Source of the DNA: Megalobrama amblycephala
Lineage: Eukaryota > Chordata > Actinopteri > Cypriniformes > Xenocyprididae
Direction of reading: 5' to 3'
Length of the DNA stretch: 64,000 bases
NCBI RefSeq assembly: GCF_018812025.1
Contig: NC_063049.1
Coordinates: 18,778,651 to 18,842,650, forward strand
Positions 1 through 64,000 of this stretch are shown here, piece after piece. The notes under the pieces are model-generated. The model saw only the letters and a list, made by a program, of their open reading frames with translations. It was not told where the DNA came from and did not search any database. Position 1 is the stretch's first letter. Every line of letters starts with the position of its first letter. The position numbers and the translations under genes are program-made.

Positions 1-1551
1 CAAGATATCCAAACCAAAGTGGCATTTCAGAAATGAAAAATACAATTTGCCAAAAAAAAAAAAAAAAAAAGTTTAAATTACAAAACAGTAGATAAATAGT
101 TTAAAATTAGGACAAAATGTATCGGGATACTTTCACAGTTAATGTGATAAACTACAACAGTTTTTATTCTGCTAGGACACTTGAAGAGAACTGATGTAGT
201 TAGTTTTGAGAAAAGGATTATTCGTATGCAGATGACAATTAGTTTGATATTTTGTATCTAATGCAAAGACTTTAATTAATTTTTAAGTGTCCAAATTCTG
301 TTTCAGGATGCTGGAATACCAAAAAGAAATACAGGTGTGATTTTTTTTTTTTTTTTTTTTTTTACATTTTCAAAGGTTTTAATATTATAGATAAATAGAT
401 TTTGATATTCAATAATGAACATGAAAAAAATAATTAAACATTCAAATTCAAATGAAAAATATTTTTATATTATACAGACTATAAAGACAGCACATATATT
501 TTAATATAATGCTTGATATATAAAATATAGTTTTAATATACAAATTTTTAATAAAAGATATTGCATAATTGTAAAGTCAAACTGATATCATACCATTCAT
601 TCAGTATGTATTGGCTAATAAGACAAAATACTCGTAAATGAGACATAAGCAACTATCAAGCATAGTAGGTCAAAGCAGTGCTACAAGAGCACAATGCAAA
701 CACTGAGTATGGCTTCCAAAATGCATGTAATATATGCACACACCCACACACACACATACACCTAACACGAGAGCGGCGCTTACACCAGCAGCAGAGACAG
801 CAGTGGTAAGCCTAGCAGGCAACACTCAGCTCTATAAATCTCTTTAAGTGTCACAGCCTGACTCAAACTTTAAACAGATTGGGCCATTACTGTCTCCTGG
901 CCCCTGGAATCAGACAAAACAATCAGGGTACACTGGAACATAGGGAGATAAATGCTACCTCAGTGATGGCTTCTAACACACTTAAAGATGATGTTCTGAT
1001 ATTGAAACGCTGATACTAAGCAAAAACGGATGACAAAATAAAAGGATGTAGCTGTGCGCGAAAGGGCCCAAAAAATATATGTCACAATGTACCGACCCTA
1101 GTGTACTCACACTCAAGCTTTGAAATAATATTTTAGGACATCCCAAGACTTATTCAATGGGATGGGAAAAGCAACACTTGTTTTTAACTTTTTGTTTTTT
1201 TAAACAAACGTGTCAACTCACCCTGATGTTGTATGACTTCTGCGATTCTTTTAGAAGTGCGAGAGATTTAAAAGTGATGACAGCTGGCTAGAATTTCAGA
1301 CAAGAAAAACTTAATTTCCTTCTGTTCCTTTCACAAAGCTATTACGGCTTCTGAAGAGTTGAAATATAAGCTTGACTTACATCGACTATACTTTCATGGT
1401 GTTTTTTTGAGCTTGACAGTCTGATAACTGTATTATTTCATTGCATAGGAAAAAGAACAAAAAAAAGTACTCTTTTTTTTTTTTTTTTTCTCCAGTCATG
1501 TCAAATTTAAATTGTAAAGTACAACTTAAGTTTTGTATATATAGTATTCAT
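1..1551. other. AT-rich non-coding stretch, no gene seen
   Basis: Low-complexity sequence with poly-A (about 51-70), poly-T (about 340-363 and 1471-1489) and a short CA run (about 738-757). Both strands were read for exon-like segments with TSP1 cysteine/tryptophan spacing and none was found. It lies 3' of the last visible thsd7b exon, so it is probably part of the next thsd7b intron. Confidence 0.5.
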
Positions 1552-2650
1552 CTAGCCTGACGTGGTCATACTCAATTCTAGTCAGAATATGAGTCTGATA
1601 CTGCTCCATTGGGCTTTGATTATGGGGGCGTATTTCAACCGATCCAGGAAAGACCTCAATTGGATAGACCTACAACCAATCAGAGCTACAGAGTAAGTGA
1701 CGTATGTTGAGCGACGCATAGTTGTCAACAGAACTCTTCTTAGCGACCATCGGGGCCAGCTGATAAATCAAACTTTTGCCGAATCCCGTAGGAAGGACGG
1801 CAAAGACATCTTTCCCATCGACAAATGCCTTGATCGCGGTCCTCTGTTCCTCTTTTAAAATTAATGCACTGTCGATATCTTCTATAACAGACGCGATGGC
1901 GGGAACCTACACATCTCAGTTCTTCAACAACAGCCATCATTGTTGTAAACTAATTGACCTTTCGCAAAGACTCGCCCCCCCTTAGTTACTGTTGCTTTGT
2001 CCGACAAGCCGTGGCGCTGTCACGCCACACAGAGTGGAAAATACATCGCGGAGCAAAGAGGAAACTGACAACACATCGACAGACGAGACAGAGCAGGTTA
2101 CTTATGATATTAAACAAAGTCCCAGCTTTCAAACTGTGTAGTTATTAAAAAAATTCAAACAATAAAAACCGTTTTGTGGCTCTTTAATGTGTTGTGACCA
2201 TGATCGTGACAGATTGCTGTAGCGCCTCAGCTCAAGAGGCTCGTGAACCGATCATCTCTTCCTACTAGTCCATTTATAGCATCAAATAAACATGAATGAA
2301 CATGAGAATGAATGTTGTTTCAAACGCGGAAAGATGTCAATATGCACAATTTTTCAAGTTTAACTCCACCGATGTTAATCTTCTAACTCCTGACTGCTTT
2401 GTCGGACAAAATGGCGGATGCAGCGTTCTGATTGGTTAGATCGCTTGTCAATCAAACTCCCCAAGCGCTCTTTGATGACGTGGCTGATTACGTTTCTGGT
2501 GATAATCTGTCAATCATCGCCCTGACAATGTGATTGGTCCGAACAGTTTCTGTTCGGGCATAATTACTCCTCTACGGAACGAGTCCAGACTGAACTTCCC
2601 GACCTAAAAATGTTGTGGGCGGGGCTAAGTTCGGCTGGCATCCAGGCTAG
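1552..2650. mobile_element. Inverted-repeat DNA element carrying a RecQ-like helicase fragment
   Basis: The element begins CTAGCCTG and ends CAGGCTAG, an 8-bp perfect terminal inverted repeat. It is flanked by TATTCAT on both sides (1545-1551 and 2651-2657); the identity extends to TAGTATTCAT if part of the repeat is counted as flank, so the duplication length is ambiguous between 7 and 10 bp. The interior is more GC-rich than the surroundings and contains several ATTGG/CCAAT-like motifs (about 1676, 2430, 2530) and a helicase-like reading frame on the minus strand. It is probably a non-autonomous or decayed transposon. The superfamily was not assigned because the 7-10 bp duplication fits more than one. 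Confidence 0.7.
1670..1906 (-). pseudogene. RecQ-like DNA helicase N-terminal fragment (79 codons)
   Basis: Read on the minus strand from 1906 to the stop at 1670-1672, this frame gives a run containing EEQRTAIKAFVDGKDVFAV followed by VLPTGFGKSLIYQLAP. The second part is a good match to helicase motif I (Walker A, PTGxGKS) of RecQ/DEAD-type ATPases, and the preceding Q-rich segment matches their motif 0 region. The frame has no ATG of its own and is preceded by GTGTAG, which could be a splice acceptor. It stops soon after motif I, so motifs II-VI are absent and it cannot be an active helicase. It sits inside the inverted-repeat element 1552-2650, so it is probably a remnant of a gene carried by a larger autonomous relative. 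Confidence 0.65.
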
Positions 2651-2657
2651 TATTCAT

Positions 2658-5389
2658 CAAAGGATCCTAAAAAATGTATTCAAAAAAAAAAAAAAAAAAA
2701 AATCTCTAGCAAGCAGCCAGTGACAAGACGGGGAAAAAAACTCCTTAAGATGTTTAAATAGAATGAGGAAATGCCATTGCCTTCTGACAGGCACATATTT
2801 AAATAAATCTCCACATGATCCATAAAAATGTAATCTTTTTGTAACAAAATGAGGGTGAGCAAATGATGAACTATTCCTTTAAACTCTACAGAAAGATCAA
2901 ATACAGTACAAGCAAAATTGTCTTGACAGGAATCATTTCAGTATGGTTGATTATTCACAACCCCATCTTAATTCTTTTCCATCCTCAGGCCAATAAATAC
3001 TTTAAAACCGGGGAGTTTTTATAAATGCACAATTTTACTAGTAATTCGTTTATTTAGACTCCACGCACACATTTTAAGTCATGATTAATACCTTTCATAC
3101 TTTTAAATTAGCCCTTAATTCACTGCAGATTCAAAGACTAAGCAGCAGCTATTCATTCTAATACAGAGAGCTTTTATTGGATTAACACTCAGAGTTAGAT
3201 TTCTGACCTTTTTTTCCCAACAAGGGGATTCCGTAACTATCAGATGACAAGTGAGCATTTATTATTTATATCGTCATGCAGTTCTCGTTTCGTTATTCTA
3301 ATTAGTTGATAAAGTGATGGCTAACCTTTGTAACACCGCTAAACACTGCAGGCCATCTGGACTGCAGGAGGACTTTCACAAAGCTGGAAAGACTCCAAGA
3401 GCAAATTGAGCACCACACCACCGGGGACCAAACAATATGCATAATCACAACGACTGTGTGATGCAGAAGAACATCAGAGGAAGAACAAGAGTGTAAACAC
3501 CGATCACGTGGGTTTTACAGCTTTTTACTGAAGCACGTCTTCAAAAATCTGCTCATCTTCCTGTCGTTTTAATGTTTCCAGCTACAGTCTGGTCTGCTCT
3601 TGACTGGTTTTTGGTGATATTGTTGACAAATATTTTCTCAAACAATATTTTCTCCATTTTTTTTTTAAATTCACACCATGAAGCAACAGTTCCACCCAGG
3701 TCAGCTGACTTAACGTCATGAACTGGAGAGGTTTGATGTATTGCTGTGCCACAATATTTGATTTTAGGCTCTGTATATATGAGTTGATCTATACTTTGAT
3801 TTGATTTAAGAGTAAATTTCTAAGTTTTGCTGTGTACATCAAACAAAGTGACCGAATTGCTTCAGAACACTTAAACTACTGAGGCTGTTTGGATTTCAAT
3901 GCGCGTTCTTGACGTGTTTTCCTTCTCCTGTGGCTCCAGAGTCTGCCGATGCCACGGATGATGGGAATGTAAACGGATAGCTTTCTACAGGTATTAAAAA
4001 CCTCCTTGGTGACATTGCGCGAAAATCACAGAAACAAATTCCACCTGCCTTGGTTGCGTGGAAATAAATAAAGATTCGATGACGCTAATCTAATGCTAGC
4101 GTTGTCACTCCGAGCAAGGAATCTTTCACCCTTTTACGCCTCCTCTTGTTGAAATGTTCTCTGATTATAAATGAGTCTAAGAGCAATTCAAGCTCACAGG
4201 ATAAATAACAGCTCCTCTGGCATCAAACACATTTGAGAGAGTGTGTGAGAGATGTTGAGAAATGCTGTGGGCCGCTCATTAATGAAGTGAAGCAGCTTTT
4301 GCCCAAATCAAAACATCAATCTCCAAGGACCTCTCTGCTAAACAAACCTCCAAGTCACAAATTTGACAGAAAGTATCAAAGCATAACATCTCTTTCGCCT
4401 AGTCATTCGGCACAAATACAGTACATTTTCCCACAGTTGGAAATGCCAGATATACACGCAAAGCCTAAATGAAAAACGTATTGATTTTGTTGTATTCGAT
4501 AAAGGAAGCTGTGATTGTTTCAGCATGGGGGCAGAGCGCTGCAGTTATGGCCATAACCGACGAGCAGCAACATATTTTCCCTGAAATGCACTCAAAAACC
4601 GTGACACATATCATCATCTGTAAGTGGCTGAACTCTGCACCAATTATGGAGGCGGCAGTGTGGGGGAGCGCAGCTTTTGTCTGCTTGTTTCCACTCTTGT
4701 TTCCTGTTAACAAAAGAACATGTCACACATTTTTAACCGGTCACTCTCAAGAGCCTTCCTTTATATGAACCCCCAATCTAACAGATTTATACAATCACAC
4801 CAAGGGTGAACAGACTCCAGAAGACTCACTATAACAGACATCATCAGACTGAAGAGTCATTGTAATACTACAACAGACAACTGCTTTGTCATAGAAGTTC
4901 AACACACAACCTTTTCTCTCATGGTTGGGCAAAATTCAGAATTTAAGAATTAGTTTCATTTCAGTTTATGATTCCGAATTTGAACTGAATTGACCACAAT
5001 ATGTTGAACATGAACTGGAATCACAAAAAGAAGCATTTACTGAATTGTAACTCAAACAAATTCAACACAGTCACACAACATTAGTCAAACAAGTTCTGCA
5101 GTACACCATAATTATATAATTAATTTTGACAAATTACGCCTATTTATTCCCTGATATGTAGAGTAGACTTTTGTTCTGATTAGACTATCTCTAAACTAAG
5201 TTCAATACTGTCAAAAGATCACAAGTCACCAAAACGGCATCAAGAAATGTCTATATTTCACGTAACTTTCACGTATTACTTTATAAAAATATTACAATAT
5301 TTATATTGAATATATATTATACATGCTATATTATAATTTATTTAATAGAATAATATTAAATTAATATTAAAAAAATTATATTTTATTTA
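2658..5389. other. Mostly unique intronic or flanking sequence
   Basis: No coding segment was recognised. At 2835-2882 is a solo end of the 'gagggtgag...ctattcctttaa' inverted-repeat family seen complete at 54627-54947. The span 2900-4900 looks largely single-copy and has ordinary base composition. From 4920 to 5390 it becomes AT-rich with a decayed repeat. Confidence 0.4.
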
Positions 5390-5690
5390 TTTACACTACT
5401 CTGGAAATATTTGGGGGTTGGTCAGATTTTATGTTTTTGAAAGTCTTTTTACTCACCAAGACAGTTCTTTGATCAAAAACAGAAAATCAGAATTTTGTGA
5501 AATATTATACAATTACATTTTTTTGTCGTATGATCCTGCAGAAATCATTCTAACATACTGATTTGGTGCTAAATAAATTATAAATATTTATTATGAGCAA
5601 TGTTGAAAACAATTGTGCTGCTTAATATTTTTGTGGAAACCATGATACATTTTTTTCAGGGTTCTTTGAACAGAAAGTTCAAAAGATAAT
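5390..5690 (+). repeat. Degenerate copy of the dispersed 'CACATGATCCTTCAGAAATC' family
   Basis: It contains degenerate forms of the family landmarks: a start resembling 'acactactctggaaatatttggggg', 'ctcaccaag', 'atgatcctgcagaaatcattc', 'ttgtgctgcttaatatttttg' and a tail near 'aacagaaagttcaaaag'. It is more diverged than the copies at 28390, 31063, 45000 and 62284. Confidence 0.65.
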
Positions 5691-6852
5691 ATATAAATAT
5701 AATTAAAATATACATTTTTGGTTTTCATAAATTTCTGGTAAATGTAGTGTTCATGGTACATAAAACAAAAGTTTTTTATTTTTTATAAATACAATGAAAT
5801 ACATATTTCAGCTTAAACATATGCAATACAGCACTAATTTCTATAGGTGCCATTTCATGTTCTATAATATTTAAAAGGGAAAGGAAGAACTCAAGCATAT
5901 TTTATATTGTCAGTCTCTTAAAAAAAGACAACTGAAAAGTACTTAATTTTGATGTAAGTTTCAAAGTTACTATTATTTTTATTTATTGTCAGTTAGAAAA
6001 AAAAGGAAAACAAAACACGCAGATGATTATTTGCATGACCTCAATATGTTCAGTGTGGGCACAAAGCACTGCACTGTGGCGCCAACAATAGGTAGCATAG
6101 TAAACAAATCTAATTCTAATTATAACATGCTGTAATTTGATAAAAAAAATAAATAAATAAAGTCAGTGTGCAGAGAATTATAATGTCTTTGTGAGGGTTT
6201 AACAACCAACTTTCATCATATTTCCATATGCGGCAGTGCATCTTGTAAAACAGACCAGTCACAGCATACAAAAGCATGGCAACATGGTTTCTAAAAGTCT
6301 ACTTTTGGGCTAAAGATGTGCTTCATTTAAGAGCTGTGGGTGAGGCAGAAATGCTTTATAGGGAGATTGGTTTCTAAGCACAGATTTACAGAGGTTGTTA
6401 AATTATGCAAGGCTGGTGAACACAGGCTCATCTCATCAGTAGAACAGTCTGCCTCGGCGCACATGATGACTACCATATGGTACCCAGCTCTGGAGGTGGG
6501 CAAGAAGAATGTTCTTTACACAGCGAATCTAGCACCGAACCCTCCGCTGCGGGTAAAACAGACTTCAAACTGCGGCGGAGACTGCACCAGCCCTGAGGAG
6601 AGCTGCATCTGTTGCATCTGACAGAAATATCATCATTTGCCACACTTAGTAATGAGGATAGCCGGAAAAAAATCAGACAAAAAATTACATGTCACTAGCA
6701 ATTCAGAAACATGGACTATTTCACACAAATGATTACAAGTGAGTTAAATGAGGTTCTCACTGCCACTGCATTGTAATGAAGTACATGAAGTTATTTATAA
6801 GTGGAGCAAATATCAATGTTACAGAAGTGCTGTCGAATCTTGTTTGCGCATC

Positions 6853-6888
<36 letters not shown>

Positions 6889-7036
6889 GTCCAAAACCAA
6901 AGACAGCTGCCTGACCTAACACAGCGTTTGAATATAAAGTTTCCTTTTAAGGGGTTCAAACAGGCTTCCAAAGCCAAGTCAAGTCTGATAAACTTCAACA
7001 AATTCAAGAGACAACCAAGTAAATATTTAATCACTA
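5691..7036. other. Intron-type sequence, no gene recognised
   Basis: AT-rich sequence with a pure poly-A tract at 6853-6885. Open frames at 6340-6621 and 6748-7158 show no recognisable domain; the second simply reads through the poly-A as polylysine. Confidence 0.4.
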
Positions 7037-7570
7037 TAACCCCTTATTTACACTTCACGCGTCTGCAGCGCGCTATGGCTCCGGAGAGGTTTTGTTACGT
7101 CCTCTATGCGGTGTCAGCATTTCAGGAGCAAAGCGGCTGGATTCGTGAGACCAAGTAATTGCTTGTCCAATGGCTAAATAGTTATATTTTGTCTGGTTTA
7201 ATTGTGTTGTATTGCTATGCCCTACTTTGCTTTGCTGTCGCCTACAAACAAAGTTAATACACTTAAAAGTCCAATTATAGACTTTTACAAGGATAAAAAG
7301 TATAAAAAATGTTCACTTCGAATCTCTTTACGTCAATTTCTGGCCTCCTGGTGATGTGAAATATGAGCGGAAGACTACACAGGGTGGTTATTTTGAATTT
7401 ATTTTGTATTTGAGCTACATGGCTTGGACGCAGCCTCCATCAAAAATAGACTTGCCGCCTATCTTTAGGGAAGCGGTGCAGCGGGCACGGCTGGTGTAAA
7501 CACAAGCATTGACTAGAGTGGACGCGGATTGACTCCACGCTGCAGACGCGTGCAGTGTAAATAAGGGTTA
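7037..7570. mobile_element. Non-autonomous inverted-repeat DNA element (about 0.5 kb)
   Basis: The left end TAACCCCTTATTTACACT, continuing CACGCGTCTGCAGCG, is mirrored at the right end, which reads TAACCCTTATTTACACT on the other strand and continues with the same CACGCGTCTGCAGCG after two bases. This gives terminal inverted repeats of about 33 bp with few mismatches. The interior is GC-richer than its surroundings and holds no recognisable transposase. No convincing target duplication was found. Confidence 0.75.
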
Positions 7571-10129
7571 ATACTTGTATTTTGATAGAAACAGAATCAT
7601 AAGTTGAAATAAATCTAACGTTTATGAAAGACTTTCACGTAATTCTTTGAAAGCCCACATCCTGTATTAAAATCATGACAACTCTCTGAATAATTTTAGT
7701 ATGTTATTGAAAATGGAATATGGTATTTGGTTCTGATGGACTAGATCTGCTAGAGTTGCTGCTGCTGCACAGCAAGTATGGACTTGCGACTGCTAAGATA
7801 TGAGAGATATGCTATAAGATATGCCACTGCAGCATAAATAGACACGCATAAATCCTGTAGCAGATCTAGGCAGGTAAAGCTTGGGGAGGTGGAGGGTTTC
7901 AGAGCGCTGCAGGACTAGCTTACAGCAAACAATGAACAAGACTATTTGAATGTTTGAGCAAGCAATATCATTGGCTGCAGGATCAGCAGCAGCCAATCAG
8001 CTTGTGCCATGTGGTAATGATGTGATTGCTTGTAGATTTCATTGTAAAGGACCTATCAGCCTGCATACTCTAGAGTACTCTAGAATTAAGAAGCATGGAC
8101 ACTGTGCTAGATAACTCTTTTTGTGCTCCACGACATAAGATTAAGTATATGACGATCATATAACAATTGTTTATGATCATCGCATGCAGAATGTGACCAG
8201 TTCCTGCACAGTTCAACTGTAAGATCAGTAGTAAGACAGTGAATGGATGACATCCCTCCACACACAACCTCCTCCCGTTCCCATCACAGTGGCCGATCAT
8301 CTGTAAAGCAAGAGTAGATGAGATAAGAATATCAATCTCATCTCTGTTGAGTGACTCACTGTGGGGAACGGTGCAAGAGGAAACATCTGGAGAAGGTCAC
8401 GCATCATCCCGTCTCCCATCGGCGTGGCTGACTGCAGACAATCACAGGGCAAAGACGCTCAGAATCATCAGCATTTATCGGCATAATGAGACAGAACGCT
8501 ACATGTCCTTGTTTGACGTGAGGTAATCTGTGCCACTGCTTAAATAATTTCTCTTCCCAGCAAGGACAAAAAAACCAGAGGTAAAACTGAAACTTTGGGT
8601 GCTCACTAGTCTCAGCCTTAGATGGATCATGCCCACGAACCGTTGCTGAATATCTGATGCATAAGTCACACAAAATTGGAAACACATCAGAAATTTAGAA
8701 GTCGTTATCTGATTGGTTGAATTCTTCAGGATTTCCTGGAGACGTGTGTGTCGCATTCTTTAACGGTCCACCAGGAAACAAAGCTGTCATAATGCCAAAC
8801 CCCCTCATGGAAGAAGAAAGCCATCGTGTTTACAACTGTGACAACGAGTTTTTTTCAGGATCGACTAAATGCTGGATTTTCAAAAGTATGTGAAGTTCAA
8901 GGTATACACTCTTTAAAATACGAGTTTTACACATCGGCCTATTATTGTACGGACATGGACTTTACATTTTCAAGCCCCTAAGCATGACGCTGAACAAAAC
9001 TAAAAAAAATGATTGGTTGCTTTTACATGTCAGTAAGGCAGCCTCTTGGGCTGGCCTTGGCCAATGAAAGCTGTCTGAAGGTCTGGCTACGCAAGACTAG
9101 GTGCTCACTTACAGCTGTGAGCGACAGACAGTGAGCACTACAGCCCTACACCAGTGTTATGTCCATACGGGGCGAGTGTCTCAGACAGCCAATCAATAGA
9201 TAAGTGGTGGAAAGACAGCTCTGGTCCTGAACACGGTCGGCTGTTTACTGGTCCGAGAGGGAGCTGGAACAATCTAGTGATTGTGACAGGCCTCTCAGAG
9301 CCTGTAATACCTAAAAAGTCTAAATAATGAATGAATGCAGAGTGCTGCCCTGCTCTTTGACTCAAGGCAGAAAGCCACACTGGGGAAAGTGAGGATTGCT
9401 TGTTAAAGGTAGAGGCCAGACAGCCAGAGACAGATTATCAAAGACAAATAACAAGCTAAAGCTCACATGGAATGTGGCATGTTAACAAAGTTTCCTTACC
9501 TAGTCCTGCTCCAAACAATTTACTTTAAAGAGAACATAACATCAAAGCCCAGACGTGGTCTGATCTGCAGCAAAAGAATGCATTTGATGTCACAATATTG
9601 AAATGTCAATTAAAGTGTTGATAGCACACAACCTGATTTTTTAGGACAATGTTTGCCAGTCTTGAATTACACTTTGAATGCTTTGGGCATGCTGCTCTGA
9701 TCCATAAACTCCACTAATAAGGTTTTCGATTATTCCAGGACCAGTAATTTCAACACAAAAACATTCACTCTGCTTTTCTTACACTTCATGTATTACTCTC
9801 TAGCCCTTAGGAAAGAAAGAAGGTCTGTTAGGAGGTCTGTGGAAAAGTTCAGAGAAACATAATGTGGACAAAATTCCACAACAATGGCTTCTCAGCTGTG
9901 TATTAAAGAGTCTGTTGCCACATTACTAGTGATTCATTTATAATAAAAAATAATATTTTTTTTGTGTGCACACAAGTGCCACAAATAGTGACAGGCTACT
10001 TAAAACAAAAATAATCTCATTGAACACATGGAACCATTTCTCAACAGTTTCTTTCAAAAGGCTCTTTTAAAATGGACAATTTGGGTCAAGAATTTTCATA
10101 TTTGGTGCATCACTATTCAGATAAATGGA
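7571..10129. other. Intron-type sequence with repeat fragments
   Basis: The segment 7750-8060 (around 'gctgctgctgcacagcaagtatgg' and 'cagatctaggcaggtaaagc') and the segment 8960-9105 ('ggtctggctacgcaagactagg') look like members of dispersed families, but no paired ends were found. The rest is not recognised. No exon-like coding segment was seen. Confidence 0.35.
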
Positions 10130-10225
10130 GATTTGTGCTGGGTCATGGGTTCGATTCCCAAGGAATGCATGAACTGAATCATGATCTTGAATGCAGTGTC
10201 ACTTTGGATAAAAGTGTCAGCCAAA
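10130..10225 (+). repeat. SINE-like fragment (tRNA-type box B plus conserved fish tail)
   Basis: 'GGGTTCGATTCCCAAGGAA' at about 10147 is a good polymerase III box B (GGTTCGANTCC). It is followed by 'ctttggataaaagtgtcagc caaatgcataaa', a close match to the 3' tail shared by many teleost SINEs and their LINE partners. The 5' part with box A is weak or missing, so this is a truncated, inactive copy. Confidence 0.65.
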
Positions 10226-11725
10226 TGCATAAAATTGTAGAGAAAATACAGTCTCACCTAACGTTTCAGAATCAGAATAGATCCAACCAATAAATGTGCT
10301 CAGATATACCAGGATGCCAAAGTCTGCAATCAAAATTCAGAGATTTCAATATGAACTCAAACATTTCCCATCAAACCCTTCTTAGAACTCCATTAAGCCT
10401 TCTGAGCAATGAAAGGGCATCCTTAGAGCGATAAAAATTCCTCAAACTCACACACATGAATCCACTGTGGCTTTGGTGGTGACTTTCTTACTACGCTTAC
10501 AAAGAAACCTCCATCTCCACACCTTTTGCAGAAGGGGCCGCTTCAAAAATGGCCAGCTGCAGAGCCTGCCTGCCAAGTCCACAGAGCGGCCGTTGGCAAA
10601 ATGTTAACACTGAGAGTTCATCTCCCCAAAAGATTGGAGGGGACATTAGCCAAGGCAAACTCTGCTTTTAGAGGAGGGGTATTTTGAGTCCGTTAAACAG
10701 TGGGTCCATAAAAGTTGTTAGTAGGCACTTAACCATCTGTACACACAGCCGCAAAAGAATGCATTTGAATATTTTTCACGCACACTGCCTCATCTGCATA
10801 CTGACCTCTAATAACCAGTGTGTCCTCTACAGCCTATTCCAGCACACGCAGCACATTTATAATATCATTTCCCTTTAAAGCGCGACCCATCTGGGAGCAA
10901 GCTGTCGCAAATGTACTCATAGATGAATGTACCTTCTTTATGCTTTTCTTTCTTTTTTTGCAGATGCAGTGACATCGAATTCAGGAGACTAAAAAAAACT
11001 ATTGCCTTACTCATGCATAAAGCACATGACTAATGACCAAATAAGCATTTCTATCATCGAGATCGAGAATGAAAAATATGTGACCCATATGCGTTCTTTG
11101 GCAAGATAAAGACTGAAATGAGAAGCTGTCAGAGTTGCAAATGCTCAAGCAACAGCGTTTAACGGAACACTTGTACAAATTGTCCTAACTAGCTGATGGT
11201 GAAAGGAGGAGAGGAGAGGTCGCGGAAAGACAGCTTGCACTAATGGGCATGTTTTTCTGCGAAGAGAACAAATCTACGGTAATCAGGAAGAGTATTTACA
11301 CGGACACTTATTATCACCTTTGTGCCGTCTCGCTGCAAGAGAGGAACTATTTAAAAGACGAGGAGATTGTGTTTGTTCATACTTTAGCTTAGAGGCTGAA
11401 GTACGTTCGGTAAACTGCACTTAATGAAGAGGCATGCATTAACTGTTGAAATGGTAATGAGTTGAATGTTAACCGTGCTGAAAATGCTAAATGTATCTCT
11501 AGGCGGCTTAAATATATTCCGTTGGGGATATTTCAGGCATTCAATAAAAATGGATGCGTTAAAGGCCCTAAATGAAACAGTTTACATGAGCGATTATCTG
11601 AATCATGATGCCTGCGATCATAGACCCTAATGATTCTCATTACTCGCTTCTCACTGACGATCAACCATATGGTGGTGGAAGCCCACACAGAGACTAGGTT
11701 TCCCTATTGGGACCGCACATCTCAC
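10226..11725. other. Apparently single-copy sequence 3' of thsd7b exon H
   Basis: This is the beginning of the intron after exon H. No repeat family was recognised. The segment 11040-11650 has no simple repeats and several homeodomain-type TAAT motifs. No further TSP1 exon (phase 0 start expected) is visible here. Confidence 0.4.
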
Positions 11726-11904
11726 CTGATTCTTGAGGTCTAGTTTGGGGCATGGCCGCCCGCCGTTGAACGGCTTCTCCCGAAGCCATTTTGACCTGAT
11801 TTTCAGCCCGCTGCCGCAGGAGGCACTGCAGGCCGACCATGGTGACCAGTCGCTCAGCTTGCAGTCCAGAGGGCAGGGCACGTGGCAGACCTCCTCCACC
11901 AGAC
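11726..11904 (-). CDS. thsd7b: thsd7b exon H (TSP1 repeat)
   Basis: The 179-bp exon starts after TTTCGCAG and ends at a GTGAGA donor. It enters in phase 1 and leaves in phase 0. It encodes GLVEEVCHVPCPLDCKLSDW and goes on with SPWSACSASCGSG, then RSKWLREKP, GGRPCPKLDLKNQ. This is a textbook TSR. WSPW gives the tryptophan ladder and C-mannosylation motif, and CSASCG is the Cx2-3(S/T)CG protein O-fucosylation site. The arginine after the SCG segment and GGRPCP complete the module. It is the most conserved part of the gene seen here. The next exon, expected to start with a 'VxEVPC'-like phase-0 codon, was not found below 11725 and is probably outside the window. Confidence 0.93.
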
Positions 11905-12148
11905 CTGCGAAAGAACATGTTGAACAATCAGAGTGGCCGAACCCCTGCCATTCACCATCACGCTAACAATGTTAGCGGAAACACCTTGTGCCGATGCTGA
12001 GACCTCGTCTAATTTACACTGACAGTTCAGGGCACCCCACAGCTTCCTATTTGACTAATGACTGCTCGCCTTTCCAGCAGAGACGAATTACTTAACTCTT
12101 TACTGAGAGAGAAAGAAAGGAAAAGAAGATAGAAACAAGTAGACGAAC
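11905..12148 (-). other. Short thsd7b intron G-H (244 bp)
   Basis: Donor GTTCGT at 12148, acceptor TTTCGCAG ending at 11905. It is the only compact intron of the gene in this window. The upstream side contains a pyrimidine stretch suitable for splicing, and no repeat is inserted in it. Confidence 0.85.
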
Positions 12149-12415
12149 CTGATTCGCTACAAAGGTCTGGGCTAACCAGGTGGGCTTCATGGTCCAGACA
12201 GGCCACGGCACGATAACGCAATCCCTGACCACAGTCACGTGCCTCTCTGCGACCCCTCCAACCCTGGAGGGATCCTTGCGCCTGGGTCTCCGACAGGATA
12301 CAAGATGACCAGTTACCATATGGCTGAGAAACAAACTCCTCACACGGACAGGGCTCGGTCTCCACCAGAGGATACAAGTCTTCCCGCAGACAGCGGTCCT
12401 GTTTTCGGCTCCGAC
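12149..12415 (-). CDS. thsd7b: thsd7b exon G (TSP1 repeat)
   Basis: The 267-bp exon starts after TATTTTCAG and ends at GTTCGT, a weak but usable donor. Phase 1 in, phase 1 out. It encodes GRSRKQDRCLREDLYPLVET, then EPCPCEEFVSQPYGNWSSC, a variable linker, and DCGQGLRYRAVACLDHEAHL before ending in CSESG. It completes the TSR begun in exon F and starts the next W...C-type module (GNWSSC...DCGQGLRYRAVAC). The linker region (about 12235-12290) is rich in Gln, Gly and Arg and is the least conserved part of the visible protein. Only 244 bp separate this exon from exon H, whereas the other visible introns are 2.4 kb or more. Confidence 0.92.
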
Positions 12416-12772
12416 CTGAAAATAGAAAGAAAGACGGTAAAAAAGATGGAGCAATAAATAACAGACACGTCATCAGAATTTTTGGTGCCATTCAGATGAA
12501 ACATTCAGACAGCACTCTGCGAGCTCATGTGTCTAATGTACTTATCTGTCTATGAAAATTATTAAAACATTAATGATTTCTGGATAACTGGACCATTACT
12601 CACTCTGCTGTCAAATGTGGACTGCTAAGTGCCAATGCAAACATCCCCAGGGAACGATTAGAGAACTATTCTGAGTAGACTGAAATGGAAACGCTCAGTG
12701 ACGAGTGCAAGACGACAGAATAATTTCCTCAAGCAAACACAACATTCTTTCAGCACATTTTATATGATGGAG

Positions 12773-12953
12773 AAGGGGTGTCCAATCCTGCTCCTGGAGA
12801 GCCACTGTTAAGTTCAGCTACAACCTTAAATAACACACTTGAAGCAGCTATTCAAGTTTTTCAGGGATAATAAAAACTTCCAGGCATGTGTGTTGGAGCT
12901 AGAACATTGCACTGTCTGCAGGATGTTGGTCCCTCCAGGATTGGACACTCCTG
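12773..12953. mobile_element. hAT-like MITE (181 bp)
   Basis: The left end AAGGGGTGTCCAATCCTG mirrors the right end, which reads CAGGAGTGTCCAATCCTG on the other strand. Flanks TGATGGAG (12765-12772) and TGATTGAG (12954-12961) agree at 7 of 8 bases, as expected for an 8-bp hAT target duplication with one later change. There is no coding capacity. The 'gtgtccaatcctgctcctgg' type is common in fish genomes. Confidence 0.85.
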
Positions 12954-15900
12954 TGATTGAGGATCAGTTCTGGAATAAATTATGATGGATTGTCAAGATC
13001 AGAAGTCCATTTGTCATGGATATGGTTATGGATGACACTCCACCTGACATCTTATCACAGTTTAAATTGTGGTAGGATTTTTAGGGGGGTACCAACCCTG
13101 CTAAGCATGTATTAAAAGATTCAAGAGCAGCACACTTATTGTCGTTCTAGACCCACAAGACAACCTTTATAATGAAACTTGAGAGATTTCTCAAACTCAA
13201 CTTAGACAAAGACACACTCAAAACGTTAATAAAATATGCTAAATAGAAGCTTAACCATACTTGCTTGATGCGCAAGAACAAAACTCATTGGTTCTTGAGG
13301 ATACTCAAACGTGTTTGCATGACACTTTAAATGGAGCAACAGAAATCAGGATTCATAGAAAATGTCTTCATTTGTGTTTCAAAGATGAATGAAAGTCTCA
13401 TGGGTTTGGAATAACATGAGGGTGCATAAATGATGCCAATTTTTTTAACCTTTGGGTGAACTAATACCTCTTTCATTAAGTATTTAACTTACCCACTTGT
13501 GTGTTCTTAATGATTAGCACAAAGGTAGAGAACATAACTCAAGATTATAAAAAACTGGAGAAAAAAAAAAAAAAAAAAAGCAGAGACGAATATGGGCGGT
13601 GTCAGTCTCATTCTAAACAACTTACAAAACATATAAGAAATGTTGGCTCATGGGGACCCATATTCTGGTTAGACCCAATACCAACTTTTCCCCACCCCCC
13701 CAACCCACTCCTACCTTCCTGTGTACACTCTAAAGCAAAAGTCCAAAAAAAATATTTAAAAAAAACTGTTTAGAACTTTCACTTATGAAAAGTACAAACA
13801 AGTAAATTAAAAATTAAACATCCAAACAAGATAAACAACATTAAGAATCAATAACCCCACAGAATGTGTAGCAATTCATTAAAGCACATTTATTTATGTA
13901 TTTATTTATTTTTTCTTGGGGGGTCCCTTAAGTATTGGAATGCCACAGCCAATATGAAAACTGCATCAACTAAAAGCAGCTCCCTTTCTCTCTCCTACAT
14001 TCTTTATTTGTATATGTACAAACATAGACCCAGAGCACTCTCATGTTCAGTGGACCATATACATCTAATTTATCTAATGAGGAGAGAAATGAATAGATTT
14101 CACATCATAAAGGCTTCTGTTTAAGTGGCTATTAGTTCCTCTTTGCACACTTCACTTCCTGGAACATTTCAAATTAGTCATGTCCATTAGACATGATGAA
14201 TATTATTAGGTTATATAAATAAAAGGATCTGTCCATGAGGAGAGATGCTCCTTTCAGACATGCTGTCACTGACACTACAGACCTGCATTCAACAGGGTCC
14301 TCAAACCTGTCAAGCACAATCACATCAGCCTGTCAAACATGTGGGCCGCACTGGACAATTATGCATGGTCAGGCTAAAGAGCTGTGAAAAAGGATGCTTT
14401 GATGTACTGGATTCAGAGGCTTTTTGTGTTTTGTTACTTGATTGAAGGATTCTGCTTTGTTGCATCAATGAGATCGGTGTGGTTTTGCTGACAGCTAAAG
14501 CTTTAAAGATAATGCTGATGAAAGATCATCATCAATCATGATGCAATACTCAGTGGATTCAGTCAATCTCTGGTCGAGTCAAAAGCCAAATGAGACTGTC
14601 TCAGAGAATATATGATAAGACAGCTTTGCTCTTGTATTTCAAATAAGCTACACAGAGAGTCAAGCAAGAAAACCAGGAGTACTTGTTGCTTGTATTTACT
14701 ATATGGCCAATGTATGGGTTGGATGTACAATGGAATTACAGACCTGCCAACTTTGGAAAAATGTGGGGGGTCACATAATTTTTTTTTTTTTTTTTTTATT
14801 ACATTTTTTTACACACACACACACCCATCTTCATTAATCTAATTTTGACTGTTAAAGTTTTTTTAATTTGACACAATTAAAAATTTCACTACACCTGCTC
14901 AAAAGCATTTTTTAAATTCATGATTAATATTGCATTGCATAATGTGTACTTATACAAACTGACAACCACAAGTGAATCGCATTGATATATTTAATATGGA
15001 CTAAAAATTTTTGTTTGCAATTTCAAGTAGGCTATATTTACATACAACTAACCTGACAGTAGAGTCCTTTATACAGGTTTTGTAATAAAAACTAGTCTAC
15101 AATTAAGAAACCCTTAGAAAACAGTAAACATTGAGTTTACATGTGATTCATTTAAAATACTTAATTCATTATTTTAATATCCAAATATGATACTAAATCC
15201 AACAGAAAAAAGGGTTTCTATTTGTAACATGCTGTCTTTGAATTATAAACAAGACAAACATTCGCTGAATAAAAGGTTAGCCAATAAAAACATATTTATA
15301 GAAAACTGTTGACAATTAATAGAAAGGACCAATAAGAGCAAAACGAATCGAGTATTCAAGAATATCAAGAAGTTAGTCCGACATATAACGAGGGGTTGTG
15401 TTAACTAAAGGGTCCGTCATTTACCGAAACTTAAAAACACGGGTGGATAATTAAAAATGTTTTCTGACAAAAAAATAACACAAGCAAGAACAAATTTTAA
15501 ACCAAGCACGGCAATTTTCATTTTACAATCTTCCCTCTGTGCTCGCGTGCGCGCATTTGTGTAGATGAGAGAGAGCTTGCGCAGCACTGAGACAACTTTT
15601 AAATGCATAAGTAACTAATGTGATAGTTTTCATACAATAAGTAGGCTATGTAACATAATTAGGTACTTTAGTTAGTATTAACACAGTAACGCAACACATG
15701 TAGGCTTTATGTTTCTCAGCACTGAGAATAAATAAACGCCTGTTTCTCCAGACTCGCGCTTGTCAGTCAGTCACACATCACAACATTTTCATAATCACTA
15801 AGCCATATAGCGATTTCAATTTTATTTAGATTTGCTGTTCAACATTACTTGAGCATTTTATACCCGTTTACCTTAAGGAGTCAGAAGTACCGTGACTAGT

Positions 15901-16268
15901 TCTGTCCTCGCTTGAGAATTCAGTCACTGTCAGACAGCGGGAGTGAAGGAGGGATCGAGCGGCATTTTGTGTTGCTGTCGATTTGCAGTGTCTTTTTATT
16001 GATAGGCCGTACGCATTTGTCAATCATCTCCTCTTGCTATTTGGGGAAATGAACCCAGCGCTATGATTGGTTGAACTCTTTTGCTGGATTGGATTTGAGT
16101 ACTACGCGTGCACAGAGGAGTCACCGGGTTTTTGCGTAGTATAGAGTGACAAATCGTACCAACGTACTTTGAGGTCAAAATGCGTACCCGCTACGCAAAA
16201 TGCGTACATGTTGAGTTGAACTCCAGGGTTTAGGGATCAAACGTACACATTTTTTTGTATTCCCGCCC
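12954..16268. other. Intron F-G sequence, no gene recognised
   Basis: 13250-13460 carries a solo end of the 'gtgaactaa' inverted-repeat family: 'cttgatgcgcaagaac', then 'aacatgagggtgcataaatg', shared with 48165-48830. Poly-A lies at 13560-13579 and poly-T at 14780-14797. The segment 15540-16240 is richer in CpG than the rest and carries CCAAT-like 'gattggtt' motifs, which is typical of a decayed DNA transposon, but no paired ends were found. Confidence 0.35.
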
Positions 16269-18094
16269 CAGTGGTGTAGTCTAGTTTTTTGTAGTGAGTA
16301 TACTGTGATTTTTCCCTCACAGCCTCACACCCGTCCCAGATCGACACCCCATAAGCACTGCCACACTCTCTAATGAATATAGTATTGAATTTAGAGCATT
16401 CTGAAAGACTTAAATCTGGGCAAAACAAGACTTTAACATCCAATGACATTTACAGCTGAAGAGACCTGATGATTTTCTACTGTTTAGTGTCAGTCACCAT
16501 CTAACTCAGCCAGTTGAGATAGCCTTCGATGTTATATGAATATGATCCCTGGATCATAGGTTTTATCAGCTGGCAAGTTTAAAAGCACATTTAAGAGTGC
16601 AAATTGCAACTATTATTACAAAATGCTGGGTTAAAAACAACCCAAGTTGGATTGAAAATGGACAAACCCAGCAATTGGGTTGTTTTAACCCAACTATTGT
16701 GTAAAAATTGCTGTATTGCTTGCTTAAAATGAACCCCAAATAGGTTGGAAATTTACATGTATGAATATTAAATATAATAATTGAACAATAAACACTTAAA
16801 TAGTTTATTAATAAATGATCACCTTTTGATTATTATTGTTGCCTCTATACTTGTGTCTGATTTTTAATTTCCAATCTATTTTGGGTTCATTTCAAGCCAG
16901 CCATATAGTAATTTTTAAACAATAGCTGAGTTAAATAAAACTACCCAGCAAGTTGGGCAAACATTTAACCCAACTGCTGGGTTAAAACAACCCAATCCAT
17001 TTTCAACCCAACTTTGGTTGTTTTTAACCCAGCATTCTTTCCATTATTGTAACAATAATGGAAAGATGAGGCTTATCAGCATGTCACAATATAACCCCGT
17101 TTGGACTTTATTTTCTGTTTTTCTGTAGTTTTTCTGTGATTTCCTGCCAATCTGTCATTATATTTATGCATTTAAATCACTAACTTGAAATTCGATTCAA
17201 TATCAGTTATTTTGGATATAGCTACATAACAAATTTGCTCAAGAAAAAAAAAAAAAAAAACTCAACTAATGCTGTAAATGGGAATCATTTGGTACTACAT
17301 TAATATTGAAGGTTAAAATGAAGTGATTTGTATACAAATTTAAACTACACTTGAGGAAATTTTTTTGTAAAAATAAAGTAGGCCTACTAACTTTAAAATT
17401 ATCCAATTCGTTTTTTGAAATATAAATGGTGGCTGTCAACTTGATGGATTTTATTCAAACATTCATTAGGCTATTGAAGAACATTAAAAATTATAATTAG
17501 GCCTAATATGTAATGTGCATATATTTAGCTGAATGCTCCTCTCTAGAGTTCACTTTTCTAGCTGATTAATGAGTTTATGGTCACTGAATATGTTTGTTCT
17601 GAGGTAAATGTGACGTTACGTGACATTGTTTACAAGCTGTTATAATGTCTTTCCGCGGTTAAAACACTGATTACGCGAATACACGAGACATGATATAGAT
17701 TTAGTTAAGTTGTTCTGTATATTTTAACATAACGTTACCTTCGGAGGTTCATTCATGTTTATTTCGCGCTGTAACTGGTATTAAAGCAGAGAAGAGGATC
17801 AGTTCACGGGCGCTTCATGCTGCCGCTTCTCTTGAACTGAAGAGGTGCTACAGCGGTCACGACACATTGAAGAGCGCCAAAACGGTATTTGTGTTTTTTT
17901 TATTTCGTAGTAAAATGGCCAGAATTTGAAATATGATACTATGTTTCATGTCAAAAGCAACAAACCACAAATCTTATTGTGATTTATTGGATGGTTACGT
18001 ATCCTCGCGCTTTTTAAGTGGGTATACGGAAATCCTTGACCTTTCCTAGTGGGTATACGGCGTATACCTGCGTATCACGTAGACTACACCACTG
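16269..18094. mobile_element. hAT-like DNA transposon, non-autonomous (1.83 kb)
   Basis: The terminal inverted repeats are CAGTGGTGTAGTCTA at the left and TAGACTACACCACTG at the right, a perfect 15-bp match. They are flanked by a perfect 8-bp target duplication TCCCGCCC (16261-16268 and 18095-18102), the hallmark of hAT insertion. The perfect duplication suggests a fairly young insertion. No transposase frame was recognised inside. A second element (16624-17034) is nested within it. Confidence 0.92.
16624..17034. mobile_element. MITE nested in the hAT element
   Basis: Begins TGCTGGGTTAAAAACAACCC and ends with its near mirror (GGTTGTTTTTAACCCAGCA). More copies of the AACCCAACT/CAACCCA motif occur inside, so it can fold into a long hairpin. 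It has no coding capacity. It lies wholly inside the 16269-18094 element and therefore inserted later or was carried with it. Confidence 0.8.
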
Positions 18095-18640
18095 TCCCGC
18101 CCCATGGACAGTCAGATTGGCAGAGGGTTGTCGTCAAAAATAAAAAGCGCATTATGAATGATTACGTTTTTGGCAACAGGGAATGCCACAGCTCTTTTCT
18201 CTAGTCATGTAACACAGATTTCATTTTTCCCCACATTTCTACTGCATAGACAGCCAAGTTTTATTAAAAGCCCATCTTGCCAGCAGTGAATACTCCCTTT
18301 AATAATGAGTATAATTACATTTACATGTTAGACACACCATTGCCAACAAAAACACTTCCAAGTGAAGCCAAAGCAGAATTGTCTCTGAGCAACACAAAAC
18401 GAACCAATACCTGAATAAATCAGTGTGGTTGAACAGTCACTTGTTTTGTTTCTAAATAAATCAGTGTGGTTTAATTAATAAGTGAAATAAGACAGCATTG
18501 CTGTTCACTGTGGAATGATGTCAGACATGAAATGCTGACAATGCTAGTGTATTGCATTTAATGTGGCTCCTACTATGCACTTCACAGTGGCATGAATTCT
18601 CTTCCACAGAGAAAAGTAAAGAGAATAGGAAAGAAATCTA
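18095..18640. other. Short non-coding stretch 3' of the mucin-like gene
   Basis: Begins with the right-hand TCCCGCCC duplication of the hAT element. The remainder is AT-rich sequence with a duplicated 'aataaatcagtgtggtt' motif (18414-18430 and 18456-18472). No coding segment was seen. Confidence 0.4.
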
Positions 18641-18649
18641 GGAGTATAT

Positions 18650-18673
18650 TTTATTGCAGTAGTATTTTTTATT
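18650..18673 (-). terminator. Two AATAAA polyadenylation signals
   Basis: On the minus strand AATAAA occurs at 18673-18668 and again at 18655-18650, 26 and 44 bases after the stop codon of the long repeat exon. Their number, position and orientation fit the 3' end of the mucin-like transcript. AATAAA is common by chance in AT-rich DNA, so it counts as supporting evidence only. Confidence 0.6.
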
Positions 18674-18698
18674 GCATTGTATATAGAGAAGACAGATG

Positions 18699-20561
18699 TT
18701 AAAAGAGGTTCAGGTCTTCAGGGAGCAGGAGTGTCAGAAACAGTGGATGCAATAGTTTGAGATCCAGGGGCAACTGAGAGGCAATGGCAGTCTGAGAGGC
18801 AGTGCCAGTCTCCGATGTAGTGACCGTCTGAGAGGCAGTGACAGTTACCCATGGAGTGCCAGTCTCCAATGTAGTGACCGTCTGAGAGGCAGTGACAGTC
18901 TCCAATGTAGTGACCGTCTGAGAGGCAGTGACAGTCTCCGATGTAGTGACCATCTGAGAGGCAGTGACAGTCTCCAATGTAGTGACCATCTGAGAGGCAG
19001 TGACAGTCTCCAATGTAGTGACCGTCTGAGAGGCAGTGACAGTCTCCCATGCAGTGCCAGTCTCCGATGCAGTGGCAGTCTCAGAGGCAATGGAAGTTAA
19101 AAGGCATTTTAAGAGGCAGTGTTGTTTCCAAGGCAGTGTCAGTCTGAGAGCTAGTGTCAGTCTAAGAGGGAGTGTCAGTCTGAGAGGCAGTGTCAATCTC
19201 TGAGACAGTGTTGGTCTGAGAAGCATTGTCAGTCTCACAGGCAGTGTCAGTCTCAGAGGCAGAGTCAGTTCCTGAGACAGTGTCAGTCTGAAAGACAATG
19301 TCAGTCTGAGAGGCAGTGTGAGTCTCAGAGGCACTGTCAGTTTAAGAGGCAGTGTCATTTCAGAGTCAGAGTCAGTCTCAGAGGTAGCGTCCATCTCAGA
19401 GATAGTGTCAGTCTGAGAGGCAGAGGCAATGGCAGTCTCAGAAACAGTGTGAGTCGGAGAGGCAGTATCGATCTCAGATGCAGTGGAAGTCAGAGAGGCA
19501 GCATCGATCTCAGATGCAGTGGAAGTCGGAGAAGCAGCATCGATCTCAGATGTAGTGGAAGTCGGAGAGGCAGCATCGATCTCAGATGCAGTGGAAGTCG
19601 GAGAGGCAGCATCGATCTCAGATGCAGTGGAAGTCGGAGAAGCAGCATCGATCTCAGATGTAGTGGAAGTCGGAGAGGCAGCATCGATCTCAGATGCAGT
19701 GGAAGTCGGAGAGGCAGCATCGATCTCAGATGCAGTGGAAGTCGGAGAAGCAGCATCGATCTCAGATGCAGTGGAAGTCGGAGAGGCAGCATCGATCTCA
19801 GAAACAGTGTGAGTCGGAGAGGCAGTATCGATCTCAGATGCAGTGGAAGTCGGAGAGGCAGTATCGATCTCAGATGCAGTGGAAGTCAGAGAGGCAGCAT
19901 CGATCTCAGATGCAGTGGAAGTCGGATAAGCAGCATCGATCTCAGATGCAGTGGAAGTCGGAGAAGCAGCATCGATCTCAGAAACAGTGTGAGTCGGAGA
20001 GGCAGCATCGATCTCAGATGCAGTGGAAGTTGGAGAGGCAGCATGGATCTCAGATGCAGTGTGAGTCGGAGAGGCAGCATCGATATCAGATGCAGTGGAA
20101 GTCAGAGAGGCAGCATCGATCTCAGATGCAGTGTCAGTCGGAGAGGCAGCATCGATCTCAGATGCAGTGTGAGTCGGAGAGGCAGCATCGAATATCAGAT
20201 GCAGTGGAAGTCAGAGAGGCAGCATCGATCTCAGAAACAGTGTGAGTCGGAGAGGCAGCATCGATCTCAGATGCAGTGGAAGTTGGAGAGACAGCATGGA
20301 TCTCAGATGCAGTGTGAGTTGGAGAGGCAGCATCGATATCAGATGCAGTGGAAGTCGGAGAGGCAGCATCGATCTCAGATGCAGTGGAAGTTGGAGAGGC
20401 AGCATGGATCTCAGATGCAGTGTGAGTCGGAGAGGCAGCATCGATCTCAGATGCAGTGTGAGTCGGAGAGGCAGCATGGATCTCAGATGCAGTGGAAGTC
20501 GGAGAGGCAGCATCGATCTCAGATGCAGTGGAAGTCGGAGAGGCAGTGCGAGTCTCAAACA
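18699..20561 (-). pseudogene. Exon 3 of a novel secreted mucin-like gene (frame broken by 1 bp)
   Basis: The exon starts after a strong acceptor (CTTTCTCTTGTCAG) in phase 1 and encodes VFETRTASPTSTASEIDAAS and onward. About thirty 12-residue units of the type ASPTSTASEIDA follow (20557 to about 19450), then irregular units (19450-19090), then about eight units of the type TASQTVTTLETV (19060-18765), and a hydrophobic tail LPLDLKLLHPLFLTLLLPED before the stop at 18699-18701. The composition (Ser, Thr, Ala, Pro, with a regular Glu/Asp) suits a heavily O-glycosylated secreted protein. A single extra A at 20191-20192 shifts the frame; reading straight through stops at 20158. Beyond that base the repeat frame stays open for about 1.5 kb to 18699. 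This could be a sequencing or assembly error, a polymorphism, or a real lesion. No known protein was recognised. Confidence 0.65.
18720..20557. repeat. 36-bp coding minisatellite (about 1.8 kb)
   Basis: From about 19450 to 20557 the unit is 36 bp (key parts GTCGGAGAGGCAGCATCGAT and CTCAGATGCAGTGGAA), about 30 copies. Variant units with AAACAGTGTGA recur at intervals, suggesting higher-order amplification. From 18720 to 19440 the units are more diverged; 18800-19060 also has a clear 36-bp period (GTGACCGTCTGAGAGGCA). Because 36 is a multiple of three and the unit lacks stops in most frames, several frames are open on both strands. Only the minus-strand frame is supported by splice sites and upstream exons. 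Confidence 0.95.
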
Positions 20562-21090
20562 CTGACAAGAGAAAGCAGAATCTTTATTTGAATCAGTATT
20601 GTGGTTAATAGGATTAAAGAGGTTCATATTTAGTTGATTGCTCTGTTGGGGAAAAGTAGTAATTTATCTTTAAATGTCAAGCTCGCCCTTTCATCATTAA
20701 ATCATAAACCAGAAATTAGCATTGGGTTCGAGTACACCTCAGTCAAGTTTGAGTCTTTAACCAATCGAGTTCGAGGTTAGAAACATTATTTTTCTTTTGG
20801 CCTCGTACTTAGAAGTTGCCATCATGTGTTTAAAGAATTGCTTCATTTTCCCAGCAAAAATGAATAGTAGCCTAACTCACTAGCACAAGTAAAAAGTTCT
20901 GTACCGTAGATATGTAAACAGCCTAATTACTAATTACAAGTTATAGGACACCAACAGCGCTACTCGGTTGCAATTAGAAACATTTTTCGAGTCCCTAAGG
21001 CTTGAGTCCGAGTCAAGTCAGAGTAAAAATGCATCCGTGACAAGTGACTCAAGTCTGCACTCTAGCAGAAATTGACGTATTTCATGATAC
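20562..21090 (-). other. Intron 2 of the mucin-like gene
   Basis: A 529-bp interval with a GTATCA donor after exon 2 and a pyrimidine-rich TTTCTCTTGTCAG acceptor before exon 3. Both junctions are phase 1. No repeat family was recognised inside. Confidence 0.65.
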
Positions 21091-21153
21091 CTTTCAAAGC
21101 TGGGCTTGTCCTGAACAGAGCATCTTCCTCCTTATCAAGAATGACATTCAGGC
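21091..21153 (-). CDS. Exon 2 of the novel secreted mucin-like gene
   Basis: A 63-bp exon bounded by an acceptor ending CTGCTCTAG and a donor GTATCATG. Phase 1 in, phase 1 out, so the length is a multiple of three and the exon could be skipped without a frameshift. Joined to exon 1 it reads G-LNVILDKEEDALFRTSPAL-K, an acidic then neutral segment without cysteine. This might be a propeptide or spacer between the basic N-terminus and the repeat domain. The support is that three independent exons share phase and orientation and sit between a promoter-like region and poly(A) signals. The exon is small, so taken alone the call would be weak. Confidence 0.55.
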
Positions 21154-21309
21154 CTAGAGCAGCAAATTTAAAAAAATACAAAATATTTAAATTGTGCACT
21201 CATCAAAACACATTTAAATGGAGTTAAATGTATTGCCTAAATAATAATTTACTTAATTTACATGAATACATGCTAAGACGGACAGATGTTACAATAACAA
21301 TGCAATTAC

Positions 21310-21457
21310 CTCGATATTTTGTTTGCCACTCCAGTTGTCCCTTTGTTGTCTTCATTTTTGCTTGTTTGCTGCTCTTCAATTGCTTTGCATCAGGTGAGTG
21401 TTTGTTCACCTTGGTACAGCAAAATTGTAACAGCAAGAAACTTGCAGCGATCAGCAT
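21310..21457 (-). CDS. Exon 1 of the novel secreted mucin-like gene (signal peptide)
   Basis: ATG at 21457-21455 starts MLIAASFLLLQFCCTK, a short hydrophobic run typical of a signal peptide, with likely cleavage near the Cys-Cys or shortly after. The mature N-terminus is strongly basic (VNKHSPDAKQLKSSKQAKMK, then GQLEWQTKYR). The exon ends in phase 1 at a GTAATT donor. An upstream in-frame ATG at 21649 would bury the hydrophobic run 64 residues inside the protein, so the internal ATG is preferred. The gene lies on the same strand as thsd7b, inside its F-G intron, and is not related to it by sequence. The product is presumably secreted; function unknown. Confidence 0.6.
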
Positions 21458-21691
21458 GGCTGTTTGTTGACAACCAGCGTAATCTTTGAGACTTGTAGAC
21501 AATCTTAGTCTTGTAGACAATCTTGAAGATTGAATACAGACTTTTGGATCGAGCAGCAATATGTAATCACGCAAAATGAAACTTACAGACTGAATATTGT
21601 CAGCAGAACGAATCTTGAAATCAAGCAGACGTCGGACTACTATATTCAACTAATTCAGAACATGCAGTAATACAGACAACCAAGCAGACTG

Positions 21692-21714
21692 AGTATTTTA
21701 AACAGTGATGTCAC
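21692..21714 (-). promoter_or_regulatory. Possible core promoter of the mucin-like gene
   Basis: On the minus strand TTTAAAATA (21702-21694) is a TATA-like box about 240 bp upstream of the proposed ATG. Just upstream is TGACATCA (21713-21706), one base from the CRE/AP-1 core. This would leave a 5' UTR of about 200 bases. The call is positional only. Confidence 0.35.
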
Positions 21715-22057
21715 AGTGATATCACTGAACATTCCATAAAGCTGTGTTGCAGCTGGACATTCTTTAGACTCAGAGTTAAAGAAAAGACTTCTAGCCCATC
21801 TAGCCCTGTATTTCTCTAATAATCACACTGATCTCATTTATCAACTGCCCCCTCTTATTGCCTGTCTGATCTGCTTATAAAACAGTATTCAAACTAATAC
21901 ACCAGTCATATATATAAATGAAAGGATCATAAAATCCTAAATAAGGCATTGTAAGAGACTGCTAGCGATGTATGTCTGCACATGATGGTATGCATTTATT
22001 TATTTTATAAGGGGAAACAAATACGAAAACTAAAACGTTGCTGTTTTATGCAGAGAA
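21715..22057. other. Upstream flank of the mucin-like gene
   Basis: About 340 bp with no recognised repeat or coding segment. It includes 'gtgatatcac' (about 21716-21725), a short palindrome near the proposed promoter. Confidence 0.35.
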
Positions 22058-22466
22058 TGTGACCCTGGACCAAAAAAAACAGTCAAAAGTCACACGGCTA
22101 TATTTGTAGCAATAGCCAACAATACATTGTATGGCTCAAAATTATTGATTTTTCTTTTATGCCAAAAATCATTAGAATATTAAGTAAAGATCATGTTCCA
22201 TGAAGATATTTTGTAAATTTCCTACCATAAATATATCAAAAATGTATTTTTGTATAGGATATGCATTGCTAAGGACTTAATTTGGATAACTTTAAAGGCG
22301 ATTTTCTCAATATTTTGATTTTGCACCCTCAGATTCCAGATTTTCAAATCCTATCCTAACAAACCACACATCAAGAGAAAACTTATTTATTGAGCTTTCA
22401 TATGATGTATAAATGTTAATTTAAAAAAATTGACCCATATGACTTGTTTTGTGGTACAGGGTCACA
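22058..22466. mobile_element. MITE with TGTGACCCTGGACCA ends
   Basis: Starts TGTGACCCTGGACCAAAAAA and ends GTGGTACAGGGTCACA, a mirrored terminus with one mismatch. This is an abundant type in cyprinid genomes. The 409-bp body is AT-rich and non-coding. Confidence 0.85.
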
Positions 22467-23407
22467 AATACAAGAAATAGTTAAACGGTGAATAGTTAAA
22501 CAAGGTTTCCCTTGTTTATTAGCATCAGAGATCCAGACATTTGAAATGTGCAAGAATGCAACATCACAGTTTGCTCAAAAAGTGTCAGCAGTGCTCAAAG
22601 TGAGCTGGTGTTGTGCCGAAATTCGACTGCCCTCCGTGTGCACGCGTGACATTATTTGTTGACATCAGTGCTGCCAATGAATTTAATATGTTTGTGCTGC
22701 CCTTTCATTTTCATTTTATTTATTTTTTGTAGTTATCGCACCCTTATGTGGATAAACATTGTTTGTTAAATGTCTTGAGAACATAATGAATTGTTACATA
22801 ATGTATTTTTGAAATTCAATTTAAAAAATGACAAATTAATAAATAAATAAATAAATAAAGTTGCACACTGTTTGCTCTTTAAAGCTTTTTGTAACCAAAT
22901 CTTTTCCAGTCAAGTTACACCACGACAACATTAAACATTCAAGTCTTCTCATTTTTGTCTTGTGATCTATTATTTGGCTGTAAATAACAGGACCATGTGT
23001 AGGCCTATGCAATTTAAGTAACATAACTGAACATACTGAAGAAACGCCATCATTAAAACTTGAGTAATGGGTCTTTGGCAATTGTCAGCCAATAATTTAC
23101 TAATTAACTGAAATTAACATTTTATTGCTGACAACAGATATAGTATTTCTTGTGAAATGTTTGTTATACATACACATCAAATAAATGTGATACATTAAAT
23201 TGATTATAAGTGACCATTGTTACATGAAATCACTTCTAGGTTGGGTCTTCTGTCATGAGTTGTGTAGTATGAAGTGCACGAAGATGAAGGTTCAAGTTCA
23301 AAATAGAGTTTAAAAACATCCACAGCTAAATCCAATATACAAATGAGCGAAGCAACAACAATCATAGATGAGAACCAACAAAACACAAGGAGAACACACA
23401 TGAACGT
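22467..23407. other. Intron F-G sequence, no gene recognised
   Basis: AT-rich, with a short AAAT tandem at 22838-22858. No coding segment or recognised repeat. Confidence 0.35.
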
Positions 23408-23950
23408 AGGGGCTGTTTACACAACACCGTTTTCAACTAAAAACTGAGAATTTTTTATGCATTTTGGACGTTCATTTACACGACAATGCCGTTTTGGTGG
23501 CCTGAAAAGTATCTGAAAATGATACCAATGTCATCTCCATGTAAACTGCAAAAACACAAATCTGTGAAAACGGTTAACGTCATGCACATGTGTATTACGT
23601 GTTTAGTCTATCCACTTCATTTGTCAATGAAGAATTAAGGTATTTCTGTGAATATGCGAGACGTCTGATTTATTAACAGCTATAGGGAAATAATGAGAAA
23701 AATATCAAAATGCAGTAAACTATAAAAATAAGGTGGATAGGCATGTGCATTTGGTGCGAGTGCTCTGCATCAGAATGCATATGCACAGGCATGTAATCTT
23801 TCAACTTCTTGTCTGGCATGCGCAATACAGCGTTTTTAGTCATTTTCGCAAATCCTTGTGAACGGGGATAATTTTGATAATGTTGTCATCTGTACAAAGA
23901 AAAAACGTTTCTATTTTTAGTGCATCGTTGTTATGTAAACGTACCTTTAT
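23408..23950. mobile_element. Degenerate DNA element ('ggctgtttacac...gtaaacgtacc')
   Basis: The left end 'ggggctgtttacacaacacc' and 'ccgttttggtggc' and the right end 'gttgttatgtaaacgtacc' are roughly complementary, and the 'aacgttttcaactaaaaac' type interior is typical of a common cyprinid DNA transposon family. Ends are approximate and no target duplication was recognised. Confidence 0.55.
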
Positions 23951-24129
23951 ACACAACTGAAAACAATGATGATTAAACACACACACCGGAACTGAATGCC
24001 GAAATCAAATCTGTAGCTATGACAACAAACAAGTCGAGGAGAAATGGTGCCAATAAAAACAAAGCCCAAACAGAGGAAACATGTGACAGGTGATGATTGA
24101 GGTAACTCATCACTTAGGTGATACAGATG

Positions 24130-24450
24130 TGGTCAAAAGTTTACATACACCTTGCAAAATGTTGATAATTTCTTCTTTTTGAATAATAGCTGAATTAAAA
24201 AAAAAAATGTAAAAGGTGACCCCGTTCAAAGGTTTACATTAAATTTGATTATCAATACTGTGTGTCATTACCTGGATAATATTTCGTTTTGTGATGTCCC
24301 TTGTTTGTCATAAACAGTTTAACTGTCCGCTGTTCATCAGAAAAATCTTCCAGGTCCTCCGCATTCTTTTCATCTTTTGCAAATTTGAACCTTTTCAGAG
24401 TGACTATGATTTTGAGATCCATCTTTTCACACTGGATTAAACTGGTGGAC
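24130..24450 (+). mobile_element. Decayed Tc1-type element fragment
   Basis: 'gtggtcaaaagtttacatac' at about 24132 is a Tc1-like terminal motif. It is followed by 'tgaccccgttcaaaggttta', 'cccttgtttgtcataaacag', 'atcttccaggtcctccgc' and 'gattttgagatccatctttt', which match a dispersed cyprinid repeat. The copy is internally deleted and has no intact transposase frame. Confidence 0.6.
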
Positions 24451-25706
24451 TATTTTAAACAAATCTGTTGAGTGAATGATTATTTGACTCCCTCACAAAG
24501 ACTCTATCCATCTCTCACAGCAGGCCTCTACATACAGTATACAGGAAGAGAGGGAGAAATGGACAGTCATAGCTCGTGTCCATAAGCTTCCTGACGAGTG
24601 TTTGCCAGCCTCCATCTGTTTAGGGTGCTCAGAGGTGGTCAGTGATCGAAAACAGCTCTAACAGTGAGAAATCTCTCAGTACACTGCAGCCTCGCTGACA
24701 ATCTGCTCTCTGCTTTCACTGTGTGTGAGAGAGTGCGAGCATATGTATATAAAACACACTTTCCACAGCAACCATTCATTATTGATGACACCTCCAGAAA
24801 CCACCACCTGCTGGATATAGTGCATTCAATTAAGCAAGACGGACAATCATCCTTAGCTTGCAGTTTTCAGCCTTCATATGTGTCTGATGCTCTTGAATTT
24901 CTAGTTTGAAATCTGACATTTTAGCATGTGATTGCCTTTGATGTGGGATTTCCTAAAAGTATGAAGAAAGCCTTTGAAGGTTTATCTGACACCGTGAACA
25001 CGTCACACCGTGAGATGTGCAGGATCTTAATGAGATCCAATCATGAGTTTTATGGGAACAAACTAACTAAAGCAAAAAGCACTGCAGTAATTCCCTAACT
25101 GACAGCTCTAAATCTGCCCGTAAAGCAGTTCACAGCAGGTCACTGATCTCTGATGATAGACGTGCCTGTCAAAACACGTTCGGTATATTCAGTAACTCAT
25201 AAGGAAAGAAGAAAAAGACAGTTAATTAAATAAATAATTTGAATTTTCCTCACTGTTACCGACTGGAGCACTGAACACTTAAAGTTCACTGTAAATGATT
25301 TCTTTTTCCAAGACCATTTTCACAGCTCTAGCTGATTATGCTCAGCTAAAGAATATACTAAAGCTGACTTATCGGTCAGCTTACGTCCTTTGTTAAAGTG
25401 ATATTCCTCAAGTGATACTACAATTGTGACACTCTAGAAGTCATTGTACATGTTGGCACTAGCTCTCGAAGGATTTCACAAATATGCCACTAATTTGTAC
25501 CCACACTTGACAGGATATGATATAAACAAGCTTTTCGACTTGCTACGGTATAAGGATTTATTCATTGTTGCAGTATTTGTTCTGTGTTGTGACTTTTGCA
25601 TTCTAAACACTAAACAAACATCCTGCTAACTGTAAGAAATAAACATAATTAACCTTGTTCTTTTAACTCTTGAGGTAAACTGCCTGATAAAACATGTCAG
25701 AGCATA

Positions 25707-25747
<41 letters not shown>

Positions 25748-26374
25748 ACTACATCATTAAAGTACTTGTTTCTTCTTCAGTGAAAAATAATTAGAATCAA
25801 ATTTTAGCACTATACAACCAGTTTGAATGAAACGTTTTGTTTGATCATGTCAACTGTCAACTCAAATGAAAGTGTGTGTGGCGTTTGACTAACTAGTGCA
25901 AAAATCGCTCGCTTCTCTTATTCTGTCCAATTTATTTCCTTCCATGTACTGTATGTAGGTGAATATACTTATGTACATTTATATTATGGAAGACCAAATC
26001 TTCTACTATAAAAAATATGAATGAATAAATAAATATTTATACAAAGAAATGAATAAATAAATAAATAAAATGTGCTTAGAAATAAATGCATTTCTTGTAT
26101 ATCACACTTGTAAAAAGTTTATTTACTTTCAATATTGGCAGATTCAGTTCTCTATAATAGTGGTGGGCGATATGACCAAAATCTTATTTCATGATACAAG
26201 TAATTTCATTTCATGATAACAAAATCAAGTTACTTTTGCAGCAGATACAGTATATTAGGCTGCTGTCACTTTAAGACCTAATGCACGGATCCAATATATT
26301 GATACATATCCATTTCCTTCCAACTGTCTATGTTTACTTAGGACATAATCAACACTGTTTACATTAATTTTCAT
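24451..26374. other. Mostly unique intronic sequence with a CA/TA microsatellite
   Basis: A CA repeat runs at 25710-25736, continuing as TA to 25746. The segment 24480-25640 looks single-copy. AAAT-type tandems lie at 26020-26070. The small open frame 24664-24909 has no recognisable domain. Confidence 0.4.
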
Positions 26375-26728
26375 TATGGATGCACTGAACCAAAATTCAG
26401 TATCTGTATCGGCTCTGATACCGCAATTTTAGCCGGACTGGGTATTAGTCAGATGGCACAGATCCAAATCTGATACCGTGCATACTCATGGTTGTTACTG
26501 TTAAGCTTCACAAAAGGCAAAGATGCATTAAAAGGCACAAATATATTTTTTACTATATATATAGTCAATTTATATATCTTATGAATTGTTTAGCATTACA
26601 CTTATGTTCACTTTTATTCTTTGTTTATGTAAATGTTTAAATTTTATAAAATTACATCAGTTCTAAAATTGTGTACCAAAGTGTTTTTGTAGAAGTACTT
26701 TTGCTGCTGAATTATCCAAACACCAAGT

Positions 26729-26808
<80 letters not shown>

Positions 26809-26834
26809 AACACACACACACACATATATATTAT

Positions 26835-26893
<59 letters not shown>

Positions 26894-27131
26894 CACACAT
26901 ATATATATTTATTTATTTATTTTTTGTAAATTGATTATATATTTTTATTCATGTGTTGTTTTTCTCTATAATGAAGTGTATATTTAGTGGATTGCATTTA
27001 ACACATAAAAGATTGATCATCAGTTCCACACACAGAGGTATAGATATTATCAGATTGGTAACTGTATCGGGCGATAATTTGATATATCAGAATCAGATCA
27101 ATTATGAAAAAATGGTATCGGTGCATCCCTA
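26375..27131. mobile_element. hAT-like element with GGATGCACYGA ends
   Basis: The left end TATGGATGCACTGA and right end TCGGTGCATCCCTA form imperfect terminal inverted repeats. Flanks ATTTTCAT (26367-26374) and ATTTTCGT (27132-27139) agree at 7 of 8 bases, fitting an 8-bp hAT duplication. The interior holds the large AT/CA microsatellite at 26731-26908, which accounts for much of its length. Non-autonomous. Confidence 0.8.
26731..26908. repeat. Compound AT/CA microsatellite
   Basis: (AT)n to about 26800, CA with one AAC interruption to 26823, then TATA and a long CA run (about 26841-26882), then TA/CA to about 26908. Open frames across it encode only Ile-Tyr or Cys-Val runs and are not genes. 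Confidence 0.97.
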
Positions 27132-27423
27132 ATTTTCGTCAAGACGGACATTTTTACATATCTTATTTGACTGTTCAAACAAAATTAGCCGCAAAAGAGA
27201 ACTCAATTTGCTTAAAGTTACAGTCTCTTGGATCAGCAAGGAGTTAAGCAAGCTTGCTAAAGGGAAGAATGGTTATTGCACAAACTCGAAACCCTTTGGT
27301 TACCAGCCTCATAGCCTTTTCTCATTAGTGTAATTAGTGCATAAGATTTGGGGGTGGTATAATATATGCTGGATATTCACAACTTTGTGAATCACTCCGA
27401 GAAGTTGTCTGAATGTATCTCAC

Positions 27424-27615
27424 CTGTTAGGGTGCGTTTGCGGGTATGTCGGCTCCCACATCCAGAGCATTCAGAGAATTTAGACCAGGAACTGAAGGTG
27501 CAGTCATCCCTGCAAGGCACCCAGCAGCTCCTGAAGCGTGACGGCATCGGCCCGGCCCACCGGAGACACTCTGACACGGCTGCCATCTCATCATACTCAT
27601 CCACACAGCTCACTC
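27424..27615 (-). CDS. thsd7b: thsd7b exon F (TSP1 repeat)
   Basis: The 192-bp exon lies between TGCCCTCTCAG and the donor GTGAGA. Phase 1 in, phase 1 out. It encodes GVSCVDEYDEMAAVSECLRW, then AGPMPSRFRSCWVPCRDDC, then TFSSWSKFSECSGCGSRHTR and KRTLTG. The first half closes a W...C module and the second opens a new TSR. In this TSR the second tryptophan of WxxW is replaced by phenylalanine (WSKF), as in other THSD7 proteins. The CSGCG segment lacks the Ser/Thr needed for O-fucosylation. It stands alone, with introns of 12.6 kb before it and 15.0 kb after it in transcription order. Confidence 0.92.
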
Positions 27616-28389
27616 CTGAGAGGGCACACAATCAAACACAGCTTTAATACAACAGTCATTTGCTCATGGATAGAAAATTTGTGATATAGTTCTTCAGGCA
27701 TTAACGTGGAAGCAAATTCATGGAAATGTATTTGCAGCCGAATTGCACATGGTACAGAGACTAAAAGCCATTAACTTTCCCCCACAACTCTTTCTTCTAC
27801 AGAGCTGATTTCAGATCCTCTCACATGAAAATAGTCCTCCTCTGCATCACCGCCACTGAGGGACAGTAAATGATATGCTTGGCAAATGTGAAGCCGCCTG
27901 TTACCTTTTCAGCACACTGCATCCATTCCACCCACAAGCTGATGTATTCCTTACAGACAGCAAAGATTGTGCCGAGGACTTTTCCCTCACTGACTTAAAT
28001 TTGCCACTCTGCCTTACATGATGACATGTTTTGACACAGTCCTCTACAGCATGGCTTGTTTCCACTCAGCAGAGGCTTTTCAAGGGAGCACAGTTAACAC
28101 ATAGCTATAACAATGACACTTGAAGGGAACTTTTCAAACTGTATGGAAGAGCTTATTATTGGTTCCACAAAATTATTAAACAACAAATAAAAATACATTG
28201 ATTGTTCCAAACGATCAAGACATCAGGCAAGCTTTAATATAGAAAAAATAAAAGTGGATTTTACCATGGTAAACACTGCAACATATGCTCTTTCATTGTT
28301 TATTGCTTTTATAGAACAGTGGCAGCAATATAATAAACTAATGGTAAAAAAGTATCCAATATAATTAATGTATAGTTCATTTTATTAAA
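27616..28389. other. Intron E-F sequence next to exon F, no gene recognised
   Basis: Looks single-copy up to about 28100. No splice-bounded coding segment was seen. Confidence 0.4.
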
Positions 28390-28890
28390 TGTAGCCTTGC
28401 CAACATTTCTGGAAGGAAGTCTTATGTGCACCAAGGCTGCATTTATTTGATGAAAAATAAAGCACAGTAACATTGTTAAATATTATTATAATTTAAGGTA
28501 GCTGTTTTCAATTTGAATACATTTTAAAATGTAATTTATTCCTGTGATGACAAAGCTAAATTTTCAGCATCATTACTCCAGTCTTCAGTGTCACATGATC
28601 CTTCAGAAATCATTCTAATATGTTGATTTGGTGGCGAGGAAACTATTATAATTATCAATGTTCAAAACAGTTGTGCTGCTTAATATTTTTGTGGAAACTG
28701 TGATACATTTTGTTCAGGATTCTTTGATGAATAGAAAGTTTAAAATAACAGCATTTATTTGAAACATTTTTTGTAACATTACACATTTACTGTCACTTTT
28801 TATCAATTTAATGCATCCTTGCTGAATAAATGTATTAATTTCTTTAAAAGAAAAATCTTACTGACCCCAAACTTTTGAACAATGGTGTAA
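28390..28890 (+). repeat. Full-length copy of the dispersed 'CACATGATCCTTCAGAAATC' family
   Basis: Contains all family landmarks in order: 'caccaaggctgcatttattt', 'cagcatcattactccagtct', 'cacatgatccttcagaaatc', 'atccttgctgaataaatg', and the end 'actgaccccaaacttttgaa'. This is the reference copy for comparing the others in the window. Confidence 0.85.
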
Positions 28891-29544
28891 TAAAGACATT
28901 TTCAGAAGCTGCCTCTATATTTATTCTTCACCGGCAATCTAGAAAATACTGACATTGTTTCACAGAACCATGTTTTATGTTATACAAGAATAATTGAGGA
29001 GATCTATTACAAAATAATCAAACATAGAATCCATTTAGACTAATGAACACAAAAGCATTTAACATAGTGAACTGATATAGTGTACTAGAATCTCAATTAT
29101 ACAAGTGTCTTTGTATGTTAAACATGAAAACTGAGGGATAACAGTGCTACATCCTGCAATGATTAAAAGAAAATAGTAAAGGTACTGTAAACATTGTCAC
29201 TAAATTGCCCAATTTAAATTTCTGAACTCACAATTGTGCACTGTTAAAATTTCTCATGCTCTTGGGCTCATTTGAAATTTTTCTCTCTTCTAATTAAAAC
29301 TTTCCACTTCCAAGACAGAAGAACTGTATATCAGTCTATAGCTGGATGAGCTATAGGCAACCAGGCTGAGTGTAGTAGCATTATAGTGATTTTGAAAACC
29401 TATAATTTTTTGGATGTACATTATGCAGCAATGACTGTTTATGATTGTGAATCGACTGTTATGTTATGATTATGTTACTGTTTTTGTAAAGCGTCCTTGA
29501 GCTTGGGAAACATATTATTATTATATTATTATTATTATTATTAT

Positions 29545-29734
29545 TACACTGTAAAAAATCAAATGTTGAGAAAATTTAGGTTTAAGGCATCCAGCTTCAG
29601 GAGATTTCTGAGTTCTCAACTTATTGTAAATTAAACTTGTTATACAACAACAAGTTGAGAAAACTCAAAAAATCTCCTAAAGCTGGTTGCCTTAAACTTT
29701 TAAGTTTTCTCAACTTTAATTGTTTTACAGTGTA
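29545..29734. mobile_element. Palindromic MITE with TACACTGTAAAA ends
   Basis: The left end TACACTGTAAAA is mirrored by TTTTACAGTGTA at the right. The interior is also mirrored ('ttgagaaaatttaggtttaa' against 'ttaaacttttaagttttctc'), so the whole 190 bp can fold as a hairpin. It follows a (TTA)n microsatellite (29516-29545). Confidence 0.85.
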
Positions 29735-29794
29735 TAAGGAAAATACATGTTCATTTCAATACTATAAAATCATATTATATTATATACTGATATT

Positions 29795-29990
29795 GTTCGC
29801 TGATGTTTACTGTATGTAGAAGAGTATTGTGAGAAAGAGATCTAGTTAGTGAGTTTATTACCTGCATTCAGATTTAATGAATTTTACTTCATGAAAGTTG
29901 CATTGATACATATTTTTTTGCTTTAATATTTGTAATATTTGCTTCGCGTCGTGCCTAACAATGCCCTTAAGCCATGACTTATATTATATT
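29795..29990 (+). repeat. Fragment of the family seen at 60063-60677
   Basis: 'gtagaagagtattgtgagaa', 'gagtttattacctgcattca', 'gaaagttgcattgatacata' and 'gtcgtgcctaacaatgccct' recur in the same order at 60110-60610, with minor differences. It is shorter here (an internal deletion). A (TATTA)n run at 29978-30007 follows. Confidence 0.75.
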
Positions 29991-30007
29991 ATATTATATT
30001 ATATTAT

Positions 30008-31062
30008 AATAATTTAAATTATAATCATTTAATTTGATATATTAGATTACAATATAATTTTAAAATGATTTATTTTACATATTACACAATATATTTAATT
30101 TAGTTCCCATTTTAAACAGTGTAAAACTAAATACATTTAGAAAAAATATGGCGTTCCCGTGTTATTTTGGGTGTGGTTCTATGGCAATACAATGTCATGG
30201 CATTCTTTGAAGTAACTTGGAGTACCATCTTTTCCTGTCTAATACCTGTACTATTGTGCCACCATGGTACTTTTTTTAAGGGTAAACAAAAAGCAACACA
30301 ATGCAAATAACACAGATATACTTTTTGATTAATAACTACATAAGAAAAAGATTTAACCGAAACAGAAAAAGCACAAAAAAGCAAATAAAAGGAGGACTGA
30401 ATATATACATCAGTGATATCTCCAGTAAATACCATTTTATCTTGTCTTTTTCAAAGATTTTCTTCACTGATGCATTTAACACTTGCAATTTATTGTGCAT
30501 ACAGATGCATTTTTGCTCTTTCAACTGCAGCCACACCAGAGTTTATTTGTTTTTTAATGTTTAGTAGGCGTTTCTCACCGAGTGTGCCACATTGATAATT
30601 AATACTGTATTGATTCAGATTTGTAGGAAATAAAATTCCAGCCCTTGCAGATCTGTCAGACAGGCTCTAAGCCAAAGGGAGGGAACAACTGAATTTAGAA
30701 TATAGAACAAAGACCCTATGCATGTTTAAGTGACACTTCAAGTGTCAAAATAACATCTGACTCTAGGGCAATGTGATGCCGTTATCTCAGAAAGTGATCC
30801 TCTGATGTCTTTGAATAGACATACATGTACAGATATGCCTTTAACACATCTTACTGATTCCTATTTGAATTTCAAATGTTGCACTCTGACCAAAGCATTT
30901 GCTCTCTCCACTTCAGAGTAACGTGGGTGGAGATAGTATATAGATGTGGGATGGTGTTTTAATAATACATCATAGTTTGCTTTTGTGTGAAAATGACAGA
31001 CTCAGATTATAATTACAAAGCCAATTTATTTGTTTTCACACTCATCAACAGTTTTATGTATA
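30008..31062. other. Intron E-F sequence, no gene recognised
   Basis: AT-rich. Open frames at 30127-30600 are overlapping and featureless on both strands. No splice-bounded coding segment was seen. Confidence 0.35.
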
Positions 31063-31989
31063 CAGTACAGTCCAAAAGTTTGGAACCACTAAGATTTTTA
31101 ATGTTTTTAAAATAAGTTTTGTCTGCTCACCAAGGCTACATTTATTTAATTAAAAATACAGTAAAAAACAGTAATATTGTGAAATATTATTACAATTTAA
31201 AATAACTGTGTACTATTTAAATATATTTCACAAAGTAATTTATTCCTGTGATCAAAGCTGAATTTTCAGCATCATTACTCCAGTCTTCAGTGTCACATGA
31301 TCCTTCAGAAATCATTCTAATATGCTGATCTGCTGCTCAAGAAACATTTAATGTGTACAATTGTACAAAATATTTGTGTACAATATTTTTTTTCAGGATT
31401 CTTTGATGAATAGAAAGTTCAAAAGAACAGTGTTTATCTGAAATCTAATCTTTTGTAACATTATAAATGTCTTTACTGCCACTTTTGCTTGATTTAATGC
31501 ATCCTTGCTGAATAAAAGTATTCATTTCTTTAATTTCTTTTCAAAAAAATAAAAATAAAAATTCTTACTGACCCCAAACTTTTGAACGGTAGTGTATAAT
31601 GCTACAGAAGCTTTGTATTTCAGATAAATGCTGTTTTTTTTAACTTTCTATTCATCAAGGAATCCTGAAAAAAAAAGTACACAACTGTTTTCAACATTGA
31701 AAATAATCATAAATGTTTCTTGAGCAGCAAATCAGCATATTAGAATGATTTCTGAAGGATCATGTGACACTGAAGACTGGAGTAACGATGCTGAAAATTC
31801 AGCTTTGCATCACAGGAATAAATTACTTTGTGAAATATATTTAAATAGTACACAGTTATTTTAAATTGTAATAATATTTCACAATATTACTGTTTTTTAC
31901 TATATTTTTAATTAAATAAATGTAGCCTTGGTGAGCAGACGAAACTTCTTTTAAAAACATTAAAAATCTTAGTGGTTCCAAACTTTTGG

Positions 31990-31990
<1 letters not shown>
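31063..31990. repeat. Head-to-head palindrome of two family copies (about 0.9 kb)
   Basis: The left arm (31071-31445) and right arm (31617-31990) are inverted copies of the same dispersed family, both bounded by TCCAAAAGTTTGGAACCACT. They appear nearly identical by eye, differing by scattered single bases. The spacer (31446-31616) holds the remaining part of the left copy, ending 'gaccccaaacttttgaacgg'. An AT/CA microsatellite (31989-32038) follows immediately. Confidence 0.9.
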
Positions 31991-32039
<49 letters not shown>

Positions 32040-32139
32040 TTATATATGGATTATGTATATAACTGTATATAATGGGATAGTGTAGAGTCAGTCAGTCAGT
32101 CATAAACAGATCGTTAAAACGTTTGGTGTCAGTAAAAAA

Positions 32140-32405
32140 AACTTTCTGGAAGAAATTAGCGCATTAAATTGCTCAAAAGTGACAGTAAAGTCATTTATAA
32201 TGTAACAAAAGTTACGTTTATCAGTTCCCAGAAAAATATTAAGCAGCACAAATGTTTTCAATATTAATAATATTAAGAATTTAATGTTTCTTGAGCATTA
32301 AATCAGCATATTAGAATGCTTTCAAAAGGATCATGTGACACTGAAGACTAAAGTAACGGTGCTGAAAATTCAGCTTTGCCATCACATGAATAAATTATAT
32401 TTTAA
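32140..32405 (-). repeat. Partial copy of the dispersed family, reverse orientation
   Basis: 'agcatattagaatgctttca', 'ggatcatgtgacactgaaga' and 'aaattcagctttgccatcac' are the reverse complement of the family core. Both outer ends are lost. Confidence 0.75.
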
Positions 32406-33950
32406 AATCCATACAAAATAGAAAACAGTTTAAGTTGTGTGTTACTGTTATGTAAGTTGAGATATTTTTTTTTTTTACTCTTTAGAATTTCATATGCCTC
32501 CCAGGTAGACACATCAGTTTCTCCTGCCTACTCTGTCTCTACTAGCTTCCTTTTCTTTCTCACACTCATTCCCAGTTCCTGCAGTGCCCCAGAGACAGAA
32601 AGGTTGACAGTAGTGACATTCTGATTGGAGCGCCCAGGCTGCCCATTTTTAGCACAATTATTTCACAACTCTCCTCCATCCCTATACCACTCTCTTTCAA
32701 TTTATCTCCTCTCCCTATTGTTAACATTTTATTCTTATCTTGGCTCATGACAGGGATCAACTTAATAATGCAGCCACTTACAAAGGTGACAATGTTTGCT
32801 GACTACTCTAAAGGACACGGTAGAGAACTTTTTTGGCCCTTAAAAAGACTCCGTCAGACTTGCCAGCTAAGCTTCTCAGTACTCATTAACGGCACAGGCA
32901 GAGTGCACAAAAAAAACCCAGAAGACGACTCATTTCATTAGAGTAACACTTTGATCTGCTCCTAAAATGAAGTTTTCGATATGTGGGAATCTAAGCCCAA
33001 ATAAATGACTCTTGAAGCTCTGCGCAATACCAAGAGGAACTGTGGAAGACACTCCCACAATCACCCCATAATAATGGGAACTGATTAACTGAGACATTTT
33101 AATCCATAAGTGTGAGGTGAAGATTAGTATGTGTGGTATAATCAATATACTGTATGTGCCTTGTTAAATACACCCAGCATGATTTAGTGGACACCAAAGA
33201 CCGCAGCGAGTTGCTCAAAATATGCACAATAAGATCCCTAATTGGGAAAAAAAAAAAAACTCTCGGAAATATAAGAAACTTTTTCATACCAAGAGTGAAA
33301 CGACAAAGCAAAAATTCACCCTAAAACTATTTACAAAGAATGTGACAGAAAATTCTGTCAGTGAAAATTTACCAGAGCAAAAGCAAAAATACTCCAGTCA
33401 TTCATGTGCTGTAATGCAAAACACAACCTATCTGATATGGATTTCTGCCATGTGCAGACAGTTTCATGGACTATGACAGGAGCATTCATTGTACTGTTGG
33501 TTGCTAGTAGGGGCTCATTGTGCAAAGACTGCTACTAGCAATCAACTGTACAGTGACTCTGTGACCTCCAAATAGTTAAGCACTGTCAGTGTGAGCGTTC
33601 CTTAACAACCTGTCTACACTGGAATTCAGTTATTCACTTTTGATGAGTTGGTGAATTGAGGTGATATAAATGACAGTGACCGTAGGCACTGGTAAAAAGG
33701 TGAGTAGAGTTTAACTTTATACAAACAAGCAATGATATAATGCAACCACCAACATGATCTTACAAGTGATAGGTATTTGTCTGTAAAGACATCTTGACAC
33801 ATCTTGTACAATGCTTCCGTTATTGATCAATAACGTAAGCATTGTACATCTTATGTATTATGCTTACAAATCATTTTAGGTCCATTAAATATTGACTTCA
33901 TTTAATGAATAGGTTGGCTGGATTGTATTTACTAATTTAATTAAAAATTA
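32406..33950. other. Apparently single-copy intron E-F sequence
   Basis: No recognised repeats between 32740 and 33600. Small open frames on both strands overlap one another and have no domain. An inverted pair 'aagcattgtacatctt / aagatgtgtcaagatg...gtacaatgctt' lies around 33790-33855. Confidence 0.35.
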
Positions 33951-34178
33951 ATGAAACATGTTCAATGGCCTGACTTTTATTTAACACATTTGATTAATTT
34001 GATATTATAACTGATAATATTTGGTGTGATTTCACAACGTGATGTCATGAGATTATGTGTGTATTTTTACGTAAAGTGTGGTTCTACCACATGTACATTT
34101 ACTTACTTTTTCATACACACAAAAACATACAATACTGCCGCATTTATAGCACTAAAACGCGAAATACTTATGTATTGA
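33951..34178 (+). repeat. Direct repeat copy 1 (about 228 bp)
   Basis: Starts ATGAAACATGTTCAATGGCC and runs through 'aacgtgatgtcatgagatta' and 'tactgccgcatttatagcac' to 'cttatgtattga'. The same order recurs at 34936-35152 with few differences. Confidence 0.9.
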
Positions 34179-34935
34179 GCGATATCGAACGCTCATTGGT
34201 TCTCACCTGCTTTGTCACAGAGTGTGACATGACGTGTTTCAGCGGATTGACATTTGAAATGAGCTTCCGTTTTCACAGACAGAACCCAGATTCATATTTT
34301 CATGGATTAATAAGTTCAATTCTGCTCTGTACCCCATAAAAAACTATTACACCCAGAGAGGAGTGCGACTGCAATTTTGACATTTTTTTTGCAATAAATA
34401 AATTATTGCGATTACGCATGTTTGTCTGTTATTCTTTTATTTATAAGTAGGTAGTTTAAAGAAATGGTTATGGGTAGGTTTAGGCGTAGGTGTAGGATTA
34501 GGAAAATGTAGGAAAATATCGTTTTAATGCTACATTGTTATTAAAATTGTCATTTTCCTACACATTTCTACCTATTATGTTTTATTCTTTTAAAATTCTG
34601 TATAAAATAGGTTTATGTTTGGGGTGGGGTTTAGGGATCTTAAATATTTATCTATAAAATGATAAAAGGGAAATTATACATATATCTTTATGACATGAAA
34701 GATTCGTAAATATTTTTCGCTGTAAAAATGTATTAATGCTACATTTAAATGCTGCCAATAAGTCCATATTGTACGTTTCAGCACCTATCCAAACATACAA
34801 AAATGTACGTTTTGTGTCTTTGAAAGTTATGTATTAATACCTACGTATTAACAATAAGACCAGGCTGGATTTCTGATGCTGTATTTAACTTAATACATTT
34901 GACTTTATATAATGGTATATTGAAACAAAAATGAT
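34179..34935. repeat. Repeat-derived spacer between the two direct copies
   Basis: Contains 'ggtttaggcgtaggtgtagg' and 'aatacctacgtattaacaat' followed by 'aagaccaggctgga', motifs of a common cyprinid DNA element whose ends carry 'gtctcatgagaatacgt'. No coding potential was recognised. Confidence 0.5.
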
Positions 34936-35152
34936 ATGAAACATGTTCAATGGCCTCACTTTTATTTAACACATTTGATTAATTTCATATTATAACTGAT
35001 AATATTTGGTGTGATTTCACAACGTGATCTCATGAGAATACGTGTGTATTTTTACGTAAGTGTGGTTCATGTACATTTACTTTTTCATACACACAAAAAC
35101 ATACAATACTGCCGCATTTATAGCACTAAAACGCAAAATACTTATGTATTGA
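34936..35152 (+). repeat. Direct repeat copy 2 (about 217 bp)
   Basis: Same order as copy 1, with a small deletion at 'gtggttcatgtacatttact' where copy 1 has 'gtggttctaccacatgtaca'. It reads CTCATGAGAATACG where copy 1 has GTCATGAGATTATG. Confidence 0.9.
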
Positions 35153-35739
35153 CAGCAATAAAATGTAAATTATTTACGTATCCAAGTGCGAATGTGTATG
35201 AATTCCTATATATTAATATTAAAATAGTGGCATTAATGTTTTGATTCTGTTGTGTTGTCTTATCAATACACGTTTTTAGTCACATTTATTAAATGCAGTT
35301 TACTGATCTACTTAACATTTCTGGTCGTGACTTGTGCTGCAAACTCGTTTTGGAGGATTACATAATGTTACTACACTTTAAAACCTTAAAAAGAATAACA
35401 TTTCTGTAATTGTTTAACCATTTTGTAATATTTGGTTTTGTTTGCAGTGAGACACAAAATGCATTTTCTCCTATGCGGTGACTGATAACCATAAGCACAA
35501 CATAAATTCACAAATCACATCAATTTTATTTGTTCGCTGTACTCCAAATCTTTAGAATCTATACGTTTGCAAGGAACAGATCCAAATTCAGCCTTTTATC
35601 TGATCTTCATCTTCATTCTCAGCAGCGACCGTCACGGTCAAAACCTGCTCTCGTTACGATTCAAATTAGAAAGTTGCGACCTCGAGTGAGTATATATGTG
35701 AGTAGAGTGATGTTAACATTTAAGCTAGCTGGTGAGAGA

Positions 35740-36082
35740 AAATAGGGCATACAAAGAAGAATGGAAAGACAACTATGCGTTCATCCTACCTAGTTTTGTG
35801 AATGCAAAGCCTTTGTGTCTTATCTGCAACAAAGTTGTCGCTGTTTGCAAAGAATATAATATTAGGGGCCGTTCACATGTCGCGTCTAAAAACACGTGGA
35901 AAGCATGGCCATGCCTATTTATCCTCTTTTCCAAAGTGCTTGCGCTCATGTGGCGTCTGTCATTGCTATGCAACCATGAACTGCGATCTCCAGACAGATC
36001 TATTTCAGAACCAGCCGCTATCAAAATAATCTGGCTGCGGGCCAGATATTATCGCTGGCGGGCCAACTATTGCCGACCACTG
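35740..36082 (+). pseudogene. hAT transposase zinc-finger (BED-type) fossil
   Basis: The frame starting near 35732 encodes YKEEWKDNYAFILPSFVNAK, then PLCLICNKVVAVCKEYNIR. CLIC followed by a VAVxKEYN(I/L)R helix is characteristic of the N-terminal zinc finger of hAT-family (ZBED/SCAND3-like) transposases. The expected histidines after 'EYNIRRH' are lost because a GC-richer repeat beginning 'ggggccgttcacatgtcgcg' interrupts at 35863. The sequence after about 36010 ends in CTATTGCCGACCACTG (to 36082), which looks like a hAT terminal repeat. No matching left end was found, so the element is truncated. It is a dead remnant and not a host gene. Confidence 0.65.
35863..36010 (+). mobile_element. Small repeat inserted in the hAT fossil
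   Basis: 'ggggccgttcacatgtcgcg', 'gtctaaaaacacgtggaaag', 'tccaaagtgcttgcgctcat' and 'gtctgtcattgctatgcaac' form a GC-richer block recognisable as a dispersed fish repeat. Its start coincides exactly with the break in the zinc-finger homology; its right end is approximate. Confidence 0.5.
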
Positions 36083-37510
36083 CTATAGATGCTGTCACTA
36101 CACCAGTAATCTAGATTTCAGTAATGTAATGCCCAGATATATGTACATGTAAATGAAAAAAACAAATCAAAAACATGAATACTAATGAGAACAGACCAAT
36201 GAGAGTGCAGACAGTGGAGCTCACATGATCACCAACACACGCAGTCACTATATCACCTCACATCTCCAACTCTCACTGAAAATGAATGACTTCAGTTTGC
36301 TCTGTCGCTGCAAATCTGTCTGAGGAAGCACAATATGCGTGAGGTTTGCGTTAGTTTTGCAGAGGTGTCTGTCTTTCTGGTTCATTTAGTGTAATTTACT
36401 GCATTGCCTTCTAGCCCTGTTATTTATTTTGGAGGATGCTGATAGAGCAAGTGTTCTCAAACACAGCAGGAACTCTGCGGCTGGCTCATTTGCATCTGTG
36501 TGGCGGAGAGAGTCTGCGTGCCTGTCTCAAGCCACCACTCCACCTGAGTACGTTGAATATAATCAAATTACATCAGCCGGGGATGCTCGCCTAAAATAAA
36601 ACAATAAATCATCCGTGTATATATACGCAACCTGCGTAATTTTTAATCACTAGACCAAGGTAAAACAAGAGCTTATTGCTGTTGTGGTGGCAGTACGCGC
36701 TGTTAGTTCTTGTGGAATAAAAAGCAGAAACGAATCGGTGAACATTCGTAAATTAGCCAAGATTTATTGTTTACTTTAATTCATGCCCTCATGCAGGGAG
36801 ATCCAAGGGGAGGTCAACACTATGTCAAGTGCTGGTTTAAATAAACCATGAAATTGAATTTGCACACAGGCAAGTGCTCTCTGCAGTCCATCTTCACGTA
36901 ATCCGTCTCCTAACCTTGCTGTGGGGGCACTCGTACTATAGCGGCTACTTACTAGTGCCTATTTGAATCTTCCATTGCAGGATAACATTTACACAGACTT
37001 ATTATTTCTAATGAATGGCCTCATTAATTTTAATGAATGCACTCAATATCTGGAATAATACTGACCTTTGACTCGGCACAAAAATGTCAGCTTTCTTCCA
37101 TTGTACCAATGTGATATTCTGATAAACCGGGGAAGGTCAGTAAAATGTCACACTACTTTGTGTCTAAAAGTAATAACTTCTGGATACAATCAGTTATTTT
37201 AATTTTATCTCAGCAAATTCTGGGTTTCCATGGAAAATATGTTTGAAGATATTTGAAAAATCTATTTATTAGCCAAATTATTATGACAGGCTTCCATTTT
37301 TGAGTTATCATACTCTTTTACATTAACACTATAATAACTACAATACATCATTATCAAATATTATATAATGCTTAACATGTAAATTCAAATAGGAATACTT
37401 TTTCATAAGAATCAAAAGTTCATTATATTTCTCATTATGTGAATGGACATGGTGGAACTTATGACATGTGAAGCATTATAATAATGTACTTATTTTCATT
37501 AACGACTAAT
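36083..37510. other. Apparently single-copy intron E-F sequence
   Basis: No recognised repeat family. 36960-37030 is TAAT-rich ('aatgaatggcctcattaatt'). No splice-bounded coding segment was found. Confidence 0.4.
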
Positions 37511-37700
37511 GAATTAAAGAGGACATATTATGCCCCTTTTCACAAGATGTAATATAAGTCTCTGGTGTCCCCAGAATGTGTCTGTGAAGTTTCATCTCAA
37601 AATACCCCACAGATCATTTATTATAGCTTGTCAAATTTGCCCCTATTTGGGTATGAGAAAAAACATGCTGTTTATCTTGTATTACATGTTCAAATAAAGC
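37511..37700 (+). repeat. Partial copy of the element nested at 56565-57495
   Basis: 'acaagatgtaatataagtct', 'gtgaagtttcatctcaaaat' and 'accccacagatc' match the reverse complement of 57395-57470. A poly-A/AAG tract follows at 37710-37738. Confidence 0.7.
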
Positions 37701-37738
37701 GTTCATCAAAAAAAAAAAAGAAAAAAAAAAAAAGAAAA

Positions 37739-38541
37739 GATAAACCTAATATTCCTTTAAACCGTTTTTAAGAAACAGGATGAGTCAAAACGATTATTTA
37801 TCAGCTCAATTAATATTTCTAGATACCTTATTATCTGAATTAGAATTGTTTTAGACTGCACATTAGCTTATTTCCCATTAACTTTACTTAACTTCTAAAT
37901 TTACAACAGCGCATAAAAATGTGGACTGAGTTTCACAAACAAAAACCACAGACAGGCTGAAAATGTAAATCCATCCTCTGTCAATAGGTGGTGATTTTGT
38001 AACAGCAGAAATAGAGCTGTTTCCCCGGAAACCCCATAAACAAAGCAGAGCTGCGCTTATAAACACTACTAAACACTGCTTCCTCACAAAACCCTCAAAC
38101 TACAGTGAGCTTAGAAACCTCTTGTAAATCTTTAGCGACACCCAGGTTGAGAAACACTGGTATAAGCGATACAGAAAATGGATGTATGGAGGCTTTTAAA
38201 CAATGTTATAATAATCGTTCTATATAAGTTATTTTTTGGTTATTTAAAGACAACCACCCTGCAACATTCTGGGAATGTTATTTTGGGTTGCAAAAAGAAA
38301 ACTAAAAAAGAATGTTCCCAGAATGTTTGTTTTGATTCTCAAAAAAAAAAGCCAAAAAAAAAAAAACCCGTAAATAAATACTAATGTTAGGGGAACGTTC
38401 TGTTTTTGCTGGGGCCCGGCTAACAATTTCTGGTTCCCAGAATGTTCTTTTTTACGGTTTGTAGAATGTTACCCTAACATTCCCCTAACATTATTATAAT
38501 GTTATTTTATCAATCCTCTAACATTATTTTAACGTTATAAC
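37739..38541. other. AT-rich sequence with GGGAATGTT-type inverted motifs
   Basis: 'aacattctgggaatgtt' (38263-38279), 'ttcccagaatgttt' (38313) and 'ggttcccagaatgttctttt' (38432) are alternating inverted copies of one motif, suggesting a decayed hairpin-forming repeat. It is interrupted on the right by the hAT element at 38542. Confidence 0.45.
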
Positions 38542-39386
38542 CAGGGCTTGACATTAACTTTTTTGCTCACCAGCTAATGTGGCTAGTGGTTTTCCAAAGT
38601 TACTAGCCACTCAGCATTTTCATGGGCCACAATTTTGCTGTTGGGAAATTACATTTTATATGATTGAAGTTGACTTTGGCATGCTTAAATTACTTGATTT
38701 TGAGTCATTTTACTTGATTTACAAGATTTAAAACCCTTTCAAACTTACAAATGCAGATTGACCACCCAAATCAATACTATACATTGTATATATCAGGTAT
38801 GTACAGTTATTTTTGTTAGGCTATATAAAAAGAACAAAGAAGAAAATTACAAATAGTAATTTAAAAAATATATATTTTTTTTAGATACATATGTTTATTT
38901 AGCATACATGTATACATTTATTTAACATATTTTGATGTTTGATTAACATTAATGACAGAGGGGTATTTATTTGGGGGCTGCTGAATGCATGGATGTCATA
39001 TACTGACACATTTCCAGTTTTTACCCACCTCTTTACATCCACTTAGCCGTAAGCCATAGCCGACTGTATTCACGTGAGAAACTCCACACGATGCATTTTG
39101 ACATCTGTGTGTGCGTGTATTCAGGCGCAAGGAGAACTGAAGCGCTTCTGTTGTGTCATTCAGCGCGATTCCGCCTATCCCGCCTTCACTAACCGCAAGT
39201 TAATCGATAAAGAATTGTGACTGAATTGTAATTTTGTGATACGACGAGCTTGGCTACTTTTCATTTGGCTGTAGGCTGAAATTATATTCAACCGGCCAAA
39301 GTGGCTAGTGGGAGTTGCTGTCTTACCCACCACAGCTGAAATCTACCCGCATTTGGTGGGTTGGCGGGTGTTAATGTCAAGCCCTG
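38542..39386. mobile_element. hAT-like element with CAGGGCTTGACATTAAC ends
   Basis: The left end CAGGGCTTGACATTAAC and right end GTTAATGTCAAGCCCTG are a perfect 17-bp inverted pair. Flanks GTTATAAC (38534-38541) and GTTATAAT (39387-39394) agree at 7 of 8 bases, as expected for a hAT duplication. The element is 845 bp, with 'gtggctagtgg' and 'actagccac' subrepeats inside and no transposase frame. Confidence 0.9.
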
Positions 39387-39443
39387 GTTATAATGTACAA
39401 GGAAACAGAAATGGCGGACTGCTTACTCAGTGTGGTATCTATG

Positions 39444-39444
<1 letters not shown>

Positions 39445-39521
<77 letters not shown>
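39445..39521. repeat. AT microsatellite
   Basis: An essentially pure (AT)n run. The region 39522-40186 that follows, in the E-F intron, holds no recognised gene; it has short TATATA tracts near 39784 and a T-rich tract at about 39949. Confidence 0.97.
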
Positions 39522-39526
<5 letters not shown>

Positions 39527-40186
39527 ATTGTCACCAGTAATGGGCGGGGCTTAACTCTTACGTAAGAGTAGGGGGAAATCTGGAATCGCTTGTTGGGAGA
39601 GACTGTTTATGATTTATGGGGATTATAATTTAAGGAGTGGGTGAATTTTTACCATTATAGGCTGGTTGTTTACCCACACTGTGGACACACATCTGTGCTC
39701 AAACACCTTATAAAAGTGCATTTTGCATAATAGACTGAAACAAAGCTATATGATAGCTAATATATATACTGTGTGTGTGCGTATATATATATCTCCAATC
39801 TCTGGAATATATATATCTCAATATCTGGAATAATTTGGCATTTGCACAAAAATGTCAGAATGAGTTGATATTTCTATAAAGAATATGTTTATATTTGCTT
39901 ACCAATATCACACATATACAGAACAAATCAAAAAGTTTGGGTATGTATTTTTTTTTTTAAAAGCATCTGTGCCCCAAAGGCAGACTGTTCCTCTTACATT
40001 GTCTGTGATGTTTGACAGCTTTCACTTCCACTTGTACAGTGCCAATGAACAAAGCAGAGCTCAAAGCAACGAATACATTCATATATGTGCACAGCGAAGC
40101 ATATAGCTCAAAGGCAGAGCAACAACAGGTGGCTTTGTAGCGCACCATGAGAATTTACTTTTTTACATGAAACAAACTTCTCTTAC

Positions 40187-40290
40187 CTCTCATCTCTAAT
40201 CCTTTACCACACGATTCACTCGCTCCCGTCATTCCCTGCTGGACAGAATCTGGGACCAGAGTACATGGATGCCATCTGTGTGTCTTCCAA
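40187..40290 (-). CDS. thsd7b: thsd7b exon E
   Basis: The 104-bp exon lies between TATTTTTCAG and a strong GTAAGA donor. Phase 2 in, phase 1 out. With the two bases from exon D it begins SWKTHRWHPCTLVPDSVQQG and continues MTGASESCGKGLEMR. It is the first half of a short W...C-type TSR with the CGKG loop. The combination of VPDSVQQG and ESCGKGL is close to THSD7B and differs from THSD7A, which helps assign the paralogue. It lies 2.7 kb downstream of exon D. Confidence 0.9.
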
Positions 40291-40828
40291 CTGAAAAATA
40301 GATGAAGATTTTTAGTGATGGTTTGATGTTGGGAAAAAGTCCCCTGAGTAATTACCATGACATAATTTTTTTATTAATTTTTATAGTCCAAGACAGGCAC
40401 TAGGTATTATTAAGGTAATAACCGGTAGTATATAATACAAGAAACAACACAAATATGTACACATGTAAGCATCCTTCCAGTATAAACACAATGCGTATCA
40501 ATAGAAGCCTTTTGGTTACAATACTTAAATCAGAATTAACCAGTCTGACGCTGTCATTCTTTAATGATACATGAAATTAATTGCCTTTGTATTCAGGGGG
40601 CTTTTACAGGAAAATGAGTTTCGTCTGGCCATGCAAATGAGAAAAAAATTAATAAATCCTATAAACCAGTGGTAATGATGTGTCGCATTAAATGAATGAC
40701 TTTCTTGTCAATAGTTTTAATTACAAGGGATTTCAATGGCAGATGCCAATGGTGACATGTAGAGATCAGAGTGGTCAATAGTTAATGTGTCTTACTTTAT
40801 AGTCCATACTTCATCACCCATAGTTACC

Positions 40829-40960
40829 AGGTCTTTTAGTTTTGTGGCTCCCACATTGTGGAATGCTCTTCCTCAAGACATCCGTCAAGCATCCTCCCTT
40901 CTTTCCTTCAAAAACCTCTTAAAAACACATTTCTCTGAATATTACTCTTTAGCTCTGTAA
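40829..40960 (+). pseudogene. C-terminal end of an L2/CR1-type LINE reverse-transcriptase ORF
   Basis: The frame reads RSFSFVAPTLWNALPQDIRQ and continues ASSLLSFKNLLKTHF to a stop at 40958-40960. 'RSFxVxAPxLWNxLP...FKxxLKTHLF' is the well-known C-terminal signature of L2/CR1-like non-LTR retrotransposon ORF2. The upstream domains (endonuclease, reverse transcriptase) are absent, as expected for 5'-truncated LINE insertion. Confidence 0.85.
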
Positions 40961-41095
40961 TTTTACCTTGTTATGTTATTTGTTTGTATTACTCAGTCCT
41001 GTTTGATGTTTCTTGTGTTCTGTTCTTTAAACCTATCTTTGTAAAGTGAGCTTGGGTGTTGGAAAGGTGCTATATAAATAAAAATTAGTATTATT
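40961..41095 (+). mobile_element. 3' end of the LINE
   Basis: The 3' UTR-like sequence ends 'gaaaggtgctatataaataaaaatta' with ATT-rich short repeats, typical of L2-type LINE tails in fish. A related tail, 'gtaaagcgtccttgagcttgggaaa', occurs at 29488-29512. Confidence 0.75.
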
Positions 41096-41370
41096 ATAAA
41101 TGTGATTGGATGTAAAACTTCCTGCTTCAAATGCAATCAAAAACGTATTTCGAATTTGATTTCTTTTGTTACTGTTTGTTACTGTTACTCAAAAAAAATA
41201 AATACAAAAGGCCCACATAATTCAAGATATGATTGCAAAAAAGTACTTGTATGAGAGCTTGTTTTTACATTATTACATAAGATATAATTAAGCAATATCA
41301 CAAGAGCAAGAGAGCCGTTTTCACAAATATGAGAACGACTGCAGGCATTTCTCAGGCAGTATTTAACCTC

Positions 41371-41905
41371 GTTTCCACCGAAACTACCCGGAACTTGTTC
41401 CAGGAACATTTTTTCTCCCAGATCTGTTGCTTTCTGCATTTCCATAGTGGTCTAAAGTACCGTGAAGATTAGTCCGGCGACGTAGGGCTGCGCACGACTT
41501 TCCGGTTCCCGCTGGATTTCGTCCTCCGCATATAAGCTTAATAAAGCCTGAAGCTCGTCGTCGGTCCATCTGTCGTATTTTTAAACTCCAATGTTGATTC
41601 GAATAGCAAACAACTCTTACTGCACACACCTCAACAGACTTTTAAAAATGGTGGTTGAAATTAAATGATGCGTGGAGTCAACCAATCAAAATGCTGCGTG
41701 AACTCCACCAATCATCATGTTCAGCGCCTAAGTCCCAACCCTGAACGTTCCTGAACTTTAAAAAAGTACTACCTCGTGAGCAGGGACTTTTTGAGGGGAG
41801 AATTTTTACCCGGAACTTTATTTAGAACCTGGTTTCTGCGGTCAAAACACACAGAGTACCACCCCAAAGACCCTAGTTCCTGGGGAAAGTTCTTGTGCTG
41901 GAAAC
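41371..41905. mobile_element. Inverted-repeat DNA element ('gtttcca...tggaaac')
   Basis: The left end GTTTCCACCGAAACTACCCG with 'ggaacttgttccaggaac' and the right end 'agttcctggggaaagttc' with 'gctggaaac' are complementary in blocks. The interior is moderately GC-rich with no transposase. No target duplication was identified. Confidence 0.6.
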
Positions 41906-42164
41906 GGGGGCTTATGTGGATCTTTTAGATGAATTTAAGGAGTGCTGGTCTGGTCTGGTTTTGTCTTGGTCTCAACCACTCAAAGTCTTGGTTTTGTCTT
42001 GGTCTCAACCCACACTGGTCTTAATCTCTGTTTAGATGACTTGACAACAACACTATAAGTACTCCTTGCATGTGATGATTTAATTTTTATTATAAATAAA
42101 TAAATAAATCTCATTTTAATTAAATCCACATTTAATTTAGAATCTCAGTTAGAACTCAGTTACA

Positions 42165-42355
42165 CTACTGTTCAAAAGTTTGTGGACGGTACATTTTTTA
42201 AAAATGTCTCTTTGCTCACCTAAGCTGCATTTATTTGATCAAAAATACAGTAAAAAAAGCAATACAAGTCTTCAATCTCTTTTGCTTAATTTAATGCATC
42301 CTTGCAGAATAAAAGTATTCATTTCTTTCAGAAAAAAAAAAAAAAAAAAAAATCT
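42165..42355 (+). repeat. Internally deleted copy of the dispersed family
   Basis: Starts 'actactgttcaaaagtttgt', has 'gctgcatttatttgatcaaa' and jumps to 'taatttaatgcatccttgca', so the conserved core is missing. Ends in poly-A (about 42330-42351). Confidence 0.75.
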
Positions 42356-42971
42356 TCCTGAACTGTTGAAGCTCAGTCTATGTCAGTGGTGCCTCATTAT
42401 TACCATTCAAGAAACCTTGAGGTCTTATCCTATGACAGGTGCTTTTTATGGCATTCAGAAGCTTTAGTTGAGGTTTATTTGCATGTTGTAAAAGCATGAA
42501 AGAGTCACACAGTGTTCCAGAGATACAGATTATCCCTTCTGAAATGTTTGTGTACAACATGTTTTTTTATGTGTGAGTTTAGAGAAACAAAATGCTGTCT
42601 GTTATAGCTATGATTGTATTAACAAATCAACCCACTTCTATTTGTGAATAAACCTCGCAGAATAACAATTTCAGAAGTTATTACAACTGCTAAATCGCAA
42701 TCACATTTATTCATGAGGCGGAGAAACTAGCTCGACATTTACTTACGCAGTAAATTATTGCTACAATGCGTGACTTGTGTATTTTGTGGAAAGTATTGTG
42801 AGTTTACAAAACAGCATATAATACATTTATATATTTCATGCCTGCGATTCTGAACTGTTGTGTGCATTTGCAAAAGTTTTTTTGGACTCCACAAGAGGGA
42901 AATGACCACAGACATTGTATCGGTCTAGCTGATAAATTGGTACACCACATGTGCGACTGCAGTTTATTCAC

Positions 42972-43104
42972 CTGTAAGTGGGACAAAGCAGAAGAGCCTC
43001 ACATTCTCTCTCCTCATATAAAGTATCTGGACACTCTTGACCCCCATTGGCCGCCCGCTGGATGATGATCCTGTATCGTGACTGTGAGGGCACGGTGCTG
43101 TTCA
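42972..43104 (-). CDS. thsd7b: thsd7b exon D
   Basis: The 133-bp exon starts after AACTGTGCAG and ends at a GTGAAT donor. Phase 1 in, phase 2 out. It encodes VNSTVPSQSRYRIIIQRAAN followed by GGQECPDTLYEERECEALLL and CPTY. It is the second half of the TSR begun in exon C: the arginine-rich strand (QSRYRIIIQ) supplies the arginines that stack with the tryptophans, and GGQECP plus CEALLLCP supply the closing cysteines. NST is a potential N-glycosylation site. The YEERECE segment is essentially invariant in the family and is the best single marker for THSD7B here. Confidence 0.93.
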
Positions 43105-43768
43105 CTGCACAGTTCAAACAGAAATAAAACATTACTTTCACTTTATTAGTATTCTGACAGCGATTACCACAGCAGGAACAATTCAAAGAGCTCTTTAGAT
43201 AAGAGGTAATGATATGATTCTCTGGTGGAGTTCACTTCCTGTTCCCTGTATGGATCCTAAGCTGATGTAACGACTTCATTTAACAGACGATGTAAGGCTC
43301 ATTAGACATTGCTAATTACGAAAAGACTGATAATAGCACAATTAAGAGGGTGATCTCATTAACAGAAGACCCAACAGGGTAAAGCACACTATTTACAGAG
43401 GGGATGTCAGTTATTTAAAACATTTCTTCAAATGTTACCATTTGATTCAATCATCATAAATGCCTGTTTACTGGTTTCTTTAGTGGAAGTAATTAATAGT
43501 CTCATTAAAATGTAATAAAACTTTTCTGTTGGTAAGAAGACATATAAAGCATGGTCTGGCTTTCACTGCTTTTCACATCGCATCGCAGCAGGCTGTGGAA
43601 CAAGCTCTGGAGTGTGTGAAATCTTGTTTTCATTATCAACATACTGTCCGCATGGAGGTTTTTTTTTAATTTTAGCTTTTATTAACAAACTCTGTACATT
43701 TTAGAAAGAAATTATTAGATAAGAGAGAATGGGGAAATGCTGAAATCTGATTGAGATGTTAAATAACA
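43105..43768. other. Intron C-D, unique part
   Basis: About 660 bp next to exon D with no recognised repeat and no coding segment. Confidence 0.4.
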
Positions 43769-44527
43769 TTTAAAGTCCCCCTGAAGTAAATTTTTTAGTT
43801 TTTTAGCTTTTAGTATGAATATGTTAGCCTTAAGGTTATGAATAAGCTGGTGTGTTCCAAAACAATGACAAAATTCGCATTTAGGAGATATAAGCATTCA
43901 AAAATTACAGTCTCTCACTTCCGCTAAAATGGATCACGGATTTTCATGACATCACCGCGCACTTCAGCTTCTCATCAAATCTTCTGTCCAATCAAATGCT
44001 ATAAACAGATGCTGAAGCTGCGGCTGAAATCGGTCATTTGTTCACACATTTACTAGATTCTACATGGTGAATGGCACATAGTGCTCTATATAGAGGATAG
44101 GGAACGATTCAGACAGTGTAAATATGCTTTCCATTGACACGAATGAAGTCCGTTTGTCACGTGAACCGCCGCAACGCGAGAACAGTCTACTCTGGTCCAG
44201 CGACACGAGAGCACAGAGTGGATCATATGCGCGAGTCGGCGCAGACCACAAAATGTATTGGACCTATTTAAATTCTGCACAGAATGCTGTATTTTAAACC
44301 AATATAGAGGTGATCAAGAGGAGAAACAGTTAGAGATTAGAGGGAAACAAAGCTTTACCAAGCTCAGTGGCTCTGGCCGAGCTATGATATAAACAAAATG
44401 CTATTGGATATTTTAAAAAAGGGGCGGGGCTGTTAGATACATAGCCCTGTCTTCCTGTTTCAGTTGAAATTACGTCAACACATTGAATAATGCTGTGCAT
44501 TCCAAGACACTTCAGTGGGCCTTTAAA
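43769..44527. mobile_element. DNA element with TTTAAAGTCCCCCTGAAGT ends
   Basis: The left end TTTAAAGTCCCCCTGAAGT is mirrored by ACTTCAGTGGGCCTTTAAA on the right (imperfect inverted repeat of 19 bp). A CpG-richer centre (44150-44250) has no transposase. Terminal TTTAAA suggests TTAA or TTTAAA preference, but this cannot be proven from one copy. Confidence 0.75.
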
Positions 44528-44984
44528 ATCAGCATTAAAATCTGATATGAACTGTCCCATAAATATTGCTTCTTATGCTCAAATAACATTAAATAAAACC
44601 TTTTTTTAGGTTAGCCAATGCACTTGTCTCAGGACACTTCTAACTGCAGCTGCATGATGACTTTATCAACTGGCAAGTCGCTCATTTATTTAGAAGGTGG
44701 GACTGATTCCACAATATTGTGGAATCGATAATGATACTTTATGACTCAAATAATACAGGTTTAAGGTTGCAGCTCATGTGGACGATTTAACAAAAATACA
44801 AGCATCATAATTGTGGTTCTAAATCATTGAGATACATGGCCCCCTTTACTTCCATTGTGAGTGCATTACTATAACAAGAAACAAGATTCAGTTTTTTTGT
44901 GATAATGGTATTAAACCCAGAATATTTAAAGAAACTGAAAAAAAAAAAAAAAATTCTGTTATGAACTCATTCTAATGTTATTTC

Positions 44985-45294
44985 AAACACACGTTGTTCT
45001 TTCACATGTATCATGGTTTCCACAAAAATGTTTTCTGTTTTCAACATTGATAATAATAAGAAATGTTTCTTGAGCTTCAAAACAGCATATTAGAATTCTG
45101 AAGGATCATGTGACACTGAAGACTGGAGTAATGATGCTGAAAATTCAGCTTTGCCATCACAGGAATAAGTTACACTTTAATATATATTACAATAACAAAC
45201 AGTTATTTTAAATTGTAAAAATATTTCACAATATTACTGTATTTTTGATCAGAAATGCTATGGTGAACATAAGATGATCAAAACATAGAAAAAA

Positions 45295-45325
<31 letters not shown>

Positions 45326-45355
45326 TACCAATCCCAAACATTTGAACAGTAGTGT
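44985..45355 (-). repeat. Copy of the dispersed family, reverse orientation
   Basis: 'aggatcatgtgacactgaag', 'tggagtaatgatgctgaaaa' and 'cagctttgccatcacaggaa' match the reverse complement of the core. It ends 'cccaaacatttgaacagtag' after an AAAT tandem (45297-45322), which sits where another copy has poly-A. Confidence 0.8.
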
Positions 45356-45529
45356 ACATGTTCACTATGAAGATTAAAAAATGTCTACTTGTTTCACAGT
45401 AAAAAATAAAAGCATACCGTTTTGGACATGAGGGTGAGTAAATAAACACTTTTTATTTTACTATCCCTGTATGCGAGTTACCACCGAAATGTCACAGCTA
45501 AAGGTTGTGTGAGGAGATTGTATCAATAC

Positions 45530-45645
45530 CTGGCAGGCATGTGGTAGGGCAGGCTGTCCATTCACTGAAAGGAGTCACAATGCAATCTTTCCTACAGGCC
45601 AGTAAACAGGGTTGAATGGTGTCCGGTCGGGCAGATTCTGGACAC
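45530..45645 (-). CDS. thsd7b: thsd7b exon C
   Basis: The 116-bp exon lies between TTCTGTCATAG and the donor GTATTG. Phase 2 in, phase 1 out. Joined to the AG of exon B it reads RCPESARPDTIQPCLLACRK then DCIVTPFSEWTACPTTCLP. The PCLLACRKDC hinge separates two modules, and VTPFSEWTAC begins a new TSR with FSEW in place of the usual WSxW. TTCLP replaces the SCG fucosylation site. The exon frame differs from the longest local open frame, so it is easy to miss without splice logic. Confidence 0.92.
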
Positions 45646-46263
45646 CTATGACAGAACAGAGAGAAGGAACATTTTTTTCAAGATCAGTGATAAGCTGTCT
45701 TAATTCACACTGCAGTTGCTCTGTCCTTGACCTTTTACCATGAGTGCAGATATCATCTGTGCTGGCGCTATGTTCAGCTTGATTTACTGTACCACACAAA
45801 CCCAGACATTATCATGTACAGATACAATGCAGTTACAATGACACTATCTGTGCAAGAGAAGATCACGACCACACTGTAGGGGAAGTTGATGTAATATTTA
45901 TTGCGTCTTACCAGCAGAGGCTGCAGCTGATTGTATCTGAGTGAGTATACGGTAAAGGTGAGTTATTTTGGTATGAGTGACGGCAAGCGAGAGGCTATGT
46001 GAGCCTTAGTATTTCTTAAGAGAGAGAGAGATAAAGGGAGAGTGCCCACACAGCTCCCTATACTGTACTGTGTACTCTGATGGAAAAAGCATTCAGTGCT
46101 CTAAAATATTTCGTTCTGATTGGTCGATCACAGTGCTCCAAGATCATATGTTTGTGTAATTGATTATACATAATGATTGTATATTTGGCAATTTCCAAAA
46201 TGTAAAAAAATAAGTACACCCCATGATTTTTTTTTCCTCCCCAAAATAATATGTGGATGTAAA
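45646..46263. other. Intron B-C next to exon C, no gene recognised
   Basis: A short (GA)n run lies at 46020-46031. 45425-45475, on the other side of exon C, carries a solo 'gagggtgagtaaa...ctatccct' repeat end. Confidence 0.4.
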
Positions 46264-46704
46264 CTACCATTCAAAATTTTGGGGTTGGTAAGTTTTTATT
46301 TTATGTTTTTGAAACATTAAATAAAGGCTGCATTTATTTAATCAAAACTACAGTGAAAACAGTAATGTTATGAACTATTCGTACCATTTAGAAATAACTA
46401 TTCTATTTTAATATATTTTAAAATGCAATTTATTCCTGTGATTGAGAGCCATTACTTCAGTTTCATTGTCACATGATCCTTCAGAAAGCATTCTAATACG
46501 CTGATTTGGTGCTCAAGAAACATTTATCATCAAAATAAATGTTGACAAAAGTTGTTCTGAATACTGTTTTTTTGTGCAAACCATGATACATCTTTTGTAA
46601 CATTAAAAATGTCTTTACTGTCATTTTCGATCACTTTAATACATCCTTGCGAAATGAAAGTAATAAAAATCTTACTGACTCCAAACTTTTGAACAGTAGT
46701 GTAT
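46264..46704 (+). repeat. Copy of the dispersed family
   Basis: Starts 'taccattcaaaattttgggg', contains 'cacatgatccttcagaaagc' and 'acatccttgcgaaatgaaag', and ends 'gactccaaacttttgaacag'. Near full length. Confidence 0.8.
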
Positions 46705-47656
46705 TCATTCTGCAGTTTTGTCTAGACAGTATTGATGTTTAACAATTTAACAAATAACAATTAAACTTTGAATTTTTTTTATTTAACAAAAATATCAAAT
46801 GTAACTTCAACCATCTTCAGTGGAATAAATATGTATACAGTATACCTATATTTACTTTCCATCTGGTATACTTACTTTTTTTCCATAATGTACCTGTTTC
46901 CTCTCTCTCTCTCCCCAGTATCGGTTTCTTATAAAACATTAAAAGAAATTCAACTTAAATATCTCATGCACATTGATCTATTTGGTAAACAGCTGTGTGG
47001 TAGGAAGGATAATGACATTCTCCCTGGTGAACATATAAGGACTAATGTACATCCAGACGGTCGTTTTCAAAAACAAACCCCTTCAGGTTGAAACAAGACC
47101 CATTATTTTGTTATAATATCTGGTTGACTGCACATGATCCCTTACATACAGTATGCACTAGGGTGTATGTCCTGCTGAGGAGTTTGCCTCACGTGTGTCC
47201 TTGTGAGTGCGAGTATATGCATGGGTTTGTTTGAGAGCATGTTGCTCCTTGGAGAATGTCCATCCCTGTAAGCTGGATTCTGGACATTTCATTTCCAGGC
47301 TCAGTTCACTTCCCAGCATGCAGCAGCTCTACAGAGAGGCGGTGGGACTCAGCAGGCCTCTACCAAATACAGGCTTTGGAGACCAGCAAACAGGACACAT
47401 CAAAGCAGGGGACAAGAAAGAACAAAGCCATGAATCATCTGTTTCTCTCTTACTTTTGTGCTCTGTGGAGCAGAATGTCATTACAGAGGGCAATCACCCA
47501 AAGGCAATGATGCTACACAGCTTTAGGAAAGGAACAAAAGAGTGGGTGGAGGATAAATGCTAGAAATCAGCAAAAAGAGGAGACATTACTAAAGAACAGG
47601 TTGACACTGTCTTTTCCTTTTTATGAAAACAAAGCATGTTTATGAATTGTTCCAGC
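46705..47656. other. Intron B-C sequence, apparently single-copy
   Basis: A 118-codon open frame at 47207-47563 has no recognisable domain, no signal peptide and no splice or promoter support. I do not call it a gene. Confidence 0.4.
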
Positions 47657-48830
47657 TTAAAGTGTTAGTTCAACCAAAAATGAAAATTGTCATTACTCAC
47701 TCACCCTCATGTTGTTACAAACCAGTAAGACTTTTGTTCATCTTCCGAACACAAATTAAGATATTTTTAATGAAATCTGAGAGATTTCTGTCCCTTCATT
47801 GACAGTCATATGCAATTATCACTTTGACGCTTCAAATAGCTCATAATGAGACTGTAAAACCAATCCATATGAATTGAGCCATTTATGCTGCCTTCACGTG
47901 CTATCGGAAATTTGATAATTCCCTTTTGTGAAGTCATGATTACGAGCTCATCGCATTCAAATTCCGAAATGGGGAGTTCATGTGCAATTTTTACCAAGGA
48001 AACTCGTATTTACGGTAATTCCAAGAGCACGTGAAGGCAGCATTAATCCAAAATTTCTGAAAACACACAATCGCTTTATATGATGAACAGAATGAATTTG
48101 AACTTTTATTCACATATAAACTTTCATCAACGCACACATCAGTTGTTGCAAACAGAAGCTCAAGCATGTTTGCTTGATGTGCGAGAACCAATGAGCTTCA
48201 TTCTCATGCGTTAAAGCCAATTCGAACCACACAGACAAATGCAAACAAACACCAACAAACAAGTTGGCCACTGGATTTATAATTTTATGAAAAGTAACTG
48301 TCATGTTCACACTGCCCCAACAGACACCGAACAAATGCTGATTGAACATGTTCAGTCGGGTGAAAACAAACCCAGACCAATGGTAAGAGACTCCGACAGG
48401 GGTAACACACCGATCTGACAAAACCCAATAAACGTATCTGTGTGGTGTGAATTGGCCTTTATGCAGCACATTTGAAATTTCACAAGAAAACGAGTTTTTT
48501 TCTTGCACATCAAGTAGGTAGGGTTGAGCTTGAGGTAGATCAATGTATATACAGTATGTGAACAAAAGCCTAAAACTTAAATCTGTTGATCATATAAAGT
48601 GATCGAGTCTCTTTAGAAAATTTGGACTAAACTGCTCAATTCATATGGATTAATTTAACGATCTCTTTCTGAACTATTTGAAGCGTCAAAGTGGGACAGA
48701 AATCTCTCAGATCTCATTAAAAAATTCTTTACTTGTTATTCGAAGATAATGAAAGTCTTTGGGGTTTGGAGCAACAGGAGTGTGAGTAAATAATGACAGA
48801 ATTTATATTTTTAGGTGAACTATTCCTTTC
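47657..48830. mobile_element. Inverted-repeat element ('TTAAAGTGTTAGTTCA') with a nested MITE
   Basis: The left arm 'ttaaagtgttagttcaacca...gagagatttctgtccc' is mirrored by the right arm 'gggacagaaatctctcagat...ggtgaactattcctttc'. The arms are roughly 140-150 bp each. The terminal motif is related to the family at 54627-54947. A smaller element (47885-48043) is inserted in the left half. The interior frame 48110-48565 has no domain. Confidence 0.75.
47885..48043. mobile_element. Nested MITE with ATGCTGCCTTCACGTGC ends
   Basis: ATGCTGCCTTCACGTGC at the left is mirrored exactly by GCACGTGAAGGCAGCAT at the right, and the next bases ('tatcggaa...' against 'ttccaaga') diverge. 159 bp, no coding. 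The 17-bp perfect match suggests it is younger than its host element. Confidence 0.85.
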
Positions 48831-48965
48831 AAATTTAATTGGATGGGGCATGTTTAAAGCAGTTATAAAAAAGCATGAATTCACATGACAAAAGCAATAT
48901 GATAAAACACACTTGTTCAATTCATAATTAAGTATAATTAAGTTGATTTCCCTTTTTGACTGTAG

Positions 48966-49001
<36 letters not shown>

Positions 49002-50150
49002 TTTCGCAATTTTTTTTTCTTTCTTTCCTAATTTGGTTTTATTTTTTTAATTTGGTGAGGCTAATGGTGCAGAAATCATACATTTCTGCTTTAATAATAA
49101 CAATAATAGTAACTATTCTGAATCATAAGGTTCATTATTCTATCTGTAAAGAATACTGTATTATGATTATTATTAATAATAAATACAATCACTTTTTCAA
49201 CAGTTTTATCATATTAGAAAAGCAGTATGTCAGTGCAGAAGTGCAGAAATTAATCATTTCCACTATAACTATTCTGATTCAAATAGTTTATTATCTGTAG
49301 GCAAATCACTTCGTGAAATATTTGTTCATTATGATTATTATTATTAATTAATACAATGTTTTTTTTTTTTTAACAATATCATATTGCTGTTGCCACAGTT
49401 TTAGAAAATCAATAATTCACCCAGGGCCGTAGATTAAATTGATTTCATTTATTAAAACGACAGTGGAGAGAAGGCAGGAAATGATGTGGCAGTGGAGAGA
49501 GTGGGGAGAGCAGCAGTGGAGATAGTGGGGAGAGCGGCAGTGGAGAGAGAAGCAGGAAATTATTTTAAATGAGGGGGAAATAGCTTGGAAATCAAGCTTG
49601 AACTTGCATCACCCACATTTCATTGGTCCAAAAAACAAACAAACATAATATAACATCCTGCACCACATAACTGTTCTTTCAAAATGGCTGAGATCATTTA
49701 GCAGTTTCACATTTAATGTTGACAGACAAGTTGCATTGCACCTACAGTATATAGTACCTGGTTTCTTTTCCTCTTTATGCAAGCATATAAAAAAAAGAAT
49801 ATTAATAAAGAATAGGTCTAGCAGCAGAAAGATAAACAAACATCTCCCTGTTGGGTCATTTCATATATCAGGGAGTTTAAATAGCTCAGCCCTACCGTTT
49901 TAAATAAAGCAGAGTTATCTGAACACACTCCACCTACGTATTAAATACCAGCCGCTCTCATATGATGACAGAACATGTTCTATATAACTGATGTTCTGTT
50001 CTGGCAGCCTCCAGCACAGGCGTTAGGACACAAGGGATATGATGTGTGTGTGACACAAACACATAAATTTACTCACACCATCAAACTCAAACATGCCATA
50101 TACAGTACACCCATCTGCAATTTATGCTTCAGTACATTTGTGAGTGAGAG

Positions 50151-50186
<36 letters not shown>

Positions 50187-50640
50187 AACAGACCACTATA
50201 AACCAGAGTGTGATGTGTTCTCTCCAGACTGTAAAGAAGCTTAGATTACCAATTAATTTGTAAACAAGGTTGTATTTGACACCTCTTTCTCCTTAACACA
50301 CGTTATGCCTTTCAAGCTCTCGCAAATGCTCTCCCACTGTGAGCTCAAGGCAGGGTTTACATTGCAAAAAAACAAAAACAAAAAAATCTTAATCAGTATG
50401 CTTGTCTTGTTTCCAGTAAATGTCTAAACACCCCTAAATCAAGATTTAAAAGATTTACTTGAGAAGTATAGATGTGTAATACATCAGTATTTGTTTTCAG
50501 AGAATAAGCCTAACAAGCCAAAATCTTACTAGATGTTGTTAGATTCATGTTTGAATAAAATAAATACAATAGTAGCCAAAAGTGATGTTTGGCTTAGGAA
50601 AATTGAGATCTTCACCCTTTATTTAAACGGACTATCTATT
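48831..50640. other. Intron B-C sequence with simple repeats
   Basis: (AT)n at 48968-49000. At 49459-49558 is a small minisatellite with a unit of about 24-25 bp ('gtggggagagcagcagtgga'). (TG)n at 50154-50185. 50384-50530 ('cttgtcttgtttccagtaaa', 'atcaagatttaaaagattta') is a recognisable dispersed repeat. No gene was seen. Confidence 0.5.
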
Positions 50641-51300
50641 ATTTACACAAAGTGCAAATAGTATCCCTTGTTGGCAAATGCTATTTACATTAACTCCGCC
50701 CATCAATGTCTGGTTGGGCCACTCAAGTTAAAAAAAAAAGAGAATTCAATATCTTCAGTGGTGCAGCAGTAGCGAGCAAGGCTTGCATCTGTGAGGCTTT
50801 TAACGTGATCGACGCGGGTTCGAATTTGCCTTTTGCCAAGCTCGCATTTATTTTCAATAAAAATGAAAATGTTCTAAAAGTGGGAAAAAACTGCGAACGA
50901 GTGTTTAATAATATTAAAAGTGTTTACTGGGTAGGGTTAGGGGAAGGTGTAGGGAGGTTTTCTTTCTCCCAATAAGGCAGCATCCATTAAATAATTTTAA
51001 TAATCATTTACACTCTATGATATTATTGCATCCTGTTAATGTACAAAAATACTGAGGTGCAAATAGTAGCTGCCAATATAAAGTATAGATAGCATCTAAT
51101 TGCTATTTACTCTTATTGCAAAGAACTGATACTTTACATGGAGTAAATAGAATCTATTGATTTTTCACAGTGTAAATAGCATATTGCTAAGAAAATGCTG
51201 CTATTGTAACTTAATGTACATAGAATATATTGCTATTTTCACTTAGTGTAAATAGCATTTATATTTGTTGCACTTAGTGCAAATAGCCACTGCCTTATTT
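50641..51300 (+). repeat. tRNA-derived SINE and flanking 'gtgcaaatag' repeat
   Basis: At 50757-50832 'gtggtgcagcagtagcgagc' (box A region, TAGCGAGCAAGG) is followed about 45 bases later by 'GGGTTCGAATTTGCC' (box B), the polymerase III promoter layout of a tRNA gene, but the clover-leaf is decayed. It is embedded in a block whose two ends carry 'aagtgcaaatagtat' (50650) and 'agtgcaaatagccac' (51278), with several internal 'aaatagca' echoes. It is an ordinary SINE insertion and not a functional tRNA. Confidence 0.7.
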
Positions 51301-51622
51301 AAATATTAAAATATATATTAAAAATTTGTTAAATATTTTATAAGCATATTGCATAGTTGTGCTGGCAGTCAATTGATTTATTTGTGATAATGCAATGATA
51401 CATGCCAAATTGTATGTACAATTTTTGGCCAGGCTGTCATACAAAGAAATTACGAACACATGCGAAAACAAAAGAGAATCAACAAAATATTAATAACTGA
51501 TTATGTTGTAGTCAATGTATGCTTTTTCCTGTGAGTTTTTTGTTGTTCTATGCATTTTTTTGCATAGTAAAATAAAACCTATAGCTGTAGTTTGCCTTTT
51601 AGTGTTTCGTTCTTCTCTCATA

Positions 51623-51762
<140 letters not shown>

Positions 51763-51808
51763 TAAAAAATTTATGTATGAAAAAAAAATATTTTGATGGT
51801 TTAATCGA

Positions 51809-52712
51809 ACTTATAGGGTCATTAAAAACAAATATCCCCTCTGGACATCATATATATATATATGAAGAGTTTGGTTCCAAAACGCAATAATTCCATTTTG
51901 ATTAATTTGAGTAAAAAGGTGTTTTCTTTACCAAGAAAGTGGCAAGATGAAAACCACTATTTTCTGTTTCAAACTTTCACATAGCATCTTTTGGTTATAA
52001 AAACATTAAAAGTTCAAATCTACATTTTGATTTTAAAAAGTTTATTATAAAAACATGTTATTTTTTTCCCCCAAAATGCAATAAATCCATGATACTTTTT
52101 TTTCAAAATGCAATTAATCCATCAATATAAAAGTTATTTTTCAAATTGAAAATACACAACAAAGTAAGTTGATTCACACATATATGACAGAGTCTAAACT
52201 TTGCCAATATTTATCTTATGTACAGACATTTTACTAAAAATACATTCAGCCGTCGCTCCCAAAATGAATTCAACGGGTCATCTTGTTAATGTTATAAATT
52301 ATTTGTCATTACCGATTAAAGAGTATCTTGCGCCACCGCACTGTTAAATAAACACATTTGCCAAGTACATTGTTATTAAAATCGGCTTTTTAAAAAGCCT
52401 TCAATGTTTACAGTGGGTGGAATGGTGCGCTGTGATTGGTTGAGAGAGGATATATCGTGTTTTGGAGAAAAAGGAGACTGGCGTTTGTCGCATTTTGGAA
52501 AGAAAGGGAGGGAACATGACAGAATAACACGACGGATATCGCATTTTGCGCAAAATTAATAAATGACCTTTCAATACTGACCATATACAATACTGATTTT
52601 GGCGGAAACTTGATTTTTTTAAAAATGGCGTTTATCGCGTTTTGGAACCAAACTCTTCATACCTGTATAGTGATGTCCAGAGGGGACATTTGTTTTTAAT
52701 GACCCTATAAGT
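51809..52712. mobile_element. DNA element with long terminal inverted repeats (about 75-90 bp)
   Basis: ACTTATAGGGTCATTAAAAA, 'cccctctggacatca' and 'gaagagtttggttccaaaac' on the left are mirrored in order on the right ('ggaaccaaactcttc', 'tgatgtccagaggggaca', 'taatgaccctataagt'). A short internal part of the arm differs: TATATATATA on the left where the right arm has 'acctgtatag'. The interior repeats 'aaaatgcaat' and 'cgcattttgg'. No transposase frame was recognised. Confidence 0.85.
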
Positions 52713-52828
52713 ATAAGATATTTGAACACAAAATGTAAGATCCAGACAGGTGAAACAGAATATTTTTGTAATTTTGTAATAGAATGATTCAGTGATAAAT
52801 ACATTTTCAACAATATTTTGTTGCCACC

Positions 52829-53238
52829 TAGTGATGTAACAATGTACTCGATACAGCTGTTATTAGTTGTTAGTTGTTATTAGGAAATAGATCATGTGGG
52901 TGATGAAATCGAGAATGCGATCTTTTAAAGATTAATCGTGCAGTTTGCCTTTGCGCACCTCTCTCTCTCTAGATATGTGACGTATATGAGTAGCATGAGG
53001 GCTTTTCAGTGCATTCATTGTTATAATATTCATGAGGTGAGACGTCTCTATTAAAGGATATGCTTCTCGCACTTTGCCCACCCATCACACCGGAACCGTT
53101 TTCCGAACAGGGTTGAAAAAAAACCCTACACTTTTTGCCCAGAAGACGTATCGTTTCATACAGTCATGTGACCATGATAATATCGAGACAATTTTGCAAT
53201 CGCGATACCACGATATTGATAACATCGTTACATCCCTA
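52829..53238. mobile_element. Element with TAGTGATGTAACAATGT ends
   Basis: The left TAGTGATGTAACAATGT and the right ACATCGTTACATCCCTA are imperfectly complementary (two mismatches in 17). 410 bp and non-coding. The ends resemble hAT termini, but no 8-bp duplication was seen. Confidence 0.65.
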
Positions 53239-54626
53239 ATAGAAATATTAGATATTAGACTAAAAAGACAAAAACTGGCATGTGTTTCCAGGCAGCCCAT
53301 TCCCAAAACTGAGGTAAAGACAAAACCTAGAACCAGGCCAGCAAAATACGCCAGCTCATAAACTCACTTTACGTCTGTGTCATTAATATAACAGAAAGAA
53401 ATGGATAAAAGACTGCATTATTTATGAGCCCCTTTTCCTGATGCACAACACAATATCTTCTCCATGCAATGCAATAGAACATTTTACCTTACCCAAAGTG
53501 CGCCATTACACCACTCCCACAGGAAACATTTATCAAGGAAAGACCTGGGGCAACATGAACCTCTCATAGAGGAAACAGAGGGAAACAGTCCAGCCTGCAC
53601 TCAGAGCCACTCACAGCACAAGACTGAGAATACTGACAGACACGATGTGTAAGATACGGCTTCAGCACAAGTAAACCAAGCGTTTTTTCCTAGTGAAAAG
53701 GTCAAGGAAATGTGAACATCTCTTGAGAATCACTTTCTGATGTTACTGTACATCATTCATGCAGTATAAACACGATGTTTGAATGGAAAACCGTCAAAGC
53801 AGGATTTTAGGACTGCGTGATTATGTATAGTAGCAGGATGCCTCAAAGACGCATCCCAGAGCAGTAGTGTCTAATAATATCTGCTTTAATTTAGCGCTTT
53901 GATCAAACTAAATGTACATAATATTTACAAAAGCTAGCAGAGGGAAATATTTTTCTCTGGGAATTTCTTTATTGACCAAATATGCATGTCTTACTGCACT
54001 TGTATTTGAAAATATACATCTGGGAGAGAAAATGCTGACACTGTTTAAAAGATAAAGCTATAAAAATGGATGATCCCATAAAGGAAACCGGCCACATTGT
54101 AAAACTGAAACCCTACAAAGATGTTCTAAATCGAACGTCAGCACATATTTGATGAGGTAGTTGAATGTATTTGATAAGGCTGTCTATACTACTTTTGGTG
54201 GAATAAGGGAATCTTAAGCTTTGTTCATACATCACATAAATCCTTTTAGAGATCAGATACGTTTGTTCAGACAGTGCAGTCAATAAATGATATATCAATC
54301 TATATTGGCTGCCCTAGTACCAACAATGCTAAGAGACATAACAGAGTGATAGCCATGAGCATTACCGCATTTTACCCATTCATACATATGCCGTATCCAA
54401 AACTGCTCCCTTGTTTGACTATTCATACATAGTGAATCACATTGAGAAAGAGAATTTAGATGCAGATGTACTATGACTACTGCACTTTGTGTATATTAGA
54501 GTCACAACAACTAAGTCACAAAAACTAACTGAAATCTTTTCTGAATGATACATTTAAAAAATCTGATTTTAAACGCATTTCATGTCACAAAAAGGATAGG
54601 TTTTCAATCCAGTTTCAAAGGGATTT
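53239..54626. other. Apparently single-copy intron B-C sequence
   Basis: No recognised repeat and no splice-bounded coding segment. The open frame 53464-53652 has no domain. Confidence 0.4.
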
Positions 54627-54947
54627 AAAGGGATAGTTCACCCAAAAATGAAAATTCTGTCATCATTTTCTCACCCTCAGGTTGTTCCAAACCTGTATGA
54701 ATTTCTTTCTTCTGAAATTTTGAAGAATATGGGTAACCAAACAGTTGATGGACCCTATTGACTTCCATAGTATAGGGAAAAAATAAAATGGAAATCAAAG
54801 GGGTCCATCAACTGTTTGGTTACCTACATTCTTCAAAATTTCTTCTTTTGTGTTCAGCATAAGAAGAAAAAATCATACAGGTTTGGAACAACTTGAGAGT
54901 GAGTAAATGATGACAGAATTTTCATTTTTGGGTAGACTATCCCTTTA
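54627..54947. mobile_element. Palindromic MITE with AAAGGGATAGTTCACCC ends
   Basis: AAAGGGATAGTTCACCCAAA on the left is mirrored by 'ttgggtagactatcccttt' on the right. The inner parts are mirrored too ('ggtaaccaaacagttgatgg' against 'ccatcaactgtttggttacc'), so almost the whole 321 bp forms one hairpin with a short loop at about 54770-54795. It is the complete representative of a family with solo ends at 2835, 13400 and 45430. Confidence 0.9.
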
Positions 54948-55243
54948 TCTCAGATTAAAAAATAAAATAAAAAATAAATCAGATTGCTGCCTGTCTGAAC
55001 AAAGCATTATTGCCAGTATCTGAAAGAAAAAGTAAGTGCTCTACGTTATTTAATATTAAAAAGCAGTGAACACCAAAGATTAGTAAAAAATACCACTTCA
55101 ACTTCAAGCTATGAGCAATGTTGGAAAATCTATGTGCTTTAATAATCTACCCTCCACAAAATGCCACTGCAAACACTTTTAGTGTGGTGTGTGGAAATAC
55201 ACAAATCCACAGATTATAAATTTCATACATAAAAATAAGGCAC

Positions 55244-55472
55244 CTTTTGGGAATAACCGGCCCAACGCCCATTTTCATGCAGACCACTTTACGAATCTGC
55301 ACCCCGACAGCACAGGTGGCCGTTCCGTTCCAGTAGCTGGTGCCATTTAGATTCATGGAGGAGTCTTCAATGCATGGTCCCCATGGCGACGCTTCCCAGT
55401 AGAATGTGATGCATGGATGATCATTACAAGTTCTCCACTCCTCCAGAGCAGTAGCAGCTGGACATGCCTTAG
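55244..55472 (-). CDS. thsd7b: thsd7b exon B
   Basis: The 229-bp exon lies between TTCATTTCAG and a donor GTGCCT, which lacks the usual A at +4 and G at +5 and is the weakest donor of the set. Phase 1 in, phase 2 out. It encodes AKACPAATALEEWRTCNDHP, then CITFYWEASPWGPCIEDSSM, NLNGTSYWNGTATCAVG and VQIRKVVCMKMGVGPVIPK. It ends the TSR begun in exon A and contains a complete short W...C module (YWEASPWGPC ... TCAVGVQIRKVVC). NGT occurs twice (NLNGT, WNGT), giving two potential N-glycosylation sites. Confidence 0.92.
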
Positions 55473-55861
55473 CTGAAATGAAAAAGATCATTAACTGCAT
55501 TACAGATGGAAAACCCTCTCTTAAGTTTGCTTTAATGCTCCATAAAATGTTAACGACCTACATGAGCATAAGAGGCATGAAACAGAAATCTACTGGGACA
55601 TGTGAAAAGATGTAGATATACGAATAGAAGAAACTGTTCATTATGTAATTTCTGAACCACCAGCATCAAATGAATTTTTAAAAAATAATGTCTCATTGAC
55701 AAAATGAGACAAACTAAGTTCGGTTGCCTCAAACTCACACCATTGATTGAGTCAACTTTGCTGTTGGGCTCCTCAAACAAACAGCACATTGCTGAAAGAG
55801 CCAATGTCACAGTGTTTACCAGTGTTGTTATCGTTAAATAAAACTTTTAACAACATTTCTG

Positions 55862-57720
55862 TTAAAGGGATAGTTCACCCAAAAATGAAAATTACTCACC
55901 CTCAAGCCATTCTAGGTGTATATGACTATCTTCTTTCAAATGAACACAATCAGATATATTTAAAGGTATCCTTAGTCCTTAGGTCTAGGTATATAATGGT
56001 TGTGAACGTTTTGAAGCCAAAAATAATTCATCCATCCATAAAAAAAATTAACCCATACAACTCCAGTGGGTTAATAAAGGCCTTATGAAGCGAAACAATA
56101 CTTTTTTATTAGAAAAATATCCATATTTAAAACGTTATAAATTCAAATAACTAGCTTCCGGTGGACGACCGTATGCAGAATGCGCAAGTCGATTTGTGGC
56201 GGAAGAGTATCCTTTGACCTAAAGTACAACATAATGACGAGCATGGAGGAAGAGAGGATAGAGCAAAACAAATCACCGGTCACGGATTATAAATCTAAAA
56301 CGATAACTTTTAAAGAGAAATTTCAGAGGATTTCGATACAAGAGAACAGCCCTATTTGTTTGAACCATGAGAGGCGTCTAAGCTTACAATACTCCTATAT
56401 CCTGCGTCATACATCGCATCAGGGGGTTGCTAATTTAGCGCAAGTCAACTTGTGCATTCTGCATACGGTCATCCACCGGAAGCTAGTTATTTGAATTTAG
56501 AAAGTTTTAAATATGAATATTTTTCTTACAAAAACGCATCGCTTTGCTTCAGAAGGCCTTCAGGAAAGGTGCCATAGAATTTAAAATTGAATTTACCTCG
56601 GCACAGTTGAATAACAAGAGTTCAGTACATGGAAATGACATACAGTGAGTCTCAAACACCATTGTTTCCTCCTCCTTATGTAAATCTCATTTGTTTAAAA
56701 GACCTCAGAAGAACAGGCGAATCTCAACATAACACCGACTGTTACGTAACAGTCGGGATCATTAATATGTATGACACCAATATTTGCATATGCCAGCCCA
56801 TGTTCAAGGTATTACACAAGGGCAGGGAGTATTAACATCTGGATGTGCAGAGCTGAATCATCAGACTAGGTAAGCAAGCAAGAACAATAGCGAAAAATGG
56901 CAGATGGAGCAATAATAACTGACATGATCCATGATATCATGTAAATTGTCTTTCTAAATTTTTCGTTAGCATGTTGCTAATGTACTGTTAAATGTGTTTA
57001 AAGTTACCATTGTTTATTACTGTATTCACAGAGACAAGAGCCGTCGCTATTTTCATTTTTAAACACTTGCAGTCTGTATAATTCATAAACAACTTCATTC
57101 TTTATAAATCTCTCCAACAGTGTGTAATGTTAGCTTTAGCCACGGAGCACCATCAAACTCATTCAGAATCAAATGTAAACATCCAAATAAATACTATATG
57201 CACACGATCCGAAGCATGCATGCAGTATGCATGACGAACATCTTGTAAAGATCCATTTGATGGTTATATTAGTTTTATAGTCGAGAGCTCGGGGGCGGGG
57301 AGCGCGAGGATTTAAAGGGGCCGCAGCCTGAATCGGCACATATTTAATGATGCCCCAAAATAGGCAGTTAAAAAAATGAATTAAAAAAAAAATAATAATC
57401 TATGGGGTATTTTGAGCTGAAACTTCACAGTCACATTCAGGGGGCACCTTAGACTTATATTACATCTTGTTAAAAACATTCTAGGGCACCTTTAACCCCC
57501 TGGAGTCGTATGGATTAATTTTTTTTAATGGATGGATGCATTATTTTTGACTTCAAATCGTGGCCCCCATTTACAACCATTATAAACCTTGGAGGAGTAA
57601 GGATATTTTTAAATATATCTCAGATTGTGTTCATCTGAAAGAAGATAGTCATATACACCTAGGCTTGAGGGTGAGTAAATCATGGGATAATTTTCATTTT
57701 TGGGTGAACTAACCCTTTAA
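55862..57720. mobile_element. Composite element: long inverted-repeat element split by an insertion
   Basis: The outer arms are 'ttaaagggatagttcaccca...' (from 55862) and '...gggtgaactaaccctttaa' (to 57720), and they stay complementary for several hundred bases, including 'gactatcttctttcaaatga' against 'tcatctgaaagaagatagtc'. A second complementary pair, 'ctagcttccggtggacgacc' (56151) and 'ggtcatccaccggaagctag' (56467), shows the original element was one hairpin of about 0.9 kb. The right arm is split at about 56563 by another element that ends near 57497. A 104-codon frame in the loop (56180-56494) has no recognisable domain. Confidence 0.8.
56565..57497. mobile_element. Inserted element with AAAGGTGCC ends
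   Basis: Left AAAGGTGCCATAGAAT and right ATTCTAGGGCACCTTT are mirrored over 16 bp with one or two mismatches. About 930 bp, with a GC-rich patch at 57285-57335 ('gggggcggggagcgcgag'). The right end is related to the fragment at 37511-37700. It interrupts the composite element, so it is the younger of the two. Confidence 0.8.
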
Positions 57721-58245
57721 TGCCTTTAACTGAAATATAGTTGAAATACAATATTGTAATATTAAATAAAATTAATCTGTTATCAAAATAGAATCTAAAA
57801 CTGAAATTAATATCAGCTCATCTGTTTCAGCTTAGGTTTTATATTGATGCATCCCAAAACCTTCTTCCATCATATTATTGTACTTGAAATCAAATGAACA
57901 AACGAAACCGGAAGAAGCTGAATGTATATTCTACATGTGATGCAGGAACACCTGTGACACGTTCTGTGGGACCAACTTCCAAAATTACTTCTGCACTTTT
58001 TATAATTAAAAGTAATTCCTACTCCATCTGCCCTTGAAGCAAATGACATTGTATTGACATTCAGCCTTTCTCCATAACACAGGGACTCATTATGAGTGTA
58101 ACGTAGACCAGCTGAATATTAATAAGGGCTTGTCTGATTAATGACACTTGGTGGATGGTGTGTAGAGGTTAGGACATTATTTCCATTTTCCAGATGCATA
58201 GAGAGAAGTGTATGTAAGAGCATGAACAATGCTGTTACTCAGTAT

Positions 58246-58292
<47 letters not shown>

Positions 58293-58833
58293 GCAGCAGA
58301 GGGGGCGGGAGTAGTCTCTAGACTAAGGTATATTTAAGTCTTAATTACACAGCTCTTTCTGTCATTCCAGAAGGACTGTGTGTGATTGGAAAAGCCCACA
58401 GCTGTATGTAGGCAGACAGAAAAATGAGACCCTGTGAACACATTTTTATCACTGCTCCTCTGAAACAAATATACAGAATGCAAAATTGCTCCTCCACTCA
58501 CAAAAACAAACTGATTAATGGTGTTATGTCACCCTCAGAGTGATATTAAGAGTAAATTACTTCCCTTGTCAAATCAATATCACGGCATTAAATTGTCTGT
58601 TTATTTATAAACATTTTTTTATTATTATAATAGATAGGAATGTGCAGTGAGACTGGAACACAGTTGGGAATGAAAGAGATAAGGAAATGACACATGCAGG
58701 CCAGACTCAAAGCTTTGTCTTCAGAGGCACCACGCCATGCCACATGCACCATTCATTTGTGTGCCTTATTTTTTCTTAAATTAAAAATACATTTTTATCA
58801 TCCAATTTCTGTGAGAGATAAAAGTCAACTGAC
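57721..58833. other. Intron A-B sequence next to exon A
   Basis: Mostly single-copy. (TG)n lies at 58249-58290. No coding segment was seen. Confidence 0.4.
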
Positions 58834-59025
58834 CTTCTCCTGGTAATCCTAATATGATCCGTGTGCGGCTTTGTCTGCCCTCTGAGTTTTTACTGGAGCA
58901 GCTGTGGGAGCAGGATGACCAATCAGACCATGAGCTGAGCACACAGTCACCTGAACACGCCATTACACAGGACACCTCTTTAGGGGGTGGCTCATCTTCA
59001 CAGAGTTCCTCAGGAACAAGCTGCC
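58834..59025 (-). CDS. thsd7b: thsd7b exon A (first visible exon)
   Basis: The 192-bp exon starts after CCACTGAACAG in phase 1 and ends at a GTCAGT donor in phase 1. It encodes QLVPEELCEDEPPPKEVSCV, then MACSGDCVLSSWSDWSSCSH, SCSSKNSEGRQSRTRIILGL and PGEG. The first half closes a module that begins upstream. The second half starts a TSR with the WSDW tryptophan motif and CSHSC, where SHSC replaces the SCG needed for fucosylation. The preceding exon was not found up to 64000, so an intron of at least 5 kb lies upstream. Confidence 0.92.
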
Positions 59026-59249
59026 CTGTTCAGTGGAACATAAGACAAGTTGTAATGTCACCATCATTACTTGGTGTTACAGGTATCAAGGGAGTTTACT
59101 GTTGTCTTTCCAAACTTGCACATTTGCCCGTTTCTTTACTGAATAGAAAAAAGTGAATTATACTGGCCATTGTGAACATTCAATATTATAAAATATATAT
59201 TGTAATATACAACTGCAGATGGATGGATGGATGGAGGATTATGTACACT

Positions 59250-59309
59250 GAAGAGTGATTGGTGCAAAAAAGCAGCTTTGCTATTACAGAAAAATATATT
59301 TAGAAAAAA

Positions 59310-59366
<57 letters not shown>

Positions 59367-59462
59367 AATAGAAAACATAATAATATTTCACAATATTACT
59401 GTTTTTACTTTGATCAAATAAATGCAGCCTTGGTGAGCTTCAGAGACTTCTTTCAAAAACAT
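59250..59462 (-). repeat. Partial copy of the dispersed family plus AT microsatellite
   Basis: 'aatatttcacaatattactg' and 'aaataaatgcagccttggtg' match the family end in reverse orientation. An (AT)n run occupies 59314-59363. Confidence 0.7.
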
Positions 59463-59654
59463 GGTCCCACTTTATACTATGTGGCCTTAAAAACTATGTA
59501 CTTACATCAAAAATTATTATTACATAAATTATTACTGTGTCCATATTGTATTGCAAAACACATTTGCTGCTATTGAGGTGGGATACGGGTAAGGTTAGTG
59601 ACAGGTTTGTTGGTGAAGCAGAAAAAACTGTTGTGTATTTACATATATATATAC

Positions 59655-60000
59655 ACAGTGGGTACGGAAGGTATTCAGACCCCCTTAAATTTTTCACTCT
59701 TTGTTATATTGCAGCCATTTGCTAAAATCGTTTAAGTTCATTTTTTTCCTCATTAATGTGCACACAGCACCCCATATTGACAGAAAACACAGAATTGTTG
59801 ACATTTTTGCAGATTTATTAAAAAAGAAAAACTGAAATATCACATGGTCCTAAGTATTCAGACCCTTTGCTCAGTATTTAGTAGAAGCACCCTTTTGATC
59901 TAATACATTCATGAGTCTTTTTGGGAAAGATGCAACAAGTTTTTCACACCTGGATTTGGGGATCCTCTGCCATACCTCCTTACAGCTATGACCGCTTCGC
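59655..60000. mobile_element. End fragment of a Tc1/mariner-type transposon
   Basis: 'cagtgggtacggaaggtatt' followed by 'cagacccccttaaatttttc' is the terminal repeat of a well-known fish Tc1-like element. The inner part continues 'agtattcagaccctttgctc' and 'cttgttgcatctttcccaaa' (read on the minus strand), which is the transposase 3' end. The copy is cut off near 60000, so most of the transposase gene is missing. Confidence 0.85.
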
Positions 60001-60685
60001 CCAACGGTTCTGTGTATCACTACACAACACTCTTAGCGACCACTCTTAGCAATGTAAACTGTTTGTTCTCAATTGATATTGTTCATTGAAGCTTACTGTA
60101 TTATGTAGAAGAGTATTGTGAGAAAGAGATAGAGTGAGCGAGTTTATTACCTGCATTCAGATTTAGCATTTTCCTTCAGGTCAGTCCTATGTTCATAATA
60201 AAAAGTCTGTTTAAATGTCCGATGCATCATTGTGTCCTTTTAACATTTAAAGGGGTTCTGACAGCGCTAGTTAAAGCATTTGTCAGTTGCGTCTTGTTCC
60301 ATTTTCAAAAAAATTTAGTCTTTTCAATATAAAAGTCTTCGCTACTGACTGACACACTCATAAAGACAGTCTTTGCCGCCATCTAATGGCATGAAAATGT
60401 AACTTCTGTTGCTGTTCACGGTCAGGGACTATTTTTTTCTGGCGGAAGGAAGGCTTTTAGAAAAAGTTTACTTCATGAAAGTTGCACTGATACATATTTC
60501 TGTCTTTAATATTTGTATTGTGTGGTAACTGTATAAAAGCAAAAAGGTACCCGAGGCTAGTGCTGTATCGTGAATAAGTCACGGCTGAAGGGCGTTGTTA
60601 GGCACAACGCAAAGCGGAGTGCCTGTAACCCCTTCAGCCTTGACTTATTCACGATACAGCACTAGCCTTGAGTACCTCATTGCTT
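60001..60685. mobile_element. DNA element ending in a strong hairpin
   Basis: 60063-60500 is shared with 29795-29990. 60545-60677 forms a hairpin: 'gaggctagtgctgtatcgtg' plus 'aataagtcacggctgaaggg' on the left arm, and 'cccttcagccttgacttatt' plus 'cacgatacagcactagcctt' on the right. The loop (about 60593-60630) carries 'gttgttaggcacaacgcaaa'. No coding potential. Confidence 0.75.
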
Positions 60686-62283
60686 GTATATATATATATA
60701 TATACACAGATTTCCTATACCTTCATGTTCTCTAGATATTGTCATTGGCCTTGAAAAACTCATATTAGTCAGAAATGCAATGTATTTTCGCATTGAGGTG
60801 GAATAAGTCATCCAAATGACAGACACATAACTTAGCATTAGAGTAAATCATGATTATTATGAGGTCCCTGTTATAAATGTGCTCATATTCACTGCTTTCA
60901 TCTTTTTAATGCAACTTTGATGAAGACTAAGTGGGTTTTATTTCCAAATAAGAGATCAACAGTTGTGATTCATCAGCCTTTTTGTGTTCAATCACAGAAA
61001 TGGAAAACATGAAAATAGAAAGGGCAATTTAGATTTCATTATGATGAACACAACCAAGTACTGAACACTAATATTCTGATGACGCTCCAAACCCACACAA
61101 TCAAGACTGTCAAAGCTACGACTGCACATAGTGATAATGCCATCAATTTCTCCATTAAAATGATCTGCTCTTCGATCTTCAAACAAATTAACCAAATGAA
61201 ATATTTGCTTTGTGTGTTGCCACTGATTTTACTAATGACTGCTTGATCAGATGGGCAGAGTTTGTTTCCTTTCGCCTGCAGGAAGGAAAAGATTTGAACA
61301 GGAAATAGTATTTGAGAGGATGAACCAAAGGCCATTTAATTTATTGGATGCCAGTGAGCTATCAAAAGACAGAAGAGAAAGAGAGCTGGAATGTCTGCTG
61401 AGGTTAGTGAGAGGAAAACTCTCATTTCATGCATGAAAGATAGACATTAATCCTTCCATTCACTTCTCTAGGATTACACGAAACGTTCCTATAACGATTA
61501 AACCCTAAAAAACATCCCCAACAAACAAGTGCACATCCTTCTTATGCACCACCATAACGGATCAATTTCCTAAAAAAACAAAAAACAAAAAAACAAACAA
61601 ACTGAATGAGTGAGGAATTTCAGCGGTCACGACAAGGCATCATTATTTCTCATGAACCCTGTCATTCACTTTCAAACATGGGGTTAAGCAATAGCAACCC
61701 AGGGCCAGATTTGTTATCTATTTTATTTTTATTTTTTTTTCCCCTGCTGCAACTGCATCCATGTCAAGAGGCTAAGAATGTTAGATGGGTGATGTTCTTA
61801 ATCCAATGAGGCATAGATGGAAGATATTCCCTAAGGCGAGTCTCCAGCCCTCCGCCTCCAACCTTTAGCACCAGGCTTCTTGAGTCATCAAAGCAAAGAG
61901 ACTGGCGAGGAGGGACTGTAGGCATGTTCTTGGCAATCAAATTGCTATTGCAAAACACTGCAGGCGACCACGTGACCCAGACTTCAATGAGTTTGAAGAT
62001 AACTGTTGCGTGCACAAGGTGGAGGACCCCTGAGCGCAATTTAAACTGCAGGCAGAACCGGAAACCTCCATTCATCTACAATGAGGTCTCTACACCATGA
62101 AAAGACAGTTTGGAAAAAGAGGTATTTGGTCTATTCTTGACACTGACATCAAGGATCCAAGATATTGAAGAGATTTATTGAGCCCCTGAAATGAGTGCAT
62201 TAGCATTTCTACAGGCTCCTGCAATGCAGAGAAATATCAAGAAAGATAGACAGACTACCTGCATTAAATAAATTGTGAGAACT
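60686..62283. other. Apparently single-copy sequence 5' of exon A
   Basis: Overlapping short open frames on both strands (60992-61335, 61764-62075) have no domains, and no TSP1 exon was found. Confidence 0.4.
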
Positions 62284-62700
62284 ACCATTGAAAAGTTTGG
62301 GGTCAGTAAGATTTTTTTTAATGCCTCTTATGCTCATTAAGGCTGCATTTATTTGATCACAAATATTGTATAAAAAGTCTATTTTAATGTTTTAAAATGT
62401 AATTTATTCATGTGACGGCAAAGCTGAATTTTTACTCCCGTCTTCAGTGTCACATGATCCTTCAGAAATCATTCTAATATGCTGATCTGCTGCTCAAGAA
62501 ACATTTCTTCTTTTTGTCACTGTTAAAAAACAGTTGTGCTGGTTAATATTTTTGTGGAAAATGCGAAATACATTTTTTCAGGATAATTTGATTGATTCTT
62601 TGATGCATAGAAAGTTGTCTTTACTGACACTTTTGATCAATTTAACGCATTCTCAATAAATAAATGTATCACTTTCTTTAAAAAAAAAAAAAGTACTGTA
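62284..62700 (+). repeat. Copy of the dispersed family
   Basis: Starts 'taccattgaaaagtttgggg', contains 'gtcacatgatccttcagaaa' and 'tctaatatgctgatctgctg', and ends in poly-A at 62681-62692. The piece equivalent to 'ctccagtcttcagtg' is shortened. Confidence 0.8.
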
Positions 62701-62994
62701 AGTATACTTTTTCTACAATTAAGGAAACTTTTCTGAAGAAAAAAAGTGTTAGATTTAGAATAACTAAAAACATTTGGTCTTTTTAATGAGCCTTTCCCTT
62801 TTTTAATAGTTTTAAAATGTAAACGTTGCCTGATTGTCCTTATTTTGGACTTTTTAAAACTAAAACAGTTAACTTTTTATATTTTTTATAATTTTTTTTT
62901 AGCTAATTGACTGCCATTGAACGTGTTTGCAAAACTACCGCTTATCCCACTTTATCATTAGCATCAATATATTAAATTCCACATCACACAATTC

Positions 62995-63125
62995 AATTAA
63001 ATTCAATTCACATTTATTTGTATAGCGCTTTTCACAATACATATCGTTTCAAAGCAGCTTTACAGAGAATGCATGTCAACATTACAGTTTAGAGAATAAG
63101 CTAATAAGCTAATAATGTAATAATT
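62995..63125 (+). repeat. Common teleost repeat ('caattcaattcacatttatttg')
   Basis: 'tttgtatagcgcttttcaca', 'atacatatcgtttcaaagca' and 'gctttacagaga' are the conserved part of a repeat found throughout teleost genomes. Confidence 0.75.
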
Positions 63126-63263
63126 TAGGCAATTTAATTTACAATCACTGTAGAAGGTAGAAGCAATGAGCTCCTGGAAATAATGAATTACATATTAACA
63201 ATAATTAGGATATATAGAAATTTGGGAATGTGCACGTAACACCAAATTCTACTTAAAATCAGG

Positions 63264-64000
63264 GGCCGTATTCACAAAACATTTTATCTTACCACTAAGA
63301 GTTCTCCTAAATGGCAGTAAAAGTTTTTAGCAAAGAGTTTTCTCTTAAAACCTATTCACAAAGCTGCTGAGACAAACTTTTACAAAGGAATAGACTTAAG
63401 TCTTAAGCTAAGAGTAAGGGCGGGGTTGACCTCTTTGCTATGGAGTATACACACAGTGATTGGCTGATGGGGGAGGAGTCAGTGATTTAATCATAGAAAT
63501 ATTGTAGAATGACGTGTCATGTTGCCATATTCAAATAAAGGTTTTACAATATAAATGTTGCCCTATTCAAATTAATATTTTTAATATAAATGATGCCATA
63601 TTCAAATAAAGATTTTAAAATGTAGGCTAAGTGTCACTAATTAAACTAATATGTACAGTGAATTTTGGACCGCCTCTTGGATGTCTGCATCTCGGAGCCC
63701 TCGATCCCCTTGGACAGCACACCAAATACGCTTATTTTTTAAATTTTTTTACTCTATTCAATCATTTGTAAGTGTGAACTCATGAAAACCACTGGCACAG
63801 GTAATCTGACAATATTTATTTATTTGTTAAAGTTTTTTTTTTTGCCATCTCATCGTAGATTCAAATCTATAAATCAAAATGTACTGCATTTATGAAGAAA
63901 AGGTTCAGCACCCAAGGCTCTATCGCTACTGCCTCAATAGTATTCAGTGTCTTTAGGTGGATTAGGACTGTTTGTGATTTGGTCTTAGTGACTTAGGAGT
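63264..64000. mobile_element. DNA element cut by the window end ('ggggccgtattcacaaaaca')
   Basis: Starts GGGGCCGTATTCACAAAACA, followed by 'ttatcttaccactaagagtt'. The last bases ('tggtcttagtgacttaggag') look like the start of the mirrored end. A short minus-strand frame (about 63720-63640) reads 'AVQGDRGLRDADIQEAVQ', possibly transposase-derived. The true right end is beyond 64000. Confidence 0.5.

Follow-up and report, generated by a model that had tools for sequence, protein, structure and literature searches.

The window, a 64,000-nucleotide stretch of the Megalobrama amblycephala genome, most likely carries, in an intron of thsd7b, a recently broken gene from a family that encoded secreted repeat proteins rich in Ser and Thr. 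We put at about two in three the probability that, of the copies found, this one is the best preserved of a small family that seems restricted to the lineage, present here as a recently broken or null allele. The window copy may already be dead, or may be the source of a short protein only. The initial annotation had proposed three minus-strand exons with splice signals, all joined in phase 1, and these are present in the sequence (Table 1). The TATA-like box and the two AATAAA signals said to bracket them were also found, as judged by eye.

Table 1. Features of the nested locus, its host and its paralogues; positions refer to the window unless a contig is named
Feature	Position	Strand	Details
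Exon 1	21310..21457	-	148 bp; ATG 21457-21455; hydrophobic N-terminus MLIAASFLLLQFCC, then basic stretch; donor GAG/GTAATT
Intron 1	21154..21309	-	156 bp; 90% and 91% identity to C1a and C1b
Exon 2	21091..21153	-	63 bp; LNVILDKEEDALFRTSPALK; phase 1-1; acceptor CTCTAG/; weak donor AAAG/GTATCA
Intron 2	20562..21090	-	529 bp; two aligned parts with 84-90% identity to C1a and C1b
Exon 3	18699..20561	-	acceptor TTGTCAG/TGTTTGAG; stop TAA 18701-18699; 1-bp insertion inside
Exon 3 repeats		-	30 x 36 bp (ASPTSTASEIDA); degenerate 18-bp units follow, first LPLRLT and afterwards SETVTA
Doubled T	20191..20192	-	GATATTCGAT in place of GATATCGAT; shifts the frame
Stop codon met by the spliced frame	20158..20160	-	after 204 aa
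AATAAA poly(A) signals (two)	18673-18668, 18655-18650	-	located by eye
TATA-like TTTAAAATAC box	~21693..21702	-	placed by eye; no clear conservation in C1a or C14b
Host gene segment	12027..27631	-	thrombospondin type 1 matches in ORFs 27392-27631 and 12027-12491, both below the Pfam cut-off
C1a	contig C1, 48.07 Mb		paralogue
C1b	contig C1, 48.98 Mb		paralogue
C14 pieces (three)	contig C14, 46.28, 47.79 and 44.62 Mb		partial paralogues

A joined frame running through the whole 1.86-kb exon, as had also been proposed, did not hold. In the assembled window copy the extra T in repeat unit 10 shifts the frame and cuts the spliced reading short. The remainder of exon 3 down to its TAA can be read for 503 aa in another frame without a stop. 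At the start of exon 1 the mean KD hydropathy is 2.81 over 9 residues, and by hydropathy a signal peptide is plausible; in C1a the corresponding run, MLLRNCLVLYRHCF, is broken up by charged residues.

We compared the locus with its paralogues in one genome, the same as that of the window. The alignment with C1a takes in the upstream region, the first two exons and both introns. Exon 1 of C1a has 73% nucleotide identity to the window with gaps of 6 and 3 bp, neither of the two off-frame; the exon is also present in C14b and is broken by an insertion in C1b. Exon 2 aligns without gaps at 95% (C1a) and 94% (C1b) nucleotide identity, and exons 1 and 2 accompany the repeats in both C1 copies. The acceptor CAG/TGTTTGAG was found again at three places in C1b and once, inverted, in C1a. 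From this acceptor to the homologous stop the last exon of C1b is open for 380 aa, and the stop is common to the window, C1b and C14c. Moreover, the first AATAAA (18673-18668) lies within a stretch common to the window and C14c (CAATGCAATAAAAAATA). Exon-intron structure, splice phase, frame and stop thus recur among the paralogues, each feature in at least one copy, and this raises the gene structure above chance. None of the copies examined is intact. C1a has an 8-bp deletion immediately before the stop and in C14c just 240-307 of 354-360 bases are in frame. The window is homologous to C1a between 18095 and 22033, and as far as about 24400 there are further pieces, scattered and in part out of order. 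Capture of the unit by a transposon looks unlikely, because of this pattern and because the copies differ in their ends.

Exon 1 is less conserved than the introns and the 3' flank (84-91%), and the 5' UTR stands at 76%. Compared with C1a, dS of exon 1 is 0.54 and dN is 0.31, and the changes assigned to the window branch (12 nonsynonymous, 5 synonymous) are near neutral; the exon evolves as fast as intron 1 or faster. We make no claim of positive selection on it, since dS is elevated along with dN.

The closest alternative is that the gene works: the extra T would be a minor allele or a mistake of the assembly, or else the product of 204 aa would itself be functional. Among the copies examined, only the window copy has all three exons in order and uninterrupted by insertions, the rest of the frame reaches the shared stop, and the defect amounts to one doubled T; consensus errors are known to occur in repeat arrays. 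However, the frameshift is present in the assembly, the intron-1 donor reads GTAATT where C1a, C1b and C14b all have GTAAGT, and the rapid change of exon 1 does not favour a working gene either. We hold this alternative unlikely, though it is the one that survives best. A fuller version of it is somewhat more doubtful still: that the family consists of functional, unnamed, lineage-restricted secreted Ser/Thr-rich repeat glycoproteins with fast-turnover exon modules and array, that the gene in the window is its chief working member, with a frameshift that is polymorphic or was introduced by the assembly, and that this gene has a role like that of polysialoglycoprotein (PSGP) in the egg or of a mucus coat protein.

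A further possibility is that the locus was never a gene and consists of a non-coding minisatellite beside chance ORFs. The array comprises 30 units of 36 bp, after which degenerate units of 18 bp fill about 660 bp. In 29 of the 30 units, the one with the extra T being left out of the count, 0-4 of 36 bases depart from the consensus, so that 30 near-identical 12-residue units stand in tandem. The proposed Ser/Thr/Pro/Ala composition does not apply to one part of the tail, which reads as Leu-rich LPLRLT repeats. Among the changes between units, 37 of 49 are nonsynonymous, against a neutral expectation of 0.685-0.704, and no purifying selection is seen. The consensus unit is free of stops in five of its six frames, and the openness of the repeat is therefore no evidence of coding.

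The splice signals were likewise compared with a null of 120 acceptors picked at random from the remainder of the window, donors being accepted at six or more of nine consensus matches. Some kind of ATG-exon-exon chain was possible at 54 of the 120 acceptors, and 13 of the 120 gave a chain with a start hydropathy of at least 2.2, compared with 2.81 in the real one. A donor threshold of 7/9 missed the real chain itself, and this stricter null was not used. Since chance chains are common, we dropped the splice chain alone as evidence.

The frame of exon 3 points the other way. With a gap-open penalty of -12, the tail of exon 3 aligned between the window and C1b had gaps of 18, 18, 18, 108, 3 and 9, none of the six off-frame, and 522 of 522 bases were in frame. 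In intron 1, the 5' part of intron 2 and the 3' flank, 15 of 17 gaps over 919 bases were off-frame at the same penalty; at this noncoding rate about 8.5 off-frame gaps would be expected in the tail (Poisson P ~2e-4, calculated by hand). At -8 the counts were 2 of 8 in the tail (520/522 bases in frame) versus 16 of 19 in noncoding sequence, and at -5 they were 8 of 17 (490/525 bases in frame) versus 20 of 25. Off-frame gaps are thus rarer in exon 3 than in noncoding sequence at all three penalties, and the contrast shrinks at the laxer ones. The result also varies with the aligner: with MAFFT, the tail gaps between the window and C1b were 17 and 131 (both off-frame), and three of five gaps between the window and C1a were off-frame. 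Repeats favour 18-bp gaps, which preserve the frame without selection.

In a protein-guided alignment, which favours the true frame, dN/dS was 0.50 in that frame and 0.82 and 0.95 in the two others; in the same alignment differences by codon position (25/32/42) were weakly skewed. Counts of changes on each branch in the tail of exon 3 (window 16 nonsynonymous, 8 synonymous; C1b 12 and 11; 312 bases) were set aside, because the alignment is poor at the 3' end and the C14c stretch is 2 bases short of the stop. Constraint at the protein level is weak.

The minisatellite alternative can draw on the repeat frames left open by composition, on the neutral variation of the units, on the frequency of chance chains and on the alignments with off-frame gaps. 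However, it would not account for exons 1 and 2, the splice phase, the stop and the AATAAA recurring alongside the repeat in other copies, nor for the shortage of off-frame gaps in exon 3, and we regard it as improbable. Family recurrence together with the gap contrast makes a protein-coding origin of the locus well supported; that selection held the frame of the repeat exon after the copies split is supported, not proven. Of the initial annotation, the spliced protein-coding structure is supported, but the claim that the window copy as assembled encodes the long secreted protein is not, given the frameshift in unit 10 of 30, the GTAATT donor and the neutral unit variation.

The nested gene lies between the two host ORFs of Table 1, on the same strand, in a host intron of about 15 kb; a further host ORF (11651-11962) has a thrombospondin type 1 match clearly above the Pfam cut-off. 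Alternative exons of the TSP1-domain host would also lie on this strand and within an intron, but we consider this reading very improbable, as the unit begins with a start exon, ends with a stop and poly(A) signal of its own, and is carried by the C1 copies, where six host ORFs found no host exon in about 13-20 kb of flank on each side (one weak match in C1b, E 0.007). With an intron of about 15 kb, a host exon just beyond these flanks could be missed. The examined flanks of C1a and C1b likewise do not place either paralogue inside a second host gene. A Pfam scan of three nested ORFs gave no thrombospondin type 1 match, and our literature search found no report of thsd7b with a nested gene.

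The statement that no family is recognised agrees with the database searches. No Pfam family scored above its cut-off in the readings of the nested gene or the paralogues, and the PDB sequences, queried with the first 80 aa, gave no relative above threshold. A protein collection of uncertain fish content gave no significant relative. The first search of it gave two hits, at E 0.31 and 1.8, and was confined to the 7995 candidates with the most words in common, a set that the repeats may have swamped; further searches gave no hit. A resemblance to COX16 (Pfam E 0.013, 16.3 bits against a cut-off of 27; E 0.042 in another scan) was taken as chance, because it is below the cut-off and absent from the C1a, C14b and C1b readings. 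No RNA gene was indicated, as positions 17500-23000 contain no Rfam match at the gathering score.

Under the favoured reading of a broken family member, a gene of the family would have comprised a signal exon, hydrophobic and then basic, a linker exon of 21 residues with the core VILDKEEDALF, and a large terminal exon of Ser/Thr-rich repeats of 6 or 12 residues, ending in LPLDL..LPEDLNxF with an AATAAA nearby. The product would have been exported, its Ser/Thr repeats probably O-glycosylated, and could have served as an extended, hydrated coat or storage glycoprotein; a function in the egg, the sperm coat or mucus, as put forward in the initial annotation, is an inference. The array would grow and shrink through unequal exchange, and the family would turn over by birth and death, leaving the window copy as a recently broken or null allele.

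An intronic minisatellite can thus be what is left of a family of coding genes, one missed by single-frame reading and by the profile and protein searches used here. The locus is a testable example of how genes for repeat proteins undergo duplication, exon-wise shuffling and loss. An intact allele or orthologue, should there be one, would add an undescribed secreted repeat glycoprotein of fish.

Among known systems, the locus resembles hyosophorin/PSGP, the glycoproteins of fish egg cortical alveoli, in its occurrence in fish and its many near-identical short peptide repeats; this likeness is one of description. The N-linked hyosophorin group bears N-glycans on the repeat, whereas the 690-aa reading of the window copy has no N-x-S/T sequon and the 380-aa last exon of C1b has one. 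In PSGP the repeats are O-glycosylated, and a polyspermy block and osmoregulation are proposed as roles (PMC3528131, PMC9630641). With mucins the locus has in common a hydrophobic N-terminus of putative secretory type, as well as a large repeat exon rich in Ser and Thr, and the Ser, Thr and Pro content of 41% in the 690-aa reading is that of a Ser/Thr/Pro-rich tandem repeat; it differs from them in that part of its tail is Leu/Arg-rich (LPLRLT). Gel-forming mucins have von Willebrand-type cysteine-rich domains, whereas Pfam found none in the readings of the nested gene or the paralogues, and Cys makes up 0.6%. Nested lineage-specific genes under birth-and-death turnover are a general kind, and our locus is like them in being a same-strand intronic gene with several partial, rearranged and insertion-hit copies.

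All three minus-strand exons of the initial annotation are present, and so are the GT-AG splice sites and the joins in phase 1. The continuous repeat frame that it had read through the long exon 3 did not hold up, as the spliced frame stops after 204 aa because of an extra T in repeat unit 10 of the window copy. Beyond this stop, another frame is open for 503 aa. The repeat array comprises 30 units of 36 bp and is followed by ~660 bp of degenerate 18-bp units (the exon-3 tail).

The exon chain, taken alone, is not more than chance. An upstream two-exon chain with an ATG is permitted by 54 of 120 random acceptors elsewhere in the window, and for 13 of the 120 the chain start reaches hydropathy 2.2 (2.81 in the real chain); a stricter donor setting misses the real chain too. 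The consensus repeat unit has 5 of 6 frames open, and the variation among units (37 nonsynonymous, 12 synonymous; 29 of 30 units, leaving out unit 10 with its extra T) is that expected without selection. Pfam found thrombospondin type 1 domains in neighbouring minus-strand ORFs, with matches below the cut-off in the two directly flanking ones, which places the locus on the same strand within an intron of a putative THSD7-like gene (thsd7b itself being the name in the initial annotation). Elsewhere in the window, an ORF at 1670-1906 (minus strand) with FAVLPTGFGKSLIYQ resembles a RecQ-type helicase fragment.

A genome search recovered related copies on contigs C1 and C14 of the same genome. C1a aligns with the window over a stretch that begins upstream of exon 1 and extends through intron 2, and it carries an inverted exon-3 piece and insertions. 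In C1b, exon 1 is split by an insertion, exon 2 is present twice and three exon-3-like exons share the CAG|TGTTTGAG acceptor at their start. One of the three has an exon-3-like beginning and an end like that of exon 1 (ELEWHSTKYRG|gt), which indicates that exon modules were shuffled. The last C1b exon is open for 380 aa. C14b is without the repeats, and C14c and C14d each adjoin ORFs that resemble reverse transcriptase, with Pfam matches short of the cut-off (E 0.027 and 0.03); these ORFs, at L024:3793-5863 and L025:2533-4600 of the C14 stretches, give near-identical readings beside the family 3′ parts. None of the copies read (window, C1, C14) is intact. As the searches scored best candidates only (best 150 of 379 in one) and the search at DNA level ignores simple repeats, further copies, including an intact one, may exist.

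Positions of features in the window copy and of related copies
Feature	Position	Strand	Part	
Stop reached by spliced frame	20160-20158	minus		
Extra T, repeat unit 10	about 20192/20191	minus		
TAA ending exon-3 open frame	18701-18699	minus		
C1a	C1:48.07 Mb			
C1b	C1:48.98 Mb (G000:C1:48981500-48988400)			
C14b	C14:46.28 Mb		5′ half	
C14c	C14:47.79 Mb		3′ part	
C14d	C14:44.62 Mb		3′ part	

The intron-1 donor is GTAATT in the window versus GTAAGT in C1a, C1b and C14b. A TATATAAG box lies ~58 bp (C1a) and ~70 bp (C1b) before the exon-1 ATG; the corresponding sequence is TCTACAAG in the window and TCTGCAAG in C14b. The C1 copies may thus have acquired a promoter element.

Introns and 3′ flank are 84-91 % identical between the window and the C1 copies, and the 5′ side is lower against C1a (upstream 79 %, 5′ UTR 76 %). 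Free nucleotide-level alignments of window and C1b were made at strict, moderate and lax gap penalties. At the strictest, the exon-3 tail had gaps of 18, 18, 18, 108, 3 and 9 bp only, with all 522 aligned bases in frame; in intron 1, 5′ intron 2 and the 3′ flank, 15 of 17 gaps in 919 bases were off-frame and aligned bases were scattered over the three frames. Off-frame gaps numbered 2 of 8 in the tail (520/522 bases in frame) and 16 of 19 in noncoding sequence at the moderate penalty, and 8 of 17 (490/525) and 20 of 25 at the lax one. Under the strict penalty ~8.5 off-frame gaps were expected in the tail (P about 2e-4, hand calculation), a figure to be read with slippage by 18-bp units, which inflates the number of in-frame gaps. 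MAFFT placed the tail gaps otherwise (window/C1b 17 and 131 bp; window/C1a 3 of 5 off-frame). Because of this slippage and placement, the pattern supports coding but does not prove it. The only gaps in exon 1 against C1a are of 6 and 3 bp, tail dN/dS is 0.50 in the true frame versus 0.82 and 0.95 in the other two (protein-guided alignment), and the window shares its stop TAA with C1b and C14c and its AATAAA stretch with C14c.

Against constraint, C1a has an 8-bp deletion directly before the stop. Exon 1 (dS 0.54, dN 0.31; 12 N and 5 S changes on the window branch) is 73 % identical, below introns, 3′ flank, exon 2 and exon-3 tail, and C14c is in frame with the window or C1b for only 240-307 of 354-360 bases, depending on penalty. 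Constraint on the sequence is thus weak, in agreement with either fast evolution or recent loss. Window 21750-21310 (5′ UTR and exon 1) differs from C1a by ~25-27 %, and the 3′-adjacent intron 1 by ~10 %; gene conversion and fast evolution are candidate causes of this contrast.

The window copy is probably broken, and we put a working, undescribed gene at this locus at roughly one chance in five. Searches of Pfam, PDB sequences (first 80 aa) and the protein collection gave no significant relative, although the family may still be annotated in fish databases. If the gene works, the exon-1 signal would export the product, a basic stretch would come after it (10 Lys/Arg and 2 Asp/Glu in exon 1 beyond the signal), and the Ser/Thr repeats would act as an O-glycosylation scaffold. 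The 690-aa reading from the window copy contains no N-glycosylation sites, and the missing sequon speaks against membership in the N-linked hyosophorin group; the product might belong to the O-linked polysialoglycoprotein (PSGP) group. The reference list of PMC13079451 contains a title that reports the cloning of carp hyosophorin. The nearest working analogue of such a product would be the fish-egg PSGP/hyosophorin class, in which identical peptides are repeated in tandem and the content of carbohydrate is very high (PMC3528131, PMC9630641).
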